Assembly (NCBI GenBank): GCA_030272585.1 | Contig: BSYQ01000007.1 | Span: 4,654,001 to 4,718,000 of the forward strand | From: Bryopsis sp. KO-2023 | Taxonomy: Eukaryota > Chlorophyta > Ulvophyceae > Bryopsidales > Bryopsidaceae | DNA length: 64,000 nucleotides | Reading direction: 5' to 3' | Part shown: positions 1-64,000 of the stretch, piece after piece | Numbering within the stretch: the first letter of the stretch is position 1 | Layout of the letters: each line of letters begins with the position of its first letter | Notes under the pieces: generated by a model | Database searches by the model: none | What the model was told of the DNA's origin: nothing | The model's input: the letters and a program-made list of their open reading frames with translations, nothing else | Made by a program: the position numbers and the translations under genes

Positions 1-2
1 TG

Positions 3-254
3 ACGCACTTCACGAGGTTCCTGCTCACTCGTGATCCCCCTCCAGCGTTGATCCCGCTCGGCGAAGTCCCCTCAGCGGAAAGCGTCATGGTGCGCGCAGT
101 ACCAAACGCGCGCAAGCGTGTCGTCAGCGTTACAGGGAGTAACGAGGAAGCGGAAGCGAAGGACACTGGAGCGAAGCGGCCCAAGACGAAGACGTCGTCG
201 TCGGACGGGTTCGTCATCGACGACGCAGACTGGGAGATTGACGACTTGATGTGA
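3..254 (+). CDS. C-terminal end of a retrotransposon polyprotein (partial)
   Basis: An open frame runs in from the left window edge and stops at 252-254. The last part is Lys/Arg-rich and then acidic, ending in FVIDDADWEIDDLM. No catalytic motif is in view. I read it as the tail of a retrotransposon polyprotein because a purine-rich tract (about 609-620), an LTR-like block and an antisense Gag-like frame follow. It could also be the end of a host gene. Direct observation: the open frame. Inference: the retroelement assignment. Confidence 0.4.
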   Translation, partial: THFTRFLLTRDPPPALIPLGEVPSAESVMVRAVPNARKRVVSVTGSNEEAEAKDTGAKRPKTKTSSSDGFVIDDADWEIDDLM

Positions 255-273
255 AGTAATCTGTGGAATGATG

Positions 274-336
274 TGAGACTGATTTGGGATAATCTGAGAC
301 TGATTTGGGATGATCTGAGACTGATTTGGGAGAATC
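274..336 (+). repeat. 21-bp tandem repeat, three copies
   Basis: Three successive copies of a unit starting TGAGACTGATTTGGGAT begin at 274, 295 and 316, with single-base differences. They lie just after the polyprotein stop, where LTR elements often carry short repeats before the polypurine tract. Confidence 0.7.
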
Positions 337-608
337 TGGGTTGATTATGCAGTTGGGTGTTTTGATGGGTTTTTGTTGTTGGACTTCTGTTTTTGGGTTG
401 ATTTGCTGTTTCTGTTTTGAGGTTGATTTGCTGTTTGTGTTTTATTGTGTTTGATTATTGGGTCAGTTTTGGGACTGTTATGGGACTGTTTGGGACTGTT
501 ATGATTTCAAACAGATTTTCAGTTAATTGTTTCCATTCATCCACTTCTCAAAATCAAACCACTTCTGAACTCAAACACTACTTCCTTCTATCAGGGTCGA
601 TAGAAACT

Positions 609-919
609 AAGGGGGGGAGTAGTTAATACGAAAGAACTCGTATTAGACCGTGAACCCCCAGGCCAGTGAGCTGGCTTAGTGCACTGGATAGTGTATCCAG
701 TCGGGGAGGTCACGGGTTCAAGCCCTGCTTTGGGCGAGAGCGTAGTTTGGGTGAGTGGGAGTGGGGAGGAGCTGACTAGGCTGAGGTGGAACGGTGTGGG
801 ATAGTGTCGGACGGAATTCCCTTGGAATTCCGGTGACTGGGTGGAACTCTGTTGTGAATCTAGAGCCTATTTAAGAGGCTACCCGATGTAATCAAATGTC
901 TTTTTTGTCTATTGTTTCT
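609..919 (+). mobile_element. Putative polypurine tract and LTR of a retrotransposon
   Basis: A purine run with seven G (AACTAAGGGGGGGAG, 606-620) is followed by a block holding an inverted repeat AATACGA/TCGTATT (627-646) and a TATA-like CTATTTAAGAGG (868-879). The block ends about where an antisense Gag-like frame starts to look coding (about 919). This is the layout of a polypurine tract plus 3' LTR with its promoter. The exact LTR ends and a target duplication were not fixed, and the second LTR is outside the window. Confidence 0.4.
657..735 (+). other. tRNA-like sequence with Pol III A and B boxes
   Basis: An A-box-like TGGCTTAGTGCACTGG (672-687) is followed by a 6-bp stem with a 7-base loop (83-88 pairs with 96-101 of the 600s block, i.e. 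683-688 with 696-701; loop TAGTGTA) and a B box GGGTTCAAGCCC (714-725). A weak acceptor stem can be drawn between 657-663 and 728-734. Loop position 33 would be A rather than U, so this is unlikely to be a working tRNA. It may be a tRNA-derived SINE head or a tRNA-like part of the LTR. Confidence 0.4.
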
Positions 920-1648
920 CGCCCGTATCAGATATTCGTCACAGACAATCTTGAACCTGCTCGTAAACGCCAACAGGGACTCCCCTTTTTCTTTCTTCAA
1001 CGCCAAGATCCTTTGTTCCGGACTGAGAATACTCTCCGTTGGAAGGAGATTGTTTAGATTCGCCTTGATAGAATCCCAGCACGCAGTCTCTATGCGTTCC
1101 TCGTCAGTAAGTCGAATCCTTCGCTCTGGATTGTCTGGGTCCTGAATAAACCACTCTGTAGCCTTCAGCGCATTAGTGATCATTTTGTAGATTGCGCGTC
1201 CTTCATGTGTGGTCGGCGCAACGTGCTTAAGAATGACACGTGCTCTCTCCGTGGTCTCTTCCTCTGTGACCTCGGCATACGGGACGAGCCAGTCTGCCGT
1301 CTCCCTTGTCCATTTCGTCACTCTCTGTATCTTTTCAACGTCAGCCATGTCGTGCATGCGGTTCTTCCTAGGACGCGATATGTCCGGAAAAAAAAGGTGT
1401 TCGTCAGTTTCAAACCAAGGCGTGTTACGCCACTTAGCTTGCTTGTCGAGGTCAGTCACACTCGACGTGTCTGAGGTAGCACGTCCTTGTGCCAAGTCGT
1501 GAGAGCGCGTATCTGCGTCCTCGCTGGTTCGCTGTCCTTTTGCGGTTGCAAACGAACTATCACTGAAGGATAGTTCGAGGTCGAGCTCTTCGAGTTCAAC
1601 GCCTAAGCGAGCCAGCGTGCGAACTTTAAACGACTGAATAGACCGAGT
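860..1648 (-). pseudogene. Gag-like retrotransposon fragment
   Basis: An open minus-strand frame of 263 codons has no ATG at its upstream end, where it is b closed by a stop at 1649-1651. Its centre resembles retrotransposon Gag: helical, charged, with aromatic positions (TKWTRETADWLVPYAEVT; ESLLAFTSRFKIVCDEYLIR) and no zinc knuckle in view. Coding character fades below about 919, where the plus-strand LTR-like block begins, so the frame is probably cut by a nested insertion. Assignment rests on general Gag character rather than on a specific family match. Confidence 0.45.
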
Positions 1649-1651
1649 TCA

Positions 1652-3006
1652 GCTCCGAAACCATGTAACAAACTTTGAGCGCAGACTTATCTCAACGCGA
1701 ACAAACGTTCGCTGTCTCTTGTTTACAAGCTTCCCCTGTCGAACTTTATACCTTCCCACGACTAATCGAAACTGTCCACAAGATTCCCTCACTATCGCAC
1801 TACCCCACGTTACACAGCACCACTTCCTTTCGTCCACTACTGCCTCATTTCAGTCATCTACCGCTTTGGCGCTCACAAAACAAACAAAAAAACATCAATT
1901 ACATTGTGTAGGAGAAATATTCTCCTATTACAAGGATCAGTAAAAATCAAATGTGAACATGTGTATTTTAATGTTGAAATTCCATTGGCTTTTGTGTGTA
2001 CCCACTAAGACACTAAGACCATCAAGAATGCAAAGATGACATCAGTCCACCTCTTGCAGACAGTGGGATGGTATTCAAAGGCAACATGTAATCATTGATT
2101 GATTGATTGATTCAAAGACTCTGTACAGACACCAAAACAAAAATGTGGCTGCATGTTTGCTGGTGGATGTCTTACTTCAGTGTTGAGCTCGTCAATTGTC
2201 AAAATCTGGTCCAGCAATCAATCCCAAGACTATCTGCAACGCGCGTTTTCGTTTTTCCTTGCATGGGGTTGAGATATGAGCATCACGAGAGTCTATGGCT
2301 GTGGTGTAGTGGTGGATGACGGCTTGTGGCGGCGTCAAAAACAGCTGTTCGCATCAATTTTCAAACCGTTCCCTCTGCCGTGTGTCTCTTCTTTTTGCCA
2401 ACAGCGCATTGTTGGATGACTAAGGCTCTTACTGAAGCGCCCCCTATTGCTCAAGAACGAAGTTCTTTGAGTTCCTCGAAAAAAAAAAATTGCAATCGGA
2501 AGCACGCTGTCGATCTCCGTTCCGTTGCGCAGCAACGTCCCGATTGCTCGTGCTACTGAAGTAGATTAAAAGGTTTAGCTTGATAGTGTTTGTCGCATCT
2601 CGGTACCTGATGGGTGTGCGGACGGCGTCTGCCAGACGCAGATGCAGTGCATCAGGACGAGAACCACTAGCCCGTTCGAAAACAAGCGATGGCGTTAATA
2701 TATTACAATATAACGCTCCCTTTCTAGTACTTAGGAGATTGTCAGTGAAAAGATTTCCGGTCCCCCATATCCAAAGCAGAATTTTTCATATGGGAAATTG
2801 GTTTTTCACATGGAAACCTCATGTGATTCCAATGAAAGCTCACTAGTGTGGGAATTTGTGGCTGCTGACTAATATTGTGAGTGTGCTGTAGGCCGGGCAA
2901 GCAAAGGGGAGGAGCGAAGAAAAGGGTTTTTTATTAGGTTTTTTTAATATCAAAAGCTGATATCATAGGGCCCTGTCAATTTAGCTGGACTCACCAGGAG
3001 ATAGAC
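1652..3006. other. Intergenic stretch, no supported gene
   Basis: AT-rich sequence with a short ATTGATTGATTGATTGATTC run near 2094-2113 and homopolymer A tracts. A tRNA-like A-box (TGGTGTAGTGGT, about 2301-2312) is followed by a weak B-box (GTTCGCATC, about 2348-2356). Nothing else is supported. The last few hundred bases are likely promoter or 5' UTR of the ankyrin gene. Confidence 0.4.
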
Positions 3007-5547
3007 ATGGTTCAGTGCAACCGTTACGAACGCTGTGAAAGGAACACTCAAAGCTTGAAGCATGACCTGCGAGCTACTCAATCGGAGTTCAAGGTACCTC
3101 CATCGTTGCACTCATTTTCCCTGCCAAAAAAAAAAAAACTTGACTGCTTGTTCTTTTGACATCCTCTCATGCAATCGTCACAAGAAAGTTTTGACATGAA
3201 TTCTTGCGGAGTGGGCAGAGGGGGGCAAAAACTCCTGTGTACTTATCTTGCCATGGTTGTTGCGTTTGCAGGGAGTGCAAATAGAAGCAGTACCCCCACC
3301 AAAGGTAGGTTTCTGAGAATGCATGTGTGCTTTTGTCGGTGATAGTTTTGTTGCCATTTTGGAGGGTGCTTTCTTGAGGATTGTCAAAATTGTGAATTTC
3401 AGGCGATTGCCGACATACTGGTGGAGGGAGTGAGAACAAACGATTTTGCCTTGGTGGAGAGACTTCTTTTGTCTCGATGGAACCTCAACATGGCAGTAGA
3501 TAAGGTGACCACAGCTTGTCATGTGTGACAAATTAGACGGAAAAAAAGTGAGATTTCTTGTATAAACGGATGCTTAAGAAAAAAACTCGCATTGTCTTTG
3601 TTTAAAGTGGTTTGTGCCCTACCAACGATTAGTGTTTATATATTTCCCAGCTCCATCGATGCGTTTTCAGCTGAAAAAAACACTAATTAAATACCATTAC
3701 AGCCATATCATTGTGGAAAGCAACAGACGTGAGACTTGATTCCTTCTTTCTTTCTGATTTTTTTTTTGTTTAACTGTCTTTGAGATTTTGGTTGTGTGCC
3801 TTTTTTATTTCCCCTCATAGAATGGATCAAGTTTCCTCCATGTGGCTGCCAGCAGCCCTAATATGACTACGCAGATGTGCCGACTTTTAATAAACCATGG
3901 CGCAAATCCCTCCTTCAAAGACAGAGTAATGACTCATTCTCTTTCTTAATAAGACTGTTCGAAAAAGCACAGCCAAAAAGTGCCTTTTGTATGTGTGTGT
4001 GCTGTGTGTGTGGGGAGTTGCTTGAAAGGGAGGGGAACGCTCATCTGTTTTTATGCAGTTCCAATGGTCGATCTTGGTAATTGAAGTTCTGGCCCACTTC
4101 CAAAAAATAGCTAAAAATAACTAAAGAGCTTGAGTGTTCATGGATGTGCATGTAGGCAGGATTGACATGTATTAACCGTGCCGAGAATTATGGAAAATCA
4201 AACCAACTGCGAGAGGTGATGACAGGCACAGACCTTGAGTCGGGGTGAAGAATACCTTCCTTTTTTTACTCGTTTTTTTTTTTTTGGTTAGGTTTTAATT
4301 GGCTGCGCTGTGCATCATGTTCACATGAAAATTTAAAAATTTAAAAAGAATTAACACGATTGATTTTCTGATGAACGCATGCAGGCGATGGCCGAAGAAT
4401 TGGCTTTGGCTGCAGTGGAGGGTAATACAGAAATAGTGGAAGTTTTGCTTAGAGCTGGACTCCATGCAGATTCGACAGTGGAGGTGTGTCATTTTTATTC
4501 ACGTTCCCCCCAAAAAAAAACCAAAAAATATGTACATTCCATTGAGGTTGGCAGGAGCCTCATTATACATTTTTTTTTCTTGGAGAGTTTTTCTCCTTTT
4601 TGAAGAAAAATGTGGATGTGACAGACAGAATATGAATGAATAGTCTTCTGCAGATACGAATGAAACGTTTTTGTTTTTGTTTTGTGCAGAATTTTGAGAC
4701 TGCCCTGCATAAAGCAGCATCCGTTGGAAATATATGGATCTGCCAATTACTCATCAAATGGCATGCAAATTTAGATGCTGAGGATAAGGTGCGAATAACA
4801 GTAATCTGAAAGAAATTTTTTGATGGCATCACAAGTTCCCTCAATTAAAAAAACCGAACCAAAAAAAAAGAAGTTAAAAAAAATAGAAACAAAAAGAAGA
4901 GACTGGATTTGAAAAGAGGGCACACTGACATGTGCTCATTTTTTTTTCAGTACATTTCTCAAAGAAATATGAACCGCCAAAAACTAATGTCTGTGGACCT
5001 CCTGTATTTTGTATTTACGTAGAATGGAAAGACCCCGGCAGCACACGCCTATGCAAATGGGCAGCAGAGTGCTGCTCGGTTTCTTCTACGATCTGGTGCA
5101 AAAGCTCCAACTGGGATCACAGCCATCCCAAGAAGAAAAAAACACCAAGGGGAATCGAAGGTGCGAATAACATGTCATGTCAAATTTCAGAAAACTGAAG
5201 TCTTTGATGGAAAGTTAGAACATGTTTGCAGAGATAATCAAGGGGTAGGTTGCTTTTCCATGCACCTGTTGTGTAGTTGTATTGCATTAGATGTGCTGGC
5301 CGGTAGTTGTATTGCATTAGATGTGCTGGCCGGTCGAGCGCTGTTGTGAGTGATTCGCTGCACACTGTTTGAATGTCAGACCTGACATTGCTCATGTTGG
5401 TGGTGCAGAGCCGATTACATATGCTGGTGACTGGAGTGCGTCTCCGAGCTTTGGTGAGACATGGATTTTGTTGTTTTTTTTTGGTCAAGTGTAGAAAATC
5501 AAGCGATGGTGATTCTGTTTTCTTCGCAGAATGATTCATTCTATTGA
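3007..5547 (+). CDS. Ankyrin-repeat protein, nine exons
   Basis: Proposed exons: 3007-3093, 3272-3304, 3403-3504, 3821-3925, 4385-4483, 4690-4788, 5023-5244, 5409-5453 and 5530-5547. All join in phase 0 and give about 268 residues. Exons 3 to 7 each carry about one ankyrin unit of 33-35 residues, with the usual pattern (GSSFLHVAASSPN, MCRLLINHGANPSFKD, LALAAVEGNTEIVEVLLRAG, TALHKAASVGN, CQLLIKWHANLDAEDK, TPAAHAYANGQQSAARFLLR). A basic linker and a unique tail ending in NDSFY follow. Ankyrin stacks bind protein partners; no enzymatic domain is seen, so the partner and process are unknown. A 30-base GT...AG stretch inside exon 7 (5161-5190) is read through because it stays open and in frame. 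Confidence 0.75.
5273..5331 (+). repeat. Tandem duplication inside an ankyrin-gene intron
   Basis: A unit of about 28 bases beginning TAGTTGTATTGCATTAGATG occurs twice in a row in the intron between exons 7 and 8. The copies are nearly identical, so the duplication looks recent. Confidence 0.8.
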
Positions 5548-5592
5548 CCCGATATCAACATCACAGCCGCCATTTCCATTCTGAAAAAAACT

Positions 5593-5826
5593 ATGGAGGT
5601 TAAGAACACCTCCATGGCTTTTAAGGGGATTTCTGCTGATGTTTTTTCGCCTTACCAGGGCTACGCTCGTCAGCATTTCATGTTGAAGTGCAATTATCAT
5701 GCTGTGGATCAACGTGATTTGGAGGCCTGCGAAGATATGGAGCATCGCATGTACCGAGAGTTTATCACTCACCAGAGCAGTTTCTGCCGGGTTCATGAAT
5801 CACCCGAGATGGACTCATGCACGTAA
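5593..5826 (+). CDS. Small ORF of 77 codons, unrecognised
   Basis: An ATG-started frame lies 45 bases after the ankyrin stop. The product has an aromatic and acidic composition and no membrane segment or known motif. It may be a small gene, an alternative last exon of the ankyrin gene, or chance within its 3' UTR. No separate promoter or splice evidence is seen. Confidence 0.2.
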   Translation: MEVKNTSMAFKGISADVFSPYQGYARQHFMLKCNYHAVDQRDLEACEDMEHRMYREFITHQSSFCRVHESPEMDSCT

Positions 5827-6932
5827 ATTCAAAATCGGACAATGTCTGATTTTCAAGATATACTTGAGAAATAGGCGGCCATGTTGTGTCAAGGAGAGAG
5901 TCAATGCTCATGCCGGTATTATTGGTTTCGTATCTTAGTAATATGTCACCGTGAAGTTTGCGGGGACGTTGTGAAATAGAATAGATTTCCGGATTTCGGA
6001 GAAGGAAAGGGTTTCGGAGGGGGAAATATGAACGAGTTGATCAAGTTGGCTATTTTAAATTTAGGAACAGATGAAACACAAGTCTCCAGATGCTTCCAAG
6101 CATGTCGATTTCTGGGGCTACCTCCTGGATCGGTTTACAGGAGTTGTGCACGTGACAGGCGAAGTGGAAATTCCTTGTTCACGAGGTCACCAGTGCGCTG
6201 TGAGCCAGCTGTAGTTTTTGGCGTATTGCCTTGTTGAGTGGGCTGACTCTCAACCGATTTGACGAGAAAGATTCGAAACTTTTCCGCAAGTACAAGCTCG
6301 ACTCCATTCGGCAAGAAAAAAATCCCTGCATCACCATATATCGTTGGCCAACGTATCGCATCCTGGCGGTCGGGTCCACGCCACACATTGTGATAGGCAA
6401 AATACGTGCCAGACCCTAAGCGCAACCAGGAAGGCTCCAAGAAGGGATGTGTGTTGCGGCGTAATTGGTCGTGGCAATTGGAAAGCGATCCTCACGTGCG
6501 ATAACCTTCTCTCGCGAAGGTTGGCTGGAAAGATGAACCTTCCGCAATCCACGCCACTGGCTTTCCGCTTTAGAGAAAGCTGCGCACTGAAAGAAGAATT
6601 TGGATCACAACAGCCCACACGGAGCGATCTGCATGTGAGAGGCGCTCGGCAAGCGAGCAACGTTAGGGGGCGGTTGATCGCTGCGGGAGAGCGACGCTTC
6701 GGCGCTTGATTCGCTGGCTCCGATCGATTCCGGCGCTTGGGCTACACTCGACCTTTCAAGAGAGCCCGAAGCGGCTCCCTCCTCCTCCCTTCTTCTTCCG
6801 CCTCGATTGTGTTGATTCCAGTACTGAACCCAAATCCCTCGTTCTACGATTTCGCTGTTTTCCGTACTTACGAATATTTCTGGTCGGATTCCAGAAACTC
6901 TCCACCCCCCCAGTCGGTCAAGGGACGGTTGG
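5827..6932. promoter_or_regulatory. Upstream region and probable 5' UTR of the DP gene
   Basis: No convincing gene. GC content and CpG density rise from about 6420 towards the DP start, as expected for a promoter and long 5' UTR. Overlapping frames on both strands here are short and look like shadows. Confidence 0.35.
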
Positions 6933-9167
6933 ATGTCAAATGCACTCGTCGTCCCCGCCAGCTTGCAGCAGGAAGACGTCTTTGTTGTAGCCGAACGGAT
7001 GGCTAGGAAGTACACGAATACCCTCCCAGGTCCGGTCTGGAAAGGGGGAGCTCGGCTGGACTTCGAACAGGCGCACGGAAGGTGCGCTAGCGAAATGACC
7101 GGCTTCGGAGATTTGGACGCTGACAGCGTTTTCGGGTGCGGTGCTTCCGACCTGGGCTGCGGTTTCGAGGAGAGTCTGGTGGGGAGGGAAGCATCCTTCG
7201 TGCGCGACGTGGTTGACTCATGTTCGGCATCTCGACGCATCATCGACGAGGATAACGGGATGTTTCGTCCTAGACGGCCGTTCGAGACAGAAAGGGTGGT
7301 GCAGGGTCATCCCAGCAAAACGTTGTCCAGCTTGCCAGCTTGGAGAATGGATAGTAGTATCAATGGTGAGAGCAGGTTGGGGCGAGATGATATGCTGGGG
7401 CGTTGCCCTGCGGGGGATGTTTTCGCCTACCACCTGACGACTGATATCGACGAGTGTATTCGGGAGCACACACGAATGCCGGATGCTGACTCGAAGGGAA
7501 TGGGCTTCTTCGCCGAGGATCACAAACAACACGACAGAAACGAACGACCTTCCGTGAGTAGGACGGGGCAGGCGTGCGATGCGAACGCTTCGGCTTTCAA
7601 CACGGAAGCTGGCTCGCTGGACGGAGGGTTTCTGAGGGAAAGCCGTGAAGAGAGCCCGAAGGATAAGCTCTTGTCGCCTTCGTTCGAGCTTCCGACGCTG
7701 GGGAGGGCCACGTCCAAAGAGCCGTTTCAAGAGCCCAGCTTTTTGGAGCTGGCGGACAGCCCGTGGAGGAGTGTCACGTCGATGGATGACGTCGACTTTG
7801 GGGATCTGGGATCGAATTTCATAGAGCAAGACTCGTTGCTGCCGACGTCTAATGCATGCTTTGACGACCGTTGCGTTGAGACGTGCAATCATCACATCCT
7901 GGATGCTGGTCCCTCCATTCTAGGGATGAGCACTCGAGGCTGGGGGCTGGCAAAATCACAAGCCTGTTCCAACCCATTCAATGGCCTGGATGATGGAAAT
8001 TTGGAGGGGAGTGTTTCAGTAAAGACAGAACCGGATTCGCCAAGGGATGCTGACTATGTCCCCGATGAATTCAACATGGGTTCGAGCAACGAAGACTCGG
8101 AGGATGAGGGCGATATTAAGACAAGGCCCACAAAATCACGCCGCTTACACCAAGGCCAACAGAGAAGATGCATCACCAGAAATCGGTCCTGCCCTGAAGC
8201 TCCAAGACAAGGGAAGACTATGGGGAGTAGAGGTCGATCCACTCGAGCTCGTACATCCCCTCAAGTGTACCATCGTGTTGGAGTGGCAAGGGACAGCAAG
8301 CAGTCAGGGGTGCTGAAGAAATTCAGCAGTTTGGTGATCGACGAAATCAAGCTGAGGCAGGTCACGACATGTTCCGAGCTGGTGGAAAAACTAATCAAGG
8401 AGGAGAACGAGCAGGCCAATGCAGATTATGTCAAACGCCGAGTGTACGATATCGTGAATGTTTTGGAGGCGATTGGCATGATCCACAAGGACGAACAAAA
8501 GCAAGTCTCCTGGAGGGGTCCCAGGAACATGGTCGCCCAACATCCAGAAATAGAAGAGCTGCAGCAGCAAATCAGGGACCTGAGGGTCAGCATCAAACAA
8601 AAGACGATGTACGACATGCAACTCAAGGATAATTATGCTGCGATGATGGGACTGGTTGAGAAAAATCGCGATCGGCCGATCTTGGAGGAGGACAAGAGGG
8701 ATGATATTGTGCCTCTGCCATTTGTTCTGGTTAGGATTCCGAAGACCGGGGTGGTTCATGTACACATTGCAGACGATGGAGGGGACATCGATTTTGGGGA
8801 GAACCCGTTAATGATGCATGGGGACATGGAGGTGCTCCGAGAATTGAAACTGAACGATATGGATGATGGGAAAGCCGGCGACAGGAATTCTTGCGATCTG
8901 ATCGAGCCTATGACGCCATGCCCTTCTTCTGGACGGATTGAGAGATCTTGTGGAGCCATGGACACAACCCCTTGTTCAACGAGCGTGGAGAGTGAGGAGG
9001 AAACCATGCACAGCAGAAGAGTTGCATCGTCCCTGTCATTGGAGAGGGTGCTGTCACCGGATTATGCCAACGTGTCTAATTGCGCGTTCAAGAGGGGCAA
9101 TCGGAATTCGTGCCTTCCTGAAAATCAATTCGCACCCAGCAGCACTTGCTTTAGCATGGGGGCTTGA
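6933..9167 (+). CDS. DP-type transcription factor (E2F dimerisation partner)
   Basis: Intronless gene of 744 codons. The first 440 residues are acidic, low-complexity and Ser-rich, with a stretch KTEPDSPRDADYVPDE near 367-382. A basic linker leads to a winged-helix DNA-binding domain at about 453-530 (GVLKKFSSLVIDEIK ... KRRVYDIVNVLEAIGMI ... VSWRG). A coiled dimerisation helix follows (about 540-580), then a DP-type marked box (PLPFVLVRIPKTGVVHVHI ... MMHGDMEVLRELKL, about 595-650). The last part is what separates DP from E2F in the family. DP proteins pair with E2F in the nucleus to control S-phase genes. The recognition helix reads partly like E2F (NVLEAIG rather than the DP form NVLMAM). 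The long N-terminal extension is unusual for plant DP. The first ATG of the frame is chosen as start. Confidence 0.8.
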   Translation: MSNALVVPASLQQEDVFVVAERMARKYTNTLPGPVWKGGARLDFEQAHGRCASEMTGFGDLDADSVFGCGASDLGCGFEESLVGREASFVRDVVDSCSASRRIIDEDNGMFRPRRPFETERVVQGHPSKTLSSLPAWRMDSSINGESRLGRDDMLGRCPAGDVFAYHLTTDIDECIREHTRMPDADSKGMGFFAEDHKQHDRNERPSVSRTGQACDANASAFNTEAGSLDGGFLRESREESPKDKLLSPSFELPTLGRATSKEPFQEPSFLELADSPWRSVTSMDDVDFGDLGSNFIEQDSLLPTSNACFDDRCVETCNHHILDAGPSILGMSTRGWGLAKSQACSNPFNGLDDGNLEGSVSVKTEPDSPRDADYVPDEFNMGSSNEDSEDEGDIKTRPTKSRRLHQGQQRRCITRNRSCPEAPRQGKTMGSRGRSTRARTSPQVYHRVGVARDSKQSGVLKKFSSLVIDEIKLRQVTTCSELVEKLIKEENEQANADYVKRRVYDIVNVLEAIGMIHKDEQKQVSWRGPRNMVAQHPEIEELQQQIRDLRVSIKQKTMYDMQLKDNYAAMMGLVEKNRDRPILEEDKRDDIVPLPFVLVRIPKTGVVHVHIADDGGDIDFGENPLMMHGDMEVLRELKLNDMDDGKAGDRNSCDLIEPMTPCPSSGRIERSCGAMDTTPCSTSVESEEETMHSRRVASSLSLERVLSPDYANVSNCAFKRGNRNSCLPENQFAPSSTCFSMGA

Positions 9168-10024
9168 GTTAGGGGGTTAGCTTAGGGGAACAATCATGCG
9201 TGCTACTAAACAGAGAAATGCTTTTTTATTTCTCCCTCATACTATTTGTCAGCAAATAGGTGGTATTATGCAAAAGCAGCGACAAAAAAAACAACACAAA
9301 CATTCTTCCTCATTTTTTCTTCTTTCTTATGAGAACTAGGGTGGGTATAATGGGGGGTTGGGGGCGATTCGAAGGAAGCTTAGCCTGGAAGTTGTAAAAT
9401 TTATCATCAAAAGTCAAAAGAACGGATGGCAGAAAACTGATCAAATGATAGAGTTGGATTGGTGTTCAAGATTCTTGATAATTGTTTTGATCTTGGTGGC
9501 ATATGATATGAGGAAAGGCAGGAGCTAGGAGGAGGTCTGATTGACCGCACCGAATTCGAAAAAGGCTGCATTTCCCAATTTTTTTGCACTACATTTGGCT
9601 ACCTGTTGTATTGGTTGTATTGATTTCATTTCCACAATCTGAGAGCATTTTGTGGACATCTAGATGCACAGATTTTCCATAGGGGAGGTGTGGGGAATAT
9701 ATGGATAATCGCTCTTGTAACTTCTTAATGTTGCTAAAAAAAACAAGTGATTCTTCTCCGGAAATACAGCATTCCTTGCTATGACCTTCCCAGAAGTTCA
9801 CCCTACAACTGCTCAAGGTCCTGTGGGAAAGGTGGATTTGATCTGGTTTTTAGCGTTACTATGGCCAGCTTGTTGAACATCGTTGAGAAGCCAAAGCTGT
9901 CCTCACAAATCCATAACACTCGAATAGTTGCACCTGAGGTGACATGGCAAAACCATTACACAGATTCCCCTGCAAAACGCGGGTAGGCCACAATGCCCTT
10001 GTATTAAAAAATAACATAACCAAC
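9168..10024. other. Intergenic stretch between convergent genes
   Basis: AT-rich sequence between the end of the DP gene on + and the end of the glycyl-tRNA synthetase gene on -. It should hold both 3' UTRs. Scattered short frames show no family pattern. Nothing else is seen. Confidence 0.5.
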
Positions 10025-13000
10025 TCAAAACCCTGGAAGTTCACTGAATTCCAAAATCCCTGTGGGAAGATCTGCAATTTTCTGTAGCAGCGCCAGTCTG
10101 CTGGTCTTGATGGCCTCATCATCGCTCATCACAAACACTTTGTCGAAATATTGGTCAATGGGTCCAGCCAAAGATTCACAAACCTTCAAGAATTCCGGAA
10201 TACTCATCGAAGGGTTGACCTGGACAGTTTCACACAAGAAAGACTCAATCACTGGCCCAAATTTATCCAATTCATCAGTCAAGAATGGCAAGCCTCTTCG
10301 AAAGGAATACAACTTCTTGTGTGGGCAACTCCAGACATTTCGTGTAGCAGCCACGAAATTCTCTAAGTTTGGTATGGAGATAACCCCCCCTTTTCGAAAA
10401 TGAGCCCATCTTTCTTCTTCCGCATCGAAGCAGTTTGCCCTCGATACAGAAAAAAAAAAGTTTCATCATTCAAACCTGCACTCGGAAAGAATGGGATTTC
10501 CACACACCTTTTCGGCCGCATTCTTGTAAGCAGCCAATAGGGCCCTCTCTTCCTCGTGCTCGAAAAGAGTCTCATCGACCTTGGCATTTTGGGGGATTTC
10601 TTTTCCCCTCACGATTCGAATGGGTCGAGCCATGGGCGTCATCACACGAGCCAACAGCGACTCCTCCCCATTCTCCAATTGCCTCGACAAATCCTCGGCA
10701 CTCGCAGATGCCAAGTAAGGATCATTCCCCCGCTCCAACAGAACGCTCCGAACTACCGAAAGCCAATGCACACGTGTTTGGATTCGTCGAGTTGCCAAAA
10801 TATATGACTACGTACTGACTTTACAATGTTAAAAAAAAAAAAGCTTATGGAAATGAGCAAAATTTGGGTACTGACCTGCTTGGATGGGTAGACCTCGGTC
10901 GACCAGAAGCTGCTCCAATCTCCTCTGGATGAAAGTCAAGACCTCCTCCTTGGCTTTCGTAGTAACCTTGATCTTCTGGGAGTATGATGCCAAGTCCACC
11001 GCCTCCACCACATCCAGACTGACCTGGTTGACGATGAGGGTTTGCAAGAAACCATAAGCCGTCCTCCTCAATGCATAGGGATCCGCTGTCGCTGTGGGTG
11101 CCCTTCCAGCCGCCACCAACCCCACCAAACTATCAATTTTGTCAGCCAAAGACACCACAATGCCAGCATGTGTTGCGGGCAAGATGTCTCCCGAAAACCG
11201 AGGCAGGACGGATTCGAAAATGGCTTGAGCCACATCAGGGGATTCACCCCAGAACAGCGCGTAATGGCGGCCCATGGTGCCAGCCAGCGAGGTCATTTCA
11301 GTCACCATGGATGTTGCCAGGTCTGCTCTGCACAGCCTGGCAGCCCGTTTCGCCAGCGATTCCATGTGTTTCAGCCCTGTCTCGTACCCTAATGGCCTGA
11401 CCAGCTTCTCTATCCGAACGGTCTTCTCCAACAAGCTCCCGAGGGATTTCTCGAACGTCGTGCCATCCAATTTCGGTCGAAACGTCTCGAGGTGTTCCTT
11501 CAAATCCTCGTTGTAAAAGAATTCGGCATCTTGGAAACGGGCCCTCAGCACCGCTTCGTTTCCGGACCTCACAGTATCCACATCAATCTGCCCATTGGCA
11601 ACGGTGATAAACACTGGCATTAACTCGTCCGGGTCGTCCTGACTGACCACAGGGAAATATCTCTGATGCTTTTGCATTACGGACACCAGCACATCCGTCG
11701 GCAGGTTCAAGAACTCTTCCGAGAAGGTGCCAGAAATCACGGTGGGGGCTTCCACCAAATTGGCAACCTCATTCAATAAATCCCCTCCAAACGATTCCGG
11801 AACCACCCCGTTGTGCTCTTTCGCAATGTTTTGCACTTCGTCCCAGATTTTGGCTTTTCTTGCTTCCATATTGACGATAATGGCATTCGAATCCATCGTC
11901 GACACATACTCCTCCGCTGAGGCCAATCGCACTTCACCAGGGGAGCCCCCTCTCAGCAGACAGCTTGAGGAGCCCGCTGTCATACCTGCAAACTCCAAGG
12001 GAATCTCGGTCACCCCATGCATGGCGACCAGCCAGCGTAAGGGCCTGCTCCAAGTAACGTTCGAATTCCATCGCATGCTCTTTCTGAAGGAAATCGTGGA
12101 AAGCAACTTTGGCAATGATCCAGCCAGGACCTCAGCTGCACTCTTTCCTTCATCCCGTACCATTGCATAGACATACTCCACCCCTTTTGCGTCGGCTTCC
12201 TTGGTAACCGAATCCGCCGAAATGTTGTTTTTCTTGCAAAACCCAAGCAGAGCTTTCGAAGGCTCCCCAGAGTCATCGAACGCGATTTTGGCTGGAGGTC
12301 CCCTCACTTTCTCCTCCAACAGCTTTTGTTTTCCAGCCAAACCCTCAATGACCACAGCCACCCTCCTGGGAGTGCCGTGTACAGCAATCGACCCATGGTC
12401 CAGCCTCATTTCTCTGAGCATTTCTGGGAACTTGGTTTTTAATTGGCTGATTGCGGAAACCACCTCCACAGGGGGAAGCTCCTCGCTGCCGATTTCCAAC
12501 ACAAAGGTTCTAGGATCTAGGTTGCTTGCCATGGGAACTGCGGCTATCTTCTTTTCACTGGAGGTTGATTCGGTGGCATTGCCGAGGGGGAAGCCCAGCT
12601 CTTCTCGTCTAGCCACCCAGCATACAGCAATTTCCCTGATGCAAACTGAACAGAAGTGTCAGTGACATGCAGCGAGAATCAGGGCAGCTGTCCGACAACA
12701 GAGCTCAGAAAACTCCACCACTTGCAAACATTCAATCTAAGCTCAAATTATTGCCCTTTCCACTGTTCATGCAGTCTTCCCCGTGAGTTTTTGTCAATTT
12801 GTCAAACCACCACCCCAGGCTCATCTTCTTTCTACTCTCTTTCAGTTAGCTGGAATCGTAAAAATCCACCAACCTGGCCAGCGTCCTCAATTTAGCAAAG
12901 CAAGTGTTTCGTTCGGTAACCCCCACGGCTCCACGAGCATCCAACAAGTTGAACGAATGCGAACATTTCAACAAATTCTCATAAGCTGGAATAGGCAGCC

Positions 13001-14629
13001 CCTTTTCCAGCATCAGCTTTGCCTCTTCTTCATACAACTGAAATCGCTTCCATTGGGATTCCACGACGGCCTCCTCCAAATTATATTTGCTCATTTCAAA
13101 CTCGTTTTGTAAAAACAATTCGCCGTACGTGAGGTGCTGATTGTATCGAATTTTTTTGAAATGGTCGACGCCTTGTAGAGCCATCAAAATTCTTTCCAAG
13201 CCGTAGGTGATTTCTATAGCAGGGACTGGCAGCGGTCGACCGCCGACTTGCTGAAAATAGGTGAATTGAGTAACCTCCATTCCATCCATCCAGACCTGAA
13301 ATAATTTGTTCAAACAAAGAGAGAGAAAAACGCTGACCGTACGGTTTTTGCTTTGGTTGGATTTCCCACGCATTGATAACAATTTGTTTCTGGTTCAAAT
13401 TTTTTTTTTAAGACCGCTGTTTATTATCGGAATATGCGGTGGGCCAACACATATATTTTGCAAACATTCTGCAGATCCAAAAACAAATAAAATAATGGAA
13501 CGGTCTTTGTGATGTGCTATTCGAAATCCTTTCTTTAACCGCGCTCGCAATTTTCACTTCTCCACAAGCTGTATCGCGAAATGAAACGTATAAGAAAAAA
13601 ATATAATAAATCATTTGAGGTCACAACAGGATCGACATTTTTCGTTTGTTTGGTTGCCCTACCTCCCATCCAAGCCCCCATGCTCCAAGGACCGGAGCTT
13701 CCCAGTTATCTTCCACGAATCGAATATCATGGGCCCCTGATGTGATACCCAGCGCAGCGAGACTGCCCAAATAAAGCTCTTGTGGATTTCCAGGATCAGG
13801 TTTCAGAATCACCTGGTCCAACACATTCCAAAACTACTTTGTGACAAGGCTGTAAAAAGAGAGGCCAACAGGAACCCCACCCACACATTCTCCTTCAATT
13901 TCGGATTCCTGTTCCTCTAACTGCTGAACCCCATCTTCACCTGAAACTGGGTGTGTTTCTGCACTCTGTTTGGATTATCTCCGTAGCGGCTGTCGTCAGG
14001 TCTGACACTGGGCTCAGGATAACACACATTCCAAGGCTCTGGCCCCAATGCCCGCAGAAAAGTTGCAGGGTTCATCGTCCCAGCTCCAACCTGAATCCCC
14101 CCAACAGTTCTCAACCACATTTGGTCATACCCTTAGTGTCAATCGACACAAAAAAATTCCACAATCGTTGTTCCAAATTCACCAAAAAAAACTATCCTAT
14201 TGAACCCTGATCAGGATGTGTTCTTCCTTCTAAAATGCATGTTTGGAAGCAAATGCGCCCAAACAAGATCTTGCTGCCATGATTAGCGATTTCCTCATCA
14301 TGCTGAAGGTTGAACCTCACCTCAGTGTTGTGAGGCATCCAGACTGTGCAGCCGACGGCTCCCCAATATTCCTGCAACTTCGCGATGGCCTCTTGAAACG
14401 TAGGCGCCGGTCCAGAGCCATTTTCAAAGCCCTGAGCGCCCCCTTCGGCTGGGGTTTTCTTTGTGGATACGTCGACACTGGCGGACGCCGCGACGTTTCT
14501 GGTGGCGCAAGCCCGGACGACGTGTCGACTCGAGGCGGAAGGAAGAACGGCGCCGTTCAGGAATCGATATGGAAACGTGCACCGACACAAGCCGGGCACG
14601 AGCCTGGAATTCTGAGCGACGAAGCTCAT
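10025..14629 (-). CDS. Organellar glycyl-tRNA synthetase, fused alpha-beta type
   Basis: Seven exons in minus order: 14629-14321, 14090-13941, 13812-13663, 13295-12874, 12635-10876, 10752-10508, 10219-10025, joining in consistent phase to about 1076 residues. The N-terminus ([20 protein letters not shown]) is an organelle transit peptide. Residues about 85-380 match the bacterial alpha chain, the catalytic subunit: [67 protein letters not shown]. The rest matches the beta chain: [31 protein letters not shown], ending [12 protein letters not shown] ... SELPGF. It charges tRNA-Gly in plastid and mitochondrion. Plants carry the same fusion (Arabidopsis EDD1). The start is the first in-frame ATG after an upstream stop. 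Confidence 0.93.
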
Positions 14630-14835
14630 CGTGGCCAAACCCCGCGATGCGCCGTGCAAGGGAGGTTTCACAAATTTTCGTCTGGTGGAATGTGATGCGA
14701 GGTTGAACAGGGCTTCGGGAATTCTACGATTTTAGTGTGTCAGATCAGAAAACCATTCCTTTTTCGTTTTCTCGTTTTCGTTTTCCTCCGTTTCAGAACG
14801 CGCGTTTGGTGAATCCCACGCGGTGTTTGTTCACA
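14630..14835. promoter_or_regulatory. Divergent promoter, GlyRS and PsbP-domain genes
   Basis: Only 206 bases separate the two start codons, which face away from each other. The spacer has a repeated CGTTTT pyrimidine-rich run (about 14767-14790). Both products go to the plastid, so shared control is plausible but not shown. Confidence 0.5.
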
Positions 14836-16787
14836 ATGTCGCTGGTTTCCCCTTCGATAACGCGGCTGAGCGTTCGAGCGCCCCGTACTCCCGTCCAACG
14901 AACGTCTGCTGTGAACGTCCGCTGCCATCAAACGAGCCAAGCAAACAACGTCGACAAGGGAGCAAAACCGGCCCAACTTGCCCGTCGAGGGCTCTTGTTG
15001 GGGTCCAGCCTGTTTTGCGGCGTATCTCTCGCCTTGCCTTCCCTGGCCTTCGTCAGGCCGCCACCAGGTGTGGATTCTGCGACTGCGAATCGACGTCAGA
15101 TCCCAATCTGCCGATTCGGGGTGTAGAAAGTCAACCTTTCAGTTTCTGGCATCACCCCGAGATCGCTCGAATGTGCGTCCTGGAATGATTAGTTGTGGGA
15201 ACGGGTCTTTTTTCTGCTTTAACTGGTGCCAGTTGATTTCCCTTTCCAGGCTTCAGAATCCATCGAGATAGACTTGATGGTTACTCATTTTTTGTTCCGG
15301 AGAGATGGGTCCAAACAACGGTGAGATTGCGATTCAGTCGTGCAATCCAGTCAGGAAGGGCATGTGTCAGTTGCCAGGAAAAGTTGCTAATTAACACGCT
15401 GCATGCTTCTCTGAATGAAAACCATCGGTCGTCTGCCATGTAAATCCTTTATATTTCAAGAAAATGCAGTTTTGACAGCATTGATGGAAATAAGAATATG
15501 AATTGCACATACCACACCAAAAAAAGCACCGGAGGTGTGAGAGCCGTCTTTTCAGACTGCAGGGAATGATGTGGCATATCGAGACCCTGTGAAGATTGAC
15601 GAAAACCTGTTCGTCAACATCTCTTCGCCCTCCTCGTCGAAATACAGCAGTGTGGCTGACCTGGGCTCGCCCGCAGATGCTGGAGACCGAATTTTGAAGC
15701 AACTTTTGACGGAATTCATGTCGACAAGAATCGGCATCAGGCGAGAAGGGGAGGTGGTGAACACCACCGAGAGGACGGGTTCTGATGGAAAACTGTACTA
15801 TGATGTGCAGGTGAGAGAGGACCCCCCACCCCCCGAGAATTGAATGTGCTGATTTCATAGGTGAAAGAGATTCCATGTTTTTTGTGGTAGTGTCTGAAGT
15901 CGAAGAGGGTCCTATGTGATATGTATGTAAGACATGGAGTGGAGCCTCCCAATTGATTTTGCCAATCAATGCACACATCTCACATCCCCATAAGTCGAAT
16001 TCTGTGTAAAGATGTTTATTTCTTTTGCATAGTTTAGAGGGGGGGGAGAATTTTCAAGACAGGTTTAAAAAGATTTTTCTTCGGCAAAAGCGTATGGCAC
16101 TTTTGAAAAACCGGGGGCTTGGTCCATAGTAATTCCACAAATCTGAAAAGTGGCCGTGCAAGAGGCAACTTTTTCAGGAATAAGTGTGGCACTTCCAGAT
16201 GATGGCGGTTGTGATTTGATTCATACACCTGTAAAAGTCGCAGGGACTGAATACTGACCATTTTTTTGTGACCTTTTTTGAAGCGCCATACGGAAGGTGT
16301 TGGATGAAAAGAAAGGGGTTTTTTGGTGTGTGTGTGTGTTTTCAGGTGAGAATCAGATCGTATGCTTCCAGGAGCCAGTTGGCTGTTTCAGCAGCAGAGA
16401 GAGATGCTGCCATTGAGCTGGAGTGGGACAGGAAGCTGACCACTGTGTTGGGAGTGGCCAACAAGCGACTATATGAGTTCAGATTACAATCAGATGCTCT
16501 GCGATCGGACGACCAATCGGTAAGGAATTTTCTCAACATTATTTTTGGACAAAACAATTCTCATTACAGTTTGTATGAATCTAGACTGGATTTTTACACA
16601 TCTCTTTGTTGGGGTTTTCTTTCTTTTTTTCAATCCAAGGTGTATTTGGTGGTGATAAATGTCCACATTAGTCAGTAGTTTTTGGGGATCAATTTCGACT
16701 GAACGGGTTTTCGACCTCTCCCTTTTGCAGGCAGCAGCAATTATGCCAAGTGTTGAATCATTCCGTTGTCAAGAGGTTGAGATTTAA
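14836..16787 (+). CDS. PsbP-domain protein of the thylakoid lumen
   Basis: Five exons: 14836-15067, 15250-15320, 15556-15810, 16346-16519, 16731-16787, giving 262 residues in consistent phase. The N-terminus is a chloroplast transit peptide followed by a twin-arginine lumen signal (ARRGLLLGSSLFCGVSLALP), typical of PsbP-family proteins. The mature part has the family order: GFRIHRDRLDGYSFFVPERW, NDVAYRDPVKIDENLFVNIS, STRIGIRREGEVV, SYASRSQLAVSAAERD, EWDRKLTTVLGVANKRLYEF, and a last exon PSVESFRCQE. It is one of the PsbP-like/PPD proteins that assist photosystem assembly or stability; I cannot say which. An upstream in-frame start (14737) is possible but would add a less typical N-terminus. 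Confidence 0.88.
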
Positions 16788-18119
16788 GCAAGATTTCCTT
16801 TTCACTTCATGATTGTCTTTGCAAGTACATAACAAAAAAAATACAAGAGAGCAACTGGTAGTGAATAAAGAAAAAAATAAAGCTTTTCTCACATACAAAG
16901 TATGCCTTCGTGCAGGCCAATACAAATCAAGTCAAATTTGTCAAGAAGTCCTCCCCACATATAAGTCATGAAAGCATATCCATCAAAAAATGAGAAAAGT
17001 TGACAAGCACGGTTTTCATAATTTTTTTTTTGCCCACCCCTCTTTTTTTCAATTTTTTTTTCAATTTTTTACTTCCCCCCCCCTCTTTTTTTTCATTTTT
17101 TTTCCTGTACCCATGCGCACCATTACCATCATTCGATTCCTCCAAACAAAGATTCCCTCCTTCAGGCAAGGAAGTCTTTTACCGCTGATTCCTTTGAATT
17201 CATCAAATCTCTACCTTTCTGATGCTGACCAGCCAGCAATCAGCGATCCATTTCCCCAAGTCATGAGATTAGTTGTATAACGTAGACTCAATGTCAAAGA
17301 GAATTCAGAGTATCCAACTCCTGTGCCATAGTGAGCAAAAAGCATTGGTGAACTCCTTTAATAATTTTTTTTTCCTCTCCAAGCTTTGATTGGAATGGTT
17401 GGTCAAGTTTCACCCCACGATAGGCATTTTTTCCAGGATTTTTTTTTTTTTCCGGCTTATTTTTTTCCCGCTTATTTTTTTCCCTCATTTTTCGGAGCTA
17501 CGGCAACTGTAACTACTGCTACAGCTGCAGCGAGTCGATTCACGCATAGCCGAAATTCACACTTTTCGTTTTTAGCCGACTGATCTTTCTATTCCTTCAA
17601 TTCTCCAACTTTCTGTAATCATAGCCTTCTGAACTTTTTCCCAAGTGTGGTTAATATGATATTGGTAAGAGTGTTCCCAATTTTTCCCAATTTTTCCCAA
17701 TTTTTCCCAATTTGTTTTTCACCCCATGTAAAGTTCAAAATCAGTTCTGTTTTGGGACCTCAAGTCCCCTCTTTTCTATCTATATCTCAAACTAACGCAA
17801 ACAAATTATCAATTCGTTTTTTTTCTTTGGTTTTAGTGAAAAATATATTTTATGTATATATTTTTTTGGTTAATAAAGTCAATAGCAGCAGCAATATGCT
17901 TTCATGTTCCATATTGAATTCAGCGCTGGGCTTCTCCCTAGTTTGGAATTTTTTTTTCTGCAATCATCAAAAGTCTGTTTGCTCATTTCAACAACTGTTT
18001 TTAGCTTCTATTTCAAATCTTCCATATAACTTTCTCAAAAACTGTTGTTTGTTTTTCTTCAACTTCTATTTCCATCTTCCGTGCAGGACTTTTTTCAATC
18101 TTTTCCAATTAGACTGTTT
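16788..18119. other. Intergenic stretch between convergent genes
   Basis: Very T-rich on the plus strand, with long pyrimidine runs at 17024-17110 and 17430-17490. It lies between the ends of the PsbP-domain gene and the STIL gene. A long plus frame from 17647 is low-complexity and crosses the last STIL exon, so it is not called. Confidence 0.5.
17668..17712 (+). repeat. 10-bp tandem repeat TTTTTCCCAA
   Basis: About four copies of the unit TTTTTCCCAA in a row, in the convergent intergenic region. Confidence 0.85.
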
Positions 18120-21100
18120 TCACTTCGATTTCGATCTTCCAGAACTTTTTCTTGTTTTGCGGCTGCTGGAGCTCTTTGAAGAGCTGGCCCTGTCTTCTTG
18201 GAAAGTCACATCCGACGAATTAACCCTGAAAAAGAAATCGCATTTTTATTTATTTTTTAATAAAAAAATGAATGGTCCAGGAACCACAGCAGCACTTTCC
18301 CACGAACAAATGCATGCCAACACTGAGCCAGTGGAAGTCTGGGAAACGCACTTCAGCAGTCCTCCATTTTTCTACTTCCATAGAAGCCAATCAAATCCAC
18401 TTTGGGCTTTGCCCAAAAATAAGACAAAAAATGAACATAAGTAAATTTTAGAAAAATACTAGGAAAAAAAAATGAAATATCGTTGAAGTCCCACTTACAG
18501 ATCATCTTTCTTCTTGCTCGATTTCTTTTTCTTGCTCCTTTCCTCCGATTTCCTCTGTTCTTCACTCTTTTTCTTCCTCCTCCTCTTTTCCTCAGCTCTC
18601 TTCTTTTCCTCGCTTTTCTTTTTCGCCTTTTTCTTCTTCCCTGATTTCCTCTCATCATCCTCGGACGATGATGAACAGGAGGAGGAAGCCACCGACTCAT
18701 CCTCCGATTTCTTTTCTTTTTTCCCCTCAGATATTCTCATCATTTTCTTTTCGAGCGTCGTGACGATCTTCTCCTCCCCGAGTAAATCCTTCAAGTACTT
18801 CTCCTCGTGCTGCTTCTTGAAAGCATGTTTCTTTTTCCTGCATTTGTTTCGCCGCTTCATGGCTTGTTCGAACGTCAGCCCTCCACGAGCTTCGATTTTG
18901 GGGAGTGGCTTTCCTTGGTTTTCCCATGCTTTCGCCGAATTGGTGATCAGCCCGATTTTCTCCATGTGGACCAATGAATCAAACGACATGTCTTGTGGTA
19001 ACCACCAGTAGGGTGGATGATGATCTGCAAGGCGGACAAAATAGAATTCTAACAGTGTGCATCGCAGCAAAAACAAGTTTTTCCTGAGCCCCCAATCCTG
19101 GGTTAATTTCCTCCAGATGGAGGTAGATATAACTATAACCACAGAAAAATACTGACATCGCAGGACAGGTGAATCACCGACTCACCAAAGCACTCCATTC
19201 CATATTTTCTGTAGATCCGCTCATCGTCAGATTCAGAGCCAGCCTCCAATTCGTAGGTGGCGAGTTCATCCCAGTCATGCGTCCCGGCAGAAGTAGCATC
19301 AGATGAGGAACTCGAGGTCTCTGATTTAGAATCTGAAAGCATCGCATGATCACAATGCACTTTCAAAATTCAACTACAGAGCATGCATATTGATCAGAAA
19401 CCAATTTTTTTTTTTTTTTTTTTTCCTTTGGTTTTACAGAGAAAACATGGTGCATTATCTTTCCTCCCCAATCCCTGAATTACCATAGCAAGATGGAGAA
19501 AAGAGTGTCACATCCCAACGAGAAGCAAGGCCTCACTCGAGTTTTTCGAATTCAACTTACCGTCATAACTACCACTGCCCAGGAAGTCATCATCACTGTC
19601 GCTATCGTCTCCAGACTCATGTTCATTGTCGCTGCTTCCCACATCAGAGATAGCTTCGAAGGTCGAATCTGGTTGGAACTGGACAGCCCTCTCTCCATTG
19701 ATCAGAACCTCGTTTTCACGTCGAACAACGCCCTTTTGCTTCCCAACTGAGTTGCTGATTTTCACTCCACTGGCTACCTCATCATCAAGCATTGGAGTAG
19801 TTCTGAAGCCATTGTCTGGAAACGATGCAACGTTGTGCTGGGCTCCAGCATGGATTTGGTGTTCACCCTCAAAGCCTCTCATGGCTCCAGGAATTGAATC
19901 CGCTTTGGGAGGTTCTCCCCTGTTGTTCTCTTGGACGCCAGGAGGATCAACAAGACCAGTCATCTCTGGAGTCCCAGGAGTTAGACGCTCCCGTGCCCTC
20001 AATTCGTTTTCAGACGAAAGCCGCTGTAGTTCTCTTTCCGCCATCGCAAGCTGCGTGCACATATAATACATGAATCGAGCTGTGGCAATAAAGTATTGTT
20101 TCTTTCCGTGGATGAATGCTTACGTAAGAAAAGGCTGTCCGCATTCGCGGAAGAGCGAGAGTGGTTCACCTTCTCTCTGAGCTGCAAGATTTCCATTTTC
20201 AATACGTCAGGATCGTTGCTCAGCTCGGTCCATCCAGGGGGCAGCGCGGGAGGCGAGTCGCCAAACGTGGACATGGGTACATGCACGTTCCCATTCGCCG
20301 CCGCCTCTCGTGTGGGGCCTTGGCTCTGCGGAGTCGTCACAGGTCTCCCTACTGGCGGCGCACTCCTCGGGGTGACCACACTTTGAGCTACAGGTGGGGG
20401 AGGAGATGACGTCTGGACTGCGCTCATCCAATTCGTTGTGGGACGCGTCGGTGGTCTTGGTGGCATGAATTGCCTAGAGTTCCCGAATGCTGGAGGTGCT
20501 GTCTGGCTCATGTTGCGAAGGGCACTCGCCCGAACAGGTGGTTCAGAGAACCGAGAGGTCGCTTGGCCATCGGCGGTTTGTCTTTGGCTCTGCTGAGCCA
20601 GAACGGTCGCCCGAAGAGGATTTTGACTTGGATCTCCGCGGGGAATGCCCTCTGACGTCCACGTCGTTCTCAATCGTGCTGGTCCTGATTGAGTCGTCGA
20701 ACGGGACCCTCCGGAGTCGGGGGTAAAGGTAAATACGCTTTTCGCCGGTTCTTGCTTCGCTCCCACCCCGGGTGTAGTTTGACAGCGCGGTTGGAATGTT
20801 TGAACCGGAGGAGTCCCGTTGATTTGGTGGTTCGGCCGCCGGTAGCTCCAGGAATTCTCTCGTGGTTCGTGGGTTGTTGTGGGACGAGGTGCAGCGGCGT
20901 TCCCGACTCCCCTTTCACCGTCATCTCCACGCATGGTCGATTGATTCATCTGCGCAGCGACTTGCGGTGTTGCACACGGGGTGAAGGTCGTCGGCCCCAT
21001 TCCATGAGGTGTCCTGTTTCCGATTACACCAGAATTGCCATGCTGCGTCGTCATCCCCCTCGAGCTCGTTTGACTCCATGTCGCGCGATGGCGCGGGGAA

Positions 21101-24100
21101 GGAGCTGTGGCAGCGGTATTATTGCCAGACACTTCTCCGTGGACCGCGGCCAGTGGGGCACTGGTGGGTGTGGTGTGAGAAAGGTAGGCTGGTCGATAGG
21201 GAGAATTCCCCATAGATCCGACACCATTTGGAGTGTGGCTGGCAAAGCCACTGTTGCGCCCTTGGCTCGCCCCCATGTGACCTGTTTCTGTCCAGGTACC
21301 CGTTGAGCGAGGTGAACAGTTGAGCTCCCCTCCAGCGTTGCCGTTCATTTCTGACGTGCGCAATTCCTGATGGACTCGAGGGGCTGTCGAGTTCCGTGCA
21401 GCCTCCTGATGATTGGTCTGTGTGGTCACTTGGCCGTTGCTTCGATCTTTGCTTTTCCACGGAAGAGAGTGTGTATCCACGTGAGTGCTGCGGGCGTCTG
21501 GAGGCTGGCTGGACCCAACATTCGACTGCCACACAGGGGTGACATTTACAGTCTGTCCGGCTGTCTGCTTGCTCCCTTCCTTTTTCCACGGAAAGTCGTA
21601 TTCGTGGGAATTGTGCCCTGCTCTTTGAGACGATCGATTGACAGACATGCTCTGGCTGCCATTCACCCTGGGCTCACCATTCAGTACCAGGGTTGGCCTG
21701 TGAAAACCCAAGCCATCAATCAGAATCGCTGAGCAGGCACAATGGAAGCCATAGTGCATCAACTCCACATGCACGATGAGAATTTCAGTAGTCAAGGGTA
21801 CTATTTCTGCAAAAAGAAAGCTCACCTCACAATATTGTTCGGCCTTGGTGGCCGTGACTGTGCCAAGATTGGCTCCAATTTTGCACGAGAAAGTAGAGAA
21901 GGTTCTTCCCATGGGTTTGTCTTGGGTACGTGATTTTGCTGCCCCTGATGCACCTGAGTTGCTTGCCCTGGAGGAACAGGAATCTTCGACTCGAATGCTC
22001 CTGTGCTCTGTGCCAACGATGCTTCCATGGAAGGCGGAGATCCTCCCCGAATAGATGGTCCAGGTGATTTCCTCCCTATTGGCCTTGCCAATGTATCTAA
22101 CCCAGGATCTACCCAAACACACGCAAAAATTACACCGAAATCGATCATCACAGCAAGAAGACCTTGTCTTGCAACCCCCAAAAGCTTCCATACCTTCAGC
22201 GTGGGTGGCTTCAGCAAGAGCATGTTTGACATCCAGCTCATATTGAATTTTGACTTTCCCTCTTGGATCTGGACGGAGATTGCTGGAGGCTGAGAACTTG
22301 TACAATGAGAATCCGTCTCCTTCGATCCGGCATTCGAAAAGCCTGTGACTGCTAGCACCTGGGGGAAAAAACAGCATCGCAAGTGGGATTTCTCCGAAAC
22401 CAAAAAACAATAATCATCAGTTTGATTTGGAAGAAATCGATTCAACAGGACCGCGCCGAACGAACGCAAAACCAATCGCAATCTCGGTGAAAAGAAAGGA
22501 AAAGAAAGAGAAAATGGGTTCGTTCCTTTGGAGGGAAAAAAATAACAGAAAGAGGTAGGTAGGGACTTTTGATGGTGTTGACCACTCTTTCTGGTTTTGT
22601 GCAACTGCCCTCCTCCTTGCTTACCTAGTCCGTAGAACAGCAAAAGGAAGGCTCCATCGGATGCGAAGGCTTTGTCTTTCAGCAATGTGCTGTTCCGTAA
22701 CATGTAGCATCCAGCAATGACCATGGGGTGCACAACAGATTTCACCCCACTGGCCCACAAGCCAACAATCGGCTTTCCATTCGTCTGCAAGAATAGATCA
22801 TAGCCATGTTTGTGGATAAAATTGTATGCATGCATGTCTTGAGACGTGATGTCAAAATGTGCATCCAAGAAATAAACCAATCACATGTTACCATTGGTCT
22901 GAAGTACAATCAGCTTAAACAAATAAGTGATGATTGATTTAGGGATCAAGTTTAGAACTGAGCTCACCACAGCATCTTCGGCAAGCATCGGCACCAAAGC
23001 CCTTCCTTGATCCATCGACATAAATCCCGTCTACGAAATTCCACAACAACATCTTAATCATTTCACTTGCCCACCACAGCCTCACACACACAACATATGA
23101 GCACCATGGACAGACTATCCATACCTGAGGTCGTACGGCTGTTTCTCGCATCGACGCTTGCAGGGATCTGGCAAGCGGTATCTCGAAAACTCGCTTCCCA
23201 TATAATGGAGTCATGGATAGCATTCCGTTTGGGCAAAGGAGTTTTCCCTCGATAAAAAGGGATTGTGAGGAGATCTCACTTGTGCAGCGAATTGGGTAGA
23301 GCGATGAAGCTTTGGCGGTTTCTTTGCACTGATCCATGGTCAAGGCAAAGCGATCAGACAGCAGCCGGATGAGCTGCCCGATGGCCTTGGATGTGTCACC
23401 CCCCTGCTTCATGCATGATATGAGTGTATGCTCCAGTCCTTGGCCTGGAAGCGTAACAAAAATGGCAACAAGGAGTCAATATGCTGCACCGACACTGGCA
23501 GGGACCAATCCTACTGATACAATTCAATGAAAGCAACCTTGATGCTGCAATCGATCCCGATTTTGACATTGGTGTTGGAGAGGGGGCGAGCCATGAATCA
23601 TCCAAAGGTCGCTGACCTCTATCTCCATGCGGAAGGGATTGGTCCAGTTTTTCCAGCTTCAATGTTATTTTTCCATCGTCGCCGGTTGCCCACTTGGCGC
23701 TCAGCCTGATTCCAGACTTTGTGCTGGTACCGCTCGTCAGGAATTGCGACGCGGCCAAGAACGCTGTGTGCATCATTTCGGTGTCCGGCAAAAAATCCTT
23801 CACACCGAAGAAGAGACAGTGTCACTTTCCGCCGCCCATGGTAGCAGGGATTGGTGGGTGGCACTGGCGCCATAGATCGCTGGAGGGGGGGAGGAGGGAG
23901 CTATTGGGGATGGATTCGGTGCATTCCATGCATGGAGGCAACCACTTTCAGGCGTGCGCGTTGTTCGGGGCCGTTGCGACAGCAGGATTCAGGATTTGAC
24001 AAACGCAAGAAGGATTCGACGAGCAAAACAGCGACTTGCTCCCCAAAGAGTGCATGCATGACCCCAGGAGAAGCATACATGGGCGGATTTCGCGTCAAAC

Positions 24101-24584
24101 AGTGGGGAACCGCGCGGGCCGGATTCGGACACAAGTCGACGCGCGTGACGACTTATTTGCGCGCGCCCTGAGGGCGACGCTTTTGCAAAATAGATACACA
24201 CAAACCCCCCACTGTTTGTTATTCTCTGTCAACACCCCTGCGATCCGTCGACGTAGGTTAGGACACTCGATCGAGCCAAAACAACTTTCTCCGACCTATC
24301 TGACACGAGCAACGAAACACTGTGATCGTTACCGTTGCACAGACGGTAACGCCTGCTTCCAGAGGCCTTCGATCCCATAGGAACCTCCTACTGTCCGGGA
24401 ATCGCCACCCTCTCAGCGCTGTGGTGGCCAGGTTCTGAGCGTCAACGTCTCGCGGTCGCGCACGGACGTTGCTTTCAGGCCACGGTGCATAGCTGGGACG
24501 TTCATAGTCAGTTAAGTAGCTTCCACCAGGTTGTATACCATGGTTGAAACGTGAGCCAACGCTCGGTGTGTAGGTCGTAGCCAT
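18120..24584 (-). CDS. STIL/Ana2-family centriole duplication protein
   Basis: At least twelve exons on the minus strand, about 1400 residues. Main exons: 24584-24333, 23797-23617, 23444-23125, 23030-22968, 22784-22625, 22358-22194, 22108-21826, 21697-20170, 20050-19561, 19332-19187, 19024-18499, 18225-18120. The conserved STIL N-terminal region is recognisable: FPDSRRFLWDRRPLEAG, TPLYGKRVFEIPLARSLQ, GFMSMDQGRALVPMLAED, GKPIVGLWASGVKSVVHP, HRLFECRIEGDGFSLYKF. A long Pro/Ser/Thr-rich linker with PWK/PWE motifs, a short coiled coil (DVLKMEILQLREKV, then ERELQRLSSENELRARER) and a STAN-like motif (DDERIYRKYGM, about 19210) follow. The tail is extremely Lys/Glu/Ser-rich. STIL works with PLK4 and SAS-6 in centriole assembly. 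Exon 2 uses a weak acceptor, and a small exon near 23550 may be missing. An upstream ATG at 24794 would add 70 residues. Confidence 0.75.
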
Positions 24585-25207
24585 CGTGCTCGACTCGTTC
24601 GATGTCAGGACGGGTGCGGTTGAAGTAGGGGGGTCGTTCCTCAGCGACAGAAATTCGCGTTCATTACGCCAATCCTTTTTGGCCAGAATCGATCTCTTCT
24701 GGAAATATTCCCTACCAAAAAGATACATTTCTGACCAATCTTCCACCTTCCTTTTAACTTCCACCCCGAAGCATGTGTGCAAGACTCGAGCCATATTTCA
24801 GTTTTTCAGCTGCAAGTGGCCTGGATATATCACATCTCTTCGTTTGTATATTCCAAGCCCCAAGAATGAAAAATTCACACTTCTCCAAGAAGAAGGGTTT
24901 TGTTTTGTTCAAGAAATCCAAGGATTATCTCAAGGGTTTGGTTCGCTGGGAGAGGGGGGTTGTTTTGCCAAGCCCTCAAAACGTGATGTGTGGTTGGCTG
25001 GCTTGATCCGATTGCAATGCCAGATCCTGGGGGCAACTTCTCTGCTACGACTGATGCCATTACAGAGATTACCACTGGTCCCCTCAATTTCTTTCTACCC
25101 AAGTCCCCAACAAACGAAACCGAACATCTAAGCCAGGATAACACAAAAACCCCTCCTTCCCCTCGTATAGAAAAATCACTGAAAAGCTCACTCCAGCATG
25201 CACGCAT
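24585..25207. other. Spacer between STIL 5' end and the TFIIS-N gene
   Basis: It holds the probable STIL promoter or extra N-terminal codons (to 24794), and the 3' flank of the next gene. No other gene is supported. Confidence 0.4.
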
Positions 25208-27382
25208 TCACAGGGCGCTTTTTGCCATGCTCAAAGCCTCCCCAGCTACACGTTTCCACTCGGCTGTGATCCTCAATGCAAGTGCTGCCACCCTCGTGTT
25301 TCCATGAGCCTTGAGCATTGCAATGGCCCGGGAAATCTTGGTCAGCTCCAAAAGCTTCAAGCTTGTGGTTTCGCTGAAAGCAAAATCGGATGGAAAATGA
25401 CATCAACCACCAATCATCCACACTTATCGGAAACTCCCAACTTCAGATCTTTCCCATAGGCTCCACACCCACATCAACTAAAAAGAGGGTCAGAATCGGC
25501 AAGGGGGGGGGGGGGGGCGCAAGAACCTTTGTTGAAGCACTGACATTCCAAAGACAAAACTTTGTTTCTTTTTACCTCTCAATCCTTTCGAGAATTTCAA
25601 TGGCATCTTCGCTGGATGTCCATTTGCTGTTTGGCCCAGCGACATCCTCCTCAGGTTGTTCATCCACCACAATGCCGCTCAATTTCTCAGCCCATTCATG
25701 AAAAGCATTCAGCGTTCCTTCGTCCGGCCCCACCGTCACCCAATCCAACAAATCAGACCTGTCAGCGAAGGCCGTCTCCACTGTTGCTGGATCATTGGCA
25801 TTGCTTTCTGTTCTCGTTTCTTGTTGGTAGGGCACAAGGGCTGTCCCTGCATCCCTTTTCAAACCCTTGCGGTCCCGCTTCGACAAAGGGGGTTTCTCTC
25901 TTTTGCCGATCACCCATTCCAACCACTCCATGCACTGCTTGGTGTTATCAAAACTTTGAGAATTCAGCTCAGATACTGAGCAGTACGTGTATCGCCTACG
26001 ACTCGAGGACACAAAGATTAGTCAGGGAGTTCGACAATGTGCATCAAAAAACAATAATTGCAAAGATCCGGAGATCAGCTGCTGGAAAAGGAGGTCCAAA
26101 TGTCACCAGGAAGGTGTTGATCAGCAGACTATCTCTTTTTTTCTTGTGTCCTTGGCATTTCAATTTCTACATTTTCTTTTATTTTTATGTTTTGGAGGGG
26201 GGCAGCATGTATGCAAGAACTTATCAACCGAAGAGGGACGCTTTTTCTCACCGATCTCTTCTGGGTCCGTCTTGTCCTTCTATAGCGAGCATTTCCTCAC
26301 CATCATTCCCCACCAAGTAGAAATTTCTGAAATGGTACCCCTCATGAGTTTCCCCTGTATCCTCTCGAACTGCCTCGTATTTTCTGTTTTCAACCATAAA
26401 TCATAACAAACAACAAGATTTCACTGGCATTTCTCAAAACAAGAAAAGAAAGAAAATGAAATTTCCCAACATCTTCGGTTTGAAAAAAGATCAACAAAAC
26501 TTGCAGCAAATTTATACCAACACCACATTATCATTCACATAGACAGTTGAGCTTGAACAAATAGATATCGGGCCCTCATCCGGGATGAGTCATCCCACAT
26601 TGATCAAAAGGGAACGAGGACACGGCAAAAAAGAAAGGCACAAGGGTTGGCTGGAGATTTGAACTGACCTGTCTACGGTTGGTTTTTTCAGCTCCTTTTT
26701 GATCGAGTCCTTTCTGATTGAATCCTTCCTGATTGAAACCTTTCTCACGGGGGCTTTTGAATCCACGTTCATTTCCACTTGTTGCGTTGCCCCCAGATCT
26801 GCAAGCCACGACATTACCTGGCCAGAAAAACAAGAATCATTTCCCAATACTGTATCAAAGCATGGGAGATGGCATTTCATTGGTGGCACTCAGCCAAATT
26901 GAGATATTGACTAATTGGCCAGAATGAGCACTGAAATATTTACGAGAAATACCTTCTAAATCACTCGTAAAACATTTCATATACCCTATACACAGTTTAG
27001 AGCATTCAACTGAAGTTCATCCACAAAATATAAATAACTGGTCAGACCCCAAGCAATTGGGGTGCCAGAGAAAAAACATAACATTCCTTTTGGATGAGAA
27101 TGCATAGCACAACAATACGTGAAAAATTAATCGAAGAATGCATTGATAGGGATTGCTTGTTGCTGGTCCCTTGTAAATTCCAAAACGAACCTCGGAAATT
27201 TTTCTTGAAGTTTACATAGAGAATTGATGTCGTCCAGTTTTTTTTTTTTGGGGGGGGGGGAGGTTGAAGGGGCAGCCCTTGAAGTTCACCTGGGAACGGT
27301 TGGTGCATCTCAAAGGTGGAGCTGCCACAAATTCAGGCTCTGACTCATACACGAAATGGCCAGTTCCACGCATATCAGTTCC
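25208..27382 (-). CDS. TFIIS N-terminal (LW) domain protein, 5' end unresolved
   Basis: Exons supported on the minus strand: 27382-27290, 26817-26669, about 26383-26252, 26001-25576, 25373-25208, all phase-consistent. The first seen begins GTDMRGTGHFVYESEPEF. The second carries imperfect basic repeats (VRKVSIRKDSIRKDSIKKEL). The third has REDTGETHEGYHFRNFYLVG. The C-terminal two exons make a TFIIS N-terminal helical bundle: AIEILERIE, then LKLLELTKISRAIAMLKAHG and ALRITAEWKRVA. That fold binds transcription elongation and Mediator-type partners in the nucleus. The middle region looks conserved but I do not recognise it. Exons upstream of 27382 were not found with confidence. Function beyond a nuclear adaptor is not claimed. 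Confidence 0.6.
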
Positions 27383-28564
27383 CTGCCAAAACAAAACACA
27401 AAAAACTAGTGTTGCAGTTTCTGAATCTTTTTTCTCTTATGGGTTTCCGCAACCCAAAAATCAGAATTAATCCCCCCAAAAAAAACACAGGAAAAAAAAA
27501 TGCATCACCCACTTTACTGTTCCCGACCACTCCACATGAAAACAAGAAAAACCCAACAGTCGACTGAATGGACTGACTCCCTTTTTTTCCACTTGACCAT
27601 ACCACGATTGCAAGTTGAACCCTGGACCTGGAGTCGTGCACAAAGAACAAGACTTGTTTGGAGTGCCCCTCCAGCGACCTTCGAGTCATGTGATAGCTCA
27701 CGATGGGAGCCGGTGTCAGATGAGAGGCGCTATCACACAATCCTTCGCCCCTGATATATTAAAAAAAAATAATTCCAAAGTCTTGAGTTCCTCAAAGTGG
27801 TGCAGTCATGCAATAGAAAAGCAGCAAAAACAAAAAGGCAACACGGCATAAAACTGGCATTCATTTACGTTATCATTTTTTCGGGAAATGCGAATGGAAA
27901 AAGGTGAAGTTGCTTGCCTTGGGGACAAATCACCACAGTCATCCTCAACACCAGTCATTGCAAAATGCACCCCTTCCAAAAAGTTGGAGGTGGTTTGCTT
28001 TGATGCAAGACCTCGGTTGCCAAAAATTCAGCTCCTCGGTGGCTTGATGCTCTGTGATTTCCACAGGATGGTCAGTGCTTGCTTTTCACCTCCCAATTAC
28101 GAACAAAGGAAAAAAAAAAAACATCGCTGGCGTAGGTGATGGAAAAACTTGTTTTATTGAGAATACATCCCAAGTTTTGTCCCATGTAAAAGGATCAATC
28201 GCTCGAGGCGTCGACGGAAATACGAAAAGCCAGCGGGATCCTGTCGCGGCGTTGAATTCTTGCACACCGTGTGGATGCGTCCTGGTAATTGCGTACGTAA
28301 CGGAAGAGCTCACGGCCGCGAGCGGAGGGGATTGGAACGACTGGGCGAGATTTCGAATCATGCGAGACGCTGCGGAACGTACGGCAGTGCCTACCAAAGG
28401 CAGATCGGAGCATGGAAATTATTCCAAGGAAATACAAACATTCGCGTTCTGCTGTCTCGTGGTCACCCGCACACGACTGCTCCTGGCGACTTTAGCTGGA
28501 GTAGAAGGAAGTTGGAAGGCCGCGACTGGGTGCGGATTCGGTGGCGGCAGTTGCGTCGCTCGGG
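27383..28564. other. Upstream region between divergent TFIIS-N and CS-TPR genes
   Basis: It should contain the missing first exon(s) of the TFIIS-N gene and both promoters. A minus frame at 27590-27740 could be an exon, but splice sites are unclear. GC and CpG rise from 28190 to 28560, consistent with a promoter. Confidence 0.35.
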
Positions 28565-29955
28565 ATGGAGAACGTCAAGCGAATCGGTCTGAGTGGGCAT
28601 GAAAACCAGCTGTGCCATGTGGGGTGCCTCGACATCACAAGCAAAGATGCGTTGATACAAAAGCGCCGAGAAGACGCGAACAAACACCACTACAGACAAA
28701 TCTGGATCAAAGATGCACATGGGGGCCCTTATTCCAAGGTGACGTCGGTAACGAGTTAGCGAGCTCTCGGGGTGGGAAGAGAAAATCTCGATGTGAGATG
28801 TTGCGGCGTGGAAAGAGCGAGGGGTCTGTGCGATGTCAGGTTCCTCCCCGCGACAAATCACTCGATGCACTCGTGGAGCTTGGGTACGAGCGGGTGGAGA
28901 CGGGGCCGACGACTAATTTCGTTGGAAATCACATGACTCAAGCGGCGATCGACCTGGTGCAAGCCGATCTTGAAGACCTTGACGAGGAATTCGATGCTCC
29001 AGAGCACCGAATCCTACCCGTCGCACCCAAGCTGCTTCAGACTGAGACCAGAAGCAATGACCAACTTGCCGTTACTGCCAAGCCCATCCACAAATATACA
29101 TGGAGTGATGAAGGGGAAGTGATTCGACTGCGTGTTGGGATGGGTGTACCTCTGGGATCGGTGGAGTGCTGCTTTCGATCAGAGAGCATGAGGCTGGTCT
29201 TGGTTGATAGGCAAAATGCCTCCCATGAGCTCCATTTGAAGAAGCTGTGGTCACGAATTCGAGAGGATGAATGCACGTGGGAAATCAAGGGGGACAAGGT
29301 AGTGTTGTTTCTTGTCAAGGAAGATGGGATGGCTGCTTGGGATTGTCTGGTTGGCAGGAGGGAGGAGACAGAGGTGCAGAGATCTGCTCGTGATGAGGTC
29401 AGATTCAGCAACTTAAGGAAATCGTTGATACGAAGAAAGAGGGCTGCTGGTCATGGTGAGAATGTGGAAACCTGGGAAAATAACGAGAACAAAGCCTCCA
29501 CGATGGAAGCACAGGGTGCCAAAAAAGATGCTCGGACAGTACCAGAATTGAAGAGTGCTGGGGATAATGCATATTTGTGTGGCAACTATGGGGAAGCTGT
29601 CATCTGTTTTGAAAGTTCATTAAATAATGCTGGGGAGGAGCGTTGTGACGATGAATTTGAAGAGTGCAAAGGAGAAATAATTCAAAGGCTTGCAGAGTGT
29701 TGTTGGAAGATGGGCAACCGCTCCAAAGCAATCAGGTACTGCAAGGACATCATTCAGGATCCAAATTCCAGCAGAGAGGTTAATGCAGAGGCTTTGGTTT
29801 TGACTGCAAAAGTGGAGGAGGAGAATGAGAATTTCCAGGAGGCATTGAAGAGCTATGAACTGGCTAATCGCCTCACCCCAGGTTTGAGAATGATACTGGA
29901 TGGTATTGGAAGAAATAAACAAATGGTGAAGGTATTTGGGCTCGAAATTGATTAG
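28565..29955 (+). CDS. CS (p23/NudC-like) and TPR domain protein
   Basis: Two exons, 28565-28738 and 28840-29955, joined over a 101-base intron in phase 0, 429 residues. After a unique N-terminus (RREDANKHHYRQIWIKDAHG) comes a CS domain at about 150-240: YTWSDEGEVIRLRVGM, LHLKKLWSRIREDECTWEI, VVLFLVKEDGMAAWDCLVG. A TPR region follows at about 300-420: LKSAGDNAYLCGNYGEAVIC, RLAECCWKMGNRSKAIRYC, EENENFQEALKSYELANRL. CS and TPR domains together are typical of HSP90 co-chaperones. The order CS then TPR matches DNAAF4-type proteins rather than SGT1, but no closer assignment is made. The ATG at 28565 is the first in frame; a longer frame without splicing lacks the conserved N-terminus. Confidence 0.7.
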
Positions 29956-30491
29956 CGTTGCCCAAACACCTGGGCCAGGTTCTATTCTATAGCTCTTCGA
30001 ATTCCACCTTGTCAAAACAGAAAGTGAAACATATTCGCAAAATAACCCTGGACTAGTCACTTTCTTATTATCGATTCCATTTGCTGTGATTTTCAAGATA
30101 GTCACTGGGATACCTTTCTTGAACTGCAATGCATGTTGGCTCTTGAAAACAAGTCTTTGCTGCAACTGAGGGATTGGTGTAACCAACTTTTTGACCTGAC
30201 AAACTCTTTACTCAGCATTAGAAAACCAGACAGGCAAATTCTGATAAGCTGTGTTCCTTGGACATATTCAATTGACACCACGATGAAAATATTAACACAT
30301 GAAACTGCTCTAAACATATTTCTTCTCCAGTTTCATTTGCCCCCCTCCTGAAATACTCCCCACTACCAAACCACCCTGGTCTGTATCCTGACCTATATAC
30401 TGCACAAGGTTGCATTGCAACCATTGCACAATTGCAAAGCGCCTTTCCCCCCAACTAGGCTCCCTGATCTTCGTTCAGTTGGGGGGGGGGT
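29956..30491. other. Intergenic stretch between convergent genes
   Basis: It contains the 3' flanks of the CS-TPR gene and the JmjN/JmjC gene, with a poly-G run at 30481-30490. No gene is seen. Confidence 0.5.
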
Positions 30492-33400
30492 CTATCTCTC
30501 CTCGCCAACTTGAGACCCCAGCTGCCCCTGCCTCCAAGTGCTGAGGACAACATTGTTGTCCAGCAGCCCACCCTCCCAGACCCCAGCCACAAACGTGTCC
30601 AGCGTCTCCGTGAACCGCTTGTCGGCGTCCAGGGCGAAGTGAAGGACCCGGATGTCCTCCTCACCCAGCACGACGTGCCTCTCACAATCGATGAGGCCGA
30701 ATCGTGGGGGGTCCGGCACGGGCATTCCCTCCTTCGCAGCCACCTCCGCTGCCCGCCGGAACACCCCATGGGTGGTCGAGTAGACGACATCCGGTGGGAT
30801 CTGGGAGATCGGCTCACCCAGCAGAGCCGCCACCACGTCCGCCGCGAACAAAAACTTGGGGCCGGTGCCCCCCTCTGCTGCCAATACCCTTCTTTGCAGC
30901 CCCCCCACTGGAGTGGAATCAACCACTCGCAATGGAAGGACTGCAGTCTCCTCCTCTTTTTGAGGTGGCGTGGAGACTGGCTGACTGGACGCAGCCGGGT
31001 ATGGAGCCACTCCTCCTCCACCAACAACAGGGGGCTGTTGGGCAAGCGTTGGGTAGGCAAAGGGGTTCACCATAGGGTGGTGTCCCCCCAAGCCACTGCT
31101 TGGACCCAACAAACCCCCCAGAGACCCCACCATTCCTGGCCCTGGAGGTGGTGGTCTCTGGACAAACCCTTGCCCTGCCGCGGACGCCACAGCCACATCC
31201 GAAAGCAAGGATGGAGCGAATCCTGCTAACATCCTCGACAAATTCGGGGGCAGCCCACCATGGCACAGGATTTGTGCTGTTGCTGGGTTCCCAGTGGCTC
31301 CCAGTGCAGCGACAGCTGATCCCGGTGGGTGGGAAACAATGCGCGAGGGTTGGATTGGCTGGGGGGCCTCACCACCCGCTGTCGGTCCAGATCTGCACCG
31401 GGCAATCGGCATGCCACTGAGTTCCCGCAGCAGCCCCTCAGCTGGCCCTCCATCAACACCGCCCAGGGAACGAGAAAGCTGTCCAGGATGACCTCCCAAC
31501 AGCACCCATCCACTCCCGTTGACTGCTGGCTGCCCTGTCACCTGCCCACCCGGATGCAAAAGAGTAGGCACCATTCCAACGATACCCTGTCCTGGGGGAA
31601 TCCCTCGCGATCCAACAATGAAAGGGTTTTTGTCGATCGAAGGCTGCCCTGCTGCCGATCCAGTAAAAGGTGCAGCATTTGGTCCCATCTGCGGGAAAGC
31701 AGATTTGTCGCGGCTCTGATATTGTGCTGGAAGAGGCCGATTTTGGAGAGAGTGCCAGTTCACACCAGTCGCAAGATTCGATCCTGGTCTCCATCCAGCA
31801 GGCCCTGCCACACACAGCTTTTGCGGCTCCACATTTCCCCAGATTGCCCCAGACGAACATGGCATTGGCATTGGAGTGCTCTTGACTTGTTCTGCCCCCG
31901 ATGGAGCCCAGCTAACAGATGCTTTGCAGCCTTGATTTCCCTTGATACGTTTGGTGTCCTCCGATTCAAGTGGAGTGGAGGGCCGTCGGGTGCCAGCTTG
32001 TTGCTTTGCAGTCTGTGCACGACTGTTGGATTCAGCTTTCCTGAAGCTTCTCCAGACCTTGTTGATCGCTTTCCCAGTTTTGCTCCCCTTGCCGCCACCG
32101 GTGTGAACCCCGCCCGACCTCAAACAAAAGTCCCCTTCTCGCTGCAAGATGCCGCGGAAATGAAATCCCGACGAAGCACTCTGTGCACAATTAGCAATTC
32201 TGGTCTCCACCCGGCCATTTGTTCGACAGATATTCATGGGCAAACTCCTCGAAAGAATCGCTTGATAGCCTCCATTAGGGACGCTCCTACTTCGCGCACA
32301 CCTAGTGCAAAACTCCCCGGGCAAACCATTCGCTAATTTTAGCATTGCTAGGTGGCAATAATGACCGCACGCGCCACATTTGAATCCATAAAACCGGTCC
32401 AATAGCAGCAACACATCCGGGTGGGACTGGACGTCGATGATGTGAGGTGCCAGAGCTCTGAGATCATTTTGGATGGAGTTCAACAGACGGCCTTCGGCTT
32501 GCTTGATGCAAGCGGCAGATTCAGGGCTGATCGCATTTCGTTTGACTGCAAAACACGAGACAAATATTCAGGATCCATTGAATTAACGTCCAGACTGCTA
32601 CTATTTCAAGAAAAGACTGTAGATGCACAGGAGACTGAAACTGAAACAGCCTCATCCACCACAAAAACCAATTGATCAGCCGTTTGAGTGCTTGAGGGAT
32701 TCAAACAAGAACAATTACCAAGAAAAGGAAAAAAGATGGGGTACCCCCAGAGGAAAAAATAAAAAGAATGAGATAAGATAAACAAATAATAGGATAACAA
32801 CACAGAGATACACTGGAAGCTTCGCTGACTGATGTGTTTGAAAGTCATAATAAAGTCGAGTTTTGTTCGCTCACCAGATTCCTTCTCTTTGCATATCGCA
32901 TATTCGATCGGCACTGAGGGGTCATTGAATAGAGGAGAATCGATCCACTCTCTGAGTCCAACTCCTACGGACTCCATGATTTCAAATCCATGGCTCAAAA
33001 TAAAACGATTGGCCAGGGGGGCCACGATAACAATTTCACCCGCATATTGACATAATTTAAATATCGGTACACCTACAAAAAGACAACAAAGGCTCAACCG
33101 ACACCCCGATGTTTTCATTGGAAGCCAACCACCCAGAAATTGCTCCAATCCAGCTCTCTCATATTCAGCGAATCAAGTAAAAGAAAAATCCCTTCAATGG
33201 AAGCAACTTTCATGAGAAAGTTTTTAGTTTTTTTTTTTTGGGGGGGGGGAGGTCAGAGCATATTGCAAACCACTGAACTCACCACATTCTTTCAGATACT
33301 CCGGAGAGATAGGGCCAGTGATTTTCTCTTTTGCAGCTTCAAAGTCAGCTTTGGCTGACGGAGGAATGGAGTACCATGTCGTACCAGCACCGGTATGGAC

Positions 33401-35064
33401 ATAATGGATGCTACCAAGACCTTGCATTTGCCAAGGCACATGGGAAAACAGCATTCGAAAGGCCATGCGAGGGGACCACCACAGCTCATCCATTGACTCG
33501 TCGAAATGACGAAAGAGTGAGTCTTTGTGATATGGTAAGTCCTGTACAGATTTCCATGAAAAAAAAACCTCAATACAAGGAAATTACCAGGGGACCTTCT
33601 ATAGGAAGAAAAAAATCAACCTGGACTGGTCCACTGAATCCCTGAAATCATGACTAATACATATGCACAGCGATGGATGGGCTTACCGCTAGGTTCCATT
33701 CGTTTGAACATGCTGAGTCATCCACTTTTGAAAATCCTGACTCCAGGATTGGCAGAGAATTTTCTACTCTGGCTGCCGGTGGGTCAATTTGCGACATGTA
33801 TTCCCAGAACTTGATCTGTGCAAAATAAAATGAAAAAAACCATTTCAGCACAGCTCCACTTCACAATCAATGAAAAGACGATTCAATTCGTAGGCATCCC
33901 CCAAAGAGAAAAAAACAAGAATCCAGCTGTTCACTCACCGATTTTAAATTCCATTGATTCTAGGAAGGGGCTTATTTTATTCTTTTTTCCCCACACTTGC
34001 TAGTCATGATTGCCCACACAATTAAGAGGGGTGGGGGTCGAGGGAATGCCTGCTTATTATTTAAGCAATATTAGAAGATACCTGTGTACGTTACCTCGAC
34101 GTCCGGTTGGGAAGGCGGCAGATTTCCGAATTCGTCATGAAGTGCTTGATTAGCCATCGACTCATAATCAGAAGACGCACAATACCTGAACAAGCGAAAA
34201 AAGCAACCATCAGCATATTTTCCAAACAAGAAAGTGCTCAGTGGATGTCCACCCAATTTGTTCATCAATTTGTGAACGGCCCCGGTAAACAATGCAAAAG
34301 AAAAAGGAGAAGGAGGTCAAAGAATTGGCAGAACAACAGTGATATTTTCTGGCCATTCTGCAGATGGAGAGGAAGCTTCTCTCCAGCAAGACCTCACCTT
34401 CCAGATCTCCTCTGCTGTGGTTGTTGCTCCGGCTGCAAAAATTGTGAGACCAGCTCAATCTCCGTTTCGTCACTCTTCACTGCCTGGTCACACAAACACA
34501 AAAATCCAGTCAATAAATCGCCGTACACTCAACTCTCCAATGATTAAAAAATCTTGTCGAGAAATTGTATGATCAATCGAAAAAAGGTGTGAGTTTGATG
34601 ATCCATGGGCCGTGGTGGAAAATTGACATGCAGGATGCATCATGTGATTTGATGTTGACTCACTGCTGATGCGAGCGCCCCCAATGAAAAAGAATGTGGA
34701 GGAATGACCTTGACAGCACCTGAAAATGGAAACCACAAAATTAACACCATCACAACCATTCCAAGGCAAACTCACAATCAAAGAAAAAAAGTAAAGAAAA
34801 TCTGAAAAAAGGACTCAGAACTCGCATCAATTCTCAGTTTCCTGCTGGGATGCATCACACTAACTGAGTCATGGATGTGTGACCATGATGTTGACTAATT
34901 TTATTACTCAGCAGCAGTATGACGGGACTGGCTCCTGGCTCACCATATAAGTCCAAGATGTGCCGGATTCCTCTGATGAATTTGTGAGGGTCGTGAAATG
35001 CTGCAGTTGTTGGTCGAAGAGTCGGAGCATCACTGACACTGCCCACCCATTGGCAGCTGTTGGT
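30492..35064 (-). CDS. JmjN/JmjC-domain protein with degenerate iron site, 5' end unresolved
   Basis: Minus-strand exons include 35064 to about 34945 and about 34722-34664 (JmjN: APTLRPTTAAFHDPHKFIRG, then AVKVIPPHSFFIGGARIS), about 34500-34398, 34185-34095, 33815-33687 (IKFWEYMSQIDPPAARVENS), about 33524-33283 and 33072-32875 (JmjC), and 32545-30492. JmjC is clear from SLFRHFDESMDELWW, SIHYVHTGAGTTWYSIPPSA, QYAGEIVIVAPLANRFILSH. The architecture and JmjC text look most like plant ELF6/REF6-type histone demethylases. The three Fe(II) ligands are not in their places: the HVEDH segment reads WQMQ, and the last His reads Arg (LANRF). The 30492-32545 exon carries a cysteine cluster (FKCGACGHYCHLAMLKL ... 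FCTRC) and a long Pro/Gly-rich tail. A chromatin reader or scaffold role is inferred. The first exon was not found. Confidence 0.7.
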
Positions 35065-35625
35065 CTGACAAAAAAGAAACACAAAATTGTGAAATTGAGG
35101 TGCCCACCAGCAAAATAGTCCAAACAAACAACAATCATGGTGTCCCCCCCCCCCAGCTTTTCGAACTACGTAGCGTTCCGTCGACAAAACGATTCTACTG
35201 AGGGCGAGCCAAGGGGCTTCGATAAGTTTCCGCCAGACAGAGAGCGCCTAAACGTCTTTTGGGCGAAGCCATGGCGATAACATCGCCCTTGAGAAAAATA
35301 GTATCGCAGCTCAAAAGATGACGACAGCAGACAGCCCACCGTCGTGTGCAAAGAGTTACGTGAGCAGCGGGAAGCTACGCAAAAACCAGCCTGAACCTAC
35401 ATCCTCATCACTTCCTACGCCGTGGTTCGAAAGAGAAGGATGCATATATCGAAGGATACGTGGACCAAGCTAACCGACGCAGGACGTCTGATTTCTGGAC
35501 ATTCGTTCAACAGGCTCCAGCAGCGAGGAAGCTTGTGGGCTCGAACACGAGTAACGAAAGACGTCCGAAGCAATAGCGCGCCCCAGCAGGCCGTCGCGAG
35601 GAGAGGTTTCGCAATCCTGCGGTCA
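35065..35625. promoter_or_regulatory. Upstream region of the JmjN/JmjC gene
   Basis: A poly-C run at 35146-35154 and CpG-rich sequence. It should hold the first exon and promoter of the JmjN/JmjC gene; a short minus frame starting MASPKRRLGALCLAET near 35272 is a candidate but its splice phase does not fit. Confidence 0.3.
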
Positions 35626-36599
35626 ATGCAGTCAAGCTCAAGACCGCCAACCACCTCGCGCGCGCTCCATGCTTTCGACTTGGCCTCGCACCATTGGGCG
35701 CGCTCTCCTCCGACTCGAAGGCCTTTCGGTGAACCGAGGCGAAACACCCAGCGCAATCGCTATCCTCCCAGTTTCTATGGCGTGCCCCCCTCCGAAAGTG
35801 CCTCGAGCCCATTCCCGTAAGAAGCCCATCCGCCAGCTTTTCGCTGGAGGATTTGGCCTGGCGCAGGTCGCTTCGCAAAACGTTCCTTGCCCCAAACCCA
35901 CCGCCACGCAATGCGTTCGAAAAATCTCACCTCCATCGCGAAACCTGGTGCCTCTGAAAGTCCGCTCCTACTGGGACAATATTCTTCCTCCCTTCCGTGT
36001 CTTGGGTGAGGGGTGATGGTTTGACAAAAGACAGAAGCCACCAAAGCTGGCGTCCCCGATATTACTAATTGCCCCAACAAATCCGAGGAAGGCTTTTGAA
36101 CTGAGAATGCAGGATGCAAGGTTCGTGCATTCAAGGTCGTGTCACCCTGTCCCGCCAACCACAACCAAGCGCGCCCCGTTTTTCTGGCGGGCACAGTACA
36201 ATTGCTGGCCTGTCCTGCAAAATCGACATGGCAATGGAGAAGGTGGAGAAGAAAAAAAGGATGTGGCTTCATTTCGGTTGTCAGGTTCACATTTCTTGGG
36301 GGGGGGGGTTGTTCACTGTTTGTATCTGTTCCAGCATCATGGAGGGTGATGGCTCTCTTTTGGTGTGGGTTGTAACTACTGATTGATTGGAAAGGATAAA
36401 GAAAGTGGCAAGACATCCTGGTGAAATCCCCTTTTCCAGTGTGGCTTTATGTGGAAGAGGGCTGCTTTTGGGTTAGAGAGACGGCCATAGCCAGGTACAG
36501 GCTAAATGTAGGCTATGGATGCTGGTGGACAATTCCGATGTGATTCAGGTGGCGATTGAGTGTCGAAGGCCAGAGAGATACAATCCACCATTGATCAGG
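35626..36599 (+). CDS. Two phase-matched exons of an unrecognised gene (partial)
   Basis: Exon 35626-35816 starts at an ATG (MQSSSRPPTTSRALHAFDLA), looks like a basic organelle-targeting N-terminus and ends at a strong donor (CCC|GTAAGA) in phase 2. Exon 36512-36599 starts after TGTAG with one base, restoring frame as LWMLVDNSDVIQVAIECRRP, and ends at AGG|GTACGT. The VDNSDV segment is faintly like ribosomal protein uL14, but the rest of that family is not found before the convergent SKA3-like gene. Partial gene, truncated gene or chance; low confidence. Confidence 0.3.
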
Positions 36600-36683
36600 G
36601 TACGTTACATCTTGTCTAATCGATATGCATATGATGGCTTCAAGCAGCACACGTTCATGAATTTATCCCCCCTTTTCCCCCCA

Positions 36684-38393
36684 TCAACCGTTCAGTCTGG
36701 AGCCTTTCTCATACACCATTTTTCCGTGTTTAAATCCTCTTGCTAGATATTCAAGGGAAATCAGACAGTGCACGAAACTGGCTGAATAACCAATCCCCAT
36801 TCCTTCAATCTCCTCAGGTGTGATCGAGGCCTCCCCATTCTCAAACACTCGCTTGATTTTGCTCAAGCCCTCGTTCATGTCTTCGTACGACAGCGACTTC
36901 ATGTAGCCTGGAAGAGAATTGTACTCATCCACCCCCAGCTGAACTGATCTTGCCACACCAAGGCCCCCCATTTCTAAATCTTTCCTGCTGGCTTCAGCAG
37001 CCTCGACCTGATCGTCGAAAAAGCTCACCCGTCGGTAAGGGGATTTATTCCGAGGGGTGTTCGCTTGTCGATTCTCCTCTTCTGAAATTTGCAGCAGGTT
37101 TCCAGCACCTCTGAAATCGCTACCGTGGCTCAGTGATACTCTCCGCAGAGATTTCCTCCCACTGGAGCTCCCCAGTGCATTTCCCCGATCAGTGTCTCTC
37201 TTTGAAGAGTTTTGTCGGAGTGCTGCTGGCGTTCCATGCAGGGAAGCCTGGGTTGAATCTCGAGGGGTTCGGCTGCCATTTCCAGATGGTGTTTCGCTTG
37301 GTGGCTTGAGGGATGGTGCTGTGTCAGTGGTGATGCCCCCGTATTTGTTTCGCAGTGCCAGGGAGACTGGAGAGCATTTTGCAAGGAAATTGTCGCTGGA
37401 TGTGTCGCTCAGAAGAGATTTCCTGGTGTCTTCCACCCTTGCTGATTTTTGGATGCGTGGCGAAATCAATGGGCTTCTTGAAAACGGTGTAGGAGAAGCT
37501 CTCTGCTGATGATCATTTCTTGGAGTGATGGAAGCCTCATTCACCTGCCGGCCAAACACTCAGCTCCTTATTGATATTATTTAGCAGAAAGAGGACAGGA
37601 ACTAGATACTAGCCGCTGCATCACGATTGTGTCAATGGCAAGCAAGCTTCTCAAACACTTGAACTGATGGGCTGGGTTACTTTGAGAATAGGATACTGAA
37701 ATAAAAGAAAACACGACAACCATCCTGAGGGGAAAACAACAAAAGCACAAAAGATGAACTGAAAAAAGAAATGCAAGGAAGAGAGGGTGGCTTATTTGGC
37801 CAACGACTGGGAGCTCTGAAATTTGCGTATTTTCTTGCATGCGTTTCTGAAACGCTCGTCAACGCTTGAAAGAAAGAAGTGAATGGGTTGATAAACCGAT
37901 CGTGCACCTTCGACAGTCAAGCCACAATAATGCGTTTGGGCCGCATCCGTACTTCGGGTTCCGCGGTCGTCACGCCCTCCATGGGAACGCAGTCGCCGAG
38001 CGCTTCGCGTTTCGTGAGCAAATCGTCGAAGGGGTTTTCTGGGGCAGGATCCGGATGCATCAGCGAGTAGCCATAGTTCCTCAGATGCCCCTCCAGCAGT
38101 CCGACGTCCCGCACCATCACTCCGTGAAGTCGAGACATTTTCTCGACCATCTCCTTGAGCGACGAAGTTGCGCCACTGTGCGTTTCCAGACGAGATAAGG
38201 AATCCTGCAGGTTCTTCGTTTCCTGTTCTTGGTATCGCATGAACTCGCGAAAGTGTTGGCTGCTGGAGAGAAAGCCTGAATCATAGTGCCGTCGCAGCGA
38301 CAGGACCTCCTCCTCTAATCGATGCGCAGAGTTTTTGCTGGTTTCTACAAACGCTGACACTAGTTTTCGTATATTCGTGCGGTCGCCGTCCAT
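36684..38393 (-). CDS. SKA3-like kinetochore protein
   Basis: Two exons, 38393-37953 and 37544-36684, join in phase 0 to 433 residues. The first is a long coiled coil (about 1-115) ending LLEGHLRNYGYS, which fits the N-terminal helix of SKA3. The middle is Ser/Arg-rich, with several SP/TP sites of the kind used by mitotic kinases. The C-terminal part has EYNSLPGYMKSLSYEDMNEG, the signature of SKA proteins (consensus about E..LP.YMK..L....N). The Ska complex couples kinetochores to microtubule ends in mitosis. SKA1 is the alternative; the NYGYS helix end favours SKA3. The gene shares a short divergent promoter with pTAC14. Confidence 0.6.
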
Positions 38394-38603
38394 ATCGTTG
38401 GGTTTTCAGCCCGAGCATACAACAAGGAACAGAAACTCAAGAACTGGCAAAACAAAAATCTGTCAAACGTGTTACCTCATTCGAATCACGTGGTGTCACG
38501 TGGAGTCACGTGTTCGATCTGTTCTGGCTTTGGCGTTCTGTTGTTTTCAACGCGGTGCAATTTTTTTTTCCTCTGGAGGTTTCGCGCGCGTTTCACTACC
38601 ACG
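38394..38603. promoter_or_regulatory. Divergent SKA3/pTAC14 promoter with three phased G-boxes
   Basis: Three CACGTG motifs lie at 38487-38492, 38497-38502 and 38507-38512, each exactly 10 bases from the next, so they face the same side of the helix. CACGTG is the G-box bound by bHLH and bZIP factors, often light-linked in green plants. Start codons lie at 38393 (-) and 38604 (+). Confidence 0.75.
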
Positions 38604-41600
38604 ATGTATTGCGCACAGCTGGGGGGCTTCGCCCCTCCTAGTGTGAGGAAAGTCTTGAGATCTCGAAACGCTCGCTCATGGAAGCCAAAGGTGAGATTTG
38701 CAGCGCGAATCAAGATCCCTTCCCTCCTCTTTCACAGAAGGTCGCGCGTGAAAGAAAAAAGAATTTCTGGTGTGTTTACTCCCCAGAAAATCATCTGGTT
38801 TTCACTTGTCGAGTGGTGGAAGGCACTTTGAAGAGGAGTCATGATGAGGCAGTTAATATCCCCCTTCTTTTTTTAGACTCCCCACTTCAATCACTCCATT
38901 CGGGGCCATGCTACCTCAACTGTGGGATCTACAGCGACCGATCTCTTTCATTGGCTTGAGGTGAGCTCTATTTTTTTCTTCCTAAATCGGCCCACATTCA
39001 TTTTTGTCCGCTCAGCTCTTGTGATCGAATGGAGCCTTTGGTGTGAAAGTTTTCAAGTGGTTTTATGCAAGCTCATGCAATTTTTCAAATTCGTTGGGCA
39101 GGATCAAGGTGCGAAGGATTTGATGGTCGAAGTTCAATCCGCAGAAGTAAGGCTGGAAGAAATACACAATACTGGCTCATCATATTTTAAAACCTTTCAC
39201 TCATTACGGCTCCACTCAGTCAGAAAAGCCATCTAGTTCAGCCGACTTTTTGCTTCGTTCTTGCCTGCTGGTGCTCTGCCAAGAATTTCAACCATAGAAA
39301 AAGCGCAAACTGTGGGAAATGCTAATGAACTTATTCAATTGATTTATTGTCATTCTTTGAACTTATTGATTTATTGATTTTTATAAGATTTTGTTTTATT
39401 GTTGTTCTTTGAAATTCTCCAGGTGGGTGGTCGAACCATCGATCGAACAGTGACCAAGCAGGCTGTCAAACCTGGCGAGGTTGTTTTGCGAATCCCCTCA
39501 CATGCGGTGGTCACCCTGGATCGAGTCTTCCAGGATGCATCTCTAGGTAAAATTTGACAATATCCAGGCAGAACTCATCGATATATTAATGAAAAGTTAA
39601 CAAGAAATCAGTCATATTTAAACAAAAAAGATATATAAACATTTTGATGGTTGTTTAAAAAAGTGTTTTTTTACTGTCTGCCATGGAAATAAACTTCCGC
39701 GCTGCGACCAAAAATAAACTTCGGCACAGCAAACAGTCGAAAAAAGACAACACTTCTTTTAACAACTTATGCATATGCTTCGCGGCAGGTTCAGAAGTTG
39801 AGAAGAGGGACATTGAATCATGCTGTGTTTCTGTTTCTTTTTTTTTTTTGTTATTTTTCCCTTGATAGCTGAGCTGCTGACAACCAATAAACTCTCGGAG
39901 CTAGCATGCTTGACCCTTTACATGATGTACGAAAAAAAGCAAGGAACGGAAAGTTTCTGGCATCCGTACATCCGTGAACTGGACAATCAGAGGGCCAGAG
40001 GCCAACAGGGTGTAGAGAGCCCAATCTTGTGGCCAGAGGAGGAGGTATGGAGCAGCTGAATTCTTTTCTTTTTCAATCGTTCGAGCAGTTTTCTGACTTG
40101 ATTATTTTATTTTTTTTGGCCACGGAGAGTTTCCTCCACGTACACACACACACACGAAACCGTTTGATGTGGTCAATTTTCTCCTTGAATTGAGATTCAA
40201 AGGAGGGAGGTTTGGGGGGGGGGTCTTTTCTACTTTCATAGAATTTGTTATTGGTGTAGGTGGAGAGGCTGTTTGCTGGGAGTCCATTGTTGCCAGAGCT
40301 TAAGAGCAGGGTCGAGGGCATCAAGAAAGAATATCAAGAGTGTGACACTGTGTGGTACTTGGCTGGGAGGTGAGATCTTTGTTAGCAAAGTTTCCAGCAG
40401 GATGTTGAATGTGAAAAACACCCACAGTTCGAAATGGGAGTTTTAGTTTTCCACAGGAGAGTCAAACACAGGAGGGTTGATCTGTGTGAAGGTGGGGCTC
40501 TTTTTGAAAGCCGGTGAGAAAATATTTTTTTTTTCCTTTTTTTTTTTTTTTGTTGGGGGGAGGGAGGAGGGTTGATGTATTTGGGGTGTGATTGATGTCT
40601 GTCAGAGATGCTTTGAAGGTCATGAATTTGTGGTTGTTCTTTTGGCCAGCTTGTTTGACAAGTACCCATACGACATTCCAACAGAGGCTTTCAGCGAACA
40701 GCTGTTCATGCAAGCTTTCACAGCGATCCAGGCATGCGTGGTGCACCTCCAAGGAGTGGCTTTATCACAAAGATTTGCTCTAGTTCCGTTAGGACCCCCA
40801 CTCACCAGTTACTCCTCCACAAGCAAGGTACATGCACTATATTTCTTTTCTTTTTTTTTGGCAGTTATGATTACGGAGATGTGAACTGGAGGTTTCTGAA
40901 AGCTCAGCGTGTTCCACTTAACCTTTTTATTTTGGTTCTAAACCACCAACGGCTTTTTAGGGGGTGTCCTTCGTTTTGTTTTTGTTTGAGAAATGCTTGG
41001 TCCAGTATTATGTATCCGTTGGTGGTTCAGAAGTGACGGTCATGCATGGAATAAATGCACTCTTTTTGCTTTTTGGATAGGCAATGTTGCAGTACAATCC
41101 GAACACCAAGTCAGTGGATCTGGTTGCTGACAGGGAGTATAAAGCTGGGGAGCTCATCTCTGCTTGGTGTGGCCCGCAAACCAACAAAAGATTGCTAATC
41201 AACTATGGAATCGTGGATGAAAACAACCCTTACGATTGGTTACAGGTGATCAGACTTTTCGGCTTTTTTGGTGGGGTTCTGTAGCTTGAAATCGTGTTTT
41301 CAAATGCTTTTGGCTGGGGAAAGCAAAGTATCTGGTTGGGGAATTTCTGTAGAAATAAAACGTCCGTGTGTCAGACATCAAACCAGAATAGAATCGTTAT
41401 TTGTCCATGGACTACATGCCTTGTCCAGGAATTGCATGATGTGAGTGGCGGTTTTCCCTGTGAGTTGAGTCGTTTAACTTTATGTTGCAGATCAAAATTA
41501 GGGTGCCCAACTCAGATCCCCTGTTCCAGGCCAAGAGATCCGTTTTGATGGAAAACGGTCTTTCTACACAGGAAGCTTTCAAATTGCAGAGAGGGAGGCC

Positions 41601-42679
41601 AATCCCCAAAATGCTGTTGCCATACATGAGAGTGATATATGAAACTGACCCTGCCGAAATGGATAAGGTATGCAATAATATGGAAGGTCATGAATGTAGG
41701 AAAAGGGGAAGGGGGGGGGGGACAGAACCTGACAGCCGATCACTCTCAGGTGCATTGACCGTTCAGCAATCTGTTCAAATGCTGACTGCTTGCCCAATCG
41801 CTTGTGGGTGGGTTGCCTGCATTCAGGGAATCGTGAATGCACGGAACCCGATTCAATACATGCGTATGTGCCTTGGTGCTGTAATCTCTGCAGGAGGATT
41901 TGGAGGTGTGAGTAATGGGTTTGCCTTTGTGCCTGGCAGTTGACGGCTATGGAAGGGGTGGGGCCTAGGGAGTCAGAGGGTGCGATTCTTCACCAGGTGG
42001 CCTCGGTCCTGCAGGGGAAACTCGACAACTATCGGACCACCAGCGAACAAGATGATGAGACCATTGCTTCCAGCTCTAACCCAAGGGAAGTGGTGGCCGC
42101 CAAGCTCCTTCACATCGAGAAGGAAATCCTGAACTCGGCGTTGGATGAAATCTTGGCGAAACCTGGTGCTCCTGGTAAGAATGAGAGGAAGGGTTTTTCG
42201 GAAACTGTTGTGCATGCGTTACGATCATGTCTTTTTGCATGTGGTTGGGCGGGGTTGTATGGTGAAGGAAATTCGTCGAGTGCTGTTAGGACGTTGTTGA
42301 GGGATTCAGTTCTTTTAGAAGTAGCAGCATGTAAAGGAGCATTTCTGAAGTTTGATTTTTCCAGCCCGCTTGAAGTGAAATGCTTCAGTGAGCAAGAAAT
42401 TACTGTGATGAAAAGTAAAGTTTTTGGGTTTTTTTCCCTTTACGATTTAGCATATTAAGATGCGAAACCATTGTTTGATAATGCTTGTTTGGAAAGGCAG
42501 GGGGTTGGGGTTGGTTCAGAAAATGCACCAATTCTCTCCGACAGCAGCATTAAGAATGTGCTGGTTTGAAGACTCTGACTGAGCTTGTTTCGTGTTTCTT
42601 CCCCTCTTGTTGGTTTCAAGCAGAAAGGAGCTCTCTTGGATTAGAGGATGGGAAGCAGTATCCCGTGGACTTATCTTGA
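38604..42679 (+). CDS. pTAC14: pTAC14/PAP7, SET-domain subunit of the plastid RNA polymerase complex
   Basis: Eleven exons: 38604-38690, 38877-38960, 39102-39146, 39423-39546, 39869-40044, 40260-40369, 40650-40827, 41081-41245, 41491-41667, 41940-42174, 42624-42679. All phases agree; 478 residues, close to the plant protein. Diagnostic stretches: AELLTTNKLSELACLTLYMM, WHPYIRELDNQRARGQQGVE, EYQECDTVWYLAGSLFDKYP, SQRFALVPLGPPLTSYSS, YKAGELISAWCGPQTNKRLL, NYGIVDENNPYDWLQ. This is a Rubisco-LSMT-like SET fold. In plants pTAC14 is one of the PEP-associated proteins needed for plastid transcription and chloroplast development. The N-terminus is basic and transit-peptide-like. The gene lies divergent from the SKA3-like gene. 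Confidence 0.92.
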
Positions 42680-43606
42680 AGAGGGGGTGCATTACCCCAC
42701 TGTTCCTCTTTCTATTGCATTGATATTTTTGTCTTGCCTCCAGTTTTGGCGTTGATTTGCAAGAAAGTTTTCATTTGAGCGTTTAGACTTGCAATTTGTT
42801 TGTTTTTTCTTAAACTTCGTTTCTATTGGACAGACTTTTTTTGTTCTTTGTCTTTCTACAATTTACCATGAATGTTTTTTCTTATCGAGAGGAAAAAAAG
42901 GAGGGTTTTGAAAAAAAAAGAGCGAGCCAGAGAGAGAGGGGGGGGATGAAGATTTTGAAGTGGGTGGAGGGGCAGGATTGAAACGTGTGAGCGAGTTGGT
43001 TTTGCAATCAGTGAGTGTAATCTACTGTTTAAGGCTCTATTGCTCGACACTCTTTCCTTTAGAATCTTGCACCCTCCTGTAGATTGCACCTATTCTTCAT
43101 CATTCCCTTTGTGAGGTTGAAGGGGCAACATAAAATCGAAAAACCCAACGGGTGCTATGCAACAGAGGCAGAGAGAGCAAGTGGCATTCTGTGATTGATC
43201 AGTGAGGGGCGCATCAATACGCCTTCTCACCGCTTGAAAGCCCTTTCATCCCATCGCATATTTTTTTTGGTTATCAATTCCCTCCCTGGCTTCTGAAATT
43301 TGTCGCTGGAACCAGGCAATTGAAAATACAATTGGTGGCGGAGGTGATGGGGGCGGGGGCGGGCTATTTACAGCTCCAACAGCTGGAGCGGGGCAGAATT
43401 CCGAAGATAAGGTTCCAAAGGACAAGCCTTCAGTGAAAGTCAAAGATAACGAAACGTGGGAAGTGAGAAGCAAAGCCAAGAGCAACAGGTAGCCCTTTCC
43501 AGCTCTGTCCCCTGCTTTCTTCACTCTCACACTCACATAACCGACGCCAACTTCTAAGCGTTCTCCACCGTAGGTGAGAAGAATCACAAAATATTGACGA
43601 CGGTTG
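42680..43606. other. Region between pTAC14 and the CACTA element
   Basis: 3' flank of pTAC14, then a GC-rich part. A plus-strand open frame at 43316-43492 after a good acceptor (AACCAG) encodes a Gly-rich then charged peptide (SEDKVPKDKPSVKVKDNETW) and looks like an exon. It cannot be joined in phase to the interrupted frame at 43575. Confidence 0.35.
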
Positions 43607-43624
43607 CACTACGGGAAATGGGTA

Positions 43625-44110
43625 ACACCTAGTTTATACCTATTTAATACCTGGACAGGTATCAAAACTAGATACCTGGGAGACGCCTGGTCAGTACCTG
43701 TTGATACCTGCAGTTTTTATGCATTCGCGGACGCTACAGGTATTAGATACATACCTGCGGTATTACTCCAGGTACTTGGAAAATGTGACCTCAATTTGAT
43801 ACCTGGCGTGTCAGGTATCAACCAGGTGTTATATGAGATATACCTGGGAGACACCTGGGCGACGCCTGGTTAGTACTTGTTGATACCTGCAGTTTTGATA
43901 CATTCGCGGACGATACAGGTATTAGATCCATACCTGTGGTATTACCCCAGGTACCTAGAAAATGTGACCTCAATTTGATGCATGGCGTGTCAGGTATCAG
44001 CCAGGTGTTATATTAGATATATCTGGGGGCTACCTGGTTATACTTCTTGGTACCTGAAGTTTTGATACGTTCACGGACGATACAAGTATTAGATTGACAC
44101 CTTACTTGTC
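43625..44110. repeat. Left subterminal repeats of the CACTA element
   Basis: Two diverged copies of a block of about 190 bases (from about 43676 and 43862). Each contains CATTCGCGGACG, TACAGGTATTAGAT, AAAATGTGACCTCAATTTGA and GCGTGTCAGGTATCA, and many ACCTGG-like sites. In CACTA elements such repeats bind the transposase. Confidence 0.7.
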
Positions 44111-44401
44111 ACTTGATAGTGACTCATCAGACCCAATATATATCAACAAAAGAAAAATAACAATTTAAAAAAATCATAATCTTTACAAAGGCAATTGTTC
44201 CCTCATCGACAAGCATCCTCAACCTCCAAGTGCATACAACTTCCCCCATTCAGGACTTTTTTTCTTCTTTATTAGAAAACCCATGGCCAGCGATCGCCTT
44301 TAATGCCCACAGAGCAGTCATAAGAACCTCTTTTCCTCCACTCTGAAGTCCACACTCCAGTTCAGAATTGACTTTCTTGTTTTCTTGATGCTTATGTATG
44401 G

Positions 44402-44748
44402 TCACAAACTGATTCCCCAAAGTCTGACTATATCTACCACCAACAGCCTGTGGCTTGGTGTTTCCCGACTGCTGGCTTGTGATTTCTCAGCCTGCGGTTC
44501 TCCGTTCAAACAGCTGATCTCTGCCAAGGGGATGTGCATGGAAAAGCCTTGGGCTTCGAACACGTCTTGGCAGCGCTCCGTTAATAGATTTCCACGAAGG
44601 GTGTCAATGACGAGGAACAGGGACAGAAGCATCGTGAAACTGATGAGTGCGGTGTATATCCAGGTCGCCTGGCATCGGGTGCATTCATCGACGCTCGAAT
44701 GGCCGTAGTCTGTTTCGCAAGCTCCACACAGCAACTCACAACCTTCCA
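44402..44748 (-). pseudogene. Cysteine-rich membrane-protein exon carried by the CACTA element
   Basis: After a good acceptor (CTTTGTAG) the frame reads CELLCGACETDYGHSSVDEC TRCQ, a GCC/ephrin-receptor-like cysteine module, then a membrane segment (IYTALISFTMLLSLFLVI) and a polar tail to a stop. Such modules occur near the C-terminus of large algal surface proteins. A minus exon candidate near 45040-44960 lies upstream. Probably a captured host gene piece; whether it is expressed is unknown. Confidence 0.45.
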
Positions 44749-45579
44749 CTACAAAGAAGGAAAAGAAAAAAACACTGTCACAAAAATCACATTCATACAT
44801 CAACTCCAAACATGACACAACCAACAATCCCAGGAAATTTTCAGCCAGATTGAAAAAAACAGAAACAAAAGAGCATCTGGTTTTGCAACAACTGCATCCA
44901 TCTCAAGCAGAAACCCTCCCTGGAATGGAAAAGGCATCGAACCTTTGAGAAAAATTGTGGTACCTTTTTTCATTGTGGTCCCCAGTTGCACCATGTGTCC
45001 AACTTCGTGCAATTCAAAAGAAAATCCCCTCCTTAAACAGACACCGAAAGTTTTCGCCATTGGAGTCAGGTTAACCGATGAGAAAGGGGTGGTGTTCAAG
45101 GAGTGTTTTTTGGCGAATGTGTTTGCAGAGCCTCCACATGGGAGTTAAGGAACAAGTCCAAAGCCAAAAGCTGGATTTAAATTTGCCAAACAAGAGGCCC
45201 ACTGAGACAGACCCAGTCCCTGGCCTACAACACAAATGTGCAAAGCTAAAATGTTATGGACGCATTTGACCATGCACCAAATGAATGATATCTGACATGT
45301 ACCCAGAACTGATGTCTTTTGAAGCCATAAACTCACCTGAGGAACGAGCTCAAGAGAGTCTCTGAACTTAATGCCCCCCCCCACCTCTCTCACCACTGAA
45401 ACTATTTTTCTAACGTTGCAAGCTGTATAACAATTCTTCAAAACTACCGCAAATTGTTTTCTTTGAAGAAGCGTCCTCATAGTTTAGGCTTTCATGATAG
45501 AGGTGATCACTAATCACCTCTTGTTGCTCGATTAAAGCCATCGCACAAAATCTCTAGCGCCATACTTGTCGAGCTTCCT

Positions 45580-45759
45580 TCAACTGCGGCCGCATCCAGC
45601 TCCTCGACCCTTGAAGAATACCCCCGCAACGGGAAACGCCGCCGACGCGTCTCTGACCGCCTGAGCATAGTCCAAAGTATCGGGGAGAAAGGCGTCCAAC
45701 AGCGGACTACTGCTCAAGAGCGTGTTGATTTCCAAAGGGTGCTCGTCGTAGCAAGTCAT
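45580..45759 (-). pseudogene. Second gene-like frame inside the CACTA element
   Basis: A GC-rich frame of 59 codons, MTCYDEHPLEINTLLSSSPL then DAFLPDTLDYAQAVRDASAA, ending in GAGCGRS. Base composition and codon use differ from the AT-rich repeat ends of the element, as expected for captured host sequence. Family not recognised. Confidence 0.35.
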
Positions 45760-45837
45760 GAGACAGGGGAAGCGGGTTCAACATAGTTATCCCAGAAAAC
45801 GAACACCGTCAATGAAGGTGTCGTACATGAAAGTGTT

Positions 45838-46190
45838 ATGCAACTGAACTTATGCAGGTGTTACTGTAGGTGTCACTGGCCAGGTATCACATTTCAGGTG
45901 CCATGCAGGTGTTACTGTAGGTGTCACTGGCCAGGTATCAGATTCCAGGTGTCATGCAGGTGTTACTGTAGGTGCCACTGGCCAGGTATCAGATTCCAAT
46001 TGTTATGCAGGTGTTACTGTAGGTGTCACTGGCCAGGTATCAGATTCCAGGTGTCATGCAGGTGTTACCATAGGTATCGCTGGCCAGGTATCAGATTCCA
46101 GGTGGCATGCAGGTATCACACAGGTGTTACCGGGCAGGTATTATATCATTGCACTTGAGAGTAGGTGTTACCCAGGTGTCACCAGGTATT
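45838..46190 (+). repeat. Right subterminal tandem repeats of the CACTA element
   Basis: About five copies of a unit of some 58 bases (ATGCAGGTGTTACTGTAGGT, then GTCACTGGCCAGGTATCAGA), followed by shorter ACAGGTGTTACC-type sites. The cysteine-rich reading frame through it is only a translation of the repeat. Confidence 0.85.
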
Positions 46191-46357
46191 ACCCAGGTAC
46201 TACCCATTTCCCGTAGTGTTGTGACTTTCATGGACGTGAGAATCAATGCGGAGGACCCGGTGCATCCTAAAACATTTGAGAAATGGGTGCCCTCTCAGGC
46301 TTTGATACAGGTATTAGGAAAACTAAACCCACAAATGTGGACCAAATTTTCAGAAGT

Positions 46358-46588
46358 ATGGCTAATAACAGTATCTTGATGGTTGTAGAATTCAAGTCAG
46401 GGAGAGGTATTAAGATGCCAACTGCTGGGGGTCTGATTTCGATCGAAAGCCAAGAGCAGGGGAAGTCCATCAAGGGGGTCCCGCAGACTCGAGCTCTTTT
46501 GTTGGATGCATTTAATCGTGGTCACTCGATTTTTGCAATAAAAATACACCGTCTCGAAAGATACAGAGGGTGCAACCCACACACCTAG
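46358..46588 (+). CDS. Small ORF of 76 codons, unrecognised
   Basis: An ATG-started frame right of the CACTA element: MANNSILMVVEFKSGRGIKM and onward, with a conserved-looking mix of hydrophobic and charged residues. A possible acceptor (TTTTCAG) precedes it. It may be the next exon of the interrupted gene, but in phase with that exon the join would stop at once (KYG stop). No family match. Confidence 0.2.
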   Translation: MANNSILMVVEFKSGRGIKMPTAGGLISIESQEQGKSIKGVPQTRALLLDAFNRGHSIFAIKIHRLERYRGCNPHT

Positions 46589-46740
46589 TAGCAGCAAGAG
46601 TCAGGGAGGTTTGTGGTGTCTTTTGTAAAACGCGATTCACACAGACCAGCACCACCAAGTCTGAATCAGGAAGCTCTTGAACGAAGGAGCGCATCGGGAT
46701 CAAAAACACCCACGACTTTGGGCGTTTACAGCAGCAGATA

Positions 46741-47893
46741 CAGTCGGGTCACCCAATACCGCCGCTTTGAATAGCGCCGTACTCGATATAACGCCGGTTT
46801 GAAACTGAGAAAATCTTGGCACACCTTCAATGTGATCCTAGATGTGGCTGAGAGACTGTAGAACTAGGACAGAAGTGTGAAACCATAGGAAAACAACTTT
46901 AAAAACACCAAAAATCTTCCATTAGACCAGTTGTACAACTGTCGTGACCAAAATCGTCTGATTTCGGACACGCAAAATCATTGTTCCAGTCATTGCATCA
47001 AAAGAGGACTTGAATCGATGTCTTTCGATTTGAAAATTTGGTAGCAATTTTTTCAAGTGTTTTCCAACACTTCTTCAAATTTTTATGAGTTTTGGGTTAT
47101 TTGGGGTGTGTTTGTTAGGGGCCTGGATTTGTCCAAGTTTTTGCTGTTGGTTGGACAAATCTAGCCTCATCTTTCATCCACTTCCTCAATTACATTGCAC
47201 TCAAAAACATGCCCACGGGGTCGTGGTTCTCTCAAATAAATTAGCGCACTTCAAAAATACCCAGCACGGCGGCAACAGACACGAATTACAGGCGAAAAAT
47301 CGACGATTCAGACGATTTTTCGCCTGAATTAAGTCACGATTCGTCGATTACTCACAATTTACGCAGGCAATCGAAACGAAACTTTGATGGTGGCTGTGCA
47401 ATGTTTTTAACATACTACAGTTAAAATTTCGAGGCGTTTTAGAAAGTGGTTGCCTAAAAATTTGGGATAAAAAATACTCTCTTATTGGCAACTTTTTGGT
47501 CACGAGAGTTGTACTGTGAGATATCCCGAGAACCTCCTTACACTACAACTGGTCATTACACCACAGAAATGTAAGCTCACTTTCTTGAAAAGAACACAAC
47601 AAAGAACCCTACATCTTCCAACGTCATTTGCTTTTTCTTCTGGAAACTCTTCTTCAGAATCGCTTGCTGTAAGTTCAAACGTTTTCGCTTTGGAGGCATG
47701 GCTACGGCTGCGAATTTGCTTGCCAGCGCCAAATGATTTCGATGTGACTGCGGCTGCGAATTTGCTTGCCAGCGATTTCATTCGATTAGACTTTTGTGTC
47801 ATTTTCGACCTATAATGTGAATACCGCCGTACTCGATATACCGCCGGTTTTTTTGAGCTGACACACACCGGCGGTATTGCGTGACCCGACTGT
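46741..47893. mobile_element. pogo/Tigger-like DNA transposon, 1153 bp
   Basis: The left end CAGTCGGGTCACCCAATACC and the right end GGTATTGCGTGACCCGACTG are inverted repeats. TA dinucleotides flank both ends (46739-46740 and 47894-47895), as for the Tc1/mariner-pogo group. Two direct copies of a 30-base block (from 46774 and 47820: CGCCGTACTCGATATA core) sit near the ends. Only a broken transposase start is inside, so the element is non-autonomous. Confidence 0.75.
47577..47699 (-). pseudogene. Transposase N-terminal remnant in the pogo-like element
   Basis: A 40-codon frame starts MPPKRKRLNLQQAILKKSFQ, like the basic helix-turn-helix start of pogo/Tigger transposases, and stops early. The DDE domain is absent. 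Just upstream on the same strand a block starting GGCAAGCAAATTCGCAGCCG is duplicated. Confidence 0.4.
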
Positions 47894-47998
47894 AGGTCTG
47901 CAATCACAAAGTTTGCCGCAAAAAAACTACCATCTTGACAAAAAAAAACACACCTATCAATCTCAGTGGAAAAAACCAACAAATCTACCAGACTCTTT

Positions 47999-48573
47999 TC
48001 ACACATCGTTGCCCAGGAGAACAGTGGGTGGGTAGCCAGCCAGGCCATCTTTGACCAGAACCAGGCCAAGTAACAGCATAGGCGCGACGGTGCTCAGCAT
48101 TCCGAGCACTCTGAAAACCCGCGATCCCTGGAAAAAGGAGTGCACGGCATACAGTAGCCTCCCAACAGTGAACATGCCTCCCAACAGATACACCAGCCCC
48201 CTGTGCGATCCTTGGAACTCGGCGAGCATCAATAAAACGAGCACCGTCGGCGTATACTCCATGAAATTTCCATGACCCTGTGAACGCAGCCGAGTGTCGA
48301 GCGTTAAGCTGGTATGAATTCAGCTCACGGAAAGCGAATTGGTCGCCCCGCAAAACCCCAGAACAGTGAGCAATGCCCACACAGGACCAATTTATGCAGA
48401 ACTCGGAGTACAGTGTGGCGGGAGCTTACTCTGACGATCTGGAGTAGTTTCTTGTTGCCGCCATCTCCAATTAGAATGTTGTGAGCGAGTCGATACTGCG
48501 CGACGTACACCGTCATCAAGAAATACACCAACCCCAGGGTACCACCGTAGAGGCTCGTCGCTGGCAGGATCAT
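47999..48573 (-). CDS. MAPEG-family membrane protein
   Basis: Two exons, 48573-48430 and 48277-47999, join in phase 0 to 140 residues. Four membrane segments fit the MAPEG fold: GGTLGLVYFLMTVYVAQYRL; then the family motif GHGNFMEYTPTVLVLLMLAE; LVYLLGGMFTVGRLLYAVHS; VAPMLLLGLVLV. MAPEG proteins are glutathione-dependent membrane transferases or peroxidases, or relatives in eicosanoid metabolism. This short form resembles the bacterial-type MAPEG members. Exact substrate is not predictable. The pogo-like element ends about 100 bases beyond its stop. Confidence 0.8.
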
Positions 48574-49294
48574 GTTGGCTGAAACCGATGTTAGGAAAAA
48601 AAAAGAGAGAAAGTCCTCCAGACAGAAAGAAGAAAGAAGAAAACACGCGATCGTTGAACAGCGTGAGGAGTGCGGGCTCGAAGTCGGGGTTTATTGCAGA
48701 GAAAGTGGTGCCTGATGGGACGGCATACACCATTCAAAAGCTAACAAAAGTTTGCAAATAATCTCGACCCCATTTGGCAGGAACAACCAGCCACGGAAAT
48801 CACGACAAAGCATGCTCAGATTTTGCTCTGTGGATTCGATACAACACCGTTTTCAAACGTTGATTCAGTTTACCAAGCCTCGGTGAGAAGTACAGGCGAT
48901 CACCAAAGACACCATCCTCGGGTAGCTTGTTAATTGAACGTTGGGGGTCCGATTGTAGATGCCTAGGAATTTTTGACATCTTTCTTGTATTCTGATGAGC
49001 GACATCACAGTTTTGCTGTTTGGAGTGACACAGTGACTTCTGATGGTTCTCTTTTGCTGTGGGTTGAAATTATTGATTGACTTCTGGTCTGTGCACAATA
49101 TCAGCTATAAAAGTTCACACTGGGTGAAGATTTTTATCTGTTCTCACATTGGATGTTGAAAACTACTCACAAAGAGCTCCCACCAGCTGACGATCGAATC
49201 AAACTCACAAGAAAGACGATAAAGGAAGCATCAACCTCATTCGCATTGATTTGTTGGAAGGGAGAAACGAGCATTCGATCGCTGTTCCCTGCAC
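48574..49294. promoter_or_regulatory. Divergent upstream region, MAPEG and TDP1 genes
   Basis: The two start codons are 721 bases apart and point away from each other. A minus frame of 77 codons at 48865-49098 shows no family pattern. No clear promoter motif was identified. Confidence 0.35.
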
Positions 49295-52200
49295 ATGAAG
49301 CGAAGTTTGCCTGACCAGCCCGTCAAGTTACACCTGTTTGGCCCGGATGGAGTCGAACATCCGCTTGGGGAAAGGAGGCTTTTCGGTCGTGGATGCGGAT
49401 TCTCGGGCGATGAACACGTGAGCAGAAGGCAGTTCGCTGTTTCGGCGGTGGACGAGGTAGAGGGTGTGGGTCGTCTGGAGAATTTGGGAATGAACCCCAT
49501 GGCCATCGAGGTGTCCGAGGGAAACGAATGGAGAACGATCGACATTCTAGAATCCGGGCAAGAAACGATATTGAATGCATCCATGAGGTTCTATGTTCTG
49601 CACAAGATGCAAGAAACCCTTTTCCAGGTGATTCCGAGCACAGATTTTTCCCAGTCTTTCTTCTAAAATTTGTTGTGAGGTTCAAATATCAATTATATAT
49701 GTTTAATTAAAATATAATGTAAAATGTATATTATATTGTATGTTTTATTTTAATATTCAACAATCTGTAGCTCAGATATTGACATTCAAAATCGTGCTCC
49801 AGATTGGATCATATGGGGGCATGTTCCAACCCATTGACATTCAACTCAATGATTGGTAGGTCAAAGAAGCTGAGCATGATATTGGGAACACAAGTGACGT
49901 CCCCAGTCACGCTGCAAGCAAGCAGAAAACCACCAAGGAGGAAATTGACCTGACCTCATCCAACGATGCGAATCCAACGAATTACCCACCCCAGCCCTCC
50001 AACAACGAAACCCCGGGCAATCGTACGGAGCAAACCTCCCCAAGTGTAGGGTTTTCCCTGCTGTGGGTTCGAGGTCTTGCCGAAAGGGTGAATAGCGGGG
50101 CATTTGGAGTGAAATTGCGGCACCTGATGTCTGGCGGCTCCATGAACGTGGCATTCGTGTCGAATTTCATGATCGATTTCCCCTCGCTGCTGTCGGCATG
50201 CCCTGAACTCAGCAGTGTAAAGAAAATGATTGTGGTGCATGGAGAGAAGGGGGTTTCAGCTGTGAACATCCGCCGAGCTGCTGAGACAGTGGGTTATCAG
50301 GATCTAGTGGTGCATGGTCCGCCATTGCCTGTTTCGTATGGAACACATCACACCAAGGCTTTCATTATTGGGTACGATTTTGCTCGTCCCCCCCAAAAAA
50401 ATAAGAATAAAGAAAAAGTAAGAGCAAACAGCGAAAAAAATGGAATGAAAAATGAAAAAACTGACAACTGACACAGAAACAGGGAGGTAAAAATATGCAG
50501 ATGGCAGTTAGAAAATCGGAAGATATCAAGACGATGTGACAACCTGACTCTATCGTCTGTCATAGCCACGGGATGCATGGATGAATGAAGTTTAATGCCA
50601 CATGGAATCAAACACCAACCCAAAACGCTTTCGCTTCTATGATTCAAACTGATCAACATTAGACAAACTTCACAGTTTCTTTATTTTGGGATCTGCCCTC
50701 TCGCCAATATTAGCTTTCTGGTGCATAGGTTTGAAACTGGGGTGAGGGTGGTGGTTCACACAGCTAACCTTATCTATGCAGACTGCAACAGTAAAACACA
50801 AGGAGTGTGGTGGCAAGATTTTCCAAAAAAGAAGCCTGATGGCAGAGAGAACAGCGAATTCGGCCTGGATTTGTTGGGATATCTCACAGCGCTGAAATTG
50901 CCACGGCAAGCGAATGAAATCATGACGAATCTCGTCAACGCTCATGATTTTAGCTCAGCCAGAGTCAAGCTGGTTGCTTCTGTTCCTGGTGAGAGGCGGC
51001 CTGGAGGGTTGATTTCTGTCAAAAAGTGTGAGAATGGTTGGACTGTTGAATGGGGGGGGGGGGGGGTGCTTCGACGGAATCCAACTTTCGTGGTAATTTC
51101 GTAGCAGGGGGAGTATTGAGTTGACGGTGCCGGGCAGTAAAACCTAGTGACATTAGCTGATAAACATCTTGATTTTTGATGGGATTCCTGTGTTTGTCTT
51201 TTGTTGTTTTTGAAAGAGAAGAAGGAACCATTAAGAAAATTCGTGCGTCCAATTGTTGTGACAGGATACCATAAAGGTGAGGATCTGGAAAGATACGGCC
51301 ACATGCGGCTACGCCAAATCCTACGGTCTGAGCGATTCGATTCAAAATTCCACAGGGCACCGGTGATATGCCAATTCTCATCCATGGGATCGCTGGATGC
51401 AAAATGGGTCACTCAAGAATTTCACTCCAGCGTGGGATGTGGGAAATCTGTTGCTGGCGGGGAGCTCCAAATGCCCCCAAAAGACGCCGCCGGAATGCAA
51501 ATCGTATGGCCGAGGGTTTCAGAAGTTCGTGAGTCCATCGAAGGATGGGCGGCTGGTTATAGCATCCCAGGATATGTTAAAAACGTAGCCAAGCCCTTTC
51601 TTAGGCCTTTCTTTCACAGGTAGGGTAGATGGGGATGCATTTCGCATTTTGATGGTTGGTGCTGATGAAAATTGGGCATCGATTGAAGCTGCCAGACGTT
51701 TTTCCTAGTGCATGTCAAGCCTCCTTCTTATTTGGTGGGGGGGAGTGGGGGGGAGGTGGAAAAGCAACTAGTTGTGTGGTTCCATATGTTGCATACAGTC
51801 AGTATTCTGACTGTACAATCTCAGGTATTGACCTCAAATATGTCGACCTTTCGTGGGTGAATGTTTAGGTATGGTGGATCCCCCGCTGGACGGCAACGAG
51901 CGATGCCTCACATCAAGACGTTCGTCCGGTACTCTGGAAACGAATTGGCTTGGGTTCTGCTCACATCCCATAATCTCAGTAAAGCAGCATGGGGAACTCT
52001 ACAAAAGAACAACACTCAACTCATGATTCGGTCGTACGAAATGGGTGTCCTCTTCGTACCGTCAGCCGAGCAGGCTTATCGAACATCGCCCCATCGGGAC
52101 TTCTCATGCACCCCTTCCATCAGCAATTCAGGCTACCTGGGTTCACAATCCATGCCCATGCAAGCAAAAGAAGAGAAGGATCAATTGGATGCATGCGGTG

Positions 52201-52469
52201 GGCCGTCGAATCGAGTGGACAGTGGTAGTGGGTCTGAGTCCATCCAAATGGCTCAATATGTGGCGATTCGCAGTGATAGGAAGAATCCTGGTTCGGATGT
52301 GGGACATGCTGCTGTGCTTGGGTTTCCTCTTCCCTATAGTTTGCCTCCTGAGCTTTACGATGAACATGATAGGCCATGGATGGTGGATCAACCAGTTGAA
52401 GGTGTTGATAGTCTTGGTAGGGCATGGGGTGTGCCAGTTTCCTTCTATGGACACAAACAAGATGGGTAG
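49295..52469 (+). CDS. TDP1: Tyrosyl-DNA phosphodiesterase 1 with N-terminal FHA domain
   Basis: Exons 49295-49627, about 49875-50371, 50729-50988, 51217-51619 and 51869-52469. Residues 1-110 form an FHA domain (LFGRGCGFSGDEHVSRRQFA, GRLENLGMNPMAIEV), which binds phosphothreonine partners. The catalytic part has both HKD half-sites: GTHHTKAFIIG and AMPHIKTFVRYSG ... LTSHNLSKAAWG. Other family blocks are HTANLIYADC, TQGVWWQDFP, ICQFSSMGSLDAKWV, QLMIRSYEMGVLFVPS, FPLPYSLPPELYDEHDRPWM. The enzyme removes stalled topoisomerase I and other 3' adducts in the nucleus. Plant TDP1 has the same FHA start. The acceptor of exon 2 is weak and its first codons are uncertain. Confidence 0.92.
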
Positions 52470-53607
52470 TTGAACTGCAGTAAAGATCTTCAAGCAATGA
52501 TGGTGGTGAGTATGGTAGAAAGGCAGAAATTGGTCAGAATGATGTGTAAAAAAGAAAGAAAAAAAAACGGTGGCTGTTGACCAGTGGTGGTTGCTGCGGG
52601 GTTTTGAGATGGTGAAGGGTTCTATCAGTTTTGCTGGGTTGATGTTAGATGTTGGGGATGTGGGTGTGGGTGTGTAAGAGGGGGCCCACCCTAGCCTGTT
52701 TGGTGTTTTCACTTCAAAAACATAACAAAATAATTTACAACGAAGGACACAAAACATAATGTGCTAGAAGCCTTGAAAGATATTTCTATCGATGCTTGGC
52801 TATCTTCATGATAGAGTGTGGTGCACCAAGGAGATTTGAGATGGTCGGGACAATTTCACAAAGTAGACTGAACAAAATCTTCCTCGATACTGCAGTGAGG
52901 AGAAGACTTGTATGTTGCTGCACTGGGAATTGGAGGTGGTTTTGCATCACCATTCCTTGGAACAGAAAATGTCCCATCACTGAAAGCTCCAAGCTCTTCC
53001 CTTCAAATTTGTGTCTCTTTTGCAAAAGAATTGACAATTGTCTTGATTTTGTTCTTGTGTTTCTTCTTTTTATGTGCTTCTTCTTCCTTTTCAACTATTG
53101 GTGATTTTCTTCGTCTTTTCCTTGGCTTTCGGGAAATACTTTGTGTGGGTTCTTTACATGGCGATCACTTTTTGCCTTGTCGGAATTTTTGTTATTATTG
53201 TTTGTAGTTTGGAGACTTGGGAAGTTAATGTAACCTCGCACGGTACAAGGTTTCCAGAGTAAAAAACAGTTCAGGGGAATATTTTCTGTATGTCTTTTAC
53301 TCTGAAAGGTCCAGAGGGACTTAGTTTAACGGCTGACCCAGGTATTTTCCATGAAACATATGCTTTGGGATGCATTATTGACCTGAAATTCATTCCCTCC
53401 ACAGCACCATGTGAAAACCTTTTCAATCGTATTCTTTCAAACAGACACGCCAAAAAAGCAACTCTTGAAAATCTTTTTGATTAACCTTTCTTTTGTAGTT
53501 CCGCAAAATTCATCAAAGTATCTCTTTCTACCTATATAAGAAAACGACTGTTCGTACTAAACAAGCCTCGAAAATAAAGTTTGCCATTTTCTTCCTTGGT
53601 GGTGAAT
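52470..53607. other. Intergenic stretch between convergent genes
   Basis: 3' flanks of TDP1 and of the GYF-GW gene. Frames at 53290-53484 and 52786-53104 are short and have no recognisable pattern. Nothing else is seen. Confidence 0.5.
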
Positions 53608-56600
53608 CTAATTCTTGTTCCTCATCATTTCCTCCAGTGTGGTCCCAATGAATCTAAAAAATTGCACCATCTTGACAGCCATGCTGTTCTGTACCCATTT
53701 TTCCAGTTCAGCCAGGAATCGCTGCGTATGGCCCTCATCATGCTTACTCAGCAGCGAAACAGTGGTCCCCAACATGCAAGGACTGTAAATATCCGTCAAG
53801 AAATCCCTCAGCCTGATTTTGAACTCCGGCACCGAAACCTTCTTGCTGTCGTTTTCGATTTCCTCCTTGATCTGGGTCAGAGCATCAGCCACAGAAAAGA
53901 TGTGGTCGATCGATTTCTTAATGGCTGCTCTCTCCCCGTCGTTCATTTTATCTATGGCTCCGGTGTGTTTCGCCTGGGCAGCAACTCCTTTCATGGAATC
54001 CCTGATCGAGGCCAGCACATCTTTTCCCTCCACCCCTTTCAATGGATAGGCTGCCGTGATCCCCCTTACCCACGTCCATTCTATCTCAAGAACCTCCCCA
54101 GCTTCTTCAAGCGTCAAGTTCCACAATTGATCAGAGGGATCCCCGAATGACTCTGAACCTCGGCCAGCATTTTCCCCCATGTGACTGTCATTATTCTGAG
54201 TCTCAGCTGGGAAACCTTCACTTTTCGGCTCACCCAGAGGTTCAGAAATGATGTCAGCTTTCTTCCATCGATCCTCAGAAACATTTTCTGGGTAAGGCTG
54301 GTAGTTTCCGCTGGTGGGTTGTGGTTGCGGATTGTCAGCCCTCAAGCCTTGACCAATGCTCCGCCCTTGAATGGGGCTCCCCCGTTCATTCCAAGATTCA
54401 TCAAAACCTCTGCCTCGGCACCCCCCATCTCTCTCCTCACTGTGATTTTGAGCCTCGTAGTTTTCCGCATGAGCGGCCTTCAAATCGTTCTCATTGAGTT
54501 TGGTCCCTCCATCATGGGACCCACCCTGCGATTGGACATTGTTTGTCCATCCGCGGGGTCTAGAATCTGGGGGCCCGCTTTGCCTGTGGTCAGACTCAAC
54601 AGTTCCTTGAGGTTTCGTGTTCTCAACCCAGCCTCTGATCACAGGAGGGGCAGGGCTCTTGAAGGGACCCCAACCCCCTCCACCCAGCCGGGTGGCGCCA
54701 ATATCATTCAGCGATTCCGCATGATTGGTTCGCATCCCTTGTTGCTGGCCTTCTGGAGTTTGACCACGCTGTGCGCCTGACCAGCCAGCACTCTTTTGTT
54801 CCGAAGCTTGACCTGGCTGTGTGTGACTGGACCAGCCAATCTTTTTCTGTGCCGGAGTTTGATCAGGCTGTGTGTCAGACCAGCTACTAATCTTCGGCTC
54901 CGGGCCTCGACTGGGCTGCGCACTGGACCAGCCAGTATTCTTCGTTGCTGGAGCTCGATCAGGCTGTGCTTCATTAGACCATCCAGTATTTCTCTCAGCA
55001 TTGTTCTCTTGATTTCCGGAGCTCCAGCAATTGGATGTTTGCGTCGAAGCAGGACCCCATTCACATTGCTGACCTTTGGGAGCGCTTTCAGATTGGCTCT
55101 TACCAGTTTCCTCTTCTTGTGGATTTCGGGGTTGGTTTCCAGACCACCCCACACCTTCATTGCGGGTACCACTCCCTCCCCAGCCACCGCTTTGCTGGGA
55201 ATATCCCTCATGCCCAGTCTCCCCAAGCAGCTCTCGGATCCTGTCCGCACATTGAGTTTGCAAATCATACGCGACTCTGCGAGCTTCCATCATATTTTCA
55301 ACAATCTCTTCTTTCGTGACATCAGGCCCGATTGCTTGGGGCCCGGCTCCCATTTTAGGGGAGCCCTGCTGCAATTGTTCGTCGGATGGGTAGTGCAGGA
55401 CACTCAGCATATGCTTTGCACACGATAAGAACCTCAGGGTATCCTCCACCGTGGCCCCCTCCCTCCTACTCTTTTTCAGAAGGAATTCCAGTTCGTCACG
55501 CTGGAAAAAAACCAGTCTCGAAAACAGAGGGCTCAGTATGCTGTTCCAGTGTTTGGCCATTACTCTCAATAGATCTGCACAGGTCCAGGGGGGCTTGATC
55601 AACACAATGTCTGACCACATATCACCATATTCCAGTTGCAGCAGATGCTTCAGGAATGGGGATATTCCGGTCACCAGGACTTCTGACGCTTTGGTGAGCA
55701 ACTCCTGCCACTCCTGAGAGGTCCCAAGGAAGCTTCCCCCAGCCGAGTTGAGCTTTTCCAAAATTTCACTGGCCACCCTTCCGTATGAATAGCCTGGTGG
55801 TCTGTCAGAGCGATTCCTTGTGGGATTTCCATCTGTTCCTGATTCCCAATGGCCATGTTGACCCTCCCGCCTGCCAAATTCGTTGAAGGAACCCCATCCA
55901 CGACCCCTAATCCCCCTGCCAGTTCCTCGACCCCTCCCAGAATCGTCACGGTTGCTTCTATCATCCCATGATCTATTTCCAGAGTCACCCCACCCACCCC
56001 CACCATATCCACCATGCCCCGAATTTTGCCGGTCATCACCCCGTCCCATACCCCCACCCCGACCTCTGTGTCCTGATCCTACGCTGAACCCTTGCCCTCG
56101 AACTCCTCCATAGATACCACCCCACCCGTCTCCAGAGTCTTGTTCTGGATCCTGCCTCCACCCATCTTGACACTGTGAATCATTCGAGTTCTGCTGTTTT
56201 GCTTGGTTCGGTGGACCCCCAAATGCCCAATCATAGCTCCGGTTCTGACTGGGAGCCCCCGCTGAACCGCCTTCAGGTGCAGAGTTCCTCTGGTTTGAGT
56301 TGGACATCCATTGACTCCCATCCGGACCATCTTGTTTCTGTGGAACATCCACTGGCTCTTTTTCATCTGGTGTCTGCTTTGCCTGGGACATGCCCCACCC
56401 AATGGATGAATTTTCTAGTTTCACTGGCTCAGGGCCCCATCCAGTGGGCTTTTTTTGAACTGTCGGGTTTGAACGAGCAGGTGGATTTTCGTCTGCAACG
56501 GACCTCAAAGGTGGGGTTGCTGATGAGACTGGCTCAGGGCCCCAACCGGTGGACTTTTGTTGAGCCGTCGGGTTTGAACGAGTAGGTGGAATTTCTTCTG

Positions 56601-57638
56601 CAATGGACCTCAAAGGAGGGGCCGCTGATTGGACAGGATTGATGACCGGTCGCGTAGGTCGGGTCTCCTCCAATCTAGGTTGAGAACCCCAACCAGAAGG
56701 TGACTTCTGTACCGTGGGTCCTGGACCCCATCTAGACGGCGCGGTTTTCACAGCCTTGGGTTCCGGACCCCATCCACCAGATGAGCTTTGCTGCACACTG
56801 GTTGCAGAAGGTTGCATATCGCTCCCCACAGGCTGAGCCCATCCAATAGAGGAAGTTCTTTGCACCACGGGCTGAGGACCCCATACAGTGGATTCCTTGT
56901 TCGGAGCATTCAAATCTGAGCTCCTCCCAATGGAGGGAGGCGGTGTGGACATCTGGGACGGTGTTGACACAATGTTCTGTGGATATCGAGGTGAATTTGG
57001 ACCATACCCTGAGGACTCGCTCCTTCCTCGACTTGGAGCTTGCTCAGGCTGTTGACTGATGACACCTTTAGGTGCAGCCTCCTCCTGAGACTGGGAGATT
57101 GGTATACGGTTAGGCTGCGAATTACCCCATGTCATCCTCGTGCTTTGCTGTTCCTTTGGAGGTGGTCCCCATCCAGATGGCTTCATCGATGCAACAGTAG
57201 ATGCCTTTTTGTTTGCTGCGAGTCCACCTGAAGACGCAGGAGTGCTGGTATACCCTATCTGTGAACACCCAGTCAGATTGGGGGGAGGTGCCAACTCATT
57301 ATTGGCGGAATTTGACGAGGGTGTGTTTTCTGATTGCTCCGAGCTCCCTCTGCGACCAAATCCGACCCCACCCCGCTGGCCTGTCGGGGTTGCCTGGCTG
57401 GTCCATCCTGTAGAAATCTGCCATTCTTCTATTTCGCCACGTTCGATCGGTTTCTGAGGGAGTTTGGGTATGAGAGGGGTGCCCACAGCCAAATCAAGAT
57501 TCAGCAGCGACTGCACAGATGCCCAGGAATCCATTTTGGTGTTGCGCATCATCTTAGCTGGGTCGAGATGTCCAGCTTTGGTCCATCCTCGAATTCTATT
57601 TTTGGAAAAGGGCCCTTGGTATTGGAACTGGGGTTTTG

Positions 57639-57682
<44 letters not shown>

Positions 57683-58257
57683 AGATTCGACTGGTGTCCC
57701 AGCGCTCAACACGTTTTTTCCAATTGGATGGGCATGTAGATTGCTGTCAGAAATCAGCTGCGCTTACTGAATCGTCAAGGTACTCCCACTCTTCGCTTTC
57801 ATCCGTGCTGCCTAGAAAAACACACAGGTGCCCTTGTTTCACTTTTCGCTCTTGTTGGAATAAATCCACACCCTTGACCGATGCATGCGACCAAAGTTGT
57901 GCAGCCAGGAATAAAACGTTATTCTCGCCGTTAGATGACGAAAAAAAAAAACGTCGGTTACCTTCGTATCCTAGCTCCGTGCAGAAGTTGTTGAAAGCCA
58001 ACTGAAGCTGGTGCGCTTTTCCCCTGACGTCCACAAAATACCCAGCCACTTCGCCAATTTTCGACGCGCTTTTCACCTGAAAAGCATGAAACCTTGAGAA
58101 GGTCAAGACTGCGATATCCCAGTTCACTTCGTTTGAACAGCTTTTCTCGGAACGCTTAAGTTTGCTGCCGCGCGACTACCTCGACGTCTGCCCCCTGGTC
58201 ATGGGTGTAGTCGAATGGCGGCGAGCCGACGGCACGGGATTGAAAAAGTTTCAGTGC
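53608..58257 (-). CDS. GYF-domain protein with GW/WG repeats and RGG box, 5' end unresolved
   Basis: Minus exons 58257-58180, 58076-57962, 57811-57768 and one long exon 57627-53608, phase-consistent, at least 1400 residues. A GYF domain spans the exon junction: EEWEYLDDS then FQYQGPFSKNRIRGWTKAGH. About 25 GW/WG motifs follow in two blocks (PSGWGPPP, STGWGPEP, PTGWGPEP; then NTGWSNEA, NTGWSSAQ, IGWSSHT, AGWSGAQ). Between them are an RGG/Gly-rich stretch (RGRGTGRGIRGRGWGS) and a helical block (ADLLRVMAKHWNSILSPLFS, KSRREGATVEDTLRFLSCAK). A second helical block ends the protein. GW/WG arrays are Argonaute hooks, and GYF domains bind Pro-rich partners, so a small-RNA silencing cofactor is likely. 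It is not clearly NERD or GW182. The first exon was not found. Confidence 0.75.
57641..57679. repeat. (AC)n microsatellite in a GYF-GW gene intron
   Basis: About 19 AC dinucleotides, 14 bases upstream of the acceptor of the long exon on the minus strand, where it acts as the TG-rich tract of the 3' splice site. Confidence 0.95.
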
Positions 58258-59973
58258 CTGAAAAGTCAACAGAACTGTTAGAGCTTCGTTGCGATCCCTC
58301 CGCGGAAACGATGCCAATCAAGTCCTGAGATCTGGTCGACACTAGAAACAGGCACTGAAGCGCTCGTCTTAGAAAAAACAAGGAGATTCAGGAGACCCGA
58401 AGAAACTACGGAAAAGATCTTCTTTTTTTCAGGGAAGATCCGTTCCGTCGGAAACGATGGATCGAGTCGTTTGGGGTGCGTCAGGAAGGGATGGTCGACT
58501 CCCGGAACTGCAAAGCAAACGTAAACACGCGGACCTTCTCTTTCGTGAAGAAAAAACAAATACATCGACGTTCCTCGTCCATGGGGGCAGAAGGTCACCA
58601 GCTGGGCGTCTGGCCGACCATAAAATTCCGAGCTCGCCATTTTGAGAACAATGACAGAAACTACTTGTACTGGAGTGATGCACGGAAGCACTCCAAGGGC
58701 GTCCCCTCATCGCAGAGTCCCATCATCGCAACCTGGTGGGCGTTTTCCTCGAGCTCGGGTGGGCACCGAATTCGAACTTGGGCTGGGTTAGGTTGGGAGT
58801 GAGTGTGGCTGCACCCCAGTGACTCCGTATCATTCACTGAGGGTTTCTCTTGGGGCTGAAGTGAACCGCCTGATGCACCGTTTGAAAAGAAGCTAAGCCA
58901 TGCGGCTTGACTCCAAATGAGGAAAACGAAAAAGACATGCATGTGGATGGCAATTCTGGTGAATCTCGAAAGGGTTGGTGGCTATATTCAGTCACCCCAA
59001 TATAGCTTTTCAATGCCATTTAAACACTAAAGTGTTTAAATGTTGAGCAGAAAAGTGTCTGAGGAAAGGTATACCTGGTTCAACCTAGATGATTTTTCGA
59101 ATTCTAGCCCTCTTGTGAGCTCAATGTCCCTGGATCTGGCTAATAGATAGCTATCTACCTATAGGATCGCTGCAGCGAACCTATTTTTATCTCACGTTGG
59201 TTTTTCAAATATCAATCTGAAGTCTGAATTCAATCTGAATTCGTCACATGCCACTCTGTGTCCAAATCCAGCGAAGCCACCTCATCGCTGTGCAGTATGG
59301 TGATTGACTGTGACTTATGGGTGGAGTTTGTGGGGTAATATATTTAATCAGGTGAGCATATACCGTGGCGTAGTGATGCATAGGGACCAAGTCCACCACC
59401 CATCAATTAAAAAACAGTGGTTTTAACCCCAATAGGAGCAGAACAAAAACTGAGATTATGGCATGGGGGAGTCGAACCCCCAATGACGTTCCAATAACGA
59501 TACCTTGTTCTTTTTCATAAATGAGCAAAGACCATGTGTCACTCACATGAGCATCCCACCTTTGATCGCCCAAATCTCAGCCTAGATCTTTAAACAGAAA
59601 AGAAGAAATCTGCCAACACCTGGAAAAAATCAATGCTGCATCACCACTCGATGATTCTTGCCTAGCAAGTTCTACAAGAAATTTCAAAACTGTGCTCCTT
59701 CCCAACTAAAGCAATCAAAATAAGATCGCTCACATGAGCTTATGCCTGTTTTGACACATATGCAAAACAATAGAAAATCCAGGCCTGGCTGTTTTTTTTC
59801 GCTTGGATCAGCGCTCTTAATGTGCTGTTAATCGAAAAACGATCGATCGCCCTCATTATTCATGATTTTCCATCATGGAGCTGGCCTCCTCCGTACAACC
59901 TTTTGCAGTTCTTTCCACAACGCCATTCCCTTCGCATTCAACAGCTCGCGCAGTTTGATTTCGCCATTTCGAA
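58258..59973. other. Upstream region of the GYF-GW and CFIm25 genes
   Basis: The part to about 58700 is CpG-rich and should hold the first exon and promoter of the GYF-GW gene. A minus frame starting MASSEFYGRPDAQLVTFCPH (about 58637 down to 58450) is a candidate first exon without a matching donor. From 58800 to 59850 the sequence is AT-rich and shows only a tRNA-like T arm. Confidence 0.35.
59459..59490 (-). other. tRNA T-arm-like remnant
   Basis: Read on the minus strand, 59481-59465 is GGGGGTTCGACTCCCCC: a perfect 5-bp stem with a TTCGACT loop and a full B box. ATGCC follows, like an acceptor end. No matching A box or acceptor 5' half is found upstream, so this is a decayed tRNA or SINE piece. 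Confidence 0.4.
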
Positions 59974-61642
<1,669 letters not shown>

Positions 61643-61986
61643 TTTAAGGGTGATCGCATTAGTAATGTGGACCTCATCATCATGTTTTTGCAGCGAATCT
61701 GATCATGAGTGGTTAAGCAGCAGCACCTCTGCAATCGATTGGACAATTGTTAGGGTGAAGGTGGCGGCTCTTGATCCTCGTGGTTGTGACTTGGTGGGGA
61801 TTTGGACTGGGTTGCTGGTAGTGATGTCAGTTTTCGGGAAAGAAGGGCTTAGATGGATGAACTGGGGGAAGGGCTAGAGAGCAACTGAATTACTCTTGGG
61901 GTTCATAGGCAGAAGTGGGGGGGTGGGAGGTTGTGGATAGAATTTGGATCTTGTTTCGTCGAAAGAGTTAGATTTAAAAGAAAGAA
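61643..61986. other. Spacer after CFIm25
   Basis: Probable 3' UTR. A frame over 61605-61877 overlaps the CFIm25 end and is not supported. Confidence 0.4.
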
Positions 61987-63049
61987 ATGGATAGAACCAG
62001 AATGCCAGTTGTGTTCCACGCCCTGTTTTTCAAAACGAACATGAAATTACACCGTGGAGGAGAATGCGGTTCTCTGATTGCGATGGTCATGTACGGCTAC
62101 CAACATAAAAGCATCCAGTCCCAATGCTCTGTCAAGAAAGCTTTAGATTTTTTGGAAGACTCTGCAAACAAGCATCTCTATGACGTAATGCTGCATGAAG
62201 TGAATGCAGATTTGAACACAACTAGATTTCTCGCTGGCCCCGCGATACAATGGACGAGGATCCTGTTGGTCTCGGTGCAAATTCGAGGCGAGTGGATTAT
62301 CTTGCGTGTTTGGTCGTTGACTTTCTTCCCTTCTATCCAATCTTATGGCTGAACGCTGTCCTGATTTCATGTAGAAGAAGGCAAGGTCCCAATTATCACA
62401 TGCTCGTCCCACTCATCTACGCTCCTCTGTTGCCAATTGGTAAAGAGAAAAAAAATAAGCAAGTCCAGCCATCTTGCCAATGATGAGATATTTCCCTGGG
62501 TTTGAAGCATCTGCCCATGATTTAGCCCAGAAATTTCCCAGGGAGTGCATTCACTGGTCTAGGCTCCTGAGCATTAAGATTGGTGTCACTATTGGCATGT
62601 TCAGCGATTTTAGAAACCACAAAGTGAATAAGTTCAACTTGGGTTCACATTTGCTGGGTTCTGGATTGATCCCATCAAGTCTTGGCAGCACTATGCGTCT
62701 TGACATTTCGATGCTCAAACATAAATCCGCATATTCGGCATGGAAGCCTAAACTTGGACTTGTCAGTAGCCCTTTGGGGGTGTCCTTGAACTCCGTGTTA
62801 GATAACCAAGTTTATTTATTGATTCATAGGCAACCAGTTCAGTTTTCCAGCTGTTCAATCGGAGAAAGCAATAGGTCAGTCCGTGAATGATTTTCTGTCT
62901 GTCCTTTTGGCCTTGCAGTTCGAATCGGATTGAACAAGAGGGTGGCTCCAGGGCTGAGAGATAAAATATTTCTGGGATGCGTGTTTGGAGCGCTTGCTCA
63001 TGCTGGATACATCATATCAGGGGATTCGACCATGGGTGCTGGAACTTGA
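61987..63049 (+). CDS. Unrecognised spliced gene, exons tentative
   Basis: An ATG frame at 61987-62352 and an open frame at 62476-62770 (KIGVTIGMFSDFRNHKVNKF; KFNLGSHLLGSGLIPSSLGS) are followed by two short exons that join in phase: 62831-62875 (NQFSFPAVQSEKAI) and 62919-63049 (RIGLNKRVAPGLRDKIFLGC, VFGALAHAGYIISGDSTMG, stop). The last exon looks conserved and has a short hydrophobic stretch. The alternation of small residues in the middle part could suit beta strands. I do not recognise the family, and the upstream exons are uncertain. It may be decayed. Confidence 0.35.
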
Positions 63050-63723
63050 TGTAACATCCTTCGGATTAGAAATTGTAAGTTTTCGTTTTCTTCTTTGACT
63101 TGTTTGGGGCCCTGTGCTACTTTAAGAAAACGTTAATTGAATTCAACATCTGGGCGAGTGCGTCTCGCTGTTTTATTCACCTGAATGCAGCACAATCGAA
63201 AATTGTAGGAATCTTAGAGATATGTTTTCACTTTAGAAGGCCGCAATCCAAATTGCTTGACACCGGGGCTCAGATGGAAAGGCAGCATCCCAAAATTTAG
63301 ACAAAATTGCAACATCCCTGTCATTCAGAGTTGATGATCATGACTGGAATTGCTTCGAAAACAGACTCTTAGTCGCCACCCTTGACTTACATGTGCTTAA
63401 CCAATCTTGGGGGGGGGGGGGGGAGGGTGAAAATCTTAGAGAAAGTAAGGAAATGTCTCCATGACCTTGACAATAGGGACAGTGATTTAAATTTTGATGA
63501 GGTTTAATGGGGTGTTGCTTTTGTCAGACATGCGGAATCGATCGACGATATAAAAGCCGCTTTCTTGATACACACTCCCTTTCGAAGTGGGTGTCAGTCC
63601 GCTGAAGCAAGCGTGGCGGTGTAACTCGTATAGTCCATCAGCCTTGTTCGACGAGGTGGATTGAACGGAGGATTGGTCGGTGGAGGAAGAACTAGATAGG
63701 CCAAGAAACAGAGAAAAAGAAAA
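63050..63723. promoter_or_regulatory. Upstream region of NSA2
   Basis: It contains a poly-G run at about 63411-63423 and the likely NSA2 promoter and 5' UTR. No gene is seen. Confidence 0.4.
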
Positions 63724-64000
63724 ATGCCTCAGAACGAGCATATAGAACTGTTTCAGAAGCGGCATGGCCTCCGCTTCGACTATGAGGAGCGCAAGCGAAA
63801 GAAGGAGGCCAGGGCGCCCAAGGAGAGGGCCAGGAAGGCCAAGAAACTGATCGGTTTGCCGGCCAAGTTGTACGCTCAGAAGCTGCACAAGGAGAAGATT
63901 ATGATGAAGAAAACGATCGCCATGCACGAGCAGAAAGACAAGAAGAGGAAGGCGGACGATGGGCAGCCGCAGAACGCTGTTCCCGCGTACTTGCTGGAGC
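63724..64000 (+). CDS. NSA2: NSA2 ribosome biogenesis protein, 5' part
   Basis: The frame starts MPQNEHIELFQKRHGLRFDY and continues EERKRKKEARAPKERARKAK, KLIGLPAKLYAQKLHKEKIM, KKTIAMHEQKDKKRK, QNAVPAYLLE up to the window edge. This is the highly conserved N-terminus of NSA2, a nucleolar factor of the pre-60S particle needed for 27S pre-rRNA processing. Ninety-two residues of about 260 are in view, with no intron so far. The ATG is preceded by AAA, a good context. Confidence 0.95.
   Translation, partial: MPQNEHIELFQKRHGLRFDYEERKRKKEARAPKERARKAKKLIGLPAKLYAQKLHKEKIMMKKTIAMHEQKDKKRKADDGQPQNAVPAYLLE

What the first reader, a model, noticed from the sequence alone, without database searches (positions are those of the whole stretch)
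53608..58257. GYF-domain protein with about 25 GW/WG motifs: candidate Argonaute-hook factor
A single protein joins an N-terminal GYF domain, two GW/WG arrays, an RGG stretch and two helical blocks. GW/WG arrays bind Argonaute in animals (GW182) and plants (NERD, SPT5L, SUO). This domain set does not match a known member that I can name, so it may be a lineage-specific silencing component.
Basis: partly seen in the sequence, partly recalled or inferred. Interest (0 to 1): 0.7.

Follow-up and report, generated by a model that had tools for sequence, protein, structure and literature searches.

The report
PIN-less SWT1 relative with GW arrays
In a green seaweed, a relative of an mRNA quality-control enzyme lacks the RNA-cutting part and instead carries long tryptophan-glycine arrays of the kind that can hold Argonaute, so it may connect mRNA surveillance to RNA silencing.

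Summary
Minus strand, 58257-53608: a GYF domain, two GW/WG arrays (26 of 44 Trp next to Gly) and helical blocks. The GYF is split by an intron and passes Pfam's cut-off only when spliced (E 7.7e-8). It keeps 5 of 6 GIGYF2 ligand contacts.

Helical block 1 is a Swt1-type HEPN domain: hhalign against 30 bacterial HEPN_Swt1 domains gives E 2.5e-9, and 0 of 200 column shuffles reach the score. The catalytic motif is lost. A paralogue on contig C6 has PIN + RGG + the same HEPN (SWT1 architecture) and the same N-terminal exon phases. So the window gene is a SWT1 paralogue without PIN that carries GW arrays; C6 has none. A third paralogue (C5) carries four PPG-Phi motifs, the GYF-ligand type.

The genome is Bryopsis-like. 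It holds Argonaute (27 Piwi matches, 12 places), RDR and Dicer-like genes. Of 8 readable Argonaute loci, 5 keep three key Trp-pocket residues and 3 keep none. An Argonaute-hook role is plausible but unproven. Best reading: a non-catalytic RNA-binding scaffold derived from SWT1. New variant of a known kind.

The parts
58180..58257 (-). earliest exon recognised (frame ALKLFQSR...; no ATG; start codon lies further upstream, not found)
   Evidence: splice-site listing and translation; inference
57962..58076 (-). exon of 115 nt: short N-terminal module shared with the C6 SWT1 gene (its exon is 118 nt, same phase)
   Evidence: ungapped alignment with C6, 0 of 1000 shuffles reach the score
57768..57811 (-). 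exon of 44 nt: first strand of the GYF domain (..EEWEYLDDS)
   Evidence: spliced GYF passes Pfam cut-off
57628..57767 (-). intron carrying a (CA)n/(GT)n microsatellite that splits the GYF domain
   Evidence: sequence, splice sites
57448..57627 (-). start of the large last exon: second part of the GYF domain (FQYQGPFSKNRIRGWTKAGHL) and linker
   Evidence: PF02213 E 7.7e-8 spliced; 5 of 6 GIGYF2 ligand residues kept
55801..57447 (-). disordered stretch 1: GW/WG array (15 of 20 Trp next to Gly) ending in an RG-rich part
55366..55782 (-). helical block 1: Swt1-type HEPN domain, catalytic R-N-x3-H motif lost
   Evidence: PF18731 E 0.0038 (under cut-off); hhalign of the three algal copies against 30 bacterial members E 2.5e-9, prob 96
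54160..55212 (-). disordered stretch 2: second GW/WG array (10 of 14 Trp next to Gly), 8 of 13 Trp spacings 11-17 residues, then polar linker; approximate limits
53611..54159 (-). C-terminal block 2, helical by eye, weakly like the C-terminus of the C6 SWT1
   Evidence: BLASTP E 0.033; 4 of 1000 shuffles reach the score; no Pfam match
53608..53610 (-). stop codon

Best explanation
The gene is a paralogue of SWT1, the nuclear mRNA quality-control endoribonuclease. It lacks the catalytic PIN domain and carries two GW/WG arrays. I think it works as a non-catalytic scaffold on RNA-protein particles. The Swt1-type HEPN domain (without its own active site) and the RG-rich stretch hold RNA. The SMY2-class GYF domain holds a partner with PPG-Phi motifs, for which the C5 paralogue is a candidate. 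The GW/WG arrays hold one or more Argonautes in the Trp pockets of PIWI. It would thus bring small-RNA complexes and an SWT1-like surveillance assembly together on the same transcript. Shown by computation: the domain order, absence of a PIN match at this locus, paralogy with C6, GYF and HEPN identity, non-random GW content, and presence of Argonautes with three kept pocket residues. Inferred: RNA binding, Argonaute binding, the C5 partnership and the cellular place. I hold the identity (PIN-less SWT1 paralogue) at about 0.85 and Argonaute binding at about 0.45.
For: Paralogy: block 1 finds the C6 gene at E 2.7e-16, 34% identity. The C6 frame has PIN_4 at E 7.5e-21, then RGG, the HEPN block and a C-terminal block; PIN followed by HEPN is the architecture described for Swt1 (PMC3710099, passages). 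N-module + GYF align ungapped over 63 residues with 0 of 1000 shuffles reaching the score. The two introns there have the same phases in both genes (exons 115/44 and 118/47 nt); the second lies one codon apart in that alignment. HEPN: hhalign of the three algal copies against 30 bacterial PF18731 domains gives E 2.5e-9, with 0 of 200 column shuffles reaching it. PIN absent: the genome-wide PIN_4 search lists C6 and two places on C8, none at this locus, and one continuous exon runs from GYF to stop. GW arrays: 15 of 20 and 10 of 14 Trp next to Gly, while C6 has 0 of 7. Argonaute: 12 places; 5 of 8 readable loci keep P590, K660 and R688. GYF: 5 of 6 ligand residues. C5 tail: 4 PPG-Phi motifs against 0.53 expected, 18 of 10,000 shuffles reach it.
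Against: HEPN in the window protein alone stays under Pfam's cut-off (17.9 against 27.5 bits). C6 HEPN alone and the first half of C5 HEPN get no Pfam match. A plain HMM of the 30 bacterial domains scores the window block at 13.8 bits and C6 at 5.8, and the C5 pieces below zero. The AlphaFold model of block 1 is poor (mean pLDDT 55) and Foldseek finds nothing at E <= 0.001. By sequence the C6 PIN is closest in the PDB to SMG6/EST1A (E 5.5e-5), with no Swt1 chain listed, so C6 is called SWT1 on its PIN + HEPN architecture, not on its PIN. The C6 GYF gets no Pfam match and keeps 2 of 6 ligand residues. The second half of C5 HEPN does not align significantly to the window. Block 2 does not look like HEPN. 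No Argonaute binding is shown. One published analysis holds that three fully conserved Trp sites are a feature of metazoan Argonautes only (PMC12477606, section 35). Three of 8 Argonaute loci here keep none of the three residues.
Confidence: 0.5

Rival explanations
1. A PIN-less SWT1 paralogue that acts only in nuclear mRNA surveillance, as a regulatory or competing partner of the C6 nuclease. The GW/RG-rich stretches are general sticky, RNA-binding or condensate-forming sequence with no Argonaute contact.
For: SWT1 relation; RGG- and Gly-rich stretches around the HEPN block of C6 without GW; Swt1 function in mRNA quality control at nuclear pores (PMC4198930, passages).
Against: 25 of the 34 Trp in the two stretches sit next to Gly, and 15 of 32 Trp spacings are 11-17 residues. 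The genome has Argonautes with three kept pocket residues.
Confidence: 0.35
2. A GIGYF-like translational repressor: the GYF domain recruits repressor partners, and the HEPN and GW stretches are accessory.
For: SMY2-class GYF with 5 of 6 GIGYF2 contact residues; GIGYF2 works beside GW182/TNRC6 in animal miRNA silencing (PMC12249416, passages).
Against: Another GYF gene of this genome looks more like GIGYF/EXA1: C7:3841182 has 6 of 6 contact residues and a YDTLLQKL motif that I take, by recall, as 4E-binding. I saw no such motif by eye in the recovered window protein. The SWT1 relation explains more of the protein.
Confidence: 0.1
3. A green-algal counterpart of NERD, the plant GYF + GW protein of RNA-dependent DNA methylation.
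For: GYF together with GW/WG; PMC9699677 (passages) gives GYF, zinc finger, SWIB and Plus-3 as ancestral to the land-plant ZMP/NERD group and cites NERD as a GW protein connected to AGO2.
Against: No PHD, SWIB, Plus-3 or CCCH match in the recovered protein; the passages read name no HEPN in that group.
Confidence: 0.05

Closest known systems
SWT1 (yeast Swt1, mammalian C1orf26): PIN + HEPN endoribonuclease of nuclear mRNA quality control
   Same: Swt1-type HEPN with lost catalytic motif; the C6 paralogue has PIN + HEPN, RGG/Gly-rich linkers and a C-terminal block, and shares the N-terminal exon phases with the window gene
   Different: no PIN nuclease; two GW/WG arrays instead; intact SMY2-class GYF (the passages of PMC3710099, note WW in some Swt1; the word GYF is not in that paper)
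NERD (Arabidopsis)
   Same: GYF-type ancestry together with GW/WG; Argonaute link (PMC9699677, passages)
   Different: that group carries PHD, SWIB and Plus-3, none found here; HEPN not named for it in the passages read
GW182/TNRC6
   Same: GW/WG arrays in disordered sequence as possible Argonaute hooks
   Different: no RRM or UBA match; here GYF is in the same chain as GW, while in animals GIGYF2 is a separate protein that binds TNRC6A (PMC12249416, passages)
SPT6L / NRPE1 / SPT5L / SDE3 type Argonaute-hook proteins of plants
   Same: GW/WG platform added to an RNA-handling protein (listing; partly recalled)
   Different: the core here is SWT1-derived, not a polymerase, elongation factor or helicase

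Membership tests
SWT1 | PIN_4 endonuclease domain N-terminal to HEPN | tested here: not met
   window protein: only GYF models match; genome-wide PIN_4 search lists no match at this locus. Met by the C6 paralogue (E 7.5e-21).
SWT1 | Swt1-type HEPN domain, catalytic motif lost | tested here: met
   hhalign E 2.5e-9, prob 96, 99 columns, 0 of 200 shuffles; single sequences under Pfam cut-off or unmatched
SWT1 | dyad of HEPN domains | tested here: inconclusive
   C-terminal block does not match HEPN by hhalign (prob under 1); weak likeness to the C6 C-terminus; AlphaFold job for it did not finish
GYF domain, SMY2/GIGYF2 class | fold and PPG-Phi contact residues | tested here: met
   spliced domain over Pfam cut-off; Y, D, Q, F, W kept, last Tyr is His
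Argonaute-hook (GW/WG) proteins | GW/WG repeats in disordered sequence beyond composition | tested here: met
   15 of 20 and 10 of 14 Trp next to Gly, shuffles 0 and 11 of 20,000; disorder judged from composition, no predictor run
Argonaute-hook (GW/WG) proteins | Argonaute with key Trp-pocket residues in the same organism | tested here: met
   of 12 Piwi places, 8 readable at P590, K660 and R688 (positions recalled from human AGO2 work): 5 keep all three, 3 keep none; 4 not fully readable, of which 3 show K660 kept
Argonaute-hook (GW/WG) proteins | Trp-dependent Argonaute binding | not testable with these tools
   needs pull-down
NERD | PHD, SWIB, Plus-3 beside GYF | tested here: not met
   no such Pfam match in the recovered protein; 5' exon(s) missing
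GW182/TNRC6 | RRM and UBA domains (recalled) | tested here: not met
   no match
HEPN ribonuclease | R-x4-6-H catalytic motif | tested here: not met
   where 29 of 30 bacterial domains have RNxWAH (my count), the window has LLKKSRRE, C6 IGTKTERS and C5 SLTKTLSY (alignments)

The most novel reading that the evidence does not exclude
A duplicated mRNA-surveillance nuclease was rebuilt into an Argonaute scaffold: PIN was dropped, GW arrays were added, and the C5 PPG-Phi paralogue is held through GYF. One three-paralogue family would then link nuclear mRNA quality control to small-RNA silencing in a coenocytic green alga. It would be a GW182-like scaffold evolved independently from SWT1.
Probability: 0.25. 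Interest if true: 0.8.

Novelty: new variant of a known kind. Interest (0 to 1): 0.55.

Why it matters
Green algae have Argonautes, and Trp pockets are reported for two of the three in Chlamydomonas (PMC6668577, passages), but in the listings and passages I saw no GW scaffold named for them. If this protein binds Argonaute, it shows that a GW scaffold can arise from an RNA-surveillance nuclease by loss of the nuclease, and it ties two RNA-control systems together. It also gives a concrete, testable set of three paralogues (C6 nuclease, GW scaffold, PPG-Phi partner) in an alga known, by recall, for regenerating from extruded cytoplasm.

Tried and rejected
Pfam on the whole frame gave only sub-threshold GYF; splicing solved it. 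PDB sequence searches of blocks 1 and 2 gave only chance-level matches (best E 0.72 and 0.054). The C6 PIN searched against the PDB found SMG6/EST1A first (E 5.5e-5) and no Swt1 chain. AlphaFold of block 1 without an alignment was poor and Foldseek of it gave no match at E <= 0.001, so neither is used as evidence. The AlphaFold job for block 2 was not finished. PF18731 itself found nothing in this genome, nor in the 14 control genomes. A scan of bacterial/archaeal genomes with the HEPN alignment found no relative among 115 pattern matches. The own-genome search with part of GW array 1 found itself and one weak match (E 0.081); low-complexity filtering may hide others. The own-genome search with block 2 found only itself. 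No match in plasmids. Rfam and tRNA scans of the window were empty. NERD, GW182 and HEPN-RNase membership were considered and rejected (see membership rows). Eight paper searches: in the listings and the passages read I saw no paper on a GYF-SWT1 or a GW-bearing SWT1.
Full report
OBSERVATION. The window lies on contig C7 (4654001-4718000) of a 91.1 Mb genome of 28 contigs. On the minus strand one frame is open from 57705 to the stop at 53608 (1365 aa). Within it 26 of 44 Trp have a Gly neighbour (22 GW, 15 WG). Disordered stretch 1 has 15 of 20 Trp next to Gly and stretch 2 has 10 of 14; composition-preserving shuffles give means of 5.5 and 3.9, and reach the observed value in 0 and 11 of 20,000. 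Fifteen of 32 Trp spacings are 11-17 residues (7 of 19 in stretch 1, 8 of 13 in stretch 2; my count). Part of array 1 is a tandem duplication, so the number of independent motifs is lower than the count. 'Disordered' is judged from composition; no predictor was run.

GENE MODEL. The GYF domain is cut by an intron that holds a (CA)n microsatellite. The frame alone scores 18.2 bits, under Pfam's 25.7. With exons 58076-57962, 57811-57768 and 57627- joined it scores 32.4 bits, E 7.7e-8. An earlier exon, 58257-58180, fits the frame but has no ATG. The 5' end is not solved.

GYF DETAILS. The review PMC12249416 (passages) lists Y538, F549, W557 and Y562 as GIGYF2 residues that contact the ligand, and D540 and Q546 as positions next to its conserved Gly. 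In register the window has Y, D, Q, F, W and H, 5 of 6. The C6 paralogue has 2 of 6. Two other GYF genes of the genome (C7:3841182, C3:1338260) have 6 of 6.

HELICAL BLOCK 1 IS A SWT1-TYPE HEPN DOMAIN. Pfam gives HEPN_Swt1 as best match but under its cut-off (E 0.0099; E 0.0038, 17.9 of 27.5 bits). To test this I collected bacterial PF18731 domains: 43 of 201 genomes of the phylum of G001, a genome from a Chloroflexi record, had a match. I used the 30 best of the 48 places listed, the ones handed out as loci. A plain HMM of them scores the window block at 13.8 bits, C6 at 5.8 and the C5 pieces below zero. Profile against profile is clearer: the three algal copies (C5 with an X run where its middle exon was not found) against the 30 gave probability 96.2, E 2.5e-9, score 57.3 over 99 columns. 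The best of 200 column-shuffled algal alignments scored 21.4. Single sequences: window 92.8, C6 75.3 probability. The RNxWAH motif that 29 of 30 bacterial domains show (my count) is missing in the algal copies. PMC3710099 (passages) describes eukaryotic Swt1 as a dyad of HEPN domains fused to PIN, with WW in some, inactive, and proposes that the HEPN binds and senses unspliced pre-mRNA.

PARALOGUES. Block 1 finds two more places in the genome. C6:3166377 matches at E 2.7e-16 and lies in a 950-aa frame with PIN_4 at E 7.5e-21, a Gln/Pro-rich stretch, RGG, HEPN, a Gly/Tyr-rich stretch and a C-terminal block. PIN + HEPN is the SWT1 architecture; by PIN sequence alone its nearest solved relative is SMG6/EST1A (E 5.5e-5), and PMC2581889 (passages) names the PIN domains of Swt1, C1orf26 and SMG6 together as the nearest to that of a plant protein. 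Upstream, C6 has the same small exons as the window gene (118 and 47 nt against 115 and 44 nt, same phases). N-module plus GYF align without a gap over 63 residues (0 of 1000 shuffles); in that alignment the second intron lies one codon apart. The C6 GYF itself gets no Pfam match. C5:1746001 (E 0.017) has an RGG stretch, the first half of HEPN (0 of 1000 shuffles) and a long tail with four PPG-Phi motifs (mean 0.53 in shuffles, 18 of 10,000 reach 4). The second half of its HEPN region does not align significantly to the window (415 of 1000 shuffles). The C-terminal blocks of window and C6 are only weakly alike (BLASTP E 0.033; 4 of 1000 shuffles), and neither looks like HEPN. GW content: window 26 of 44 Trp, C6 0 of 7, C5 last exon 4 of 7. 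PIN_4 matches lie on C6 and at two places on C8, none at this locus. So the window gene is a SWT1 paralogue without PIN, and long GW arrays are seen in this copy, not in C6.

ORGANISM. The LHC protein at C5:4953856 matches PDB chain 6igz_7 over 165 residues with, by my count on the printed alignment, 160 identical. 6igz is, by recall, photosystem I of Bryopsis corticulans. I treat 'Bryopsis-like' as likely, not proven.

SILENCING MACHINERY. Piwi: 27 matches at 12 places. RdRP: 20 matches on three contigs, each spanning much of the model. RNase III: two matches in a 1478-aa frame on C5, called Dicer-like on that pair alone, and two matches on C16. Of 12 Argonaute places, 8 could be read at three Trp-pocket positions of human AGO2 (P590, K660, R688; positions recalled). 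L008, L009, L010, L013 and L014 keep all three; L007, L011 and L012 keep none; of the other four, three show K660 kept and the rest unreadable. L010 and L014 look like close copies of L009 and L008, and some copies may be decaying, so the five are not five independent genes. PMC6668577 (passages) reports pockets in Chlamydomonas AGO2 and AGO3 but not AGO1. PMC12477606 (section 35) argues that three fully conserved Trp sites are a feature of metazoan Argonautes only. The second statement counts against my reading; the first counts for it.

MECHANISM. Shown: a chain with a GYF of the PPG-Phi-binding class, an inactive Swt1-type HEPN, an RG-rich stretch and GW/WG arrays, and no recognised nuclease. 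Inferred: RNA is held by HEPN/RG, Argonaute by GW, and a PPG-Phi partner (perhaps C5) by GYF. Swt1 acts in mRNA quality control at the nuclear pore in yeast (PMC4198930, passages). The combined reading is a scaffold that joins small-RNA complexes to SWT1-type RNA surveillance. The main rival is the same protein without any Argonaute contact.

NOVELTY. In eight paper searches (open-licence library only, listings and passages seen) I met no GYF-SWT1 and no GW-bearing SWT1. I rate it a new variant of a known kind.

Noticed in passing
L019 minus strand (C5:1741500-1751400): Third SWT1-HEPN paralogue whose tail has four PPG-Phi motifs and repeated RGPPPNM units: a possible ligand of the window gene's GYF domain.
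   Followed up: partly
G000, 12 places: 27 Piwi matches at 12 places, against three Argonautes in Chlamydomonas (PMC6668577, passages); the 8 readable loci fall into 5 that keep three Trp-pocket residues and 3 that lack them.
   Followed up: partly
window 10829-12658, minus: Bacterial-type glycyl-tRNA synthetase beta chain (PF02092, E 3.7e-176); in a pattern-limited scan of bacterial genomes the best relatives were Chloroflexota MAGs at up to 45% identity.
   Followed up: partly
window 6828-9167, plus: Frame with both E2F/DP winged helix and Transcription factor DP matches and a long N-terminal part without a match.
   Followed up: no
window 51861-52469, plus: Exon with the C-terminal part of a tyrosyl-DNA phosphodiesterase (PF06087), convergent with the GW gene.
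   Followed up: no
G000: 107 chlorophyll a/b-binding family matches, including pairs with the same score such as C9:482708 and C9:551333, which may be recent duplications.
   Followed up: no
window 860-1648, minus: Frame that reads like a retrotransposon gag-type protein to the eye; no Pfam match at E <= 0.01.
   Followed up: no
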